Below are positions 1 to 64,000 of a DNA stretch of 64,000 nucleotides, piece after piece. The translations under genes were made by a program, and so were the position numbers. The DNA is from Punctularia strigosozonata HHB-11173 SS5 (taxonomy: Eukaryota > Basidiomycota > Agaricomycetes > Corticiales > Punctulariaceae), in NCBI RefSeq assembly GCF_000264995.1, contig NW_006767447.1, positions 73,384 to 137,383 of the forward strand. Direction: 5' to 3'. The notes under the pieces were generated by a model. That model saw only the letters and a list, made by a program, of their open reading frames with translations, did not search any database and was not told where the DNA came from. Every line of letters begins with the position of its first letter. Within the stretch, counting starts at the first letter, position 1.

Positions 1-1053
1 GGGGGGGGGGGGGGGGGGGGGAAACAAAACGCGGGCAAGTCGATGAGCAGACAAGAAAGGGAGCCAAAGCGTCGCCGTGCTTGCTGCTGCTGCTGCTGCT
101 GCTGCGTTGTGCCTTCCTTCGCGCGAGGAAACACACCATTCTCTCGATCCGCGTCCTTCAAAGCCCCCGATGAGCGGCCCCCCCGCCCAAAGTCTCGCAA
201 GTCCATCGACGCCGATCCGATCGGTCTAAACGTGCGCGGAGGGCCGCTGAAGTTATGTACATGCTCGAATACTTATGTCGTGTTTTCGTTTCGTGTACGT
301 ATATCCAGGGGGGGGGGCGATCCGATGCGATCGTGTGTATCTCATGGAGAAGGCGTTTCTTGCGACAGGGACTCGATCGCCCCGGGGGGCTTTCGAAGCT
401 ACTTGGCCTCCGCTCCGTTCGGGAATGAGAACGTGTACGCGCACTTGGGCTTGCGCTTCTTCGGCGTGATGTCCATGTCTGCCTCGTCTCCAGTCTCGTG
501 GCCGTTCTCACCCTCTGCGCGCCTCTATGTCCATCCCATCGACTCTCTCCCACCCGTTACCTATTCCCAATACCTGCGTCGTCGTTCACCGGTGGGCCTA
601 TCGGCCCCCCTTCGAGCATCAAGTACAGTTTCCTCCCTTTCCGCTAGTTTTTGGATCGTGGGACAATTCCAAGCCGAACGTTGGTCGGTGAGAAAGAAGT
701 GTGTTCGTTTTCTCGCAGTGCTTCACTTTGCTCGGTCCTGATGAACACACCACATAAGTACGTGGAATCGTCGACCGTGAGTTGCCGAACACACTCGTAT
801 GCCGGCAGGACGTGTCTTTCCGTTGTAACGTGTGCACTTGTGCCGACGCGATGCTTCTCATCCCTTTCACGATACTGCTTTATTCAGGCAGAGAATCGTA
901 AACGGAGGCAGTCATGCCCCACTCATTATTGCTTTCCATGCCGAGAATGTGTACGCCGACGCGTCATTCTACATGCATGGTGTATCCCGGCGAACCCTGG
1001 TATAAGTACGACGTGGAGTGACTCGCAGTCAACTGTATCAAACGTGCCAAAGA
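1..1053. other. Gene-free left edge with low-complexity runs
   Basis: No gene is supported here. The stretch starts with 21 G residues, has an eight-unit TGC run (82-105) and a G run near 309-317. Long open frames cross it on both strands, but their translations are Cys/Arg/Pro-rich composition artefacts without family similarity. The last part should contain the promoter and 5' untranslated region of the dehydrogenase that starts at 1054. Confidence 0.6.
82..105 (+). repeat. (TGC)8 trinucleotide microsatellite
   Basis: Eight perfect TGC units in a row, directly visible. They would encode a Cys run in one frame, but no gene is supported around them. Confidence 0.9.
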
Positions 1054-2409
1054 ATGCTGCTATTCACTATCATCGATCAAATGTTCCCGCCCAAGGCGAA
1101 GTGGACGCCGAAGGACATACCTGCATTGGACGGGAAGGTTTTCATCGTGACAGGTGGCAATACAGGCATCGGAAAGGAGACGTGCAAACAGCTTCTGCTG
1201 CACGGTATGTGCTGAAGTATACCTTGTAGATCGACCATAGCTAACAGATATTAGGAGCCGAAGTTTGGCTGAGCGCGCGTTCTGAGACCAAGGCTGATGC
1301 AGCAATTGCTGACCTCGAGCGCGAAACTGGACGGCGCGCACAGTTCCTGCAGATGGATCTCGGGGACTTGCCCAACGTCAAGAAGGCAGTCGAGGAGTTC
1401 AAATCGTTCGTTACATCCTCTCCGCCCATGATGGTGATTCTGAACGAATACCGTAGCAAGCAGACCCGCCTGGATGCTTTGATTGCCAACGCCGGCGTCA
1501 TGATACCACCGATTGAGCAGTTGACCGCACAAGGCTATGACTTGCAGTTCGGCACGAACGTTCTAGGTATTTCGGCCATTTCCACTCGTGGTGTTCAGCT
1601 CTAACATTGCCGGGTCAGGTCATTTCCTACTCATCGAGCTGCTCTTGCCCCTCCTTCGCTCAACCGCAACCTCTGCGCAAGACTCGTCGTACCGCACCCG
1701 AATCGTCTGGGTCTCGTCGTCTGCACCGTATTATTTCAATCCTCCAATTCGGTACGACACCCTCACCGACACGCGCCAGCGCAAGAAACTAGGTAGGCTA
1801 TCTGTCATCATCGTCGTTTCAAAAGTTGTTGCACACTTACCACAATCAATCAGGGACCATGCAGCTGTATGCTCAAAGCAAAATGGCGACTTGTATGCTG
1901 ACATTCAAGCTCGCAAAACTCCTTGAGGGAGATTATGGCGCCAATGGACGGGTCATCGCACATGTCGTTGATCCCGGTACGGATTTGTGGTATACTATGT
2001 TGTTGCATCCGTATCTGATCGGTTGAGAATACAGGAACCATTCGGACAGATCTCCAGCGTCACACGAACCGCATCCAGCTTCTCTTGGTACGCCTCACTT
2101 CGCCCTGCGCTTTCTCGCAGTGCATCTGATGTGTCACAAACGAAGGTCGGATGGCTTCTTTTCCCGACGCCCATGGGTGCCTATTCACAACTCTACGCCG
2201 CTACGAGCCCGAAGGCGGGAGAGGAGAACGGGAAGGTGCGTCGGCGAGCTCCTTTATCGGCAGATCTTGCAGCTGACTTGTCTCCTCCGGTCGTGCAGTA
2301 CTATTATCCGTGGGCGAGGACTACCAAAACCGCAAAGGAAGCGTACAAGACGAACGAGCAGGACAAGGTCTGGGACTGGTGCGAAGAGCAGATCAAGCCG
2401 TTTCTTTGA
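1054..2409 (+). CDS. Short-chain dehydrogenase/reductase, retinol-dehydrogenase-like
   Basis: NAD(P)(H)-dependent oxidoreductase of the classical SDR superfamily (Rossmann fold); substrate not predictable. Proposed exons: 1054-1204, 1255-1566, 1619-1792, 1854-1976, 2035-2087, 2146-2235, 2299-2409 (337 aa). Each intron is 50-63 nt with GT-AG ends and the exons sum to an open frame. Visible motifs: cofactor loop TGGNTGIG near residue 32, NAGV in the central strand, and the catalytic YAQSK (Tyr218, Lys222). The length and the late segment with [16 protein letters not shown] match the retinol dehydrogenase/WWOX-like fungal SDRs. Start 1054 was taken as the first Met giving the usual short N-terminal lead ([13 protein letters not shown]); Met at 1081 or 1018 is also possible. 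It stands alone, facing away from the edge. The family is sure, the exact start and the intron 2088-2145 acceptor less so. Confidence 0.88.
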
Positions 2410-3082
2410 TCAATACGGTATGGACACCCTTGTTTATCGCCAATACATCCCTTTAATCCTTCGCGGCAAGAGCTTGCAGAGATTCTAGCCAGGTGTTGGT
2501 ATATTCAGGTTCGCCTTTGCTATTCACTTGGATGTATCCCTTTCCCTATGTAAATAACGACAGTGCATGGAGTCAGTTTTCGCTATGGATCATCGATACC
2601 CGCTACGGTCAATTTTTGACTGCGCATTTCCAAATCCCGGGCAAGATGCCGATATTTTATTAGCTCAGTCCGTAGCGCACCTCCGGATCCCCGCGACGAA
2701 TACATAACGATGTCAGAAAATTACCTGGGTCTACGTATCCGGACTGTGTGATCAAAAGACGATATCGTGACGCGGGAGCTGCGGGGACCCCGGAGTGGGC
2801 AAACACGCGACCTCTATCGCGACCAACGCGCAACCGAGATGCCAGTCCATCCTCGGGCCGCACCGACGGGTCTTGCCCTGTTTTGGCATACTCGCGATCG
2901 ACGCTAAATGGTCGATTCTCGTCGGCACGCTCGGGCAGTCGCTTGGCATATATCGCTTGGCATATGTACATATCTTTGATAACGTTCCGTGTATCCTCCT
3001 GGTGTCAACCAAAATCTTCACGCTCCACAACTTTTGAACCACCCTCAAATCCAACTGGCCGTTTTTTTCCAACGGGAATATC
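2410..3082. other. Intergenic, convergent 3' ends
   Basis: The stretch lies between the 3' ends of the dehydrogenase (+) and the DUF6535 gene (-). Short frames on both strands show no family resemblance. I see no repeat or RNA gene in it. Confidence 0.6.
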
Positions 3083-6000
3083 TCAACGCTCGGGATGTCC
3101 ATCGGCGGCGAGGACGTCCGGCTCTGCTTCTTCGCGCTCTGCAGGCTTAAGTGCCTCGAGATTTGAGGCGTCCGTCCCTTCTCTCTGGGCCGAGACTTCG
3201 GGCCGTCCACCATCGGGCGTCGAAACAGACGGCGTATCGACAGCTACGTCCGTTGCGCCATATGCAACCGCAGTCCCGTCCAATCTTGGCGCTGAAGCTG
3301 GGAGAGGAGACGGGATCGCGACCCGATACGGAGATCTAGTAGACGAAGCGCTCGGTCGGTCATCGTTCGGCAGCACCGCTTCGTCCGGAACGCGTTGAGA
3401 CGACGTAGCGGGTAGAGGTGACGGGGATGGCATGGCGACGTCGCCACTGTGGGGCTCCTGCCAGGATGCTGGAGCGGTTGGGTCGAAACGGAAGTACTCG
3501 TAGACGTGGGCCATGTTGGTGAATGCCCAGCGCGGATCGCCCCACATTGGGTACCCGTCAGATATCTCTTTGAACGCCAGCTCTATCCGTTCCCTTTCCC
3601 AGCCACGATGGTGTCCCTCCAGGATACGGCGGATGACAGCCGCGGAGCGATCCGGAGACATGCGTTTGTGGGCTCTTATAAAGTGGATGAGAACTCTGAA
3701 ATCGATATCGGCTGGTCCGTTCTTCCCTTCATCATTGATGTTCGTGTGAGCGTACCGCTGCGGCTCCGGGTCGAGCGAACGTCTAATCTCGACGGTGAGC
3801 GCCGAGCTCAAAACGTCAAAGAAAGCGCTCATGGCAGATCCCAACGGCGCTCCCCAGGGATCGCCCTTGAGCCAAACATTGATGAGAATCGATACCGCGG
3901 CCCAGAAAACGTGTCGCTGCGTCGATACCTCTCCCAGTTTCTTCGGCTCTCCTATCGAGGTGACGATTTGGAGAGCTTGGTGGAAATCTTTAGGGCCTGA
4001 AATGATGGGTGAGCTCAGTCGATGCTGTCAGATATAACCACAACAGCCTGGAACTCACCAAGATCGGTCGAAGGATGACGAAGATACCAAGGTCTGATCG
4101 TGAGACATCTGTACACCACTTCATGTCCCGGTAACAGCACGGGTTTGATGTGGCCGATCATGGTGTCAAAGAGAAAGTTGAAGTTCTCTGTCGAAAGCGC
4201 GCGCAACACGAAAAGTACGTAGCGGGGAGGCACAATTTCGCCGACAAATTCAGATAACAACCGCATCATCCAGAGGGAGTTGACAGTCATATATGGAGAG
4301 TGTTTCAGAAGCGTGATTAAGAGCTTGGAAAGCTCCGGCGTCGAGGAGGTTTCAAAAACATCATAGATGTAGCGAATAGCGCTGTCTTTAAACATCCCCT
4401 CAATGCCAATTTCTAGAAGCCGGTGCATTAGGCGTAGTTGATTATCGTTCACTGCTTGAAGAGCTGGGCGAAGGCTATCAAGGCAACGCCCATATCGCTC
4501 CAGGGTTAAGGCTTCATAATCCTTTCCGTAGGGACGAAACCAGATCTCCTCGATGGATATAAGCAGCGGAAGGGAAGGGTCGTCAGGAAATCCGAGGGCC
4601 TCTGAGATGGCAATCCAGGATGCGAACAGGAATTTCATTGGGTCACCAGGCCATCCATCCGGGTGCCATAGCATTGGCGCGCCGCTGTCATTTATTGCCG
4701 CGTGAGTACGTATCCGCGGACCTGGTAACCGATGCAAGCATTCCTCTATGGTGTCCTTGTCCAGTTCACCTTGCGCGGTATACCGTAGCAGCGTCAAGCA
4801 TTGGTTTGCAGTGCTTGTTATAGGATCCCGCCCGAAGCCTCGTAGTGCAAAATCTCGGTGGACCCAATCATTGAATTGGAACAAATCGGGGAAGATGCCT
4901 TTGTCCTCGTGTGACGACGAAGGAGGCGGCAATACATCAACATCAAAGTACGTCGTATGACTGGCAGATGACGAAAATAGTGGGTGGATCTTGCGCAAGC
5001 GGCGGCGTGCGGACGTTGCGAAGCGGTGAGATGAAATGTACAATGGGCGTAGCAATGAGAGAAGCATCCAACCAAACGGTGTTTTGTATGGACAGGCGTC
5101 GTATAACAGCGGTAATACCACAGCAAGTATGGCGGCGAGGACGGTCACCGCGACTGCGACGGTCGCGACCACAAATACTGCGCGATTCAAGGTCCAAGTG
5201 AGAGTAATGAGTCCACCAAGGAATAGCACGACCGCCACCTGTAGGAGTATCGGGACCAAGGTCACAATCGTTGGAATCCTCCATTTCTTGAACGCGTCAA
5301 AGCGGAATCTACGAAGTTGTAGGGCGTGCTGCACAGGAGAAACGGTAGGCCATACAATGTACTCTCGGAGCCACTGTTTGACGATGATGCCGACGAGAGC
5401 GGATCCGAGAGCGAGTACGAGACTCAGAAACCACAGAGTGTTGATAGCCACTACATGTGTTGGGTCATGGAACGGTTGCTTCAGAGCATCCGAAGGCGAA
5501 GTAGCATTTCCTTGCGACATTTCACTGAGCTGTTGAGATATGTCGGATAGGATCTGAAGTGTCAGTTGGTTCTGGTCCGGCTGTAGTTGCTTGTATAGTT
5601 CCACAAGGAATGCCGTGAGGACTGCGGAGAATAGACCGGCCTATGCTCAAGAGATGAGTGGAGTGCAACAAACAGTTGGAGGCAGCGTACGAAGATCAAT
5701 AAGCTATCTATATCCTCCGAATACCCTCTGATCATTTCCCTGTCAAGCCTTTCCAACTGTCCATAGATATGCGTCCATCCTGTACCATCTGCTGATACCC
5801 CAGTCACTGGAACCTGCAAGGATCGCGCATGAATGATGCTAAGCCGCGGAGCGAGTATCGATATAACCTTTTCTTTGTCGTCGTCAGCATCGGGGGACTC
5901 TTCGTGATCAGGATCCCATCTCAAGGCCGTGGGCTCATAACCTTCCATCTGCTAGACAATGAAATAGAGCAATGCCCTTCCTGATAGATAGTTAAGCCTC

Positions 6001-6212
6001 ACATATGCGTAGGGGTCGAAATCAAGGGGGAGGCGAGATCCAGGTCGTTCGTCTTGCAACTCTTGATCCGTGTCTTCTCCAGAGTTCTGGATTGCGCTGT
6101 GCGCGCGCGATTGCGGGGATATAGAATGGCGGTCCTGCGCTCCGGAGTCTCGATCCGGCTGTGGACCGTGCGTCGCACGCCGTAGGATTTGACTCGGACT
6201 TCCTTGGTCCAT
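3083..6212 (-). CDS. DUF6535-family multi-pass membrane protein
   Basis: Function unknown; the domain corresponds to DUF6535 as I remember it, a family very common in Agaricomycetes. Proposed exons, in transcript order: 6212-6003, 5948-5691, 5640-4059, 3996-3083 (987 aa, frame closes). The second junction restores the hallmark run AGLFSAVLTAFLVELYKQLQ just before the LQPDQNQLTLQILSDIS segment. Three or four hydrophobic segments follow: AINTLWFLSLVLALGSALVG, then TIVTLVPILLQVAVVLFLGG and the Val/Ala-rich AVFVVATVAVAVTVLAAILA. The remainder is a long cytoplasmic-looking, alpha-helical C-terminal region without recognised motifs. The last 150 residues are Ser/Pro/Glu-rich and probably disordered. 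If the last intron (3997-4058) is retained, the protein ends early at 4015; the spliced form gives a continuous protein and is preferred. Confidence 0.8.
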
Positions 6213-7265
6213 AGTTCAAGAACTCGACGGGAACTCTGAGGAGTCGTTCAAGGATGAGTGGGAAGGCGGGAGTCGGGGGCTAGATGTGAGATTCCACTCC
6301 CCGCACGTCAGCCGAAACGTGTCCGCTATATGGGCCGCGGAATGATGCAAAAGATTTTGAAGGATTTACGCATACGATCTGTGCGTTACGCGCGGGCTTG
6401 CGAGTTCTATCGTTGTCTGCCCCGGCCAATCAAAGTCCCTATCCACAGCCAGCTAAATTCCCTACACCCTGCCTATGCCCATAGACCATTCTCCCCTGTT
6501 GCGAGGAGCAGTACGTTGTCCCTATCGATAACACCGGAGTCCACGGGTTGTCGATGCACGTGTATCAATGTGGACCCACAAACGAAGCCTTGGAGCATTA
6601 GGAGACTCTTGACGAGTCGCACGGACCGCTCATGATCGTATATCGTGAAGGACTGCCAGGAGGGAGAAAAACAGAGTAACCGGGTCGCTTCTGAACGTCG
6701 GACGTAGATCGTGACTGAACATATGCAAACCACCAAGCGCCAAAATGTCGACAGCAGAAGGTCCGTGCCTGTTCCACATCGTCCGCGTATTGGAAGCAAG
6801 GCAAGGGTTGTCGTGTTCAAAGATGCAGAAAGTTAACAGCGACACAGAGAGGCAAGTCGAAGCATGTACGCGGCAGACAACGAAGCTCTGTCGCGTTGCT
6901 GCTCGTAGCGTTTTTCTCACGACCAACCGATTGCGCGCTGAGTTACGACGCTACAACTGGACATGGACGAAGGGCTACTTGCTATAGCGTACAGAGTGGT
7001 ACATATTAGAAGCCCCCCTACGTATTTATACAACAATACTCAGGCGTCAAGGACGATGAGAGTGTCTCCTGGATGTGACACTGACGTAATTCATGAACCA
7101 AGCACAACAAACTGTGCGTCGTAAGGTTTCTCTCCAACTCCCTTGATATCACTTATTGGTACATATTAGAGCTCCTACGTATTTGTACAGACGATACTTG
7201 GCCACGCAGAACCTAGCGCACTGGATCATGCCACCGCACTATATGCAGTAGTAGCAGAAGATGTA
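6213..7265. other. Intergenic, upstream of the DUF6535 gene
   Basis: No gene is supported. The stretch is the promoter side of the DUF6535 gene (-) and the 3' side of the transcription factor (-). It holds one pair of direct repeats (6997-7040 and 7157-7198), annotated separately. Small frames such as 6473-6820 (-) look like chance. Confidence 0.55.
6997..7198. repeat. Pair of ~43-bp direct repeats
   Basis: Copies at 6997-7040 and 7157-7198. Both begin TGGTACATATTAGA and both carry CCTACGTATTT followed by TACA; they differ by a few substitutions and a short indel. They lie 160 bp apart in the AT-richer spacer between two minus-strand genes. They could be a small local duplication or footprints of a mobile element; nothing else points to a known family. 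Confidence 0.75.
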
Positions 7266-10200
7266 TCATGAAGACGAGAATGTGCCGATCATGCGCGGAT
7301 CCACCGAGCCCATGAGGACATCGGAGTCATTTTGGTGATTGAACTGGCCCATCCAGCCAAAGCCTGTGACAGATGACGATAAGCTGGGCAGCCAACGCAC
7401 GACATAGAAAGGTGACGTACCGGGCCAGACGCCTGGCCAGAAGGTCTGGTCCACAGCGGTTTGCATGGTCTGCATCAGCTCGTCGTCAAAGGCGAGCGGA
7501 GGATTGAAGAGAGTCGGATGATCCTGGTTCAGGCCTAGACCCAGCCCGTGCGGGTTCAGGAACGCAGACGAGGTCGGCGAGGTCGGCAGCTGTCCGAAAG
7601 TCGTCGCCGCTGGCGGTGGAGACACGCTCGTCCTCTGCTCCGTAGGAGATGGGTAGTGCGAATTCGGAGCCGAGCGCGAGTGGGGAGCATCGAAGTACGA
7701 TGCGTATTCCACGGTTGGAGACGTGGCGGGCGACACGGTTCGTTGCTTGGGGGCGTTCCGTCTGGCTGCCGAGGAGCGCTTATGTAGCAGTGTCGGGTCC
7801 GCGCGCGCCAAAGGTGTAGCAAGGAGGTTCTCCAAGAAGTGCGAGTATAGCTTCGGTGCATGGCGATCGTCGATGGCGACGTCGGGTGAGCCAAGTAGTT
7901 CGGCGATTCTCTGAACCTTCGGTCGGATACCCTGGCGCTGCTCGACAGTCATGTAGTTTGCGTACTTGGGGTGAAGTAGCTGTAACAACGTGTGAAAATC
8001 TTGATCCCACTTCCAAGTCAAACCGAGTTACCTTGACAAGAAACGCGCAGGCGAACGTAACGAAGACACTTTGAGCCTCCGGGCCATGTCGAAGGAAGAT
8101 TCCTGAGGGGCAAAGAGTCAGCACCATCGATGAGTGCTGGAAGTTGTACGATGGGACTAACTGTTAGTCGCTGTGCCTAGATTATTGGCGAAGTCCGTCA
8201 CGACGTCCGAAGCTGCACGCCAACACTGAACGAGTGAATAGTCAGCCTTCTCGGGTCTTCCGACAGTGTGGAACGAGACTGACTCTTTGCAGGAATTCGT
8301 GAGGGTTTGACCCTCGTTTACCGAAGGCGTGTTGGAATCCGACCGACAAAGCAGCAAGACGCGCGTAGCTGTACGCCAAACTCATGATTCCGCTGCGGAA
8401 CTGGCCTTGCGCATCTCCCGCATCGACCGTCTTCAGCCTGTCCGTCCACACCTTCCAAAGGTTTTGCAGCTTGTCGTCTGTGTCCATCGCCAGCTTGCCA
8501 ATGTCGGCGTCCTGTCGACGCATGCATCGGTCACAACATCAAAACCGAGGACATCAAAGGGGACGATACCTTGTTGAGCAACGTGGGATGATTAGGGTCG
8601 CTGTACACCTTGGCCCTGAACTGCGACAGGCATCGCAACTCTGCGTTGTACCCGCTGAGGTGGATGTCGAAGTTTCTAAGATTGTACTCCGAGCTATGCC
8701 ACCATTCCTCGGAATGGTTCGCGACGTAGTCGTGATTCGGAATGATGGGAGATTTCCCATACTGCGGCGACTTCGTCAACGCACTGCATGCTAGGGCCGA
8801 GAAAATCACAGCTTACTTGTGATCCCGTCGAACGGTCGAGGTTGAAGCAGTTGATCCATGCTCGGGTGCGATTGAGCAGCTCCCGAGCGTGGCTCTCGTT
8901 CCGAGGCTTGGCCGTAGATGGATGATGCAGGTTTAGATCCGTGGCGATTCTATCGAAGGCATGTATAAGCAGCGACTTGAGGTATAGTCAAATACGTCAT
9001 CATTACCTGATGGCCAAGCCGAGGTACAACCACGTCCGATCGTCCTCCCACTTCTTCACGGGTAGCGGATATAGAGCCAGTAATATGTAGGCAAAAACGT
9101 TTTCGACCGTCTTCGGGCCACCAATGAGGGCGGTGCCAGCAGCAAGCCTAGCGTAGTTCATCAACTCCCCGTACAGCTCGGGTCGTAGGCCATAGTAGCG
9201 AGACGCAACGGCACAGACTTGGTGCGGATTCAGTTACAGCGCTTGGACGAGCGGGTGGTGATGTCTACTCACTGACTGTGAACAAGAATGGACTTCGCCA
9301 ATATGTCGTCTTCGCAGTGTAGAGGACGGGATCGAGGATAGAAAGCGAACAGTTCATATAGTCGAAATAACTGCCGCGTACATGACATCAACGTGACGGA
9401 CCAAATGGTACGATCGAAAGTACTCACATCCGGAATAGCTTCTCCACTTCATCGGGCGTCACGATACCCTTGGCGAGTATATGCGGCGCCTGATGTGATG
9501 GATCCACGATCGACGGTCCCCGCGTCTCGGGCTCAGGACCTGGCGAGAGCAATGCCTCATCAGGGGACAGCTACAGAGCACGAGACAATTCCGAGACACT
9601 CACTCGGCCTAAAGTAATCCTCGTCGGCGATACCGACTCTCTCTTCGTGATGCTCCTCCGCCACATCTCCTGATGCATCTCCCTGGCCAGCTCCGGAGGC
9701 TTCCGCGGTTCCAGTCGTGTTCTCGGGGCTGCCAGGCACGCTCTCCGTCCCGCTCCCCTTCTTCCCCGGGCGCTGCTTCCCCGCCTTCATCTTCAAGCTC
9801 ATATCCGCCATCAGCCCAAACGGGACCGCCTCCGTCGGCAACGACGCCAACTTCTGCTTCGTCCCCGCCGCCGGCTCCCTCCTCGCCCCTCCCCCGCTCC
9901 CGTCCTCGCTCGGGTTGTTGCTCGCCCGGCGCGAGCGCGACGGCCCGACGGACATGACCCCGTACGGGCTCCCGGCGTCCACGACCGCCGACTCGCCGTC
10001 GCTCTCGACCGCGATATCGAGCTCCGACTCCTCGTCGAGCACGTCGTAGTCCGCGTACTCGTCCGAGCTCTCCTCGTCCTCCGGGTCCTCGTCCGCCACG
10101 AGCGCGCGCGTCACGCCCCCGCCCCGCGCGCCGCCCATGCCGATGTACCCGCCGAACTGCTCGAACGACGCGCGCGCCTTCGCGATCCAGTCTTGCACGC

Positions 10201-11669
10201 GCGGGTCCGGGGCCGTCGAGGGCGGCGGCGGCTGCCCGAGAGAGTAGCGACCGAGGTCGCGGTCGTCGAGCGGGTCGCCGCGCTCGGCCTCGGGCGAGCG
10301 CGAGTCGGCGGAGATGCCGCTGTGCGACGCGTTCGAGAGCGGCGACATGAGGTAGGGAGCTGATACGGAGAGGCTGGGGGTGGGCACCGACACGTTCTGG
10401 GGCCGGTGCGCGCCCTGGTGTTTGTCGTTGGCGGCCAACGTGGCGGCTTCGAGCTGCTTCATGAGGCGCTCGATGTGGGCGGCCTGGGCTTGGATGCGCT
10501 GCATCAGGTCGCCTCGTTTTCTGTCGAATCACGTCAGTCTACACATGATTCCTTCAGGCGGAACGGCGCGAGCCGTGTACTCACGGCGGCTGCTTGCGAG
10601 GTCTTTTCCCTGGTACGACGCACTCGTGTCCGCCGTTCATGCATCGCCGACAGACGTCCGGGTCGAGGCCCTTGCTGATGCTCAGGTCCGGGTCGCGCAC
10701 GCACTTGACCTTGAGCATCTTGCACCGCGAGCACGCGCCGCGCTCGCGCAGGCTCTCCCGGGGCTGGAGGGTGACACGACCCGCGTCGCGTTCGAGCTCG
10801 CCCTCTCCATCGTCCTCGTTATCCGACGCGTGCGAAGCGTCCGCGGGCTCGCGGTACGCCGCCGCCCTCGCCGCCGCGGAGGACGAGGACGGGTCGACGA
10901 CCGTGTTCGTGCGCTGCCGTTTGAGGCCGGTGCCGCCGCCGCTCGCGGGCATCTGCAGCTGTGGCTGGGGGGGCCGGGCCGGGCGCGCGTCGGCGGGGCT
11001 GCGGTAGTGCGAGGAGGAGCGCGCGGCCGACGTTTCCGGACCCGGACCGGCAGAGGCGGACGGCGGGTAGTGCTGTTGCGGTTGCCGGTACGCGGTGTTG
11101 GGCGGTGCGCCGCCGCCGCCGCCGTAGCCGAAGGTGCCGGGTGCGTTGTAGGCGCCGGACGCGCCGTCGATCGACGTCGGGGAGGTGACGAAGGCGGCGG
11201 CGGGGTCTGAGGTGATCTGGGGTCCCGGGGCGGGGGCGGGCGAGACCCCGGGTCGTCGCGCGCCCGGCATCGGAGGCGGTTGCGCATTTGCCCAATAGGG
11301 CGGTGACGTCGGGGCGAAGGCGCTCGGCGGCGGCGGACGGTGCTGCTGCTGCTGCTGCCCGTACTGCTGCTGATTTAGGGCGGGCTGAGGGGGTTGGGAG
11401 AGGGCGAATGCGTGATCGGGGGGTAGAGACCAGGCATTTTGGGCCCCGTAGGCGGGTTGGTGGTCGTGTTGAGTATCGGCCCCGGGAAACGTGCTGTAGC
11501 TGGGTGCCGTGTTAGGTTGGGGTTGGTACCGAGGGGTGATCGAATGGGACGATGGCTGAGGATGGTCTGGCCCAAACGGTTGAGGAAGGAACTGGTCGTA
11601 TTCCTGGTCGATCACGAACTGCTCGAGCTGGGGCGGCTGGGCGTCCCACTGCTGGAGGCTGGAAGTCAT
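7266..11669 (-). CDS. Zn2Cys6 fungal-specific transcription factor
   Basis: Nuclear DNA-binding regulator of the Gal4-type zinc-cluster class with a fungal-specific middle homology region. Proposed exons: 11669-10585, 10520-9604, 9539-9428, 9370-9273, 9217-9007, 8949-8817, 8761-8570, 8511-8284, 8225-8162, 8102-8032, 7979-7421, 7363-7266 (1255 aa; the frame closes exactly). A Gln/Pro-rich N-terminus of about 300 residues precedes the cluster. Its six Cys fall at about 313, 316, 323, 340, 343 and 350 (C-x2-C-x6-C-x16-C-x2-C-x6-C). A basic linker and a short coiled-coil dimerisation segment (QAQAAHIERLMKQLEAA) follow, then a low-complexity acidic stretch. The regulatory domain is recognisable from LSILDPVLYTA, ASRYYGLRPELYGELMNYAR, ATDLNLHHPSTAKPRNE and CFNLDRSTGSQYGK. 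The family resembles the basidiomycete regulators annotated as prtT- or PriB-like; that link is from memory. A 5-kb gene-free region lies upstream. Confidence 0.88.
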
Positions 11670-14600
11670 GGTGGACGAGTGGGAGGGGAAGTCACCAGAG
11701 ACGGCGACAAGCGTCGAAACTCTTTGATATATCGGCGCGCTAGCGCGCGAACGCTGTCCGGCTCTTCCGCGCGTACTTGTCGTGGAACCGAGAAGAGTCC
11801 ACCGGCTCCAAGGCGGGAGAACGAGGAATGACGAACGAGTTTGGGCTGTCAGCCGATGGATCCGGAGGGGGTGGTATGAAGTGGAAGCAGGGCAGAAGCG
11901 CGAGCCAAAGCCTCGCGCTGGGACCGGACTGGTGTGGTCAGTATTATATTTACGGACGCGCTAAGGCGGTAATGTAATGCACGCCGCCAGGGCGAATCGC
12001 TGTCACGGCGCTGTCAAACGGTCGCATCTTCGGGAGGTGCAAATCCCGTGTGGCGTTCCCGTAGGCCTGTGCCCATGCCCCGCCTCCAACAACGTGCCCG
12101 GCCCGCCGAATATTCGCGCGCCTCCCTTGCTTCTCTCTTTCCACATGCACGCCTACAGCCAACCAACACGCGCTCTCGGCTGTTACCATCGGCAGCAAGC
12201 CAGCGATACACTGCCAGTCCTCGACCCTGCGTCCTCAACAAAAGCGCGAAAAACTCGAATTGATAACGGCCATCGCACGAATCCAGGGCCTCGAGCGATT
12301 CGCGATGAACGTGGGTCGCGGCACTGATACATAACGAACTCTCGACAGCTCTCAACCCGTCCAAACCTTGCAATTGGCGCAACATGGTTCCGACCATCCG
12401 CGCTTGTAAGGGCCTGGACCCTGCCCCCCCTCCCCCCTTGTTCTCTTCGTGGCGAACCCGCGAGCCCGCGCCCGTCCAAGCACGGCCTCCCGAACCTTAT
12501 CGACTCCTTTTTCTCTCGGTTGCACGATGATCCATCGCGCGCGGTGTTACAGCACATGCTTAGTGCGCTGTGTGCCTCTGCCTTCTTTCGTTGAATCGTT
12601 AGGCCGGGTGGCACAGCCGGGAGATACACATGCAGCACATGCGTTCGCGACCGCAGACCAAGATTCCGATCTCTCGCGTTTCAGGGACGCATTTCGCACT
12701 ATCAGGGCGATCTTCCGGATGGCGGGCTACGTTCTGCACGGAAGTACATTTAAGTACATCGTATCCTGGAGTTTATCGAGCATGAAGCTGACGGCTTAAC
12801 GTAGTGGGATAATCCGTTTGCGTGGAACTGGCAAACCGGTTTGATAAATTCGTTTTCGATCGGCTGCTCTTTTGAAATCTGACCTTGGTGGCAAGCGCGG
12901 CTCGAGCGCGCGATCGACTTGTCTCCCCTCTCGGAAATACTCCCGTCGATCCCCTTAATCGGGACATCATCTCACGTGACCGTGCGTGTGGACGGGAAAC
13001 GCGAAAGAAAACCGCGAGAGCGTCCGTCCTTTCCGCCGGTCCTACTTACGTGCACGCTGCGAGGGGCGCATCAGTGGTAGTCAACGCGTTCGTGTCTCGA
13101 TCGCATCAGCGCTCGAGAGTCGACCACTATACCAGGTTCAGGCGCGCAGAAGCGACGTTCCGAGTGAAGTTAGAAGCGCCACTGTCAGAGCTGCAGTCAT
13201 GAGTCTCAGATTCATCTCGGAGTCAAGCCAATGGATGACTTCCCGTAAGATCTGTAGCGACAGAAACACAGAATAAACAGTTCAAACCCCGATCTGTGGG
13301 TTATGCTGTACGTTTATGCCCCCGTACGGCCCTGTGCGTGTGGGGCGGAAATAGAACATCATAAACGCGGAGGTCCGTTGAGAAGGGCTGAGTAGCGAAT
13401 GAGGAAGAGGGAGGGTCACGTGCATGACAAATTCAAGTCTGTAAACGGGCATTCTGGTCTGGAAGGGGGGGTCGACCCCCCTTCCAGATAAAAGGTCTGT
13501 ACGAGGGACTTGTAAACCGACAACTTGGCTCGTCGTTGCCGATTTTTCGGCATCGCTCGCTTAGTGGATTTGTAAGCGAAATCTATTCTATTCGGCCTTA
13601 CAGATCCTTACGGGAAGTCACCCAATGATGAGGCGAGACTCGTATTGGACTTTTCTCGTTATGAGCCTGCACCATGAGCGCGATCTTGGAGCATCTTGTA
13701 CGGCTGGTGGTGTGCATTGTGCCGTTGTCTATGGCTAATCCATATCTCGGTACCGGGCCTCGGGTACGTCGGCCAGGGCTGCGAAGATCCTTGGGGAACA
13801 AAAGAGCGCCTGCTCGGACAAATCCTCCACCCCCTCTGCTTGCAGGACGCCACCTCCCTCATCGACGGAACTCCCGCGTCATTCACGCAAACTCTCCTAC
13901 AGAACGGGGCTCTCCGAACGTGCGAAGGCGAACCCATGGCGGGCACCTAATCCGGCTTAATTATGTCCGCGCACGGGAGGAAGCGAAAAGCTTGCGTAAA
14001 CTCCGTTTCTTAGTATAGCTGTTCTTCCCCCCCCTTCCCCCAGCTTCGTCCTCGGGATGAAACCCCATTTGTGACCCTGTCGAACAGGCCGGTGAGGCTC
14101 TCTCATTTCCGTCACTCTCGGTGGGGGGGACCGCTGAGAAGTTAGCATGTGTGTGTGTAGTGTTCATGACGGAATGCGTTGGCGTGCGCGAATCTCTTTC
14201 TTCGAGGAAGGCGATAACGGAAAATGCTCAGCTGGTCGACGCACGCATAGGAACGGGGGAAACGCTGCGGGGCGTTACAGGTGTCTATATTATCCACCCC
14301 GGGGCCCACTCCGCTGCACCGGCGCCAACGCCATCGGGCAAAGTATTGAAACGCGAGTTCCCCCCCGCACAGTGACGTTCCCACCACCGATTTTTCACGG
14401 GCGCGCGCCCCTTGTCTTCGACGCCGTATATCTTCCGGTTCGCTTTCATCTGCTCGGCGTCTTTAGAATACTCGGAGGGAGACGGGTAGGGAAATATGCC
14501 TTGTTGGTGCTCGAAGGGATCCTCGCTGCGCCGGCCCTTATCGGCGTTCGTCCTTGCCACCTGATCATCTCCGAGAGTATCTGGCATCCCTTGGAAGCTT

Positions 14601-16729
14601 CCGACGATGTTTGCCGCTACACGGCTGCAATGCGTCGTCAGGCCGCAGTTAGATCCGACAATTGACCCGCATCCGATCCACCCTACCAGCGCGCTCTCTC
14701 GGCCCCTTTTGTTTTGCCTTTTCCGCCAATTGAATGCGCCACACTCCGTCGTCACTGGAATCCATCGGCCGCAGAGACTATGCCCCCGCGCGGTTCCCGC
14801 TTTATTTCCTTGTCGTTTCGAGCCTCCGAGTTTGCGTGCGGCAGACTGATAGGCGGTTGGCCTCACGAAAGACGACTTACGTGTATGATCTCGACCGCCG
14901 CGCCGGCCCAGAAGCGCGCGCGCGTGCTGGATGTCAACTTTGTGCGCATCTTCGGCCTGTAACGTGTATAGTGAACCTTGACATATGCCGGGAATCGTCT
15001 GCTGGCCGCGTCCAAGTCCTCAGCACGATTCCCCGGCGCGGGCGTCTACGCACTTGCGCTTGGGGAGATAGGACCCGCCCGCAGCACGCGTGCCGGACAT
15101 ATGTATACGATTCCAATCATACGGTTTCGTGTGTATACTAACGTTCCCTTTCCGGACAATTCGATTGCTCAGCCGATCGGCAATAGTAGTGGTTACCATT
15201 GGGATTCTTATATCCGTTCGTCCTCGTGCCAACGTCCAGATAGCACAGCTATCCGGCGAGAAGTAAACAGCGTCGTGAAATAGCTTGGAAACGCTTAATT
15301 CGTCTTTATGACTGTTGACAAGCCGCTTTGGAGGCATGCTCGCGATTATTTATCAAACCCCGACAGGCGCGGGTGTGGGATTATCAACGCTAAATCGGTT
15401 CCGGCAGAAATGACTGTAATTAATCTCATTTCACTCCGTACACGATGAGAACTCTCCGGAGGAGCGAGAACGGCAGGGATGCCGCTGCTATCGACGAGAT
15501 CTATTTGCAAGCCGTGCATAGCCGAGGGACGACGAGCGCTTGGATCATGGATGCATGGATTACTTCACAAAGCCATCCGCACGAACGAAATCCCACACTG
15601 CGAAGAACGAAGGGAGAGGCTTCGCGATACCCGCTCGGAAGCATTACCGCTGTGTCTGTGTCGGATTACCCCTTGCGTGGCCGGTTATTGACGGACCTCG
15701 CGGATGTTAATTAATCTGCGGCGCTTCTTGGGATCTTCGTGGTGGCGTCCCGAACCATGTCGTTCAAGGTGTGCATACCCACGGCACAGTCCCGCACAAG
15801 CGCTGGAGAGCCCCCATCTGCGTGGTAGCCGAAAGCGCGCGTCGATTCTATAGCTTCCTGATCGATCCTTCTGATACGTGAGGAATTTTTAGCGAACGAA
15901 AGGGGTTAATCCGTAAACTTCTAATTGCGTTCGAGGAGGCCGTATGGGATGGCCACGGTCAGTCGACTTTACCTCAACGACCTGCTTATGGAGACAGGCC
16001 TTATATTAAGAGAGAGCAACTCCAGTGAAAGGACCCAACTCGAAATGGTTGATCGTCAGTGAAAGGCATGCTCTCCCGTGGTCACATCTGAGAGGAATGC
16101 GCCGAGACAGCCGCGGCAGCGAACCTTACCATGTGCCTCGCGCTGTTTCACCAGAAGGTATCCACGGTCTTGCCGGTGCGCCAAAGCCAGTCAACGACGG
16201 GCCCAGAAGGCCAACCTTCAGCGCTAGCTACGAACTTAGTGCACATCGCTCTCCCGTTCACGGTCCAGAGCGCACTACACAGTTTTTACCTCGTCATGCC
16301 CAACTGCATAACCGCTATCTTCGTGCATCGGGCGCCAACAAAGAACGCCCAAGATCCGGGTCAGGGCTCCACACTCTAAATGCACGACGAGCAAGGTTGT
16401 GCCAGGAGAACCCGACGGTCTTACATAGTTAATCTTCTCATCGAGAATGAGGTAGTAGCCGTGTCATCTTCCGTCCTGACATGTGTCGAGGTGCGGACTC
16501 CTCGCGTTCATTCTGAGGCTAGAAGCTCATGGGACGGATGCTGAATGCGGTCCATGGACATCCAGCCTCGTCCGAAAGGGGTTACGAACCGCTAAAGGTA
16601 GTTGCATATTAGTACATACATGCTTGTCTTCGTACACGTTTTGATCTGTTCTGGCACACGCTGCCACGATTGTCATCGACATGCGAACTCTGATGCGAGT
16701 CGGATAGGTGTGCTCACTCTTCGCCGTGG
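11670..16729. other. 5-kb gene-free stretch upstream of the transcription factor
   Basis: No gene is supported on either strand. Frames such as 14285-14866 (-), 14147-14665 (+) and 12183-12638 (-) have no recognisable motif, no splice partner and atypical composition. The stretch includes a strong palindrome (13458-13488) and a C-rich run near 14028-14040. It lies between the start of the transcription factor (-) and the 3' end of the reductase (-), so most of it could be the regulator's control region or long 5' untranslated exons. A non-coding transcript cannot be excluded. Confidence 0.55.
13458..13488. repeat. Near-perfect 31-bp palindrome (G7/C6 hairpin)
   Basis: Left arm TCTGGAAGGGGGGG, centre TCGA, right arm CCCCCCTTCCAGA. 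The arms pair fully over 13 bp with one unpaired G next to the TCGA centre, which is itself self-complementary. It lies in the gene-free region 1.8 kb upstream of the transcription factor start. It could form a cruciform or hairpin, or be a symmetric binding site. Confidence 0.85.
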
Positions 16730-18178
16730 TCAGTTTTCCAGCGCAAACTTCACCTCTTCTTCGACGCTCGCGAGCATGTCACTCGTGGTTTTGGCCGGTG
16801 TCCATCCGACGAGCTTGCCACGTCTCGCGACGGTCCTCGAGTTACCTCCTAGAATGACGTTCTAAACAGAAAGTCATGAATCCTCCATCTTGGTCATCAT
16901 TCAGCGCCTTGAGTATCGCTCACCGCCATAACGTCGCCGCCCAGCTCCTCGACCTCGTCGTCGGTGAACGTCGTCGGCTCCGCATTGTCAGACTTGCCCA
17001 GCTTCACCAACGCCTTCCCGATTGCCTGGTATCCAAGCACGACTCACTCGTTTTTCCCCACAAACGCGACGATTCCCGCACCAACCTGTGAGATCTGATA
17101 CAGCTTGTGCTCGCCATTCGCCGCGACGTAGTATCCTTCGCGGCCGTGTCCTAAGGCGGGGTTGCGGGCGTCCTTGGTTTTCCGCGCCTCGTCAAAGATG
17201 ACCATGAACAGGTCCGCGACTGCGGCGCCGCAGGTACGAGTCAGACTTGCACGAGACCCGCTGGCTTGCGACGAGCCGAGCCAAACGCACCTTCGTCGAT
17301 GTGGACGTTCGGCCAGTAGTTGAGCCCCTTTCCGACCATACCGGCCCGGCCGCGCTTCACGGAGAGCCGTGCCAACCTCGGGATTTGCTGGCTCTTCGGG
17401 TTCTGGATCCCGAGATCGACGAGGATGCCCGTGGCGCGGCCGTAGATCGTGGAGGGCGAGATGATGTACGTTTCGACGTAGCCTGCAGCCGCGAGAACAG
17501 CGGTGAGCGACGGTCCTCGCCAACGACATATACCAAGCGATGACGTACCTTGAGCATCTGCTTCGAACACGGTCAACTCGACGTTCCTGTGTGGAGCGGA
17601 ATCTGGGACTTTCGCCAACTGGACGCAAGGTGGGAGTCGTCAGCGTTGTAGAGCCGCCGCAACGTGATATTCGCTGACCTGCGCTAGATCTGTATCGTCG
17701 TACACCGGGGCGTCGCCCGACAGGCCCGCTGCATGGTCGCAGAAGACCGCGGTGCCAGACTTAAGCGCGCAGCTCAGTTCAGAAACGTCCTGGGCGGAGA
17801 GCCGCAACCACGTGTACAGACCGTGTGCAACAGGATCGGTTTCACGCCCGTCTTTTCGTACCTTTGCCTCAGGCCGCCGAGGATCGCCCTCGCAGCCTCT
17901 AGGTCGTCCACGTCGGCGGCGGCTATCACGACGTCGCTCTGCGATGCTAGAGACGCGACGAGCGCCGCGTCCGAGTGCGAGCCCTGCACGGGCGTGATCG
18001 GCACCCCCGTCCGTTCCTCGACCTCGGCGAACAGCTTCGCCTTGTCGGCGCTGCGCACGATCGCGGTGATCGCGAACGCGCTCTTCTTCTCGTGCTCGAG
18101 GAGCTTGGCCAGCACGGAGCCGCCGACGTAGCCTGTCGCGCCGGTGAGCAGGATCTGGATCTTCGGGTCCGTTGACAT
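16730..18178 (-). CDS. NmrA-like / atypical SDR NAD(P)-binding protein
   Basis: Rossmann-fold protein of the atypical (extended) SDR class, likely binding NAD(P)H in the cytosol; substrate unknown. Proposed exons: 18178-17822, 17759-17679, 17618-17549, 17482-17291, 17219-17086, 17025-16924, 16861-16730 (355 aa, frame closes). The N-terminus begins with a beta-strand and the motif GATGYVGG at about residues 13-20. AIVRSADKAKLF then follows where NADP-binding members carry a basic residue. Further family-like segments are TYIISPSTIYGRATG (position of the YxxxK-type loop, here without the Lys), KGLNYWPNVHIDEVADLF and, near the C-terminus, KLVGWTPAKTTSDMLASVEEE. The first donor (GTCTGT) is unusual. 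The ATG at 18178 is the only good start before the Rossmann motif. A hydrolase gene follows upstream on the same strand, 320 bp away. Confidence 0.82.
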
Positions 18179-18498
18179 GTTATTCGAGGACGCTGTGGTG
18201 AAGTTGATTAATACTGTAGCGGATCGTCGTGACCATCCATCTCGACGTGTGCGATTGACGTCATGGGTAATGGAAAGACCCCATACGGATCGTCAGCAAT
18301 CTGATAACGTTGTATCTTGAGGCGGTGCACAGGAAACAACCCTTAGACGTCCACGTTCCGAACGTGGTGGCAGAAACTATCAATCAAATTATGCGAAGGG
18401 CTATGAGAGAACATGAGAGAGCAGGTGTCCGCACAACATGTCGTGCGCAAGATGCGTAGTAGGGTTACATCCGATTCGCGACGTGCGCGGATGCGAAA
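18179..18498. other. Short intergenic spacer
   Basis: The 320-bp spacer separates the 3' end of the dienelactone hydrolase-like gene from the start of the reductase; both are on the minus strand. It would carry the reductase promoter. I see no clear TATA box or repeat. Confidence 0.5.
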
Positions 18499-19644
18499 TC
18501 AGATCAAGTGCTTCTTGAAGAACGAGCACGTCTGCGCGAACGCGCCCTGCACAAAAAAAAAAAAGGCACGCCCGTTAATAATCTCATGCGCTCGCCTCGA
18601 ACGGGGGAAACCAACGCGGAAAAAAAAAAAAACGCACCTCGAAGCCCTTCCGGACGTCCTCGATCGCGTAGTTGGGCCGGCACCCGAAGCCGTGCGCGGT
18701 GCCCTTGTACGTGACGAACTCGACGTCGAACGGCTTGTCCTTCAGCGCCGCCTTCGCCTGCGCCGCGAGCTCGGGGCCGAACGCGTGGTCCTCCTCCGCG
18801 AGCGCGAACGAGACGGGCGCGCGGAGCGACGCGAAGTCGTCGGGCGCCTTGAGCGAGGACGGGTGGACGAGCACGATCGCCTGCGCGTCGCCCGAGGCGT
18901 TGTAGCGCGTGCAGAAGGGGGCGCCGTAGCAGTAGCCGACGGCGCCGAGCGTCTTCAGGCCGTGCTCGGTCTTGAGCGCCTGGATGAACTCGTCGGCGTG
19001 GCCGAGGTGCTTGCTCGCTTTGTGGCGGAGGTACCCTTGCCGCGGCGCGGTGTTAGAGGTGAGCATGGTGGGAGACGAAGGGCGTACAGGGCACGAGGCC
19101 GGCGATGGTGAAGGTCTTCTTGACCGTCCAGAGGATGCCGGTCTGGTTACGCGCCGCTTCCGCTGTGTCGGGGATCGGCAGGCTGTCTGGGTCCAGTCCT
19201 TCGCCTGGAGAGGGGGAGCGATCGTGTGTCGTTCAGCGTTGGAGAGCTTACGCCAGGGGGGGGGGGACTAAGCGCGCACGTAGGCGAACGACGTACCGAA
19301 GAAGAGGTCGGGCACGTAGACGCGAATGCCCGTCGTCTCCGCCATCTTGTCCGCCATGAGCTTCGGGTTGTTGAGCTGCTCTTTCGCCCGTCAGCGTCGT
19401 AGATACTACTTGCGCATATATGCTGAAGGGGCCTGACCCTGAGCCCGAACACGTCCGTGAAGAAGACGATGGCCGTATCCGGGTGCGCGTTCGGGGCTGG
19501 AGGCTCGGCGACGTACGTCGCGAGCGGGCCGATCTGGACGACCTCCCCCTTCGCGGCACCCTCCATCTTGTATCCCTTGAAGCAGTTCTCGCAGAAGCCC
19601 GTTTGTAGCTCGGCCTGCGCTTGCGCTTCGGCGGTGGTGGTCAT
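18499..19644 (-). CDS. Dienelactone hydrolase family protein
   Basis: Alpha/beta-hydrolase of the dienelactone hydrolase family (PF01738), which hydrolyses lactones or esters; probably cytosolic. Proposed exons: 19644-19438, 19375-19297, 19204-19088, 19035-18638, 18546-18499 (282 aa, frame closes). The catalytic triad typical of the family is visible: nucleophile Cys170 in GAVGYCYGA, Asp217 in EEDHAFG and His249 in GTAHGFG. The N-terminus carries CENCFKGYKMEGAAKG, seen in fungal members. The last intron (18547-18637) is bounded by two T12 runs on the coding strand, one just after the donor and one just before the acceptor. The upstream frame is open to 20028 but that extension reads as a 5' untranslated region; Met 19644 gives the usual family start. 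Substrate is unknown. Confidence 0.88.
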
Positions 19645-20022
19645 GGCTCGTTGTCTATAGTGGTCTTCAGGAGATAATTTGGGCGCGTTCTTTGAGCTTG
19701 CCGTCGTTGTTATACGCCTCCTCCCGCATGACGATAGCGGCTGGAGACCGGTACGCGCATTGGGTGGATGAGTCGAGGAGGCTATAACCGGGCCAATCGG
19801 GAACGAGGAGGTCGGCAAGAGGCGTGGGACTCTGTAGCCATATGGGGAAGGGGCAGGGTGGATCGGATGGGTGGTGTTGTACGCACGGCGCATTTGGCGC
19901 GAGGTCTGGACGCCGAAGTCAGGGCTGGAGAAAGGCGCGAGGGTGTTCGAGCCGTAAGGGTAGAGTGTACGGTGCGAAGCTATGGCAGTTGGACGGAGAT
20001 GGTAGGAAACGTGCGAGGGGGC
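19645..20022. other. Intergenic, divergent promoters
   Basis: Region between the hydrolase start (-) and the small hypothetical gene (+). Open frames extend into it on both strands, but I see no motif or repeat. It may serve both genes. Confidence 0.45.
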
Positions 20023-20412
20023 ATGCAACCATCGATCTGCGACGACCTTATAAGTTATCTAGCTGCGGCCTCTCCAGGCGACCCCGACATTCGACGATTG
20101 TTCCAGAAAAAAACCAGCATGCACTGCGAAGCTGGCAATTGCGCGCTCTGCCGGTCTCTGAACGCTATCCCACCTACGCATACCAACGGAGCTGAACCCC
20201 CACATCAGCCGCGCGAGCACGTCGAACGGACGACGTCGAGCACATCGACCGATGACGCCGACCACAACGACAGAGCCAGCAGTGCCACGCATGAGCATAC
20301 TACGTCGAAACTCGACAAGCTGAGGAGGTGGGCGTTCAAGGCTACGTCGAGTGCGGTCGAGGTGAAGGAGTCGGACCCGGACGGGCGCAAATCGCTGGAC
20401 TTGCTCGGTTGA
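20023..20412 (+). CDS. Small hypothetical protein (129 aa)
   Basis: Not recognised. An unspliced frame reads MQPSICDDLISYL at the start, then a CEAGNCALC segment with three Cys, a polar Ser/Thr/His-rich middle and a basic C-terminal helix (SKLDKLRRWAFKATSSAVEV). The composition is compatible with a small soluble or DNA-associated protein but no domain is evident. The open frame extends upstream to 19768, so the start is a guess. The Cys-x4-Cys-x2-Cys cluster is too little to call a zinc site. It could also be a chance frame. Confidence 0.35.
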   Translation: MQPSICDDLISYLAAASPGDPDIRRLFQKKTSMHCEAGNCALCRSLNAIPPTHTNGAEPPHQPREHVERTTSSTSTDDADHNDRASSATHEHTTSKLDKLRRWAFKATSSAVEVKESDPDGRKSLDLLG

Positions 20413-21343
20413 CGCCCGTTGCTATGAATGAGGTACGTGCCCCCAAGGCTGCTGGATATTCAAGCCAGAAAAGTCTCTGACAGCAAGTATGGCACAGACT
20501 GATTTCCATTCCGTGTCGGTCCGCGCGCACCGGGGCAGCAGGCTGCATCTCGAAGCGGGTGTGAAGTGGATCAGAACACTGTGTCTTTTCTCTTTCATTG
20601 TTGAGAATGCTCCGAGGACATCGATAGAATGATAGAACGCCAGTGCCATACGGTGGACGCCCGCGATCGACGAAGGACGCGGAGGTCTGGGGAAAAGTGA
20701 GAAGACGTCAACAAGGCGATGAGTCCGAGAGCGACTGTCGTACCAATGTCAAAGGAGGCGCTTAGCAGCGAACTAGACATGATGATGTTAGCGTTGGCTC
20801 AATAGTAAGCATACTAAGCTGTAGGATGGACAGGCGTTGCCTCATATATCGGAGCCTATGCTCGACTTGGCTGTGCTTCCTGTCCGAGACAATGCGCAGA
20901 GCACTCTTCCGCGCAGAGAACACGCCAGGTATCGATTCTGTTTCGCAGCGAGATGACATGCAAAAAGCGCAGAGAACGGCATGTATACGTAACCACCCAG
21001 ACAGAAGCGAAGACAGCAGATCCCGTCCGTGAGCGACGCGCACGGCATAGAGGAGCACGCAGACCATTCCAGAGCGATATGGCATGGATTGTCAGACAGT
21101 ACATACATCATCGCCATCAATGTCGGCGTCGGATGAGAGCATGGCTCGTCCGCGTCAGGGGCGGCGCTTATAGGGGTGGTGCGGCGCCAGGGCCCACCAC
21201 GAGGGCACGTGCCACCCTCGCATTTCCGCACCGGCCCAGGACCGAGGCGAGCCCTCTTCTCCCCGCCCGCCCCCTCCTCCTTGTTCCCCTCCCTCTCGCC
21301 AACGTCGCCGCCGGGCTGGGCTTCACGTCTCTCTCTCTCCAAT
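20413..21343. other. Intergenic, upstream of casein kinase
   Basis: Promoter side of the casein kinase gene. Minus-strand frames at 20595-20780 and 20842-21402 contain a short hydrophobic segment and Arg/Gly-rich sequence but nothing that continues or matches a family. A pyrimidine-rich stretch (about 21250-21340) directly precedes the start codon, as is common for strongly expressed fungal genes. Confidence 0.5.
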
Positions 21344-23658
21344 ATGACCGCACCGCAGATAATATCGTCCTCGACGCACCAGTCGTCCGGCTCGAACGGC
21401 ATGGTCGGGACGCACTACAAGGTTGGCAAGAAGATCGGCGAGGGCTCGTTCGGCGTCGTCTTCGAAGGTGAGCGCGATGCGTGGTGATGAACCCGCGGCG
21501 CCATTCCCGGTACTGACACCCCTCTGCTCGCCCAGGCACGAACACGCTGACCAACCAGCCGGTGGCGATCAAATTTGTGAGGCCGCTGTGGCTGCAATGT
21601 TCCGGCGTACCGACCGTACTTTGCAGGAACCCCGCAAGTCCGACGCGCCCCAGCTGCGCGACGAGTACCGCTCCTACCGCACCCTTAACGGCACCGGTAT
21701 GTCTCCGCTCGCGCGGTTTGCTCCGCTGGCGCCCCGTGAGCTGACCTCACCCGTCTGGTCCTTGTCTGCCTTCTCTTCGCCCTCCCCACCAATTCCCACA
21801 CGCATCTCCGTCGCTCACCGTGGGCTCCTCGTCGTCGCCCTTAGTCGGTGTCCCGCACGTGCACTACTTCGGCCAGGAGGGCTTGCACAATGTCCTCGTC
21901 ATCGACCTCCTCGGCCCCAACCTCGAAGACCTCTTCGACATGTGCGGTCGCAAGTTCACGATCAAGACCGTCTGCATGGCCGCGAAGCAGATGGTAAGTC
22001 ATTACTCCAGATCCTGCGGAGGAGGCGGAGCTGCATCGTGGCTCGCTACGCGGGACACCGCAAGCCCCCATCTCCACCGTGTCATGTCCTTCCGCGACGC
22101 GTGTTCTTCATCTATCATGGTTCCGAGGTCCAGGCGCGGACGCGCGAAGGGCTGTGCTTTCCTATAGTGTGCTGACGCAGAGCCTGCCAGATCACTCGTG
22201 TCCAATCCATACACGACAAGTCGTTGATCTACCGCGACATCAAGCCCGACAACTTCTTGATCGGTGTCCCGACCACCAAGAACGCCAACCTCATCCACAT
22301 CATCGGTACGTTCTATGAAGTTCTTGTCCAGACTCTCCATTATGCTTGCCTCGTGTATGCGGCCTTTTTGTCGAGGCCCGATCCATCCGCTCTATGCATG
22401 TGGGCTGCCATGCTGATCACGTACGATCTCTAGATTTCGGCATGGCGAAACACTATCGGGACCCGAAAACGAAGGTCCACATACCGTATCGGGAACGCAA
22501 GTCGCTGTCGGGCACGGCCCGCTACATGTCGATCAACACCCATCTCGGGCGTGAGCAGTCTCGCCGCGATGACCTCGAATCCCTCGGCCACGTCTTCATG
22601 TACTTCCTCCGCGGCGGACTGCCGTGGCAGGGTCTCCGTGCGCAGACGAACAAGCAAAAGTACGAGAAGATTGGCGAGAAGAAGCAGACGACGCCGATTG
22701 AAGAGCTGTGCGAGGGCTTCCCTGGTGAGCTTCTTTGTGACCGCAAAACGTGCTTGCCCTCCCTAACCTTGTGCTCCCCTTCTGTAGAGGAGTTCGCGAT
22801 CTACATGAACTACGTCCGCAAGCTTGGCTTCGAGGAGAACCCGGACTATGACTTTCTCCGCGAGCTGTTCACGAAGGTCATCAAGACCCTTGGCGAGATT
22901 GAAGACGGCATGTACGACTGGATGCTCCTTAACGGCGGCAAAGGCTGGGAATTTAGCAGCGTGAGTTCCCCTCCTTGCACCGTGCCGTGCGTCCGCACTG
23001 AACCACATTCCATCAGTCCCACCCATCCTCTACCCCGCACACGCCGCGCGCGGAGCGCAAGGAGCGCGAGCACGGCCGCCGGCAGTCGCGCCAACATCTG
23101 CAGGACGCCTCCGGCGCCCAGTCGTCCCCGCTCGTGCTCAGCCCGACGCCCGCGCGGCTCAAGGACTCGGGCCGGCGCAACACCGGCGGCGATTCGCGCG
23201 CCAACTCGCGCGACCTGAGCGTGCAGCCGCTCGCGCCGACGAGCCGGCGCGCCAGCCAGCAGCAGATGCGCGCCGAGCGCGAGCGCGAGCGCGCGAGGGA
23301 CAGCGCGGCGCTGGCCCCGCCCACGCCGCACCCGTACGCGGCGGCGCCGAGCCCGACGACGACGACGGGCTACCGCACGGAGTCGTACGGCCGCGCGACG
23401 CCGGCGGCGGCGCTGAACGGCGGCGGGTCGAACCCGGGGCTCGCGGGCAGCGGCTCGGACCCGTACACGTACGGCGGCACCGCGGCGACGCACGCGAAGG
23501 CGGGATCGCGGGAGCTCGCTTCGCAGCAGCAGCAGCAGCAGCATGCGGGGACGCGCGGGATGGGCGTGTACGACCCGATGGAGCGCGTACGCGAGCAAGA
23601 CGAGGGGCATGGTGGCAAGAAACGCGGGTTTTGGAGCGTGTTGTGCTGCTCGGCGTGA
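21344..23658 (+). CDS. Casein kinase I, membrane-anchored Yck/Cki1 type
   Basis: Ser/Thr protein kinase of the CK1 family. Proposed exons: 21344-21467, 21536-21576, 21627-21696, 21845-21993, 22191-22305, 22434-22724, 22788-22960, 23017-23658 (534 aa, frame closes). Motifs: glycine loop [14 protein letters not shown] at about 29-42, VAIKFEPRKSD with the catalytic Lys, [10 protein letters not shown] as catalytic loop (CK1-type Tyr in place of His), [11 protein letters not shown], and the CK1 hallmark [16 protein letters not shown] where other kinases have APE. A 210-residue Ser/Ala/Arg-rich tail with a Gln run (QQQQQQ) follows the kinase domain. It ends [10 protein letters not shown]; the paired Cys is the arrangement palmitoylated in yeast Yck1/Yck2, so plasma-membrane anchoring is likely. 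These kinases act in endocytosis, nutrient sensing and morphogenesis in yeasts; the role here is inferred. Confidence 0.95.
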
Positions 23659-24387
23659 GGCGCCGAGCGGTGGACGATGTCGTGCGCGCTCGAGGCGCGC
23701 ATGTGGATGATTCTCGTTTCATTGGTACGCTCATATCGTCTCTCGTCCGTGGTGATGAGACGGTCGAGCTGAGCACGCCCTTCACAGTAATATTGTCTTT
23801 TTTCTGCATTAGAACGATTGCACGGCAGGCTCGGACCCAACCACGAACTGGACGCCAGGATACATACGCACCTCCCTATTACCGTACTCTCCCTCCCGCC
23901 TAAGCTACCCACCCACCCATCGCTGCATCACGCATACACACGTCCACGACTCCTCCACCCAACGGCGCTATACTTGTTCACGTTCCTTCTCCTTTCTTTC
24001 TCGCTCAATCGCTCAGAGCCTGAAGCTTACGGGAATGATCGCGGTTCCCCGTCGGACACGCCCGGCGCACGTGGTACAACGAACAAGCTCCAATCGCACC
24101 TCTACTCCGTCATCCTTGCATGTCGATTGTTCATGAGAACCCTACGAATCTCCCGAAAACTCTCTCTCTGATCGCCCTTATCTTGTTTCCTCGTTGATAA
24201 CCGTTAACGCCCTTCCCCCGCATGTATTATGTGTCAGGTCTGCAAGCAATACAGGAGTCCTGTTCATAGTCACTACTGCTAACGCAGGATGTCGGGAGGT
24301 CTCGTAAATTCACGCAGCATTAGTATAGGCCAACTGCAGCGTACGTCGAATCGTTGTCTGCGGTATTATATACACCGATTACCAAGA
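23659..24387. other. Intergenic, convergent 3' ends
   Basis: Between the stops of the casein kinase (+) and the ATPase (-). The first half is C/T-rich on the plus strand. No coding or RNA feature is recognised. Confidence 0.55.
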
Positions 24388-26690
24388 CTATTGGGCACCA
24401 TGGCTTAGTAGGCGCACCCACTCCTTGTTCCCGCTGTTTTCGCGATATAATAGGCCATGGCTTACACCTTTTTCAATGTACCGCGTGAGTCTACCCTTGA
24501 ATGGGATGGGTTTCATACCCTGCAGTGCTAGGTTGATGGCAGTCATCGAGGCTCTACGCCCGGGTCGGCCCTTCAGCCATTGGACGAGTGGAAGGTAATC
24601 GGGAGGGATTGATACGATTAGAGCCGAAGAGTTCCACATGTCTGCAGGAGCTTTCGTGGTGGAAGCGGAAGCTGCTGAACTTGCGAAAGTCCTGATCGCC
24701 TGTGATTTCAAGTTGCGGCTCGCGGAAGGACTCGGGAACGAACCAGAGGACGGATCGCCATCGTTCGGGAGGCCCGCCATAGAGGAGGGTTCCGCTTGGG
24801 ATGCGATGGGGCCAATTCTGGTGTTGAGTACCGAGTCACGAACGGCCAGCATGGAGTGTCCGCCATCACGAGTGATGCGGAGACGAGACCTAACGTGCAG
24901 ATATCCTGGTCCAAGCGGAGCGATCTGCTTAAGCGGTCCGATCGCCTTATCGGGGCCGTCGATGCTTCCGTTCTGCATCTCGCGAACACTCAGCCCCGAC
25001 GGAGCAAACAGCAGCGCTTCTCCTGTTTTGAGTGATGCAATCTGGTTGATGTTGAGTGATGAGGCGGTTTACCCAACCACGTTGGATGAGGATATCTCAC
25101 CTTGGAAAACCAGGCGCTCGAATCCGTTGTTCTGGCTGCCACATGCTCGAGCAGATGCCTCAGCCACGTAGGCGAGGAGAACCGATGAGCAACGATGAAG
25201 GAACACAAGTCGAGGAACTTGCTCGGGACCACCGTCGGCTCCTGAGTAGAAATCACCACCCTGGTGGCTAGGTGCCGCTGCTGTCGTATGACAGACAGAA
25301 GCGATTCCGTCAGCCGGGATGATGACGTGTTTTCGGTCAGGTACTGGCTCAAGATCAACGTCCAATACTCAACAAGTCGGATAACAACTCACTTTATGGG
25401 CCTCGTCGAGTACTGCAAGGTGTTCTCGATAGTCAGTCATGATGGGACAACACAGATCACTGACATCTTACCGACAATCTTTCCCGATGCGCGAACGTCC
25501 GCTTCAATGAAAAGCCCCAGGATCATGTCAAAAAATCCGCATGCAGACCCGGCATCCATGAAAGGCGAGGACAGACTGGAAGCGCCAGAGCGTGTCAGGT
25601 TTGTGCATGAATGTGAAACTCGATCCTCACTCTACGATCACCAATTTTCCGGGACCAAAATGTGTCGAGACTCGGTTCGTGTCTGTTCCCCCCTCTAAGC
25701 AGGCATCCAGAAGACTCAAGCGAAGATTAAGCATCGACTTCTGGTCGGTACTGAACTTCTGTTCCTGTAAAGCACGGCGAAAACTGCTGTAGGAGAATAC
25801 GTCCATCGAACGGATGTACGCCATGACGTATTCCATATAGAGCGGCATATCTGTGTTCGAGGACTCAGCCTTCATACAACGCTCAAATGACGGACTAAAA
25901 CGTACGCGATTCACCATCAACCTTCATCATGCAAAGCAAGCGCTCGGCACTGATATCCCGGGCAGCGAAGTGCAGCGGTTGAACTTCAACTCCGGGTAGT
26001 CCTTTGTAGACCTCTCGCATACACCTGAGCGAGTTGGGCCTGGCAGCGTTCAATAAAGACACTTTTAACGCATAGACAGAAACCTACAGACACAGAACTG
26101 TTACGCGGGGCGGGACGGCATGCTCACCACGGCGGGGGTCTAGTGATGCCAGGTAGGCTGCCTCACATGGTTGAACGACGCCGCCACCAGCAGCCGTGTC
26201 AAAATGAAACCTAAACGAATGTGTCAGCCAACTTCGAGCGAGGACCTAAAGCGAAACTCACAACAAGCCGCTTAAGGGGGCCGGTAGTGTCCCTACACGG
26301 TCATCCTTGATCAAGCAACTCTCGAGCAATACACTTGTGCTGTGGCTCTTCCCAGAGCCCTGGCGAGTTGGATGTGTCAGCTGAGTCCTCTGAGTCGTCA
26401 TCCCGAACCCGACTCACCTGTACACCGCATACTAGAGCACTGAATGGCGCGTTAGAGTTGACGAACACCTCCGAGGACTGGACTGTTGAGGCAAAGCCTG
26501 TTGCTTCCTGCTCCAGCACAAGTCCGTACAGCGCATGCTGCGGGAACGTAGCCTCCCCAGCAAGAGCCAGTGCTTCGCCAGTAAAGACAGGTGCTGTGAT
26601 TGTAGCATGATCACGATGATGAGCATGATCATCGTGGTCAGGCTCCGATCGGACCTCAAGTAAAGCGGAATATCGAAGTGAAGGGGGCAT
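24388..26690 (-). CDS. HerA/FtsK-like P-loop ATPase with winged-helix-like tail
   Basis: Predicted ATPase of a family I know only as 'P-loop NTPase' in Agaricomycetes. Proposed exons: 26690-26418, 26359-26262, 26210-26088, 26039-25922, 25869-25631, 25575-25472, 25412-25393, 25343-25101, 25041-24388 (623 aa, frame closes; one exon is only 20 nt). Walker A is VCGVQGSGKSHSTS at about 88-101. Walker B is KIVVLDEAHKYLTE at about 316-329, followed by VIRQQRHLATRVVISTQEPT and FLDLCSFIVAHRFSSPTW. This order (DEAH, a basic helix, a strand ending in S/T-Q-x-P, then a final 'h-h-h-x-R' strand) is the signature of the HerA/FtsK superfamily of DNA-translocating ATPases. The last 60 residues (PFKGRLTRYIEKGVSHGLLY, then WVRLL) look like a winged helix. 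A TATA box and a 63-bp tandem duplication lie upstream. The ATPase call is firm; the HerA link and any DNA role are inference. Confidence 0.85.
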
Positions 26691-26737
26691 ATCGCGATTG
26701 GGTGGTCAGTTGGGTGAGGTATGAAGGGCGCACCGTG

Positions 26738-26744
26738 TTATATA
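26738..26744 (-). promoter_or_regulatory. TATA box of the HerA-like ATPase gene
   Basis: On the minus strand this reads TATATAA, 48-54 bases before the proposed ATG at 26690. The position fits a fungal core promoter and supports the chosen start. Confidence 0.55.
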
Positions 26745-26835
26745 AGACCGTCGATAGCTCACCGCAGTAGTGAAAGACACCGTGACGTGCATGAGGCACG
26801 AGAACTCGGGGGACAAAATGAAGAGAGGACATGCG

Positions 26836-26961
26836 CGGTTTCACCTCGAGGACTTCTCCCGCTCGAACTGTCCCATTACCAGGAACTCCTGCCATGTACG
26901 GTTTCACCTCGAGGATTCCTCCCGCTCGAACGGTCCCATCGTCATTGACTCTTGCCAATTC
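26836..26961. repeat. 63-bp tandem duplication
   Basis: Two units, 26836-26898 and 26899-26961. The first 41 bp of each (starting CGGTTTCACCTCGAGGA) differ at only three positions; the rest has diverged more but shares a GACTC/AACTC...TGCCA core. It lies about 90-220 bp upstream of the ATPase TATA box, so it may double a regulator-binding site. Confidence 0.85.
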
Positions 26962-27784
26962 TGCGGTTCAAGTTCGTTTGAGCATGCAATGAGTTGAATT
27001 GGCCCCATTGCACGTAAAACCCTGACGCGCACGGATAGTTCAATCCGCACGCGTCCTCGTTACTACTGAGGCTATAAGGGAAGGAGCCTGATCCCAGTTG
27101 CAAGACAAGTGGAAGAGGGCAAGCAAGCGGACGTAAGAAAAGATGAACAAGCCACATTACGTCCAGGTCTGGATCCTGTGGCTGTCTGGACCCTGTGGCT
27201 GACTTGGTCTTCGCGACGACTCCAGCACAGGATAGTCATGATAGACCGGAGCCCCGGTGTTTCTAAATCATCGTTGCCCAGTTTGTGCACCCGTGCTACG
27301 TACCTGCCTGCAGTTCCGGTAAAATCGGTCTCGGCCCGCGATACATTACCGCGTCGTCGTTAGCCTCATCCAAGGGGACGGATATGTCTGACGCAATGAC
27401 ATTCGTCAAGGAGGCGGAAGCTAGCCAGGTATCTCGATAGTACAGGTGGACGAACATATAATCGACACGCCACCATGCAATGGGGACGATGGAAGCGGTA
27501 ATAATCGGGCAGGGAGGAGAGATGAGCGAACGAGGGGGCGATCCGGGGAGAGAATTGATGCTGATGACTCTGGACGTACTTGTTACAGCCGGCGCGCGTC
27601 TGCGTCTAGTAAACACGCGGAAATGGAGGATGCGTTGGTAATTCCGAACCGGACTACCGGTACGAAGTGGAAGGGGGAACCCGGTCCCGTGATGACAGCG
27701 ATAGGAGGTCGAGGGTATGTGAAGGCCAGGTGGGCGGATGCGCTCTGGGAGCGCGAGGAGAGACGGAGGAGGAAGGGAGGAGGA

Positions 27785-29024
27785 TCAGAAGTTGGACCAG
27801 GAGACGATGTCCTGCCTGGAGGAGTAGCCGGACGTCTCGAGGTTGACGGTGACGCCGAGCGAGGTCGAGCGCACGGGGCGCTCGGCACGGAGACCCTTGA
27901 CGGGCTTGACGAAGCACCACGCGGGGCAGGCACCTATTTCGGTCTCGCCCTTGGTGAAAGGAGAATCGCGGCCGATGACGCACCAACCTGAAAAGAGGAC
28001 CGGCATGAGAAAAAAAAAGTGCATATATGCGCAGGATGGTGGTATGATATGGCACGAGCGGGGATTGGCATGCGCAAGGCATGTTTCTTGTAGCAGCGAA
28101 AAAAAAGAGGGAAAAAAAAGGCTTACCATCGTCGTGGGATTGGAGGATGGCGACCGACTCGCCGAGGGAGAGCACAAGCTCGTCGGGCAAGACGGGGCTG
28201 AACACTTGACGCACGCGGCGCTTGCCGGCCTGGGCGCTCGAGCTTGCCGACGCCGTGCTGGCGACCGACATCCTGTGGTTGCTGCCCGAGCCGATGCTCA
28301 GGTGCGAAGACCGGTTCCCGCGGCCGATGTTGAAGATCGACGAGCGCCACGAGCTGCGGTGGTCGGCCTCCTTGCCGGCCCCTTCGACGGTGATGGACGG
28401 GATCGAGAAGGCGAGGGAGTCACGCGAACTGGGTTGAGGAGAGGAGCTTGAGGAGGATGAGGCGGCCAGGGCAAAGGAGAAGGGCGAGAAGGGCTTGGGG
28501 AGCGCGCCGGCTGTGGCATAGTACTCGATGATCTCTTCGCGGTTCGCGTCCGGCCGGAGGGGCGCCTTGGCTGGCATGGGTACGTCCGAGGTGAGGTTTG
28601 CGCGGGAGAACTGGCTTCCTTGAATCGCTTGGACGTCACTGTATGTGCATATAGGCGTCAGCACGATGCAACCATGCGGAGATGAACGATGATAGAGTAA
28701 AATCCGGACTGGATGTTTCTATTTGCTCGAGGAGGGTCGCTCAGCGCGCGCAAGACCGTATGCTCACCCTGAAGGAATGTCCTGTTTCTCGCTGTCTGAG
28801 CCCTCTTTGACGAGCCCGCGGACGTTGAGGAAGGCGGCGCCGCGCGCATCTTCACGCTTGTTTTGTGCGCGCTTACGGAACGTGCGGATGCCGAGCCAGA
28901 GTGCGAGCGAGAACGCGACGACGGAAGCGACGCAGATTCCGGCGATGATGGTTGGGTTGGAGACCTTGGTGGCAGAGGCGGTCGAGGTGGGGGCGGAGGA
29001 CGAGCGGAGGACGAGCGAGGGCAT
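27785..29024 (-). CDS. Single-pass membrane protein with C-terminal SH3 domain
   Basis: Proposed exons: 29024-28768, 28638-28127, 27987-27785 (323 aa, frame closes). A short Ser/Thr/Ala-rich N-terminus (MPSLVLRSSSAPTSTAS) is followed by a hydrophobic segment at about 24-43 (TIIAGICVASVVAFSLALWL) and basic residues (RTFRKRAQNKRED), giving an N-out, C-in topology. A Ser/Pro-rich linker leads to an SH3 domain at about 225-295. It starts RQVFSPVLPDELVLSLGESV, has the ALYDY-region replaced by VFSP, and keeps DDGWCVIGRD and GACPAWCFVKP. Intron 2 splits the codon directly before the conserved Trp of the SH3 core. Architecture resembles yeast Fus1-type proteins, which organise signalling at the plasma membrane; that comparison is by layout only. 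Another minus-strand gene lies downstream. Confidence 0.82.
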
Positions 29025-31145
29025 GATGGTTGGTCGTTCTCGTTCGAGTTACGCTCTGGCCTTTTGATAGTTCGTTTTTCTGCCCGTAACGTGTACGGGG
29101 CGAGGCAATGTGCGCCTGAGCGAGTGTGATGACGAACGAACGTGGAGGTGCCGTGCGGGCGTATATCAAAGGGACCGGCGAAAAAAACGGTGCGGTCGGT
29201 TCGTATCTTTCAAGCCAGCGCAAAAGCAGTCATGCGAGATCCTGGGATCGTTTGCCGAACAAAAGGAGGGGAAAAGACTCGGACAGGAACAGACGCAAGT
29301 GGCCGTCGTCGCTGTCGTCGTCGTCGGTGGCGAGAAAGATGGGTGGTACGGAGGGGATTGCATCCGTTCGTTCGTGATGCTCGTACGACGAACGGTTCCC
29401 ACGAGGCGCTATCTGCGCGCACGACGGGGGGATGCTTCTCTGTCTGATCTAATCTTAGCCGCGTTCGCGTCGCGCGGCTTCTGCCGCTCATGGCTCAACT
29501 GTTCCGCCATAATTGAACCGTAGCCTCCGGTCAGTTCCTGTCGCATCTCTGTTCGCCCAACGCCAACGCCAGCGTCAGAAAACGCAAAGTGAGGACCTCG
29601 GATTGCGATGGCATATTCAAACTGGGCACACGAAAATGGAGAGCACTGGGAAGCCGGTCGGCAGAGTCGCGGAAAACTCATAGAGGGCCGTCGTCCTGGC
29701 AACACGGAGGCCGGCCCAAAAAGGCAAAAAAGCGACGGCGGAGGACGGGGGCTCGTCCGTTGACATCTCTGAGCGGGGAACATGAGCTTGTATTTGTCGA
29801 CACACGAGCAAGCATGTAAATGTCAGCGTACTAGATATTTGTTTGGCCCCAAGCTAAACACCTTGCACGTTCAGCGCTCATGATTGACGGCCAGGGTCGA
29901 ATCGCGGCTCCATCCAGACCTCAAAAACGCCCGAGTGCGGAGGACGGTCCGGGCTGCAGTACTTACAGGTAATGAAACTTGCATCCTCATCCGCGGACTT
30001 CGGGAATAGTTGCTAGGGATTGATGTACTTGCAACTGGTAGCAAGTGAGTAAGTACTCTAAAAGAAATCTCTTACCTGAAATGCGGGACGAGAAACATTG
30101 ACGCCGTTCGTGAAACGGTCTGCCCGCACAGGTCTCCACAGGATCATGCTCAAGATCGCAAGGACAGCGCACAGATCCGGGATGCCACAATTGGCCCGAG
30201 CTGCATGTAATCGGAGCGCTCAGCAGTGATACGCCCGGCTGCAATCGCTCCTTTGGGTGAGATCAGAAAACGACCGGAAAGTGCCCGAGGACGACGAACA
30301 TCTGTGGCTGAGGAAGTACCGTTTAAAATTATCGCTGTCCTCTTGCGCCCTTGCCACCCCTTTCGATATTTGTTCCTGCTGAGCGCGTCCACGCCCGAAC
30401 GGTTCGGGAGTGCCATAACGTGGAGAAAAACCAGCATTCCGCTCTTCTCGAGAACACGAACGAGATAATTGCCAGGTAGGCATCAGGCTGAAGCTAAGGG
30501 AAGAGAATAAAAAGAGAGCGTTCGACGTTTGTGCGCGAGCGGTTCGGCAAGACCCTCGAGACCTGCGGGCGACGACTCAAACACGTACGCGTTCGATGTC
30601 TGGATTGCGGAACGGGGGCTAGCCTGAAGAGACGAATCGCAGCGGCACGAAAGATACATGATCTATCCGCCCACGTTCACGCAACCATATGGATAAGCTG
30701 GAGAACCATTTTCATGCCGTGTCCGTGAGCCCCAGTCTGAAAGACTACGCACAAAAGCTGATAGTAAGTTACATCAAAGCGCGGTCAGCCCAAAGTCAGC
30801 ACACACAGGGAGCCTCAGGGAGCGCATGTCAAAAGATTCTCACGCCGTGCTCAGTCCATTTGTGATGCCGCACAGCGACGCGTTCACCCGCAGTTCCAGC
30901 CTCCTCGTTGTTCGTAAGCTCCTCATAGACGCCTTTGTAAGGTGCTGCTGGTATGCCTACGCGTTCAAGATGGCAAACGTAGCAATACGCGCTATGCCGC
31001 CGTCACGGTGCTGCGGGATGAGCGCGAACCGCTCAGCTATATAACGCGAAGAGTCTTCCAATCGGACTGGCATCGATATCCAAGCAGCGACACCGAAATA
31101 TCCTTACCTCCCTTCGCACATCCTTCCCATAACCCGACAGCAGCA
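29025..31145. other. 2.1-kb gene-free stretch
   Basis: It separates the divergent SH3 gene (-) and the NmrA-like gene (+). Frames at 29110-29523, 29409-29783 (-), 30150-30483 (-) and 30826-31220 have no recognisable motif or coherent splice partners. Apart from the TATA box at 31038 I see nothing definite. Confidence 0.5.
31038..31044 (+). promoter_or_regulatory. TATA box of the isoflavone-reductase-like gene
   Basis: TATATAA, 102-108 bases upstream of the ATG at 31146. Good match to a core promoter element. Confidence 0.55.
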
Positions 31146-32108
31146 ATGACGGCCATTTCCAAGGTCGCAATTGCAGGCGTAAGTTCATCTGCGTCTTCAC
31201 GCTTGCCGCGACATGCATGATCTGACGTCCCATATCTTTCGTAGGCAACTGGTAACATCGGCCCGGCCGTCCTCGAGCAACTCCTCCTCGCCAAGTTCGA
31301 CGTCACCGTCCTCTCGCGCTCCAACAACCCATCCGGCCTCCCCGCCGGCGTGACCGTCCACAAAGTCGACTACGAGTCCGTCGAATCCCTCACCGCCGCT
31401 CTCCAGGGCATCGACGCGGTCGTCTCCACCGTCGCCTCATCCGTCCTCGCCGTCCAGACCAAGATCGTCGACGCCGCCGTCGCCGCCGGCGTCCGGCGCT
31501 TCCTCCCTTCCGAGTTCGGCCACGACATGCGCCACCCGGCCGCTCGGGCCCTCTCCGTCTTCGCGCCCAAGGCCCGCGTCGAGGAGTACCTCCAGAAGGT
31601 CGCCGCCGAGACGAACCTCACCTACACCTTCGTCAGCACCGGGCCGTTCCTCGACTGGGGCCTCCACGCCGGCGTCCTGATCGGGTCCCTGAAGGAGCGC
31701 AAGGTCGAGATCTTCGACGGGGGTCGCCTGCCGTTCAGCACGACGACGCTCGCGACTATCGGCCGCGCCGTCGTGTCGGTGCTGCGCCACCCGGAGGAGA
31801 CGAAGAACCGCACGGTCACGCTCCACGAGGCGGTCGTGAGCCAGAGCAAGCTGCTGGAGATCGCGAAGGAGCTGACCCCAGGAGAGGAGTGGACCGTCAC
31901 GGAGAGAAAGTCGGCGGACTTGAAGGCGACGGCGGACGCGAAGATCGCGAAGGGCATCTTCGACATGGAGGTGATCGTGTCGCTGATAAAGTGGTCGATG
32001 TTTTCCGACGATTTCGAGAACGAGTTCAAGGACGTGGACAACGAGTTGCTCGGGATCAAGACGATATCCGACGAGGAATTGAAGGCCATTGTAAAGTCTG
32101 CTCTGTAA
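31146..32108 (+). CDS. NmrA-like / isoflavone reductase-type oxidoreductase
   Basis: NAD(P)H-dependent reductase of the NmrA/PCBER (isoflavone reductase-like) family, cytosolic. Exons 31146-31178 and 31245-32108 (298 aa, frame closes); the first intron splits the glycine motif. The N-terminus reads KVAIAGATGNIGPAVLEQLL with the GxxGxxG motif at about 11-17, followed by VLSRSNNPSG with an Arg expected for NADPH binding. VVSTVASSVLAVQTKIVDAA and RRFLPSEFGHD are the family's third strand and substrate loop. The SEFGHD segment is typical of the fungal and plant isoflavone-reductase branch. The C-terminal half (TTLATIGRAVVSVLRHPEE) is also conserved in family position. Plant relatives reduce phenolic compounds, so a role in aromatic metabolism is possible but not shown. 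A TATA box lies about 100 bp upstream. Confidence 0.92.
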
Positions 32109-32634
32109 CTATAGTCCTTAAATGGCCCTGTTGTTGTAACGTGTACGTATTGCCTGTATTCGCGATGAACTGAGTTATGCATTGAGTCAAGTCAAACATG
32201 ATTAGTAAAGGACGCTCAAAAGGTTCAGGGCTAAGTTCTCAATCGGGAAGCCGCCGCTGTGCCGACATCCTGCCGAGGCGCGCCGCATTCAAAAAAGGCA
32301 ATACCGCCGCGATTCGGACAGCATGAGTGCGCGGATACGCCGCCCGTCATCGTGTGCGATGACCACCACAGCCAATTCTCGGGTACCTGATCATCCTCCC
32401 TGTTGTGGCAGAAGGGGCGAAACTCCTTCCTTCTGCATTGCTCGCGGCATGCACCTCTAGCCCCGCTACCACGTGTCCGAGGAAGAGTGGGTTACGGCGA
32501 CAATGATGGCATGCAGCGTGTGCCTCACTTATGTATGACCGGCACCCAGGATTATGAACCCCGTCTTTCGCTCTTCGTTCATCCCTTGCCCACCTTGGGC
32601 GATACATCTGGGCTAGCTAGGCTAGGCCACCTCT
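32109..32634. other. Intergenic spacer before the glucanase
   Basis: No gene is supported. Frames at 32347-32607 (-) and 32403-32693 (+) are uninformative. The 5' part of the glucanase transcript may begin here. Confidence 0.5.
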
Positions 32635-34458
32635 ATGCGCAAGATCTCGAGGAGTACGGTGTGGAGCGTCGTCGGGGCATGGTTAGCGGGTAGCAGCTGG
32701 GCGGAACAGTGCCACCTGAGGGCTCCGAATGGACGCGAGGTGGTCGTCCCGTCGAAACCGATTTCAAGCTCTGCGGGCGCGAGTGCCAGTGCAACGGCAA
32801 CCGGGACCGCGACAGGGACCGCAACCAGCCCAACAGTCAGCGAGACGCCCTTCAAGTACGGGACGGATACCATCAGGGGCGTGAATCTGTGCGTAGTGGG
32901 AGCTTATATGACCCCGCAAGGCCGCTCATACTAGCGACGATTTGATATAGAGGAGGATGGTTCGTGCTAGAACCGTGGATAACGCCTTCGATGTTCGAAA
33001 ACACGGGCAACGACGACATCGTGGATGAGTTCACCTTCGGCCAGTTACAAGACGACGACGTTGCTTTGAAGGCTCTGCAGAACCATTGGGAGACGTGGAT
33101 GACCGAAGAAGACTTTGCGAACATGTCCGCGGCTGGGCTGAACCACGTCCGGTATGTCTTTGTCTCTTGGCGATCATCGATCCCGCCGTACTCAGGGGAT
33201 ATATGCGCCCAGGTTACCGGTCGGGTACTGGTCGGTCCCTCTGACATCGTCAGATACGAATTTCACGACGTCCGTCTCACCCTATACCCCTGGCGCATGG
33301 CCATACATCCTGCAAGCCCTCAACTGGGCAAAAGCACACAACATTCACGGTAACGTCCTCTCGCCTGTCGCGCCCTCCCTCGCGCTCACGCGACCGCAGT
33401 AATCCTGGATCTCCACGGCGCCCCGGGCAGCCAGAACGGGTACGATAACTCGGGCCAGCGCACGAGCAACCCGCAATGGGCCAACGCCTCTACGACGAAC
33501 GTCGCTCGAACGCTCGATATACTCCGTTTCATGGTCAAGAACGTCGGAGGGTGAGTCCCCCCCCCCACTCGGTCGCTTCCGACTCGGAGTCTACATCGGT
33601 TGCAGCATGGTCGACGTTATCGAGCTCCTGAACGAAGCCGCCGGGTTCACGAGCAGCCAGTTCGCGGAGACGGTCCGCCAGTTCTGGCAAGACGGCTATG
33701 ACGTCGTGCGAGAAGCCGCAGGAGGCGGTATCAAGGTCATGATCGGAGACGCTTTCTTGGGCGTAGATGTAAGTTGCGGGCCTCCACGTAGCCCGACTGT
33801 CGGGGGCTGATTGCTCTCGATGCAGAGTTGGGAGGGCTTCCTCACCTATCCGTCCGCGGAGGGCGTCATCATGGACAACCACGAGTACCAGATCTTCAGC
33901 GTCGAGGAGCTCTCCCGGTCCGAAGACGAGCACATCGCGTTTGCGTGCAACACGACGCTGCCCACCCTCAAGGTGTTCGCCGCCTCGAATATCTACACCA
34001 TCATCGGCGAGTGGAGCAACGCCCCGACGGACTGCGCAAAGTGGCTGAACGGACGCGGCGTCGGCGCGAGGTGGGACGGGACGTGGTTTGACGCGAATAC
34101 CCCGCTCGGGAACTGCACGGGCTGGACGGGGGACATGAGCACCTTCAGCGACGACTACAAGACCTTCCTGCGCAAGTGAGCATGTTTCACCCTGTCGTAA
34201 TGGGGAGGGGGGCCTTGACTCTCTCGCTCACGCCTCGAAAGGTATTGGGAAGCGCAGGTGGCGATTGGGGAGGCGATACAAGGTTGGATCTTCTGGACGT
34301 GGAAGGTGCCTAAGCTTCTGTTCCTTTTCGCTCGCGCGCCGGAGCTGACGGCGTAACAGGCCGAGAACGCGGATGAATGGAGCTATCAGAAGGGGCTCGA
34401 AGGCGGATGGATCCCCCAGGATCCGACGGATCGATTGTACCCAGACATTTGCGGATGA
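32635..34458 (+). CDS. GH5 exo-beta-1,3-glucanase (GH5_9-like)
   Basis: Glycoside hydrolase family 5 enzyme of the fungal exo-1,3-beta-glucanase type, acting on cell-wall beta-glucan. Proposed exons: 32635-32888, 32951-33151, 33213-33349, 33400-33550, 33606-33768, 33826-34175, 34242-34305, 34360-34458 (472 aa, frame closes). The N-terminus may be a weak signal peptide (STVWSVVGAWLAGSSWAE), then an Ala/Thr/Ser-rich linker. The catalytic barrel begins TDTIRGVNLGGWFVLEPWIT at about 77. Other family segments are RLPVGYWSVP, ILDLHGAPGSQNGYDNSGQR, IELLNEAAG (acid/base Glu about 258) and IIGEWSNA (nucleophile Glu about 364). A tryptophan-rich end (GWIFWTWKAENADEWSYQ) follows. Usual family members have NEP at the acid/base site; here it is NEA. 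The N-terminal exon is the least certain part. Confidence 0.93.
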
Positions 34459-34572
34459 TGAAACGGTCGGTCCTCAGTAATACATCACATTTTTGGTTTG
34501 TATCGTAGAGAACATTCGTAACATGAGATATTAGGCAGGCTCGTGCTTAGGTTTCCTGGCTATTTGTGGTGG

Positions 34573-34737
34573 GTAGGTAGGTATATTTCCGGCGCGGTCC
34601 CAATAGCGGAACAACCGGTTGCCGCACCGCACGCCAGTACGTGCGGCTTGGCGCACACAGTGCATCCACGGTTCCCGTGAGCTGCATAACAGCCGACACA
34701 CCGCTTCAGCACTGGCGCAAATAACTAGGTACATGTA
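34573..34737 (+). repeat. ~165-bp dispersed repeat, copy 1
   Basis: Starts GGTAGGTAGGTATATTTCCG and ends ACTAGGTACATGTA. It matches 55089-55261 in the same orientation at roughly nine positions in ten by eye, with small indels. It sits 115 bp downstream of the glucanase stop. No terminal inverted repeats, poly-A tail or clear polymerase III boxes were found. Confidence 0.88.
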
Positions 34738-34972
34738 TGTGCTACTATGCGCAATCCATTACCTAGCGGCCGCCCACTTCAGCCGTCGAGAGTCAATACC
34801 GGGAGTTCCGATAGTGCACTAAAAACCCGCCCACCCCTCAGCAAAAAAAAACCCAGTAGGGAAAAACAAAATTGGGGTGGGGGGGAAAGCATCACACCGA
34901 ACTGCCCAGCAAGACGTACAACGAACGGCACACTCGGGCAAAGAGCACGGAGCTTTCGGAATCAGGAAAAGT

Positions 34973-35132
34973 GTCAACATCGGAGGGCAAACGTATGCAG
35001 GAAAACATCGTCGCGCGAGGACAGCCGAGGTGACGACAGCAGAGGTGAATCCCGGTGTCGCGCGCAGTCGCGTCAAACATCGGAGCGCAAACACACACAG
35101 GGAGACATTGTCGCGCGAGGATAGCAGAGGTG
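34973..35132 (+). repeat. Pair of ~60-bp direct repeats
   Basis: Copies at 34973-35032 and 35072-35132, starting 99 bp apart. Both read GTCAA(A)CATCGGAG, then GCAAAC, and later TCGCGCGAGGA followed by AGCNGAGGTG. They differ at about a dozen positions. No repeat family is recognised. Confidence 0.8.
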
Positions 35133-36117
35133 TTTGCGTTGTGTGCGCAGAAGTGGAGGTACCTGAGCCGGCGCGGAGCGGACTTCCGCGAGACGCGACG
35201 ACTCATGACGTCGGGATCGTCGGTCGCGTTTGCCCACCGCGCCGACTTCGACTTCGACATGGCTGCCTTTCCTTCTCAGCTCAGAGTCAGCTTCCAGACT
35301 CGAAATGTCACTTCCAATCCTGGAGCGGACCACCTCTGTCAGCTCAGTTCAGCTCTCTTGCGACTCTCGACAACTCTCGGCTCTTCCGGCACGACCCACG
35401 ACGTTTCTGGGCACGCATCCCGCATTAAACCACAAACACAGGATCCACCGGCGAGCTCGTCGTCAGCGGGGCTAGCATCTGAAGGCTTAGAATATCTCGT
35501 GAATCCTACGCCGTCTCACGCTTCATGACGGCCCGAAAGGTTGCTGGTGCAGGATCTGCTGGGGGGAGCGCGGAGTCCCCGAAACCTCGGCCGATAATCG
35601 TACCTGGCGCCTGCTCGGGCTGACCGCCTGAGTTTCTGGCGCTCACCAAATGCGTGCCCGCGAGTCGGACTAACTTGTTGACAGGTGCACGGGAGCCCGG
35701 ACGATCCTGCCATATCGACCGTCCGAGGCAACTCCTTATTAGCGGCGCAACGCAGGTCTCGAGTTAACTCTGGCAAGCCTCGCGACTTAGCCTAGCTGCT
35801 CACGACGAGAGTAATGTATATACGAGCTTCATGCTTACAGCCGAAAACGGCTCGTGCAAGATAGGAGCCATGCTTCTGTGCATGCTCTCCCGTATGAATA
35901 ACTAGGTCCAATGGCAATGCACGCACAACAGCCTACCGCACTGCCGCCATGCATTGTACAAAGGTGATACACGTGCGAACAGCCATTCTTGCGGCTTTGA
36001 CCCAGACGGGCCTCTCGGCGCTAATCGCGATAGAAGCTATCGAGGACATCAACGAGGTGCATCCGTGGCCGACCCTTTGCCCCAACGCTTCCTCACCTGC
36101 ATCCAGAGCGACGTTAC

Positions 36118-38736
36118 ATGGAGGACATTTCAGCGCCTCATACCGTGGATTTGCAGGAGCAGATAGACTTGTTAGACAACGTGAGTGGTTGATCGCATGG
36201 ACCACAAAGGAGCAAAACGAGGAACTCAACGTGCTCTCTAGGGCCTCGACCGGATACGTCAAACGGACGGTACGTTTCGAAGGTCCCTGCGCACGCTGAG
36301 AGAACTGTGCGGGGAAAGCGGGCTCGTACCCACCAGGTACAGGTTGTCGGGACTGGCCAGGGTTGGGACCGATCCACCTTGCGCTGGCGGATTCGCCGAC
36401 GTATACCGGGGGACCTACAACGGCACGATTGTGGCTCTGAAGTTCATGCGACTGCACGTCAGGGATGGGAAATCGTTCATGAAGGTGCGTGACCTACGAT
36501 GCCAGACCAAACCGTCCGCTCGGTCAACTCGGCGACTACGATCAGGTGTTTTGCAGGGAGGCTGTCGTCTGGAAACGACTGAATCACCCACATATCGTCC
36601 CCTTCATCGGCATCGATCCGTCGTACCACGCGTGTATCGTGTCGGAATGGATGGAGCATGGCGATGTCATGTCGTATCTTGAAAGCCACCCGCGTGCAAA
36701 TCGCGTTCAACTGGTGAGCGTCGCGTTCTGATGCGCACCGTGTCAACCTCACGGGGCCACATCAGATCACGGACATTGCTCGTGGCTTGGAGTACATGCA
36801 TGCCAGCGGTCTCGTCCACGGGGATCTCAAAAGCGTGAGTGGGTATCCTCCTGAACGGTCAATCCATATTCAGTCATCGGGACGCAGCGCAATGTCCTCG
36901 TTGACAGCCTTGGGCATGCGCGTCTCAGTGACTTTGGTCTCGCTACGACGGTACTTGGTACCGCCACTCTGGCGCCGACTGCTGGGTCGTCAGCAAATTG
37001 GGGCTCGTTTCATTACATGCCCCCCTGAGTTGTTCGATCCGATGGTACAGGATAAGAGCTTGACGTGGAAGTCTGACGTGTATGCATTTGGGATGACCGC
37101 ATGGGAGGTGAGTGCAAGTTCGACGTCGCCGAACCACGTAAACCGATCCGACTTGCAGATCTTTGATGGGAGGCATCCTTTTTTCCATGTTGCAAACATG
37201 TTCTTGGTCATTCGTGAGGTTCTCGACGGTGTACGACCAACACGTCCTCTGCATGCAGGCCTGGACGATTTCATATGGAGTAATGTCATCAGCTCCTGCT
37301 GGGTAGCAAATCCGTCTGAGCGACCTCGGATTTCGGAAGTACTAGATCGGCTTCAATGGTATGAAACCGCTGAATGGTTGATTGCGAAGCTGCTGGATGA
37401 AGGCCTTGCGGAGGTGGATCGACAAGGTCTCGACGAGATGCTGTCTACAGGTTGGCCGGCGCGTCATCATGTTCCCACAAGCTCTGTACTGAACTCGCAC
37501 AGAGATAGGCAGGGCTGCTATATTCACTATCGCTGATTCAAGCACGCTTTCTGAGTCTTTTGAAGCCATGCTAGGCGAATCAACAGACTCAGACTTGCGC
37601 GAGACACGAGCGATCGATACGATATTGGTCCTCGGCACAATGTCGTCGTTCCTGCCAGGCGTGAACTTGAAGCGATATCCCAGACACATGATGGACAAAC
37701 TTGTGCCTCACGTTGACAAGAGACGACCGGGGATCCAGCAGGCGATGGCGAGGATGACACGCTATTGCGGTGGTACGCGGTATTTGGATGCGTTGTGCGC
37801 GTTGTATTGACTCCATCATCATGGCTAGCGCTGCAGCGTACGATGCAAGGTCATTCCAATTATGTATTCTCTGTTTCCTTCTCTCCGGATGGCTCGCAAA
37901 TCGCCTCGGGCTCAGGGGACCACACATGCCGGATTTGGAACGCGGAAACCGGGAAGGAAGTCGGCGAGCCTTTACGGGGGCACACGGACGAGGTCAGATC
38001 GGTGTCGTTTTCCCCCGATGGAAAGCGCCTTGCCTCTGGCTCATTGGACCGCACCGTGCGACTGTGGGACGTGGAGACAGGGCTGCAGATCAGGCAGCCG
38101 CTCGAAGGGCATACGGACTGGGTTGCGTGTGTCGCATTCTCACCCGACGGCCACCGCATCGTCTCGGGCTCAGGCGACGCGACGCTCCGACTCTGGGACG
38201 CGCAGACGGGACAGGCCATCGGCGAGCCTTTCCGGGGTCACTCTGACTGGGTTCGGAGCGTCGCATTTTCACCGGATGGGAAGCACATCGCCTCAGGATC
38301 CAGCGACCACACGATTCGACTCTGGGACGCCGAGACAGGTGAGCCAGTCGGGGACCCGCTGCGAGGCCGCGATAGCTACGTTGTGTCAGTCGCATATTCC
38401 CCCGATGGTGCGCGCATCGTCTCGGGCTCCGACAACAAGACGGTCCGGATCTGGGACGCTCAGACAAGGCAGACGGTGGTGGGGCCGCTGCAAGGGCACA
38501 AAGACGCGGTCCGCTCGGTGGCGTTCTCGCGGGATGGCAAGCACGTCGTCTCCGGCTCCTACGACGGCACGATGCGGATATGGGACGCGCAGACGGGACA
38601 GACCGTGGCAGGGCCTTGGGAAGCCCAGGGTGGCCGCTGGGGGGCTTGCTCCGTTGCGTTCTCGCCCGATGGCAAGCGCCTCGTCTCGGGGGGTTATGAC
38701 AACGTGGTGAAGATATGGGACGCAGAGGTTGATTAG
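36118..38736 (+). CDS. Protein kinase-WD40 fusion (one apparent 1-nt shift)
   Basis: Proposed exons: 36118-36180, 36242-36484, 36546-36713, 36766-36834, 36888-37107, 37159-37450, 37509-37772, 37829-38736. The N-terminal part is a tyrosine-kinase-like (TKL) domain: glycine loop CAGGFADVYRG, VALKFM with the catalytic Lys, HPHIVPFIGI, LVHGDLKSRNVLV as catalytic loop (HGD for HRD), LSDFGLA, SFHYMPPELFD, KSDVYAFGMTAWE and a C-lobe ending NPSERPRISEVLDRL. About 100 residues of linker follow, then seven WD40 repeats from 37838 to 38736, each ending IWD or LWD (RIWNAETGKEV, RLWDVETGLQI and so on), enough for one closed propeller. The last two introns join the parts in frame. One C too many in a C6 run at 37020-37025, inside the MPPEL motif, breaks the frame; it is either a sequencing error or a real lesion. 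If the fusion is wrong, the window has a kinase (to about 37536) and a separate WD40 gene (37765-38736). Confidence 0.7.
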
Positions 38737-41302
38737 GCCAGCGTGGTGCGTCGGGATGGGATCGTTTCGAGGTGCGTATCCGCTTTCGTCGTGCATGGAC
38801 CTCCCTGACGAGTCAAAATGGTAGTTGACGGCGTCGATTCGCGTCAACCGGCTAGAAGCGCATGAGGTGGAGATTACCCGCGAAACATCATCCATACAGC
38901 GATGATATTATCTTGGAAATTGTCAACGGCTTGAAAGGCGCACCAGAGACCGTTCACGCGACTCAGTGGCCGCCGTGTTTCCATACCCAGATCTTCCAAG
39001 GTGCGGCACGTACCGTACGCCGTGTATATTTGCAGCGCTTCCCCGTTCTCGTCGACGCAGTGCCCTTATGTATCATGCGCCACGGAAAGAGTGGTCGATT
39101 GGGAGGCGACATCATAACATCCATGCAACAACGAAATACAGCGGGGGGCGAATAATTAGGGTGTTCAGGGGAAAAGAATGACCACGTCGTCGCACATCGA
39201 AGTTCCTTCTATCCATAGAGAAAGGGCGTCCGAGCGCAGGCGATTTGACAGCTTTTGGTGCGACAATATCGAGCGAGGAGGAGGCGTATTGGAGAGGCCT
39301 AGCGCGGACGTGGTTGGCATCAGCAGCAACCGTCGAATGGCGCCTCCTTGGTCACCTTCGTTTCATGGACTGTGGACTTGAGCATGGGTCCTCGTGGGCC
39401 TGGCAGACAGTCACAGGTACATATTCAAAACATACGTTTCACTAAGGAAAGAGTCCCCACCTTCGAATTCGCTTGCATTGCCATTAGTTCGGCGGACTTG
39501 AACCGGGGAGTTTGAGAGTGCATAGCCACGACATGACCTAATAAGGAGGTGACACTGTTCCTTGTCAACGGCCTCTCTTGCTGCTGCGACTCTCTGACTC
39601 CAAAGCTTTGTGACGTGCACCCGAGCTCCAAGGATTTAAACTCTGGATACGTGACACAGAGGCTACTAGCTGCGAAGCAATGTGTCAATAATAACGGAGC
39701 CCTTCCTGGTCGCTGGAGCTGTGTAATCACTTCGCCGCTACGCACGGGGCAATCCGCTGCGCTATGCACGATGGAGCCGTCGCCTATACCCGCCGAGCGG
39801 GTGCCGCTCTTGGAATGGATATGTGCCCGAAAACTGGTGTGACATCTGGGGTCAACCCCAGTTCTCGCTGACACCTGGCAATCACCCCCGGATGTGTCTG
39901 CTCGTATATCATGGTCTCTCGAAGACCATCGTTTGGTCCTCGGACACGCCCGTGTGTTGACCGCCTTGCCGAAGAATGACCAAGAACAGGATCTTGCGCT
40001 GCCGGGTGCATCGGCATGTATGTCGGCAGCGTGGCCGCCTTCAACCTATTCGATGTTTGTGCTCGGCCTACGATCAGTTGACCTCGACCATTGGATTTGC
40101 CGTCGCTGTTAGATCGCGGCTGCGGCTCTACATGCAGGATTTGCAAATGAGAAGGTGATGTAGACAATGCGGTCACTCACAACCCGAGGTCTCGAGGTCC
40201 TTAGAGGCTGCAATAAGTCCGCATACGGACATCTATTCACTGTCCCAATCCTACCACTCCGCGGACAGCAGGACTACGGCAAGTGCATCGCAATTTTATT
40301 CTTCGCTGCCGCGCACCGCCGCGCACGGCAATACCACGACGAAGCGTCAAATCCGAGTACGCGTAAGTGATCTCACCCACGTTTGCGTGGTGCCGCGTGC
40401 GTAGTGGGAAGTTCAACTCTCGAAGCGCTTTCGAATCTGCGCAGCCATGGGCGCTTTTAGGCGGTGCTGATGCCGTCTAGGGTACCCTGGTCGTCCTGAC
40501 GTCATCTTTGTTCATAGTGATCTTTGGTTCTCCCTGGCTCTTTGGCGATATCAACTGACAGACTCTCATGGGACTATATACTACGATGCACCCGCGGTAC
40601 AATGGAGATTTTTAAGACAGCCATACCGATCATGGGGTCCACGACGCTCTCGGAGTCGAAAGGTCAATAACTGCGCATGCGCCGGTCTTTAGCGAGGATC
40701 ATAAAGTTGATCGAAGTGGATGTGCGTCCGTGTTACGGCCAGCGATTCTCCGTGCACCGCGGCCTGGAACAGCCTTCAACAGTGCTAGCGCCTTAGTCGT
40801 GTTGGATCGGGAGTACAAGTCATTCGGCAGGTTTGAACGTGCAACGGAAACAGGCTACGGATTAGGAATTGAAGCGAAATGGCACCACGGAATCGCATTG
40901 AACGCCACGCAAGTGATCTGGGGTTCCGCACATTTTCAACTTCCTGTGTACGTCCTCGACGGCCTCTCCGTGCCCGGCGTGGAATAATACGCGCAGCTGA
41001 CGATGTTGCTAGATGCTGGCAGATGCATGACCTCATGCCGCTCGCCGACGGGTCGGACCTCTATACAGTTGTGTAGATCACTGCGTGTGTACTGTTCGTG
41101 CCTCCTCTCCTGTTGGAACAACGCTGCTGACGGAGCCTGCGGAATGGAATTCGTCCTCGAACGAACGAGGGTCGCCACAGCATTTGAAAAACCGAATCTC
41201 ACCAGGTATAAGAGAGCTGGATGCTCGAATAGGTTTCTTCAGCGAACGACGCAACCTCATCCAAGTACAATCTCAATACACCCTCGCATCTGAATCGATA
41301 CA
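38737..41302. other. 2.6-kb gene-free stretch
   Basis: Frames on both strands (38862-39155, 39425-39874 -, 39784-40176 -, 40730-40987) show no motif and no coherent splicing. A GGTTCAAGTCC match on the minus strand at about 39493-39503 was tested as a tRNA B box and rejected. A TATA-like element at 41207 belongs to the next gene. Confidence 0.5.
41207..41214 (+). promoter_or_regulatory. TATA-like element of the glycopeptide gene
   Basis: TATAAGAG, 89-96 bases before the ATG at 41303. Spacing fits a core promoter for a secreted protein gene. Confidence 0.5.
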
Positions 41303-41965
41303 ATGTTCGCTCTCTCTGTTGCTGCAGTCGTCGCTGCCGTTGCCGGCTATGCCGCCGCCCAGGAGTCTCATCAGATCTCCGTAAGTCGCGTCAGAACTGC
41401 TGCCTCTCTTGCTGACCTCTCCCGCAGATGACCAACAACTGCGGCTCCGGCAACCCTGTTTTTATTGACGAGGCGAATGCCACCCCTCAAGGCCCGACCA
41501 CCATCCAAGGGCAAGTACTCGGCGGGATCGCCTGGATTGACGGCTTTGCCGGTGCCGACTGCCAGAACTCGGGCGTGAACTGCGGCGCCGTCGAGTTCAC
41601 GCTCCGTAATGACGCTCCCAACCAGAACGCGGCCGACTTCACGCTCGAGCCCCAGCCCGAGAACGGCAACCACCAGTTGTGAGTGTGATCCGCTTTCACT
41701 CCTCGCTTCGTCGAAGCTGACTTTGAAAATGTTCCTAGCACGTACCCGATGTCGTTCAGCTACATTGGCGGCGGTGCGTGCGCCGGCATCAGCGACAACT
41801 GCCCGTCTGCGAGCGCTTGTCCCGATGCTTTCACGGACCCCACCAACGGCACTCCTCTGCAATGCGTGGGCACCAATGCTGGGGTTAATATCTCTCTTAT
41901 GTCCGTCCTCCAACACGACCGTACTGACTATCAACATGATACAGATTCAAATCACCTTCTGCTAA
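41303..41965 (+). CDS. Secreted thaumatin-like 'glycopeptide' protein
   Basis: Small secreted protein of the basidiomycete 'glycopeptide' type, distantly thaumatin-like; function unknown. Proposed exons: 41303-41380, 41428-41678, 41739-41883, 41945-41965 (164 aa, frame closes). A signal peptide is evident (MFALSVAAVVAAVAGYAAAQ, cleavage likely after AAA or AAAQ). The mature part has MTNNCGSGNPVFID, eight or more Cys, the segment FAGADCQNSGVNCGAVEFTL, FSYIGGGACAGISDNCPSAS and the conserved end QITFC. The last exon is only 21 nt and is supported by that ending; its donor is GTTAAT. Cys-rich and without a membrane segment, it should be exported and disulfide-bonded. Family members are often abundant during fruiting or wood growth, as I recall. 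Confidence 0.88.
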
Positions 41966-42467
41966 ATGCGCGTAGCTGTGCACAGCTGATGTCCAACATG
42001 TTCTTGAGCAACTGTCTCCTGCGCTCTTGTACATTAGTTATAATGATGAAAATTGATGATTTCTTAAATCAGAGCCGCCCTACGTGCGGGCGTCCTTCAG
42101 CTTTGCCTTCAAGTGTGCTTCAACTGTACAAGTGTGGCAATGCTTATCGCCGGACCCGATGGCCTTCATTAATTGCCAACCATCATGATAATGTCTGCCC
42201 CATCCAACGTAACCGCCATGAACTTCGCGGCTTCGCTATGGTTGGTATATGATGGGTGCTGAGCAACGCCGGTGCGTGGGTGAGAATCCGGACTGATCAT
42301 ATGCATGGCAATGTATGTATATACGCTTCAACGCCTTGTCGCTGCGTGCAAGTCCCACGACTGAGTACGTGATCACGGGCTCCCTGCGAACGTGCGTGAA
42401 GATCGTCTGAGAGACACATGTTGGTACATTGAGACTCGCGATGTCGAGGCGAAAAGACGTATGGTTA
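41966..42467. other. Intergenic, convergent 3' ends
   Basis: Between the stops of the glycopeptide (+) and the alpha/beta hydrolase (-). Nothing further is recognised; AT content is higher than in the flanking genes. Confidence 0.55.
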
Positions 42468-43508
42468 CTACAAACAGCTTGCAAGGAACTCCACCGCTTT
42501 ACCGACTGCATCCTCTGCCGCAGGCGCCTCGACGCCGAAGTTGTCCTTGCTGAGCAGTCCGTGCTCCGCGTCCGGTACAGGGATCAGCTCGTTCTTGATC
42601 CCCGCTTCGTCTAGCAGCGCCTTCAACGTCTCGCTGTGGGCGAGCGGTACCGCGGTGTCCGCCATTCCATGTACTGAGACGACGGGAGGGAGCTCGCGGA
42701 CGAACAGCAACGGGAACAGAGGACGGATTTCGTCGTCCAGCGCGTGAGCCCGCGCGTCTTTTGTAGGCAGCGCTCCTAGAGTTTTGCTGAGCCCCGGGCG
42801 ATTGGTGAGGTAGTCTGGGATGACACCCTCTTGAATGACATATATCATCGTCATGTGCCGCCCATCGGCGCACTCGTACGTGGGCGCCCGCATGGGCGAG
42901 CCCGAAGACGGTGGCGGGTGAAGAAGCTTGTCGAGGTCGAAGGATTTGTTGAGGCCGCCGAAGAAAGGCACACCGTCAGGGTGCGGGTGCACATAATGAT
43001 CGTCAAGGAGGTCGCTCAACCCGAACATGTTCAGCACAGCTTTGGGCTTGAGGGATGCCTGAAGAGCATACTGAAGCGCCATGTAGCCACCCGCGGAGGC
43101 GCCCGCAGTAAATATAGAGTTGGAGGGGACGAGGCCGGAAGGAAGGGAGTTGCGGAAGGCGTCGGAGCTGAGGAAGGATGAAAGCGCGCGAATGTCGGCG
43201 AGGATATCATGCCCGTTGAAGGGCAGCAGGAGGCGATAGTCCGCGGTAATAAAGATCCACTTGCGCTTGAGTGCGGCGTCTAGCAGAGTATTTTCGGTCC
43301 TCCATAAGATTTCAAGTAATAGCAAGCGGGACTTACCACACAGCGAGAATGGAAACAAGTCATCGTCGCGCGATCCGCAGTACAGACCGCCGCCGTGGAA
43401 CCAGATGAGGATGGGTGCGGAGCCATTCGCGTCTGGGGCATACAAGTCCAGTTTGACGTCAATACCGCCGACGTGCGAGTATATGAGGGTTTTCGGGGAA
43501 GAAGACAT
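42468..43508 (-). CDS. HSL-type alpha/beta hydrolase (esterase/lipase)
   Basis: Alpha/beta-hydrolase of the hormone-sensitive-lipase/carboxylesterase group (Abhydrolase_3), likely a cytosolic esterase of unknown substrate. Exons 43508-43337 and 43279-42468 (327 aa, frame closes). Motifs: oxyanion-hole HGGG in ILIWFHGGGLYCGS at about 42-45, nucleophile elbow GASAGG, acid Asp in HGMADTAVPLAHSE, and His in PDAEHGLL. No signal peptide is seen at the chosen Met (MSSSPKTLIYSHVG); the frame is open to 43577 but that start would add a non-conserved extension. The lid region (HPHPDGVPFFGG) is typical of fungal members. It converges with the glycopeptide gene. Confidence 0.9.
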   Translation of the reverse strand: MSSSPKTLIYSHVGGIDVKLDLYAPDANGSAPILIWFHGGGLYCGSRDDDLFPFSLCGKSRLLLLEILWRTENTLLDAALKRKWIFITADYRLLLPFNGHDILADIRALSSFLSSDAFRNSLPSGLVPSNSIFTAGASAGGYMALQYALQASLKPKAVLNMFGLSDLLDDHYVHPHPDGVPFFGGLNKSFDLDKLLHPPPSSGSPMRAPTYECADGRHMTMIYVIQEGVIPDYLTNRPGLSKTLGALPTKDARAHALDDEIRPLFPLLFVRELPPVVSVHGMADTAVPLAHSETLKALLDEAGIKNELIPVPDAEHGLLSKDNFGVEAPAAEDAVGKAVEFLASCL

Positions 43509-45002
43509 GGCCGCTCTGCAAGGATCTGGATGGTTCAGCTGAATCGACTGATCCAAAGGCTGGCGATGTCGATCCACGGGTCGCTCTCTTCATATCGTAG
43601 TCGATTGCTTTCGGCGTATCCTTATTTCGTATGCGTATGCTGATAAAGCATGGGAGTCAGCGGGACGTCAGGCTTATCGACGGTTGAATCAGCGTGACGA
43701 CTTGCCACAAGGTTCAGTGCCACCTTTGGATGGAGATGGCGAGACTAAAATATTTGATCCTGGTTGTGGGCACCGAAAAGGAGAAGAGATCCTAGAAAAG
43801 GTGAGTAAGAACCATCGAAGAGGAACAAATGTGTACGACGATATGTACGCGAGTAATACTGCTTACGTAGGTGAGTTGTCAGGTAACCGGGGGGACGTTC
43901 CTGATCATGTGACATTTTTTGCAGTGTTCACTGCCTTCTTGGTATTACTTACGCTCGTCAAGCGAGGACTTGGCCGGCGCTGCAAGCGTGGCCGTTTTCT
44001 AATTTATTCTCCCGCGACAGCACACAGAATCAGTCGATATCATACATCAGCTCGGTCGACATGTATCACTCTCTTCGTCCATATGCTCTGCGCTATCCAG
44101 TGGGTCAAGCTTGTGCGCGTGTCGTACAAGGCGCCAGGTATAAAGCCCCGATCGTGATATATGCTTCTTCACAGCATGTTGAAGCTGATGCTCCCCTTCC
44201 ACGACTGCGATCTCTGTGAATTGCGTTCGGTGGGTCAAAAGGTAGACCCGATATTAGGGTCAGTCAGCTGCTTCCGAGATTTCGCCGGTCCACCTGAAGC
44301 GATCGCATACCGGTGCTCGGACGATATCGATTGGCTGTGCACCGCCTAACGCCCTCGGGCGCGTGATGTCGTCGCGTATCTCCTCGGGCAGTATGATTTG
44401 AAGCAAATGTCGAAGTACCCTCCGAGAACACTCAACTATCCTTGCCATCCTCTTGTTGCGCCTACGATGCACAAGCGTGAACATCAGCAAAACAGTCTCA
44501 CACAGGACAACTATGAATGCTTGTGGGAAGGATTGACGAACAGTATCTGGAAACTGATGTAGGATGCTATATTGGGACACCTGAGGTTTCTCAAGCCGCA
44601 ACAATGGCATTAACACTGGCATTCACTAGATTCTCATCGACATAGTCATAGCACCGTGCGGTAGGTTTGCTCGTCTCATATAATTTTGCACCAGGCAAAG
44701 AATACCGAGGTGCCACATGCAATCACATAGCGAAGATCACATTTACGATTTTCATTTGTGCATAGGCCCGCGATATTCCCAGATCAAGTGCTGGATCATG
44801 TTCGATCTCAAAATTAGCCCCAAGCTTGCATTCTACATCATGTTGGCGCTATATCAAGAGGCAAGGGCCAATGATCCAAGATGTGGTGGTCTAAATACAT
44901 GATTGACCCAACAGATAGGAATGCTGCTGGTACGTATAAAGCGCACGGAAGCCGACGAACTTCTCCTCGATTTCGCTCGTCGTAATCCTGCGAGTCCACG
45001 TT
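43509..45002. other. 1.5-kb stretch without a supported gene
   Basis: Frames at 43684-44157 (+) and 44260-44622 (-) each contain a hydrophobic segment next to a basic run (VFTAFLVLLTLV then KRGLGRRCKRG; FIVVLCETVLLMFTLV then HRRRNKR). They resemble pieces of membrane proteins but no complete gene or family could be built. They may be decayed remnants, given the damaged DUF6534 gene next door. Confidence 0.4.
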
Positions 45003-45510
45003 ATGCCAGAATCTTTTTCTCTCAACTCACTAGGCAATACAGTGGGAGCAATCTATTTGGGTGTACTACTTGATGCTCTGCTGTTCGGTGTCACCAATGT
45101 GCAAGCATACATGTACTTCCACAGTTGTGAACGGGATCGCACAACGCTGAAGCTCCTGGTGAGTAGTATTTTAAGGTACAGAATCTTTCTTCATGCCTGC
45201 CTCCGATGGAACGAGCAGATTGTAATGCTGTGGATCTTGTCCGCGCTGCACACCGCATTCGGAGCATATTCACTTTGGTTTGACCTAATCACGCAATTCG
45301 GGAACTACTTCAACTTATTGCATCCCCTATGGTAACACTCTCTTGCGTGCCTTTGCTTCCAGTGACGTTGATCATACCACAGGGCGTTTTGGGTACGCAA
45401 GCATGGACTCTGAACGTCTGTCACTAACACGCTAATATCCTTTGCAGGCAACCATACCAGCCGCAGTACGTTAGATGTTCATCTACAGTTGGAACATGTG
45501 TATGAGGGTG
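45003..45510 (+). pseudogene. DUF6534-family membrane protein, apparently decayed
   Basis: The N-terminal half of a DUF6534-type protein (multi-pass membrane family of Agaricomycetes, function unknown). Exon 45003-45158 encodes NTVGAIYLGVLLDALLFGVT and AYMYFHSCERDRTTLKLL. Exon 45219-45331 encodes IVMLWILSALHTAFGAYSLW and TQFGNYFNLLHPLW. These are the family's first two membrane helices in the right order. A third exon (about 45396-45408) and a fourth (from 45447, ATIPAAV) seem to continue into MFIYSWNMCMR, but an in-frame TAG lies at 45472-45474. Later short segments (SDRNWFLVAPV near 45690) look like the next helix in scattered pieces. Either the gene is broken or I missed a splice choice. 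Confidence 0.55.
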
Positions 45511-48063
45511 CTTATCCAGCTCGCGAGTGATTTGCTGATCCGATAGTAAGCTAAAACTATGCTCGCATACTATCACCGCAACTGAACAATCATCAGCATA
45601 TTCTGTATGCGGATGTGGATATGTGGGATAAGCTTACTATCTATCCGTTCGCCCACTGATCTCTTAAACATCGCCTGTATAGTCAGCGACCGCAATTGGT
45701 TTCTGGTCGCTCCCGTTGTCAGTATCAATTCTTCAGACTGCTATCTTGCCGCGAGTTGATTGTAGCATACTTCTGTCGCAGGCGGTGTTGTCGGTCGTGG
45801 CTTTCGGTGAGTGCTGAATTTCGCGTGAGAGAAACTGTACACCCATATTCTTTTAGGATTTGGAATAGGTAAGTGGGTTGTTCAAGCAGTAGTCAGCAAC
45901 TGACGTTTAGTGTAGATGTCGTTGTTGTTGGGTGAGTACCAAGCGAAGCCGCGCGTTGTAGTTCAATCGTATTCACAGACATGTAGGGTGGACGAGAAGA
46001 CGGTTACAAACCTTTGGGATCGGGAATCGACTGTGCGTAGAAAATATTACAGTCATACAGAGGCACGAGATCGTGACCCCTGCTCGTGTCATAGTGGATG
46101 TTCAATACGAGTCTCGCATCCGGAGCGGCAGCAGACGTGGTGCTGGCCGTATCACTTTGCGTTCTGCTGTATCGCAGAAAGATGGGCTTGCAAGCGTACG
46201 CCCCACCGTGCTATCCGTCTTCAACTAGAGCTCTTTATCTGTGATCCAGGTCCGACGGGATTGTTACGAGGTTGATCGTATACAGTATCAGCACTGGAGC
46301 ATTAACCAGGTGTGTGATCCGTTGAAACGTCGTCATCTTTTTAACCTTTATATGTCTTCTCCATAGCATGTGCGCTGTGGCGGCTGCCATATGTGTTCGT
46401 TCTCATCATCTGGCATAAGTACCGCACGTTAACGTGATTGAACAGTATTCAGTGATAGAGGATACCTTCATCTTCATGACGTAAGTGAATTCGTGTTGTT
46501 CACGCCGCTCCCATAGATCACTCAAAGACCCGCAGCTTTTACATCATCTCGAGCAAGCGTGAGCCTTCGCATCATGGGTTAACGAGCATGACATCCAATT
46601 TTAAGTTCCTGCGCGATCGACACAGTGTTCTTCAACGCTTTGCTCGCGGGATTGAATGCGCGAAACACGCTCCGCGCGTCCTCGATCGAAGAAGCCTTCA
46701 CGTTGCCCGCCTTGCCTATGCACGGACTGGACATACCCAAGGTGGAACAAGGCGGCGACGACGGCTTCAGAGCAGTTGACACGGGACGGGATGTGAGTCG
46801 TCATGTAGCTGATTGTTTTCTCTGGAGAGCCCGAGCCACTCATGACTTCCCCAGGCGCCGATCGTATTCGTGAGAGAAACGTACGACATGGAGAGCCAGA
46901 GTAGTACCGGGTTTGGGATCGGGACGGCCACGTGAATGTATAATATGTTTTGGTCATGAGAGACTAAAGGCACCATGGAACGCGTGTGATCATCTATGTT
47001 AGATACTGGGCAAGGATTTATGCCGTAGACGCTACGGAGAGCATACTTCGTCTCACGCGCTCGGAGCGCTTTGGCAGTTGACGTTCGAGGTGCTCCGTCA
47101 ACTCACGCGAAATCGCCTAGGGAGCTGGAGTATCCAGTATTCGCGGTTTCGGACGCATCAGCCGAAAGATGCGTTATCAGAGAACCTGAAGGAAGGACCT
47201 TCATTACCCGTATACGATGTTTCAAGATCTTGAAGGCGCTATGCACGCCCCTCATCGGGACGTGACTTAGGACAGCTTGATTTCCAAAGGTCCATCATGT
47301 TGTGCATGGCCTAATAAAAGCCAGCGTCCGTAGCGCACCATGAGTTACGTTGGCGTTCATCAGCTTCCGTGTCTGACTCCGTATCCACGAGTCGTCGGCA
47401 AGCGGGTGCGGTACGCGTCCGTTCAGCGATACACGGTCCGCAGATGGCTAGAGTAGAGGTGCAGATCGCCCAGTAATGCTATGCGGTCTCATACATCCAA
47501 GCATCAGGGGGTCTGCAAGAGTTGAACGGCATCGCTGAGATGGTGCTGGCAATATTATTTCGCCACGTGGGCGTCGGTGGCCGTGTGGCCCTAATTTGGG
47601 GTGCATGCGAAACGTTGACCGTTGTTGTGATGGGAAGACCTCGAGACCGCTTCGTCGCTTCGTCGAGTCCCGCCGCCCCGTCCCCTTCGCCCCCGACGAC
47701 GAGGGTCTACCTCTCTGCGTCCCCCACGCCCTCCTCGTCGCCGTCCCCGACGCACTCCACTTTTGCTATCTTTATCTGCATGACCGCCTTCCACTTCTGA
47801 CCCGGTGAGCATGATCATGTCGCCCGTTGGCAACGCGCGCCCGGAGGACTCACACTGCCCGTCGTCTTCTTTCATACTGCAGTTCGCGCTTTTTTGGGAG
47901 ACTCCTATCGTTCTCTATACGCACGACGCAGAAGAAAAAACCAGCAAACATATCATCAACCCGCACACTCATTCGATCACCACCGCTCCTTACGGACTCC
48001 GTAGACCCGCCCCCGAAGTCGTCAAGACATACCTCGTAATACCACCATCGCTCAAGAATCGCG
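45511..48063. other. 2.5-kb stretch without a supported gene
   Basis: The first 400 bp hold probable remnants of the DUF6534 gene. Frames at 46579-46976 (-) have coding-like composition (SSIEDARSVFRAFNPASKAL) but no recognisable family and no good splice path. From 47640 on, the sequence becomes C/T-rich and leads into the Ser/Thr-rich membrane protein; its 5' exon could lie here. Confidence 0.45.
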
Positions 48064-49455
48064 ATGCATCTTCAACGTCACCAACACCAGCACGTTCGCA
48101 GGCAAGTCATTTCGGACCCTCTCGCGATCCCCACGGGCGTCGAGGGGATCAGCACCGGCGCCGCGACCGTTGCGACGGCCGCCGCCACTGCGAGCAGTCT
48201 TGCGCTCAACACCGCCACCTCCGACGCCGCCAGCGTCAGCGTCCAGCTCGTTCCTGGTCAATCCGCGGTCACCATCACGACCCAGGATTCCTCCACCCCG
48301 ACCTCCACCTCGGCCGCAGCGACCAGTACGACCGCCGCGGCCAAGTCCGCCGCGTCGCACTCCTCCATCTCCCTCGGCGCCGTGATCGGGGCGTGCGTCG
48401 CCTCCGTGCTCGGCCTCGGCCTCCTCATCGTCTTCGTCATCTGGTGCAACCGCCGCGACCGCGCGGCGAAGGCCGAACTCGCCTCGCGCCGCTCCAAGCT
48501 CAATGCGCAGGGCGAACACAGCCGACGCCAGTCGCGCAACCTGCCCGGCGGCACGTGGGGCAAGCTCGAGAGCCATCACGGCGGGAGCGACGATGCCAGC
48601 TCGCGCTACTCGGCGCAAGACACGACCGCTGGCACGGGCGGCGACGCGGAGAAGATGAGCATGAAGATGGACATGTTCAAGTCGGCGCCGAGCGTGCGCT
48701 CGGTCGAGAAGTCTGGAGAAGAGGAGGACAGCGGCGAGAGCGCGACGAGCAACTACTTCGACATCGACCCCTCGATGCTGTCCAAGTACCATCCCCGCCT
48801 CGCCGAGGAGATGTCGACGACGGCCAGCCAGCCGCACATGCACCAGGTCCCCACCGCGCGCCCGCTCGTCGGCCGGGTGGACACGTCCGCCGGCGCGGTC
48901 TCGTGGGACGGCGATACTGCCGCGGACTCGTTCGTATCCCTGAAGTCGATGCGCATGTCGGGCACGATGTCTCCGACGTTCGTCTCCGCCCGCTCCACAC
49001 CCGCCGTCACGCCCGCCGCCATCAAGCACCGATGGGAGTCGGCCGAGGTCGTTACCCTCGACGAGGACGGCGTCCCGCTGGACTCCTCCTATGCCTCCAC
49101 GCACAACACCGAGCCCGCGAGCGGGAACACCTCGCGTCGCGCGAGCGTCTCGAACCCGTTCTTCAGCGCGCAGGAGCGGATCAAGGCCCGCAACCCGTTC
49201 GACGACGTGCACGCGCAGCTGCCGCCGGTGCCCACCCGGCACATGGCGACGGACAGCAACTCGAGCGATGCGATGAAGTCGCTGCTCGCCGCGCTCGAGC
49301 TTCCCGGCGACGACAAGGCGAAGCTGGTCGAGAGCGAGGACGACCCGCACCGGGTGACGAGCATGCAGCCGAGCATCGTCAGCCACGCGTCCAGCATGGC
49401 GTACGCGGAGGAGGTCATTCCCGCGTTCCCGCTCCCGCCTCATGCACAGCGATAG
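48064..49455 (+). CDS. Single-pass membrane protein with Ser/Thr-rich ectodomain
   Basis: Unspliced frame of 463 aa. An extracellular-looking Ser/Thr/Ala-rich region (residues about 25-105) is followed by a clear transmembrane helix at about 108-129 (LGAVIGACVASVLGLGLLIV then FVIWC) and a basic stop (NRRDRAAKAELASRR). The remaining 330 residues are cytoplasmic, low-complexity and Ser-rich, with repeated NPF motifs (SNPFFS, RNPFDD) that can bind EH-domain endocytic proteins. Layout resembles fungal Mid2/Wsc-like or axial-budding-type surface proteins. No signal peptide is seen at the chosen Met, so an upstream exon carrying one is likely, and the true start may lie before 48064. A 507-codon open frame on the opposite strand (48052-49575) is a shadow of GC-rich codon use. 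Confidence 0.75.
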   Translation: MHLQRHQHQHVRRQVISDPLAIPTGVEGISTGAATVATAAATASSLALNTATSDAASVSVQLVPGQSAVTITTQDSSTPTSTSAAATSTTAAAKSAASHSSISLGAVIGACVASVLGLGLLIVFVIWCNRRDRAAKAELASRRSKLNAQGEHSRRQSRNLPGGTWGKLESHHGGSDDASSRYSAQDTTAGTGGDAEKMSMKMDMFKSAPSVRSVEKSGEEEDSGESATSNYFDIDPSMLSKYHPRLAEEMSTTASQPHMHQVPTARPLVGRVDTSAGAVSWDGDTAADSFVSLKSMRMSGTMSPTFVSARSTPAVTPAAIKHRWESAEVVTLDEDGVPLDSSYASTHNTEPASGNTSRRASVSNPFFSAQERIKARNPFDDVHAQLPPVPTRHMATDSNSSDAMKSLLAALELPGDDKAKLVESEDDPHRVTSMQPSIVSHASSMAYAEEVIPAFPLPPHAQR

Positions 49456-51537
49456 GTCTTCGTCAACACTTCGTTGCCGTGATGGTTCGCTCGTCCCCCC
49501 TGCTGCCCCATCGACTTGACCGGAGCTATTCACGATGTCATGTGTTCGTTCGTCGCCGTTGCTTCCCCACAGCACTCTTGCACGTTGACCTACTTGATAC
49601 GACTCGGCACGTTTAGCTGATGGGAATACCCGTCATCGCCGTCAAACCTGCTGTCTGTTGTCTACTATCCACCTGTTTAAACCCCTGCCATCTTCTTCAC
49701 CCACTTTGCCCTTCTTGTCCATTTTTTTTTTGCGCGCGACGCGACGCGGCGATCCGGCATCGACTCCTCCCTTTCGCCCGTTCTTTCTCTTCCCAGTCCA
49801 GGTTCTTGTTCATGTTTTTTCCACGTCTTTTGATTTTCTTGCCGTCGGCGTCGACTCGCTCGATGTTTGGCGCGCATATATTGGCTCACCTGCGAGGATT
49901 GGTCGACAACCGTAGGCGCGGTCTTGGTTTGTTTAGGTGGCCATTCCGCAACCACCGCCCCCCTTTATTTCTTGTCGCTGTTGCATCGCACTGCGCGCTT
50001 GAGCATTGCGTGTAGATATCCAAAACCTGCTTTTAGTAATAATTTATTTGAACGGCCTGGGAATATCCATGGCGGAGGCATACTGAGGTCCAAGTCGCGT
50101 GTGTACGTACGGCTAGCGCTGGATATCTGGACTTGTCCCACGACTGAACGCTGCTAGCCCCTTTTCTAACTGTGGGAACTCATTTGTATTCCAACGAAGT
50201 GATGCGAGTCCGTAGAAAAACGTCATCGCTGCGGATCGGATTGAAACTCCTTCTTGACTCCTGCGCGTTTGCGCAACTCTTGGGGTATTTTTCAGTGGCC
50301 TGCCAGAGCTAAGGCCAGTGTGCTTCAAGCTCGCCCTTTCGCCGATTTCTGGATAAAAACGGGGTGTCGTCGTACGATTGATTGGATAATAACACCGTCT
50401 ATCACAGGCCATACACCCGATATCGTTCGTCTCTGGCCGTGGGGTTTCCCACAGCTTGCGTACATTAGATCAATATTGCTCTGGGTTTTCCCGTATCCGG
50501 GTCGAAACCGCGTGAGCTTTGTAGCCCGTCATCGCGAACAGAAGAAGAGAAATGACGCGGCTCGTACCGGTGAGGGCCGCCATCGCATCCGTCTCGTAAC
50601 TGACTCCCGGGGTTAGGCGCCATTCTCGTGAAGCCCCATAGAACGAAAGAGAAAACGCAGTGCAGCGGGACGCGCGTCTCGATGGGACGGACAGGCATGG
50701 GGCGCGAAACGTCCGGAGCAACTGGGGCGCCGTATGCGCCATACGGACACTGCCCGGTGTAAGAAGGTCCGCCATCGCATATTCGACGAGTCATGCAGAC
50801 GAGGATGAAGTAGTCAGCAAGGATCGGATCTGCAGGACTGCGGTTTCGCGACTTTTTCACCGGTGAGCTCTTTGGTGGGGCACGTGTATCTCTCATCCTC
50901 CTCTCCATCTGTGTGCACTTCTTCCGCGATAAGCATACCGATAACCGTATATCCCACGAACCGTAGTTCACAACACGGAACGGGCTAGCGCGTCGGTGGC
51001 CAGAGGCCGGAGCGCAGAACCCGCCTTCACCGCCTCCGCGTTTTGTCTGCGCGCAGCACCTTTTGAACGGGGATGAGCAAGTGTTGTATATCGAGGTGAC
51101 CGTGTGTCAATGGCAGCAACGCTAAACAGACAGTGGTATTCAGGTAACTGCCGTCGTCTGCACGGAATCTAGACTCAAGGGCGAAGTGATTCGACGGGAT
51201 AAAACTCGAGCGACCACATTACGAGCCCTGAGGCCTGAGGCCTGAGGCGGTGACGCTGTGACATCGCCGGCGAGCTGGGTCGGACACACTTGCTCCTGTC
51301 GGATCTGCGTTGGAAGATGTTAGCTAGAAGGTTCCTTCCCAGACACCGCCTTGGTATCGGGTCCGTGCATATACAAGTACAGGGCGCCCCCGACGTCTTG
51401 ATCGTCAGGGAGCGCCTGCGTCGTATCCATCCGGCTTCTCACGTTTCGCGCCAGGCCGACGCCGGCAACATAACACGGATTGCACGGAATCGCACTAGAT
51501 TGAACACGGGTGGGAGGACAAGTCGGAACGCAATCTC
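49456..51537. other. 2.1-kb gene-free stretch
   Basis: The first 600 bp are pyrimidine-rich and may contain the 3' untranslated region of the membrane protein. The rest has no supported gene. A tandem heptamer lies at 51227-51247. Frames at 50254-50616 (+) and 50465-50971 (-) are unrecognised. Confidence 0.5.
51227..51247 (+). repeat. Tandem heptamer (CCTGAGG)3
   Basis: Three perfect CCTGAGG units in a row, about 290 bp upstream of the histidine kinase start. Too short to call functional. Confidence 0.85.
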
Positions 51538-54500
51538 ATGGACGCCACTGACGGATCCCACCCGGATCCCGCACCCACCGCTTCTTCTCGTTCGTCACTC
51601 AACTCTGGCACACCACACTATGTCGTAACCCCCACCGACGAAACCCTCGGCACGCAACGCTTCCCTGTCGTAACACTCTCTGATCCACGCGTCAACGGCC
51701 CCGACCCTCAACCCCTATTCTATCCTTCTCCCAGTGATACCGTCTCGCTCGGAGCGCCCCTCTCTGACTTCGACGAGACGGAGTTCGGGCGTGACTACCC
51801 CAGCGGACAACGTCAAGACGGCTCAGCCGTCATACCACCACAGCAACCAAGCTTCGCAGACCCATACCTCTTCCCGCTACTGGCGCGGAACGAGCTGAAG
51901 CGCCTCACTTCACTATGGTACTACACCAATTCCATCCTCAACGATCACGATCTCCTAGAGCAACTGCAGGGCACCGTCGACGTCGTCCATGTGAGCACGC
52001 GTCTTCGCACCGTTATAGGACGTTCGCCCGGTCCTAATTTCGGACGTGGCAGGACATCATGCAGCAGGATTGCACTTTCCTCGGCTTGATGGACCACGAC
52101 AGCTACACGCACATCGTCACCAACAATTGCCCGCTCTCCACCGTTCCCCGCCGGGAGGCCACGTGCGCGCACACCATCCTCCAGGACTCAGACACCGTCT
52201 TCTCCCTCCCGAACATGCTCGAAGACTGGCGCTTCGCCGCCTCGCCGTCCGTCCAGGCCGGCATGCGCTCCTACGTCGGCACCCAGCTCCTCTACCGTCT
52301 TCCGGGAACTGACGTCGAGGTTGCCTTCGGTTCGCTCTGCGTCTCCTCCAACTCGCCCAAACCGGCGCCGAGCGCGGTTCAGATCAACACCCTCAAGCGA
52401 CTTGCGAAGACGATGGTGCACATGATCGTCGAGCGTGCCAACATCCGGCGGCGGAAAGTCCAAGAGGAGATGGTCGCCAAGCTCGCCGCAGTGCTCCAGG
52501 ACGTCACGCCGGGTAATCTCATCGAGCGCCGGCTGAACGTCCTTCGCGAGTGTTACCCAAGCTGCCACGTATCGTATCAGATCCAGCAGGACGGCGTCGT
52601 CCGCCTCCGAGGCGGGCCTCGGGTCCCGTACGAGCAGGTGCGCGACTCCCTCTGGGAGGCGACGGACGCCATCCTCAAGGTAATCCTGGACAACCACACC
52701 CCAATACACCTCTCGCGCCCCACGAATCAGGCCGTGCGCGCCATCGTCGTTCGCGTGCCGTCGGCGGACGACGCGTACCTCGTGGTGGAGACGGACGACC
52801 TGAAGACCGTGTTCGACACCATCGACGTCTTGTTCGTCGTCCAGTGCGCCACGTCCATCTCTAACGTCGTCATGAGTGCGGACCTCAACGCGGCAGCCGC
52901 GTCCAAGGACTTGTTCCTCCGTGGAATGACCCACGATCTCCGGACGCCCATCCACGCGATCATCGCGTCCGCCGAATTGTTGAAGGAGGGGTCCTCGGAC
53001 GTCGAATCAACGCCACGTACGCCAGGAAAGGAAACATCCCGACGCATGCTGGACGTCATCGAAGGCCAGGGCAACCACCTCCTTGCCATGGTCAACAGTC
53101 TGATCCGCCTCAATCACCTCGGGGTGGCCGACCAGTATGACCTCAGCACATCCTTGCAAAACCTCGCAGCAATCGAGCAAAGCGTCGTGGAAGGGATCAC
53201 GAACTCTGCGGCGTACGCTGAGCGGAAGACCGAAGTCGCCGTCTTGGTCGATAACCAGCTGCCGGCGACGGCGGAGCTGCTCCTCACCAACGTAGCAACC
53301 CTCGGCATCGTGCTCAGTTCCCTCATGGGCCACGCACTATCGACGACGACCCGGGGCAGCATCTGCCTCCGCACGTCCCTCTCGCCAGACCGCGCCTTCC
53401 TCGACTACGAGGTCATAGATACCGGAGCGGGGATCGTACCCCAAGATTGGGGGCGCGTGTTCCCCCCTGCCGAGCCCGTAGCGGATCCCGACGACAGCGA
53501 CCCCGCACATCTTCGTCTCAGCATAGCGACCGCATCCCGCATCGCAAACGCGCTGAGCGGGGCACTTTCGCTCGTGTCCTGCACCCCGGGTCGGGGCTCC
53601 CACTTCCGGTTGCGGCTCAACAAGCCCGTGATTGCTCCCGACAAGGACCCGGAGAGCGTCCGGCACCGATTGAAGAAATCGATTATGCCGCTCACGTATT
53701 ACGTGCTCGACGGTGGCCCGCCGTCGGTGACGCACGTTGCCCAGCAGCTCGGAAGGCTCGGCTTCACCGAGACTTCAAAGGAAGGGGCGGCGATCGCCCT
53801 CGGCGATGCCAAGATGGCGCGTTTGGCACTTGAGCGACTGACGAACCCGTGGCAGACCGCGTTCCTCGTGTCTGGTGAGCCCACGAGCGAGGCGCGTCCA
53901 GCTAACGCCCCCGGCTGACCTTGATGCCTGGCGCGCAGACTCTATCGAAGAGGCTGGACATCACCGGCGCCCGTCTAATCCGCGGGTGCTCCGTAGCCCG
54001 TCGCCGGTCGTTCGCGCGCGTCTCTGGGCCGTCATCGACGCGGCCCTGCAGAACTACCACCGACGAGGACCGCTCTCCGCCGGCGCTTTCCAGGCATCGC
54101 GCAACTCGACCCCGTCCGCCGGCGACGCGCCCAGACGCGATCGGTCCTCGATTCGCCTGCTCATCGTCGACGACAACGAGATCAACGTCAGGATACTCGT
54201 CATGTACGCCAAGCGCCGGGGCTACGCGCACGCCACCGCACGCGACGGGCAGGAGGCCGTGGACCAATTTGCAGACGCGCTGGCGAGCAGGGCCCAACAG
54301 CCCGCGGGGACGTTCGACCTGGTGTTGATGGACCTGCAGATGCCGAAGATGGACGGCGAGGAAGCGACGCGTCGGATCCGGGTGCTGGAGCAAGACGCCG
54401 GCGTGTATCCTAGCCTCGTCTACATCGGTCAGTGTCGTCCCTGTCAGAAGTGCGTGCGCGCAGTTTGGCTAAAGGGGCGCGGTCGGGGGGGTACTAGTGT

Positions 54501-54625
54501 CCGGTCAAGGTTCGGATCGAGACATCTCGCGCGCCCTAGCGGCGGGAGCGGACGGCTACTACGTCAAACCGTGCAGTATGCGCTCTCTGGACGATTTGAT
54601 CGCGCTCCGCTTCCGGGGCGGTTGA
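51538..54625 (+). CDS. Hybrid histidine kinase with degenerate ATP-binding domain
   Basis: Two-component sensor protein. Proposed exons: 51538-51990, 52053-53874, 53939-54427, 54498-54625 (963 aa, frame closes). A disordered N-terminus is followed by a GAF-like sensor region from about residue 115 (KRLTSLWYYTNSILNDHDLL, later REATCAHTILQDSD). The dimerisation domain has the H box FLRGMTHDLRTPIHAI with the phosphorylatable His at about 444. In the ATPase domain the G1 motif DTGAGI (about 607) and a terminal GRGSHF are kept. The N box reads LSSLMGHALS, without the usual Asn, and the G2 glycines are replaced (HLRLSIATASRIANALSG). A domain without acidic site follows (TYYVLDGGPPSVTHVAQQLG). The C-terminal receiver is complete: VDDNEIN, phospho-acceptor Asp about 890 in LMDLQMPKMDG, SGQGS and Lys about 944 in YYVKPC. 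Kinase activity is therefore doubtful; partner-dependent phosphotransfer is possible. Confidence 0.9.
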
Positions 54626-56331
54626 GCGCACAGGATGCTGCTGTCGATGCACTGGGTGTCTTGTTTCCTCTTATTTCATGATGTCACTGTCGCCATCATC
54701 CGACAGGCATCCGAACACACGAATCCGGACAAATTTATTTCTATTTCTCCGCCTTTCGTCCATGTTTGCCAGCCGGCGAGTCGGGCGACAGGGCGAGTTA
54801 AAATACGGCGAAGGGCAAGCTCATCGTCTATCTATACACCAACGTGCTTGGGCTGTCTCCGCGCGCATGTTCTTTTTTATGAACCGTATCCCGTTTTCCT
54901 GGGTTTTATCAGGTAGAATCTGATGTGCATCACATACATGTAGGATCACATACACCGGCCTTGTTGCATATACTGTGTCTGGTACCTCCTCCTGCTCAAG
55001 TCTATCACCGGCCTCGAACATGGCCTCCTGCATCACAGATCATGGCTCTTCACCGCTATGGATTAAGACAGGTTCTGTTGTATTTAGCCAGGTAGGTAGG
55101 TAGGTATATTTCCGGCGCGGTCCCAATAGCGGAACAACTGGTTGCCGCACCGCACGTCAATACGCACGGCTTGGCGCACACAGTGCATCCACGGCCCCCG
55201 TGAGCTGTTATACAGCCGACACGCCGCTTCAGCACTGGTGCAGGTAAACTAGGTACATGTACCAGGAAGGCGGGGGTTTTGGCGGAAGGCGGCAGCACAG
55301 CACAGGAGGATATTGGCGCGCCGTCGCTGCGGCTGCCAAAAACCGGGAAACGACGGGGAAACCCCGGAGAACCGGCGCGGGGACCCTGAGGACATGCACT
55401 CAAGTCCATCGGACGTCATCATACTGCGGAACGCACGTGAACCAGACCAGAGCGCACGCAGACGCAAGTTTGCTTTCTAGCAGCAGCATGATTTGCTTAC
55501 ATGCGCCTTGGTATCATTAGAGAGGTTTCTCAAATAGCGCGGTGGATTGGAACGGTTTCGTGCGCGCGGCTGGTCTGCAATCTATGATCACAATCGAGGA
55601 CACACGGTAGGATGATGGGTTTCGTTTGCTCACCCCGGAGTGTTGGCGAAAGGCACAAGGAATGCCGAGCAGGGTGTGGGACACCTTCCCTGCGAGTACG
55701 CGAAATGAGATCCGCAAAGGTGCAAGGATACACCCTGGAGCACACGATACGAGGGGAGATAGGCAAAGGTGCAAAAATACCATCTCGGTTGGTGGACAGC
55801 TGCCAGTGTAGCGGGGGGAGGGCGGGGCCTTCTCGGGGCAGGCCAGTCAGAACGTTCGACAGTGCGAACGTGTCAGGGCATCACAAATACGAGAACGAGA
55901 CCGACGTGTAGTCCTGCAGAACGACAGGCCTGCTCCTTGGTACTTAGTTATGGTCTGGTGGCGTGTGTGGCGCACTGGCGGAGGTTAGAGTGAGAATCGC
56001 CGTGAACCTGGATGTCGGCGAGCTGTGGTGAGATGGGTGCCATGCATCGTGCAGCATCACAAATGGGAGCAAGCAAAGTGCCAGCCTACATAAACAAGCG
56101 GACTTCCTGAGGTTGCCTTCCAATTGACTGCATGCTGCAGCTAGACCGCGATATGGAGGACGCATCTGCGTTGGAATCCATGCATGCATCCCCAGAGTCG
56201 TCCCAGCAACATGTTGGCGCATTGTCGAATGGCCTGCATGCTCATGCTCTAGGTCAACATGTGGACTATTGCGCCCTGGGATATTCACAAGACCCGAGTG
56301 ATTTTGTGCGCATTTTCTTCCGGGATGATCG
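54626..56331. other. 1.7-kb gene-free stretch with a dispersed repeat
   Basis: It holds the second copy of the ~165-bp repeat (55089-55261). A frame at 56132-56335 overlaps the start of the next gene and could supply an alternative 5' exon, but its sequence is unlike the paralogue's. The rest is unrecognised. Confidence 0.5.
55089..55261 (+). repeat. ~165-bp dispersed repeat, copy 2
   Basis: Same orientation as copy 1 at 34573-34737. The core GTATATTTCCGGCGCGGTCC and the stretch CTTGGCGCACACAGTGCATC are identical. Single differences and short indels are scattered over the rest. It begins with one extra GGTA unit. It lies about 460 bp downstream of the histidine kinase stop, again on the 3' side of a plus-strand gene. 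Confidence 0.88.
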
Positions 56332-57363
56332 ATGACGAGGGAAAGCTCAATGACGGGCGTTTCTCAGACCAGCTGTACAGCCCTGACCTCGACGCTGTCT
56401 CCACAATGTTCAGTACATGAGGTATTCGCTCCTAAGCTGTCCGTGCCCGACCTCATCCTCGTCTCCATTGATTGGCATTGGTTTTATGTTCATTGGTATG
56501 CCCTCGCCAACTCGACCAACGCATTTAATGGCCTGCTCCTTGGACCGGTGCACGGGCACATATGCGACAGCGCGGGTATTCCTACCGTAGCGGTCCCAGA
56601 CACGGCCGAAATTCTGAACATCGTCCTTCGCGGAATATACAATCTGAGCTTCGCAAGCCCTCTACCATCGTTCGAGGCGGCATCGAGCGCTGCAGTGCCT
56701 CTCCTCAAGTACGGCTTCGATGTCCGGCGTATGTTCGCGCCTTCGACCACCCTCTTCGAGCTCTTTTCGACCCTATACGCGCCCTTCGTGCCGATGGACG
56801 TCTACTGCTTCGCGGCGCTGTACGATCTCGCCCCCATCGCATCTGTCGCGTCCGGACATCTCCTCTCCTTCTCTTTCTGTACGCTGGACGACGCCCTCGC
56901 GAAGAAGATTGGGCCTCGCTATCTCCGCCTCCTTCTCTGCCTCCACCTCGGACGGAGTGGCGCGCTGAAGCGTCTGCTCCTCCCGCAGCCGACGATGCAT
57001 CCACCGAACACGGTATGCGGCATGGCCGAGCAACAGAACTTGTGTAGCGCGTGGGCGTTGGCAAGCGCCTACCTCTCCCGGGACCCGCGCCCGAGTGAGT
57101 TGGTTCAACGTCGGCAGATCCGCCATCCAAGGCCGCTATTGACATGATACTCCACGCGCAGATACTACTTCCCAGGATATGCGAAGCGTATTGTATCCCA
57201 TATCCTGCAGTCTCGAGTGCGCGCAGTGCGGGCTGTCGTTCGTGGACCGGTCGTTGTCGTTAATCGCTGAATGGGCAGCAGTGAAGGTACGACCATGTTT
57301 GTGTACTGTTAACGACCTTTCACTCACCGTATGGCGGTACAGACGACCATAGTCACGGAATGA
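56332..57363 (+). CDS. BTB/POZ-like domain protein, paralogue 1
   Basis: Proposed exons: 56332-57094, 57162-57286, 57343-57363 (302 aa, frame closes). The opening domain resembles the BTB-like fold of many Agaricomycete proteins: PDLILVSIDWHWFYVHWYAL then a loop, AVPDTAEILNIVLRGIYNLS, and SSAAVPLLKYGFDVRRMF. A helical C-terminal half with MDVYCFAALYDLAPIASVAS follows. The tail holds CSLECAQCGLSFVDRSLSLI, a possible Cys-x2-Cys site. In BTB proteins the domain mediates dimerisation or cullin binding; here the function is unknown. Intron positions in the 3' half, including a 21-nt last exon, match those of paralogue 2. The start follows an in-frame stop (56326), so Met 56332 is the earliest possible in this exon; paralogue 2 has an additional 5' exon. 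Confidence 0.72.
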
Positions 57364-58815
57364 CGTCGAGCCGGCGATTTACAACCCGACCTCGGTTCCA
57401 AATTCGCTACGAAACTACCCCCTGTTGTTACCCTAGCACCACCCACTACGGATGATCTTTCGCCTGTTCTTGATTCACGCGTTCCCCCTTCTCTTTGCGC
57501 TCTTGTGCCTACTTCGACAAGAACTCCGCATTCTATAATGGGCACGACTTGGCGGTGTCATGAGCTCGAAGTATGGATCCCCTGCTGTATATATTTACTC
57601 GTCATTTCAACCCTGTTCTTGTTCGTAATGCAATCATCGTCTCCTTCCGCCCCGGGTGCGCGCGATACTCACCTTCGTTCGAGCATACGTCCAGCGCAGC
57701 ACGCGCTCTCTCGCAATACGGCTGCAACGTCGATTCCGCTATCAAGCCTGGCGCAGCGTACTCTTCGGTCTCTTCTTGACTGCCTTCCCAGGCGTTCCTC
57801 ATTCGATACTTGAACGATACTCAGATCATAACTTAGTTAGCTACCAGTGCACACCAATCTGGTCATATCAGTATCACACTATGAACTATTGAGAGCTGTC
57901 TTGAAACCTGTGCTCCCAATTCCCTCTCGAACCCATAGCGGGGGCAATTCACAAAGCTGAGACGGGGTCAAAGGAGACACATTTTCAACACCATCCGGGC
58001 CATGCTTTCCCGAGCTGAACCACAACCCAAATATCCACCTCTGGGTTTGCCTCGTGTTTCAACTAGGGTTTCCAATCACCGTTGTGCCAGTCGGGCAGCG
58101 CGCCAGACTCCTGGATGGAAGTTGGATGCATGTGAGCTGTGCGGCAACTGTGCGGTAAGTATGTATCTCGTGAGTAGATCTGAGTGGTCGAGAGATAGAG
58201 CCCCGGCGGCATCGCAGTGGTGCCTCAACGCTTGAGCGATGAATATAGCCACGGAAAGCGTCGGATATGGGATTGTGCGCCCGTGGCCTATAGAGGCTTG
58301 CTGTTTCCGGCAAACGCAAGCCTCCCGCCCGCTCTCAGAGTCCTTCAAAGCGAGGTTTCGGGCTGCGATAAACAATCTGGGGAAATGGCAACGTTTGAGC
58401 ACCTGCGGTCCGATGCCGATATCATGGCATGGCGCGCTAGAGAATACCAAGATCGTCCTTGGCGTCTTTGAAGCTGATATCGTCTCGCCGATATTGTCAG
58501 CATTGACAGGGCCACTCGCCCCGTCGATGTCCCAGCCCAGTGCCCACCGCCCAACATCTGGCCCTGCAGCACGCCGCAAGAAACGCGAAGAGGATCCCGC
58601 CGTGTTGCGCACACGTGAAATGGTAGCGGTGGTCGTGATGAGTGAGAATCGCCGTGAGCCCGGTCGTTGGCGACCATCAGGGGTGTGCTCGGGAGTTGAA
58701 CATACCTAGCCTGCGGGCCTAGCATTGGCGAGGTGCAGCAAGGTGGAGTGCCAGTTTGTAGATAAGTAGTCGGAAGTCTCCCAAGCTGCAGCCAGCTGAA
58801 GTACCCTGAAAGCCA
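57364..58815. other. Spacer between BTB-like paralogues, with a gene fragment
   Basis: Contains a decayed fragment of a third copy (57573-57779, listed separately). A 17-bp match (AGTGAGAATCGCCGTGA, 58641-58657) also occurs upstream of paralogue 1 at 55989-56005, so the duplication probably included flanking DNA. Frames at 58076-58612 (-) and 58239-58709 (+) are unrecognised. Confidence 0.5.
57573..57779 (+). pseudogene. Fragment of a third BTB-like paralogue
   Basis: The frame reads SPSFEHTSSAARALSQYGCN then VDSAIKPGAAYSSVSS. It aligns with LPSFEAASSAAVPLLKYGFD of paralogue 1, continuing over the APSTTLFELFS region. Only this central piece is recognisable, and it ends at a stop. It lies between the two intact copies on the same strand, so it is best read as the remains of a tandem duplicate. 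Confidence 0.55.
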
Positions 58816-60086
58816 ATGGCGAACACGTTCCGTGCATGTACACCGTCGACGTCTCGCACTGGCGCCGTAGAAGTCGGCTCACCGGCTGCGAGTCCTGTCC
58901 TGTGGACCATTGACGATATCTTCAACTTCGACACGATTTCAGACGACACCATTGCGCTCAGCGGCAGCGCGAACAAGCACGATCCGGCGGATACGAGGTG
59001 GCTGGTGAGTTTGTGGGTTTCTGACATATCTAATCTCGGTCTGACGCGGAACTTGCCGGCAGGCTCAAGCGCCAGTCACGGGGTCGCCTCGTACAGCCCC
59101 AGCGTCTACCGCCTTCACTTCAGTGTCCCCCATTTTCAGTCCTGGCTCTTCCGTCGCGCAGACGACTCCCGACCTCATCCTCGTTTCCGCGGATTGTGTA
59201 CTCTTTTCTGCCCATCAGCATGTCCTCTCCAAATCTACCAATGGATTCAACGGATATCTTCCCTGCCTTCCCGGAGGGACGACGTACGACGATCCCGCCG
59301 AAATCCCTGCGGCATTGGTCCCAGAGACAGCCGAGATGTTGAACGTCGTCCTCCATGCCATCTATAACATGGCCTGGACGACTCCCATACCATTGTTTGC
59401 AGTCGCGTCCAGTGCGGTAACGTCGCTCGTCAAGTACGGTTTCGATGTCAAGACCGTCTTCGCGCCTTCCACCACTCTCTTCGGACTGTTCTCGAGATCG
59501 TACGCGGCATCCGCGCCTATGGACGTCTACTGCTTCGCAGCGTCGCACGACCTCGCTCTCCTCGCGGTCGTGGCGTCCAGAAACCTTCTCTCTTTCCCGC
59601 TCTGCGCGTTGGACGACGCGCTCGCAGAGAAGATGGGACCGCGCTACCTTCGCCGCCTGTTCTTTCTCCACCTCGGACGGACGGCCGCGCTGAAGCGATT
59701 ACTGGTCCCGCAGCCCGCCCAGCACCCGCCGAATGCGGTGTGCGGCACGGCCGAACGGCAAGGACTCAACCGTGCGTGGGCGTTGGCGAGCGCCTACATC
59801 GCCTGGGATGCGCGTCCGAGTGAGTTAGGCGTCGCCAAACTCGGCCTGTTACGATCACTGACCTTGCACTCCACCTACAGACCTTACTTCTCAAGACATT
59901 CGAAACGTTATGAACCCGTTGATCAACGACCTCGTATGCACCCAGTGCAAGCTGTCGTTCTTGGAACGCTCGCTGGCTTTGATCGCTCAGTGGTCTGCAG
60001 TAAAGGTATGTCGTGGCCCGACATAATTCATTCGTGAATCATGGTCCTAAAGCTATGATGGACAGGCGACCATTCTAGCCGATTGA
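58816..60086 (+). CDS. BTB/POZ-like domain protein, paralogue 2
   Basis: Proposed exons: 58816-59004, 59063-59819, 59881-60005, 60066-60086 (363 aa, frame closes). It aligns with paralogue 1 from TPDLILVSADCVLFSAHQHV, through PETAEMLNVVLHAIYNMAWT and VTSLVKYGFDVKTVFAPSTT, to MDVYCFAASHDLALLAVVAS and the tail CTQCKLSFLERSLALIAQWS. By eye more than half of the residues are shared, and the last two introns are in the same places. The AHQHVLSKST segment is closer to the canonical BTB motif (hAHr-x-L) than in paralogue 1, where His is at a shifted place. An N-terminal exon of 63 residues is polar and disordered. Function unknown; probably a recent tandem duplicate. Confidence 0.8.
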
Positions 60087-61612
60087 TGTCGTAACGGCGA
60101 CGTCGTCCCTACATTTGGGGCTGAAAAGATCCTCTTGTGCATAAACACATATTTCCGCGGGTTCTTGATCGCATTCGCGTATTCCCCGAGTTATACCCCA
60201 GTCGTGCGTCCGACCCCTCAGCATTGCGAAGGACGCCGACGACCTTGCGCTCTTCGTACCTCGAAGTATTCGTTCTGATGGCGAGCTGGGAATCATCGCG
60301 GTAACTGCGTGCCACATGTATGCTACTATCCATGCCTTAGTGTTTTATCATTATACTTGTCACCTTCAGCTCAACGCGATTCGTCGACGCCTCGTCAGAC
60401 ACGCGTTATTCTTTGTGCCCTTCGTAACCCACGCGCCATTCGAGTCCCGCTCCTCCTTCTTGGATGTGTGAATGGTGGGACGCCGCGCGTGCGGGAAGGA
60501 TCGACACGCGCAGGTGAGGCAATATCTGCAGACTGCGCGGCGATCATGATCAGAAAACCCGGGTCGTGTAAGTTCTCTAATCTACGTGTACGGCCACCAC
60601 TGAACGTTGACTCTTAGGCCTCAAGCTTCAGATCCTATCAGGAGCACGGGCACAATACCAGGCGACTAAGTATGTTGTTGCTGTCCAGGGTATCGGGGTT
60701 GGTTCATATCGAGCATTCGTTCACAGGGCCTAGGACACCTTGCGCGTCGTTACTTACTGCCGTGCGGCCACGCCGATGCGCTGTCATCCACAACATGGAA
60801 AGGACAACTCGCCGAGTCCCTCGGAGCTCACGAATACAGCTCTGGTGACAACCGGGCCAAGGCATAGCAGAAGCTTGGGGGCGTTGCCCAACACGTCCCC
60901 ATACCTGAACTCGCATAGGTCTTAGGTTATACCGATCCCAACCACTCTCGCCAATGACGGCGTGCTTCCCATTCTGGCCCTCACGGACAAGTTGATTATC
61001 CCTGACGGTGAGCACACCCGGAGGCTCCGTCAGAACTTGGTGGTGATTCTGTCTTGCGTCCGCAGCGCCGCTGATTTAGCAAGCACCTCTCCAAGCTCGG
61101 CGGGCCAGGGCTTTCGAAGAAGCGGTTGAGTTCGTGGCAAATACCACGTTGCGAAATTTGACGGGGTCAACCAGGCGTACGGAAGGGTGGTATCTACATA
61201 GAAAAACCAAAATCACCGCCGTGCTTGTGCCTTCATGGTTCGGCCAAGGTCAAATCCCAGGTTGCAGTGATTAGTTGTGAGGTCACTGTAAGTTTACCTC
61301 GTCGTTCACCGACGACGTCGTGTACATCGTATACGTGTACGCAGTCGACTCATCAACTCGGGCAGTGTACTTACGCCACGAGTACGTACGTGGTCCACGA
61401 GTCAGTAGTGCAGCGTGTTTCGATTGTGACGAACACCCCTGGATGGCTTGCGGTCTCTGAGTTACGACGCGCGCTCGTGAGATAAGATCCAGGGTATAAC
61501 CGTGACCGCAGCGCGGGTGACCACCGGTCCGCGTGTGTGGCTGCCTATATAGGGCGCTTACAGTCCGTTCCCTATAGCACCTACCATCATCACCGTCCCA
61601 ACCTATAGAACG
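60087..61612. other. 1.5-kb gene-free stretch
   Basis: Frames at 60309-60617, 61225-61485 (+) and 60704-61015 (-) are not supported by motifs. A TATA box at 61546 belongs to the next gene. Alternating short inverted and direct motifs around GTACGT occur near 61330-61400 but form no clear element. Confidence 0.5.
61546..61552 (+). promoter_or_regulatory. TATA box of the 61613 gene
   Basis: TATATAG, 61-67 bases before the proposed ATG at 61613. The short distance supports that start. Confidence 0.6.
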
Positions 61613-63538
61613 ATGGCGACGACAGACGTCGAGTACTCGAGCGACTCGGAATGGCTCGATATCTCCTCGAACAACGAGACGGGCAGCGACCTCGAGACCG
61701 ACCTCAGCGACCTCGATCCCGAGATGGAATCCGACCGCGATCGATATCTGAACACGAGCAGGCCGCTATCTAGGATGTCGTTGGCGTCGAGCAGTGTCGA
61801 CAGCGAGCGGGTGGATCGATGGGAAGGGTTGGTCGACGACCGTCTGGAGATGAACGACGTCGCTACGGAGCGCAAGGCACCCTCGAACGAGCACCCAGTT
61901 CCCTGCGAACCCGCGGTGGACCAGCGCCAGTACGAGGACGTCGAGGACCAGAGGGTGAAGCAAGCGCTCGATCAGAGCATGATCAGCACTCTCAGTTCGC
62001 GGCCCCATTCACTCCATTCCTCCCTGAACGATTTGCGCTCTTCGCGTTCCTCCGCGCGCTCTAGTGACTTGCGATTGTCTTTCCCAGACCCACTGACATC
62101 GTCTCGAGGAAGCCATGCCTCATTCGGATCGTTTCACGACGTCGCGATGCCGACCATGAGCCAGGACGATACCGACTCGCCCGGCTTGTCCACGTTCGAC
62201 GACGAAGATGATCTGACGCTCAATACCATCGAATTCACCAGCGATGCTTTCTCCTCGGACAAGGAGCAGGCTAACACGCTCACGATTCTGCCCTCCCCCA
62301 AGTCCAGTGACATTGCTACGCGACCTTTGCCGGTCGATTCCACATACCCTGTCACATCTCGCAAGCATGTAGCATTCGCGTTCTGCAAGCTTGCCCTGAG
62401 CGACAGGCGAAACGTAGTCACGATGTAGGCATCATTCTCCTTCACGTGTCCGGGGCGCATTGACCACTGCTGAACGCGTAGCTTGACCATCCTCTCCGTG
62501 GTTCTGGGGTACATCGTGAACGGGACCATGAACCTCCAACCGTCGCCGACGCCTACTATGACGAACCAATCCTCATCGACCGTGTCCGCGGCGCCTGCCT
62601 CTCGCCCCGAACTCAACGTTTCCGCGTCCACGCCGAGCGCTAACGCCGCGGGCCTTATCCCTTCCTCACTGAAGGAGTTCGCCCTGGCTGTGTTCAACCC
62701 ACAACCGTCACATATCATCACATCTGCCGCCGTGCCGGCCGGATCAAGCTCAGGGTGTACAGACGCGGTTTCAGTCCGACCCTTTAGCTCGATCTCCGTT
62801 GTACCCCAGACATCATCTTCGCTAGCTGTAGTGAAACCATCCTCCGGCGAGCTGTCCGTGGTTTCGGAGGCATCGACGTCTCTCTCCGTGATCGGCAAGC
62901 CGTCGAGTGACCTAACGGTCATCCCTACGAGGTCGAGCTCGCTCTCCCTCCCTTACGCCATGCACACGTCCGTCCTCGAGGAAGAGGGACCCAGACAACG
63001 TGGTTTCGGCTCTGATCACCTTCCTCGAGCGCAGAAGAACGCCAAGCGGCTCGTCAACGGCTTCAAGGCGCGGTTTTGGGACCAAGACACCGTGCAGGGC
63101 GCCGTGATCGAAGCCGTGGGCGCGAACATGGAAGAGCTGTTCCAAGCGCTCGAAGAGCTCGCGAACGCCATCCGCCGACAGGCCCGGTACATCACCCAGG
63201 AGTTTGCGGAGCTGCGCGAGCTCTCCGTCGTCGAGGCCGCGGTCCGCGTCGGGAAGGCCGGCCGCAAGTTCGTGAATGCGGCGTGGGAGGACTCGAAGCG
63301 GGAGGTAGAAAACATCAGGGAGGCCACGCGGCACGCGAAGGAGGTGGGGATGGAGATGAAGGAGGACTTCAAGCAGGTCCTTCGGATGCGGCACCAGCGC
63401 GCCCGCGACAATGCGAAGAAGATCGTGGGGACGATGAAGAGCAGGGCGCGACGAGGCGTTGGCAATCTGCGGAACCGAGCTCGCGCTCAGGCTCGCCGCA
63501 CCCGTCTATCGGAAAGGAAGGTCCTAGCGTGGGCCTGA
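61613..63538 (+). CDS. Hypothetical disordered protein with one hydrophobic segment
   Basis: Not recognised. Exons 61613-62424 and 62482-63538 (622 aa, frame closes). The first 260 residues are acidic and Ser/Asp-rich (SSDSEWLDISSNNETGSDLE), hence disordered. The splice site falls in front of a hydrophobic stretch at about 271-285 (ILTILSVVLGYIVNG), which may be a membrane anchor. A second Ser/Thr/Pro-rich region has a loosely repeated pattern (SSLAVVKPSSGELSVVSEAS, then TSLSVIGKPSSDLTVI). From about residue 450 the sequence turns helical and charged, with coiled-coil-like segments (ELFQALEELANAIRRQARYI, EVGMEMKEDFKQVLRMRHQR). It ends in a strongly basic tail (MKSRARRGVGNLRNRARAQA). A TATA box lies 60 bp upstream. 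Confidence 0.75.
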
Positions 63539-63800
63539 GGCCGTCCTACCCGGAGCTCACACGTCCCATACGAGGGAGAATCGTATCTTTCTTATTCTTC
63601 GTCGTTGCAGTAGTCGATGCACAGTTTCTTTGGGATTCCATGTAACACCATAAGCGCAATGTTTATTATGTACTACAATGCAATGAAATGTATGATACTA
63701 TGCAAGTTTGGACCACGGCTGCCGCAGGACGCCCAGATGAGTGAAGAACAGTGTGGAGCGCAAACAAGGGCCCCGTCGTCCTCGTTTGGTGGATTGTGCG

Positions 63801-64000
63801 CTATGAAGGCGCGCGAGAGGCCCTGACGAATTCGGTGAAGTATTTTCGGAAAGATTTCTGGTCTTGATCTCGCAGTTTTGTCGCGAACTCTAGGGCGGTC
63901 GGCTGCGGCCAGTTCTGCGCGGGGAGGAAAACGTTGACAAAATAGTCGAAGGCCTCCTGGCCACGCGTCTTCATGACTGTTTGTAGGAAGTTCGAAATCT
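63801..64000 (-). CDS. C-terminal end of a gene cut by the window edge, karyopherin-like?
   Basis: An open frame enters from the right edge and stops at 63801-63803. It encodes about 65 residues, beginning ISNFLQTVMKTRGQEAFDYF and continuing VNVFLPAQNWPQPTALEFAT, then KLRDQDQKSFRKYFTEFVRA before the stop. It is helical and has the look of the last HEAT repeat of an exportin or related ARM-type protein; that is an impression from memory and not a firm identification. It converges with the 61613 gene, whose stop is 260 bp away. Only the final part of the gene is in the window. Confidence 0.6.
   Translation of the reverse strand, partial: ISNFLQTVMKTRGQEAFDYFVNVFLPAQNWPQPTALEFATKLRDQDQKSFRKYFTEFVRASRAPS

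What the first reader, a model, noticed from the sequence alone, without database searches (positions are those of the whole stretch)
36118..38736. Kinase domain spliced in frame to a seven-bladed WD40 propeller
A TKL-type kinase and a seven-repeat WD40 domain sit on the same strand. Two introns (37451-37508, GT-AG, and 37773-37828, GT-AG) join them without a stop: TRYCG then ALQRTMQGHS. WD40 repeats of this kind are usually attached to NACHT or other STAND domains in mushrooms. A kinase in that place would be an NLR-like layout with kinase output and a repeat-based sensor. The repeats are very alike, which suggests recent repeat exchange as in fungal NLRs.
Basis: partly seen in the sequence, partly recalled or inferred. 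Interest (0 to 1): 0.75.

Follow-up and report, generated by a model that had tools for sequence, protein, structure and literature searches.

The report
Fungal kinases with hypervariable propeller sensors
A mushroom-type fungus carries a large family of genes that join a signalling enzyme (a kinase, or in sister genes a lipase-like enzyme) to a seven-bladed binding domain whose outer surface varies strongly from gene to gene, as in known fungal self/non-self receptors; the copy in this window appears broken by one extra base.

Summary
The kinase-WD40 join is real as a gene family: 17 loci of this genome carry kinase - linker (found in 12) - one seven-bladed WD40 propeller, with conserved introns. 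The window copy itself is interrupted by a +1 frame break at a run of six C in exon 5 (37020-37025), not seen there in the 16 other copies, and is a mosaic of two paralogue types. Five propeller columns (6, 7, 9, 25, 27) are hypervariable; they include the four codons reported under positive selection in Podospora HET-D/HET-E (PMC1805685). Similar propellers, often with the same linker, sit behind a Tle1-like hydrolase domain (PF09994) at 16 loci. No NACHT was found at the kinase loci. Best reading: NOD-less recognition receptors with interchangeable enzyme outputs. Function is inferred, not shown.

The parts
36118..36180 (+). Exon 1 with the start codon (MEDISAPHTVDLQEQIDLLDN)
   Evidence: a match that begins with M at the same place in 13 of 17 genes, the window gene included, four of them weak (E 0.09-0.24)
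36242..36484 (+). Exon 2: N-terminal region, glycine-rich loop and VALK lysine of the kinase
36546..36713 (+). Exon 3: kinase N-lobe (REA glutamate) to hinge
   Evidence: GT..AG at the homologous place in 14 of 14 (E2/E3) and 17 of 17 (E3/E4) genes examined
36766..36834 (+). Exon 4: HGDLKS catalytic loop
36888..37107 (+). Exon 5: RNVLV, DFG, activation segment, PPE, DVYAFG; 220 nt with a +1 frame break
37020..37025 (+). Run of six C at which the frame changes; in-frame TGA at 37026-37028
   Evidence: in register in the 16 other paralogues
36951..36993 (+). 43-nt GT..AG stretch whose removal would put both sides in one frame, at the cost of part of the activation segment; judged unlikely
   Evidence: Read; coding in the paralogues; the other introns of the gene are 51-61 nt
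36970..37020 (+). Approximate switch point of the mosaic: upstream like paralogues G05/G06, downstream to about 37450 like G02/G03
   Evidence: 175 informative sites; bins 36200-36900 hold 42 B and 3 A, bins 37000-37400 hold 82 A and 3 B; identities of exons and introns
37159..37450 (+). Exon 6: kinase C-lobe and tail; ends in phase 1
37451..37502 (+).
37503..37772 (+). Exon 7: linker module (EIGRAAIF...TRYCG), phase 1-1 exon, no Pfam match; probably helical
   Evidence: AF2 gives helices at low confidence (pLDDT 55)
37773..37828 (+). Intron, 56 nt, acceptor GGCTAG; the CAG six bases upstream present in G02-G06 (5 of 5) reads CAT here
37829..38736 (+). Exon 8: seven-bladed WD40 propeller and stop TAG (38734-38736)
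37843..38616 (+). Blades 1-6, 43 codons each; codons 6, 7, 9, 25 and 27 of each blade are hypervariable between paralogues

Best explanation
This is one (interrupted) member of a recombining family of NOD-less recognition receptors in an Agaricomycete-like genome. Shown: a kinase of TKL type, often a linker encoded by a phase 1-1 exon, and a seven-bladed WD40 propeller lie in one order with conserved introns at 17 loci; the propeller varies at five positions per blade that map to its top loops, while kinase and propeller framework are under purifying selection; similar propellers and linkers also occur behind a Tle1-like hydrolase domain (PF09994). Inferred: the variable face binds a polymorphic partner (another individual's protein, a parasite's protein, or a guarded host protein); binding relieves inhibition or brings kinases together through the linker; the kinase then phosphorylates itself and a downstream cell-death or defence target, while the hydrolase sisters act on lipid. 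The window copy is probably a non-working or mis-assembled recombinant of two such genes.
For: Architecture and splicing; GT..AG of the four kinase junctions at the homologous place in 14/14, 17/17, 16/16 and 16/17 genes examined. Linker HMM built from 11 kinase genes hits 7 of 12 fetched hydrolase loci at 1e-3 or better, three of them with three copies each. Hydrolase domain upstream of the propeller at 16 loci (positions compared by hand; Pfam 5.1e-17 and 1.7e-15 on open-frame pieces of two loci; GFSRGA and WFAGSHSDM in L059). Columns 6, 7, 9, 25, 27: mean entropy 2.0-2.5 bits against at most 0.9 elsewhere (14 genes); the same five rank top in 13 kinase genes (lowest 2.20, next column 1.15) and in 8 hydrolase genes (1.72, next 1.10) taken apart. 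Four recent kinase pairs: dN/dS 2.84 at these columns, 0.38 elsewhere; with only the four codons named beforehand in PMC1805685, 2.59, Fisher p 6.6e-4, 1.86-4.16 in each pair. Kinase segments: 25 of 30 dN/dS values 0-0.47. Kinase and hydrolase propellers do not separate into clades, AU p 0.015 on 21 genes. 13 of 33 loci on one 262-kb contig, expected 0.26. In blade 2 of the model the columns fall just before or at the start of strand a and in the b-c turn (mapped by hand), as described in PMC1805685.
Against: No expression, ligand, phenotype or population data. ML dN/dS at the four a-priori codons is not significantly above 1 (13 kinase genes 1.15, p 0.63; 8 hydrolase genes 2.51, p 0.056; all 21 1.41, p 0.15); with the five columns chosen from these data it is 1.47 (p 0.15), 4.09 (p 0.0017) and 1.94 (p 0.0037). 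Saturation and recombination may explain this, but it is a weakness. The Fisher counts treat differences as independent. Five of 30 kinase segments, all in the N-lobe and with few changes, have ratios 0.56-1.89, and two of the linker ratios exceed 1 (1.28, 1.54). Three of 17 kinase genes look damaged: the window copy, G11 around E2/E3, and G17 with a stop in E2. G14-G17 have propellers only 53-58% identical to the window's and no linker hit. No linker hit at 1e-3 in 5 of the 12 hydrolase loci (L048 0.0032; L037, L042, L043, L047 none). The MLKL_N partner search found nothing, but no control rang. One strain of one species was seen.
Confidence: 0.6

Rival explanations
1. Ordinary signalling kinases that use WD40 as a docking scaffold. 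The variable top loops reflect paralogues adapting to different internal partners or relaxed constraint, not recognition of foreign or allelic proteins.
For: TKL kinases are expanded in Laccaria (PMC2838846 passages), and kinase and WD40 domains are enriched in ectomycorrhizal fungi (PMC8955403 passage), without any immune claim. Tree-based ML ratios at the a-priori codons are not significantly above 1.
Against: dN/dS 1.86-4.16 at the four a-priori codons in each of four recent pairs; relaxed constraint alone should not exceed 1. The variable codons coincide with those selected in HET-D/HET-E, and the same pattern sits behind an unrelated enzyme.
Confidence: 0.22
2. Two separate neighbouring genes: a kinase gene that ends near 37.5 kb and a WD40 gene with its own start.
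For: The window copy has a frame break in the kinase and lacks the CAG acceptor before the WD40 exon that G02-G06 have. An in-frame ATG lies three to five codons after the start of the propeller match in 10 of 11 genes examined; four of them have further in-frame ATGs upstream.
Against: Kinase and propeller lie in the same order and strand at 17 loci; the linker exon is open and has in-phase junction options on both sides in 11 of 11 genes examined; that ATG would cut off the first strand of the propeller and is missing in G13; in G10, which shows no linker, kinase and propeller matches are 80 nt apart, the size of an intron.
Confidence: 0.04
3. The frame break in this copy is an assembly error in a homopolymer and the window gene is intact and working.
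For: It is a one-base difference in a C run, and the rest of the gene is open.
Against: The copy also carries CAT in place of the CAG acceptor of its five closest paralogues; the break lies within about 50 nt of a recombination switch; two other members look damaged too (G11, G17), so decay does occur in this family. Confidence lowered from 0.40 to 0.35.
Confidence: 0.35
4. Degenerate NLRs: STAND receptors that lost a NACHT domain.
For: Effector plus WD40 is the outer part of HNWD-type NLRs, and NOD-less or 'contracted' relatives are mentioned for fungal protease receptors (passage of PMC10197012, cut in the output). The propellers of G14-G17 (53-58% identical to the window's) are no closer to it than those behind NACHT matches.
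Against: WD40 matches downstream of NACHT matches are at most 62% identical to the window propeller, those of G02-G13 68-82% (compared by hand). No PF05729 match lies within 20 kb of the 17 loci. STAND families other than PF05729 were not searched, and no tree with NACHT-WD40 propellers was built.
Confidence: 0.12

Closest known systems
HNWD/NWD NLR family of Podospora anserina (het-d, het-e, het-r)
   Same: C-terminal WD40 domain with selected codons 7, 9, 25, 27 of the repeat and purifying selection at 8 and 26 (PMC1805685 passages); a multigene family with different N-terminal domains (PMC4986451 passages).
   Different: No NACHT found. Blades keep their identity by position with no sign of homogenisation between blades, and all 21 propellers split into blades keep a 43-residue spacing apart from small inserts, whereas hnwd repeats vary in number and evolve in concert (PMC2873952 passages).
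PkwA and other bacterial Ser/Thr kinase-WD40 proteins
   Same: Kinase and WD40 in one protein; the PkwA propeller 5yzv is the best PDB match of the model, 46% identity. Kinase domains inside WD40 proteins are reported for Cyanobacteria and Planctomycetes, and less often for eukaryotes (PMC5587647 passages).
   Different: Here a TKL-like kinase, introns, a linker module, and a diversified paralogue family in a fungus.
Fungal NOD-less protease-repeat receptors that control gasdermins
   Same: Reviews describe protease domains fused directly to WD40, TPR or ANK repeats (passages of PMC12881547, and PMC10197012).
   Different: Kinase or Tle1-like hydrolase instead of protease; gasdermin partners were not looked for here.
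Fungal NLRs with a PKinase domain
   Same: PKinase is listed among NLR-associated domains (PMC4986451 passage; PMC12258605 passages).
   Different: Those carry NACHT or NB-ARC; in Sordariales 9 of 12 have the kinase C-terminal as a putative integrated decoy (PMC12258605 passages).
TKL expansion in Laccaria bicolor
   Same: Same kinase group (PMC2838846 passages).
   Different: That paper's main text contains neither WD40 nor WD-40 (term counts).

Membership tests
NLR / STAND receptor | Central NACHT or NB-ARC nucleotide-binding domain | tested here: not met
   23 PF05729 matches in the genome, none within 20 kb of the 17 loci (compared by hand); the window exon model leaves only introns of 51-61 nt between modules. 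NB-ARC and other STAND families were not searched.
NLR / STAND receptor | N-terminal effector or signalling domain | tested here: met
   Kinase or PF09994 hydrolase
NLR / STAND receptor | C-terminal superstructure-forming repeats | tested here: met
   Seven WD40 repeats, propeller model pLDDT 93.7
HNWD-type WD40 sensor | Hypervariable codons 7, 9, 25, 27 in each repeat | tested here: met
   Top-entropy columns 6, 7, 9, 25, 27
HNWD-type WD40 sensor | dN/dS above 1 at those codons | tested here: inconclusive
   2.59 in four recent pairs (p 6.6e-4), not significant by tree-based ML
HNWD-type WD40 sensor | Concerted evolution of repeats within a gene | tested here: not met
   126 of 126 blades nearest to the same-index blade of another gene (blades 1-6 of 21 propellers)
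HNWD-type WD40 sensor | Controls heterokaryon incompatibility or immunity | not testable with these tools
   Needs crosses, knock-outs or population data
TKL protein kinase | Catalytic Lys, HGDxK..N and DFG motifs | tested here: met
   Motifs present in 16 of 17 aligned kinases; G12 has HGDLHS and DFLLS
TKL protein kinase | Closest to the TKL group by sequence | tested here: inconclusive
   Best PDB match is an EGFR entry, then TNNI3K, CTR1, ERBB4, B-RAF; the HGDLK loop favours TKL over TK (recalled); no kinase-wide tree was built
TKL protein kinase | Continuous open reading frame in this copy | tested here: not met
   +1 break in exon 5
Bacterial PkwA-type kinase-WD40 | Bacterial kinase gene without introns | tested here: not met
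   Seven introns in the window gene, conserved in the family

The most novel reading that the evidence does not exclude
Basidiomycetes use a NOD-less receptor class in which one diversifying seven-bladed propeller, often with a shared linker module, is swapped between enzyme outputs (TKL kinase, Tle1-like hydrolase) by recombination, partly through phase 1-1 exons; these genes would be strong candidates for basidiomycete somatic incompatibility or innate immunity. Each blade keeps its identity and diversifies at its top loops, unlike the repeat shuffling of Podospora.
Probability: 0.42. Interest if true: 0.85.

Novelty: new variant of a known kind. Interest (0 to 1): 0.63.

Why it matters
If right, the recognition surface of HET-D/HET-E-type NLRs also works without a NOD, coupled directly to a kinase or a lipase-like enzyme, and both forms draw on one pool of propellers. 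That gives a concrete candidate set of 33 loci in one genome for recognition in mushroom-forming fungi, and a case where recognition diversity arises at fixed blade positions and by exchange between paralogues rather than by repeat shuffling. It also gives a kinase output, reminiscent of RIPK3-MLKL signalling (my comparison; RIPK3 and MLKL are discussed in PMC12881547 passages), that can be tested.

Tried and rejected
Recent repeat exchange between blades: rejected. NLR membership: rejected for lack of NACHT. Separate WD40 gene: judged very unlikely. The 43-nt stretch as an intron: judged unlikely because the paralogues code through it. Identity of the linker: no Pfam match for the window's own linker and four chance-level families, one member each (best E 0.019), among 10 linkers scanned; PDB search with the linker profile gave two matches, best E 0.33; the AF2 model is too weak to search; a scan of bacterial genomes with the linker alignment did not run. 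MLKL_N partner: no match, and no control rang. Species: not identified; 13 peroxidase matches (PF00141) only hint at a wood-decay basidiomycete. Other fungal genomes: none on hand. Literature: 10 searches of the held open-access library listed no paper whose title or shown abstract start describes a fungal kinase-WD40 or DUF2235-WD40 receptor family; subscription papers and preprints are not covered. All papers were seen as listings or term passages, none was read whole. My first recollection of the selected codons (in a note) differed from the 2007 paper and was replaced by the paper's own numbers; the same notebook says '12/12' for the acceptor, the recount gives 11 of 11. Rows dropped: one hydrolase locus with a withheld stretch was left out of the propeller tree (29 of 30 used); the blade analyses used 21 of 30 propellers or 14 of them, leaving out G14-G17, the contig-end locus and four hydrolase loci for distance, indels or withheld letters; blade 7 was left out because its spacing varies. 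Propellers beyond the 30 fetched loci were not read, nor were 4 of the 16 hydrolase loci.

Full report
What is in the window. The gene starts at ATG 36118 and has eight exons (start of E7 refined). Exons 1-6 encode a protein kinase (PF07714 8.9e-28) that I call TKL-type: its best PDB match is an EGFR entry, followed by TNNI3K, CTR1, ERBB4 and B-RAF, and its HGDLK loop fits TKL rather than TK (recalled). Exon 7 is a linker of about 90 residues without a Pfam match. Exon 8 is a complete seven-bladed WD40 propeller (pLDDT 93.7, pTM 0.91; nearest solved structure the propeller of the bacterial kinase PkwA, 46% identity). Two corrections. And exon 5 is broken: it is 220 nt long, and at ATG-CCCCCC-TGA (37017-37028) the kinase frame runs into a stop while the rest of the kinase continues one base over. 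At this place the 16 other copies are in register (15 abut; G12 is open across 30 nt in the same frame).

A family, not a single oddity. A search of the window's own genome (33.57 Mb, 32 contigs) found the same order at 17 loci, the window included. GT..AG lies at the homologous place in 14/14, 17/17, 16/16 and 16/17 of the genes that could be examined at the four kinase junctions. A start-like M at the matching place is found in 13 of 17, four of them weak matches. The linker is found in 12 of 17: 11 by tblastn and G11 by HMM. In G10, whose sister G08 has it, kinase and propeller matches are 80 nt apart, as expected if a phase 1-1 exon was lost without harm to the frame. Not all members are sound: besides the window copy, G11 is disrupted around E2/E3 and G17 has a stop in E2, and G12 has altered catalytic motifs. 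A possible eighteenth locus (C8:457017-458816, kinase and WD40 matches that both contain stops) was not examined.

A second output. Twelve of the fetched loci have a propeller of the same kind but no kinase. Upstream lies PF09994, the Tle1-like phospholipase catalytic domain (DUF2235 is its older name, recalled). Comparing the positions by hand gives 16 such loci. GFSRGA and WFAGSHSDM were found in L059, which holds the N-terminal part of one of them; the other eight loci scanned for GFSRGA do not reach that far upstream (positions). An HMM made from the kinase genes' linkers hits 7 of the 12 fetched hydrolase loci at 1e-3 or better, three of them with three copies; a locus at a contig end whose N-terminus is out of reach also has three; L048 is at 0.0032 and four loci have no hit. 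Of the 33 loci, 13 lie on one 262-kb contig where 0.26 are expected.

How it evolves. Kinase parts are conserved: 25 of 30 segment values of dN/dS are 0-0.47, the other five, all from the N-lobe with few changes, 0.56-1.89; whole propellers give 0.42-0.87 (10 pairs). G02 and G03 are 98-100% identical in kinase protein but 76% in the propeller. Splitting propellers into 43-residue blades, columns 6, 7, 9, 25 and 27 have mean entropies of 2.0-2.5 bits and all others at most 0.9 (14 genes, blades 1-6). The same five lead in 13 kinase and in 8 hydrolase genes separately. Paoletti and others (2007, PMC1805685, passages) report codons 7, 9, 25 and 27 as positively selected and 8 and 26 as conserved in the WD40 units of the Podospora HET-D/HET-E family, on the top face of the propeller. 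The numbering agrees: here column 8 is V in 81 of 84 and column 26 is D in 80 of 84. In four recent kinase pairs dN/dS is 2.84 at the five columns and 0.38 elsewhere; with only the four codons named beforehand it is 2.59 (p 6.6e-4), between 1.86 and 4.16 in each pair. Against this, ML estimates on trees with the a-priori codons are 1.15, 2.51 and 1.41 for kinase, hydrolase and all genes, none significant at 0.05. I take the hypervariability as shown and positive selection as likely.

Exchange. Blade exchange within genes is rejected: for 126 of 126 blades the nearest blade in framework columns has the same index in another gene (chance 20.2) and none lies in the own gene. This differs from the concerted evolution of hnwd repeats (PMC2873952 passages). 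Exchange between genes does occur. The window gene is a mosaic: bins from 36200 to 36900 hold 42 sites like G05/G06 and 3 like G02/G03, bins from 37000 to 37400 hold 3 and 82. Propellers of kinase and hydrolase genes do not separate into clades (AU p 0.015 on 21 genes; recombination inside the propeller weakens such tests). Kinase gene G13 groups with hydrolase propellers at moderate support (86/95 for the fork of four).

How it probably works. By analogy with HET-E/HET-D, the variable face would bind a polymorphic partner, the kinase or hydrolase would be the output, and the linker would couple them. Only the anatomy and the pattern of variation are shown. It works like the sensor of a fungal NLR but is not one by the test made here: no PF05729 match lies within 20 kb of the 17 loci. 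Direct enzyme-repeat fusions without a NOD are described for fungal gasdermin proteases (passages of PMC12881547 and PMC10197012), and kinase-WD40 proteins are known in bacteria and, less often, in eukaryotes (PMC5587647 passages). So this is a new variant of a known kind. What seems new is the combination: shared diversifying propeller, shared linker, two outputs, fixed blades.

The window copy. It is either a decaying recombinant or carries an assembly error. The frame break, the CAT in place of the CAG acceptor before exon 8, the nearby recombination switch and the damage seen in two other members favour decay, but reads would decide. Copies without visible damage exist in the same genome (e.g. 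L013, L015) and are the ones to study.

Noticed in passing
G000 contig C8, about 788.6-848.1 kb (loci L017, L015, L014, L020): Two kinase-WD40 genes on + (G07, G06) and two on - (G09, G05) are pairwise sisters in the kinase tree (G07/G09 100/100, G05/G06 86/80): an inverted duplication of a two-gene block.
   Followed up: partly
L026 (G12): Kinase with HGDLHS and DFLLS in place of HGDLKS and DFGLA: possibly a pseudokinase member.
   Followed up: no
L025 (G11) about 780-910; L058 (G17) within E2: G11 lacks the usual end of E2 and start of E3 and has a long G run there; G17 has an in-frame stop in E2. Both look damaged.
   Followed up: partly
G000:C8:457017-458816: Kinase match directly followed by a WD40 match, both with stops inside: a possible eighteenth, broken family locus.
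   Followed up: no
L053 (start of contig C8): Propeller preceded by at least three tandem linker modules; the N-terminal domain is cut off by the contig end.
   Followed up: no
window 4018-5640 (-): Open frame with a strong DUF6535 match (1.6e-45).
   Followed up: no
window 52038-53915 (+): Histidine kinase (HisKA 6.6e-13, HATPase_c 8.2e-6).
   Followed up: no
window 31245-32105 (+) and 42471-43589 (-): NmrA-like oxidoreductase (1.9e-27) and an alpha/beta hydrolase (BD-FAE 5.5e-12), ordinary neighbours.
   Followed up: no
window 10001-12000: G+C of 0.685 against 0.48-0.64 in every other 2-kb bin of the window; not explained.
   Followed up: no
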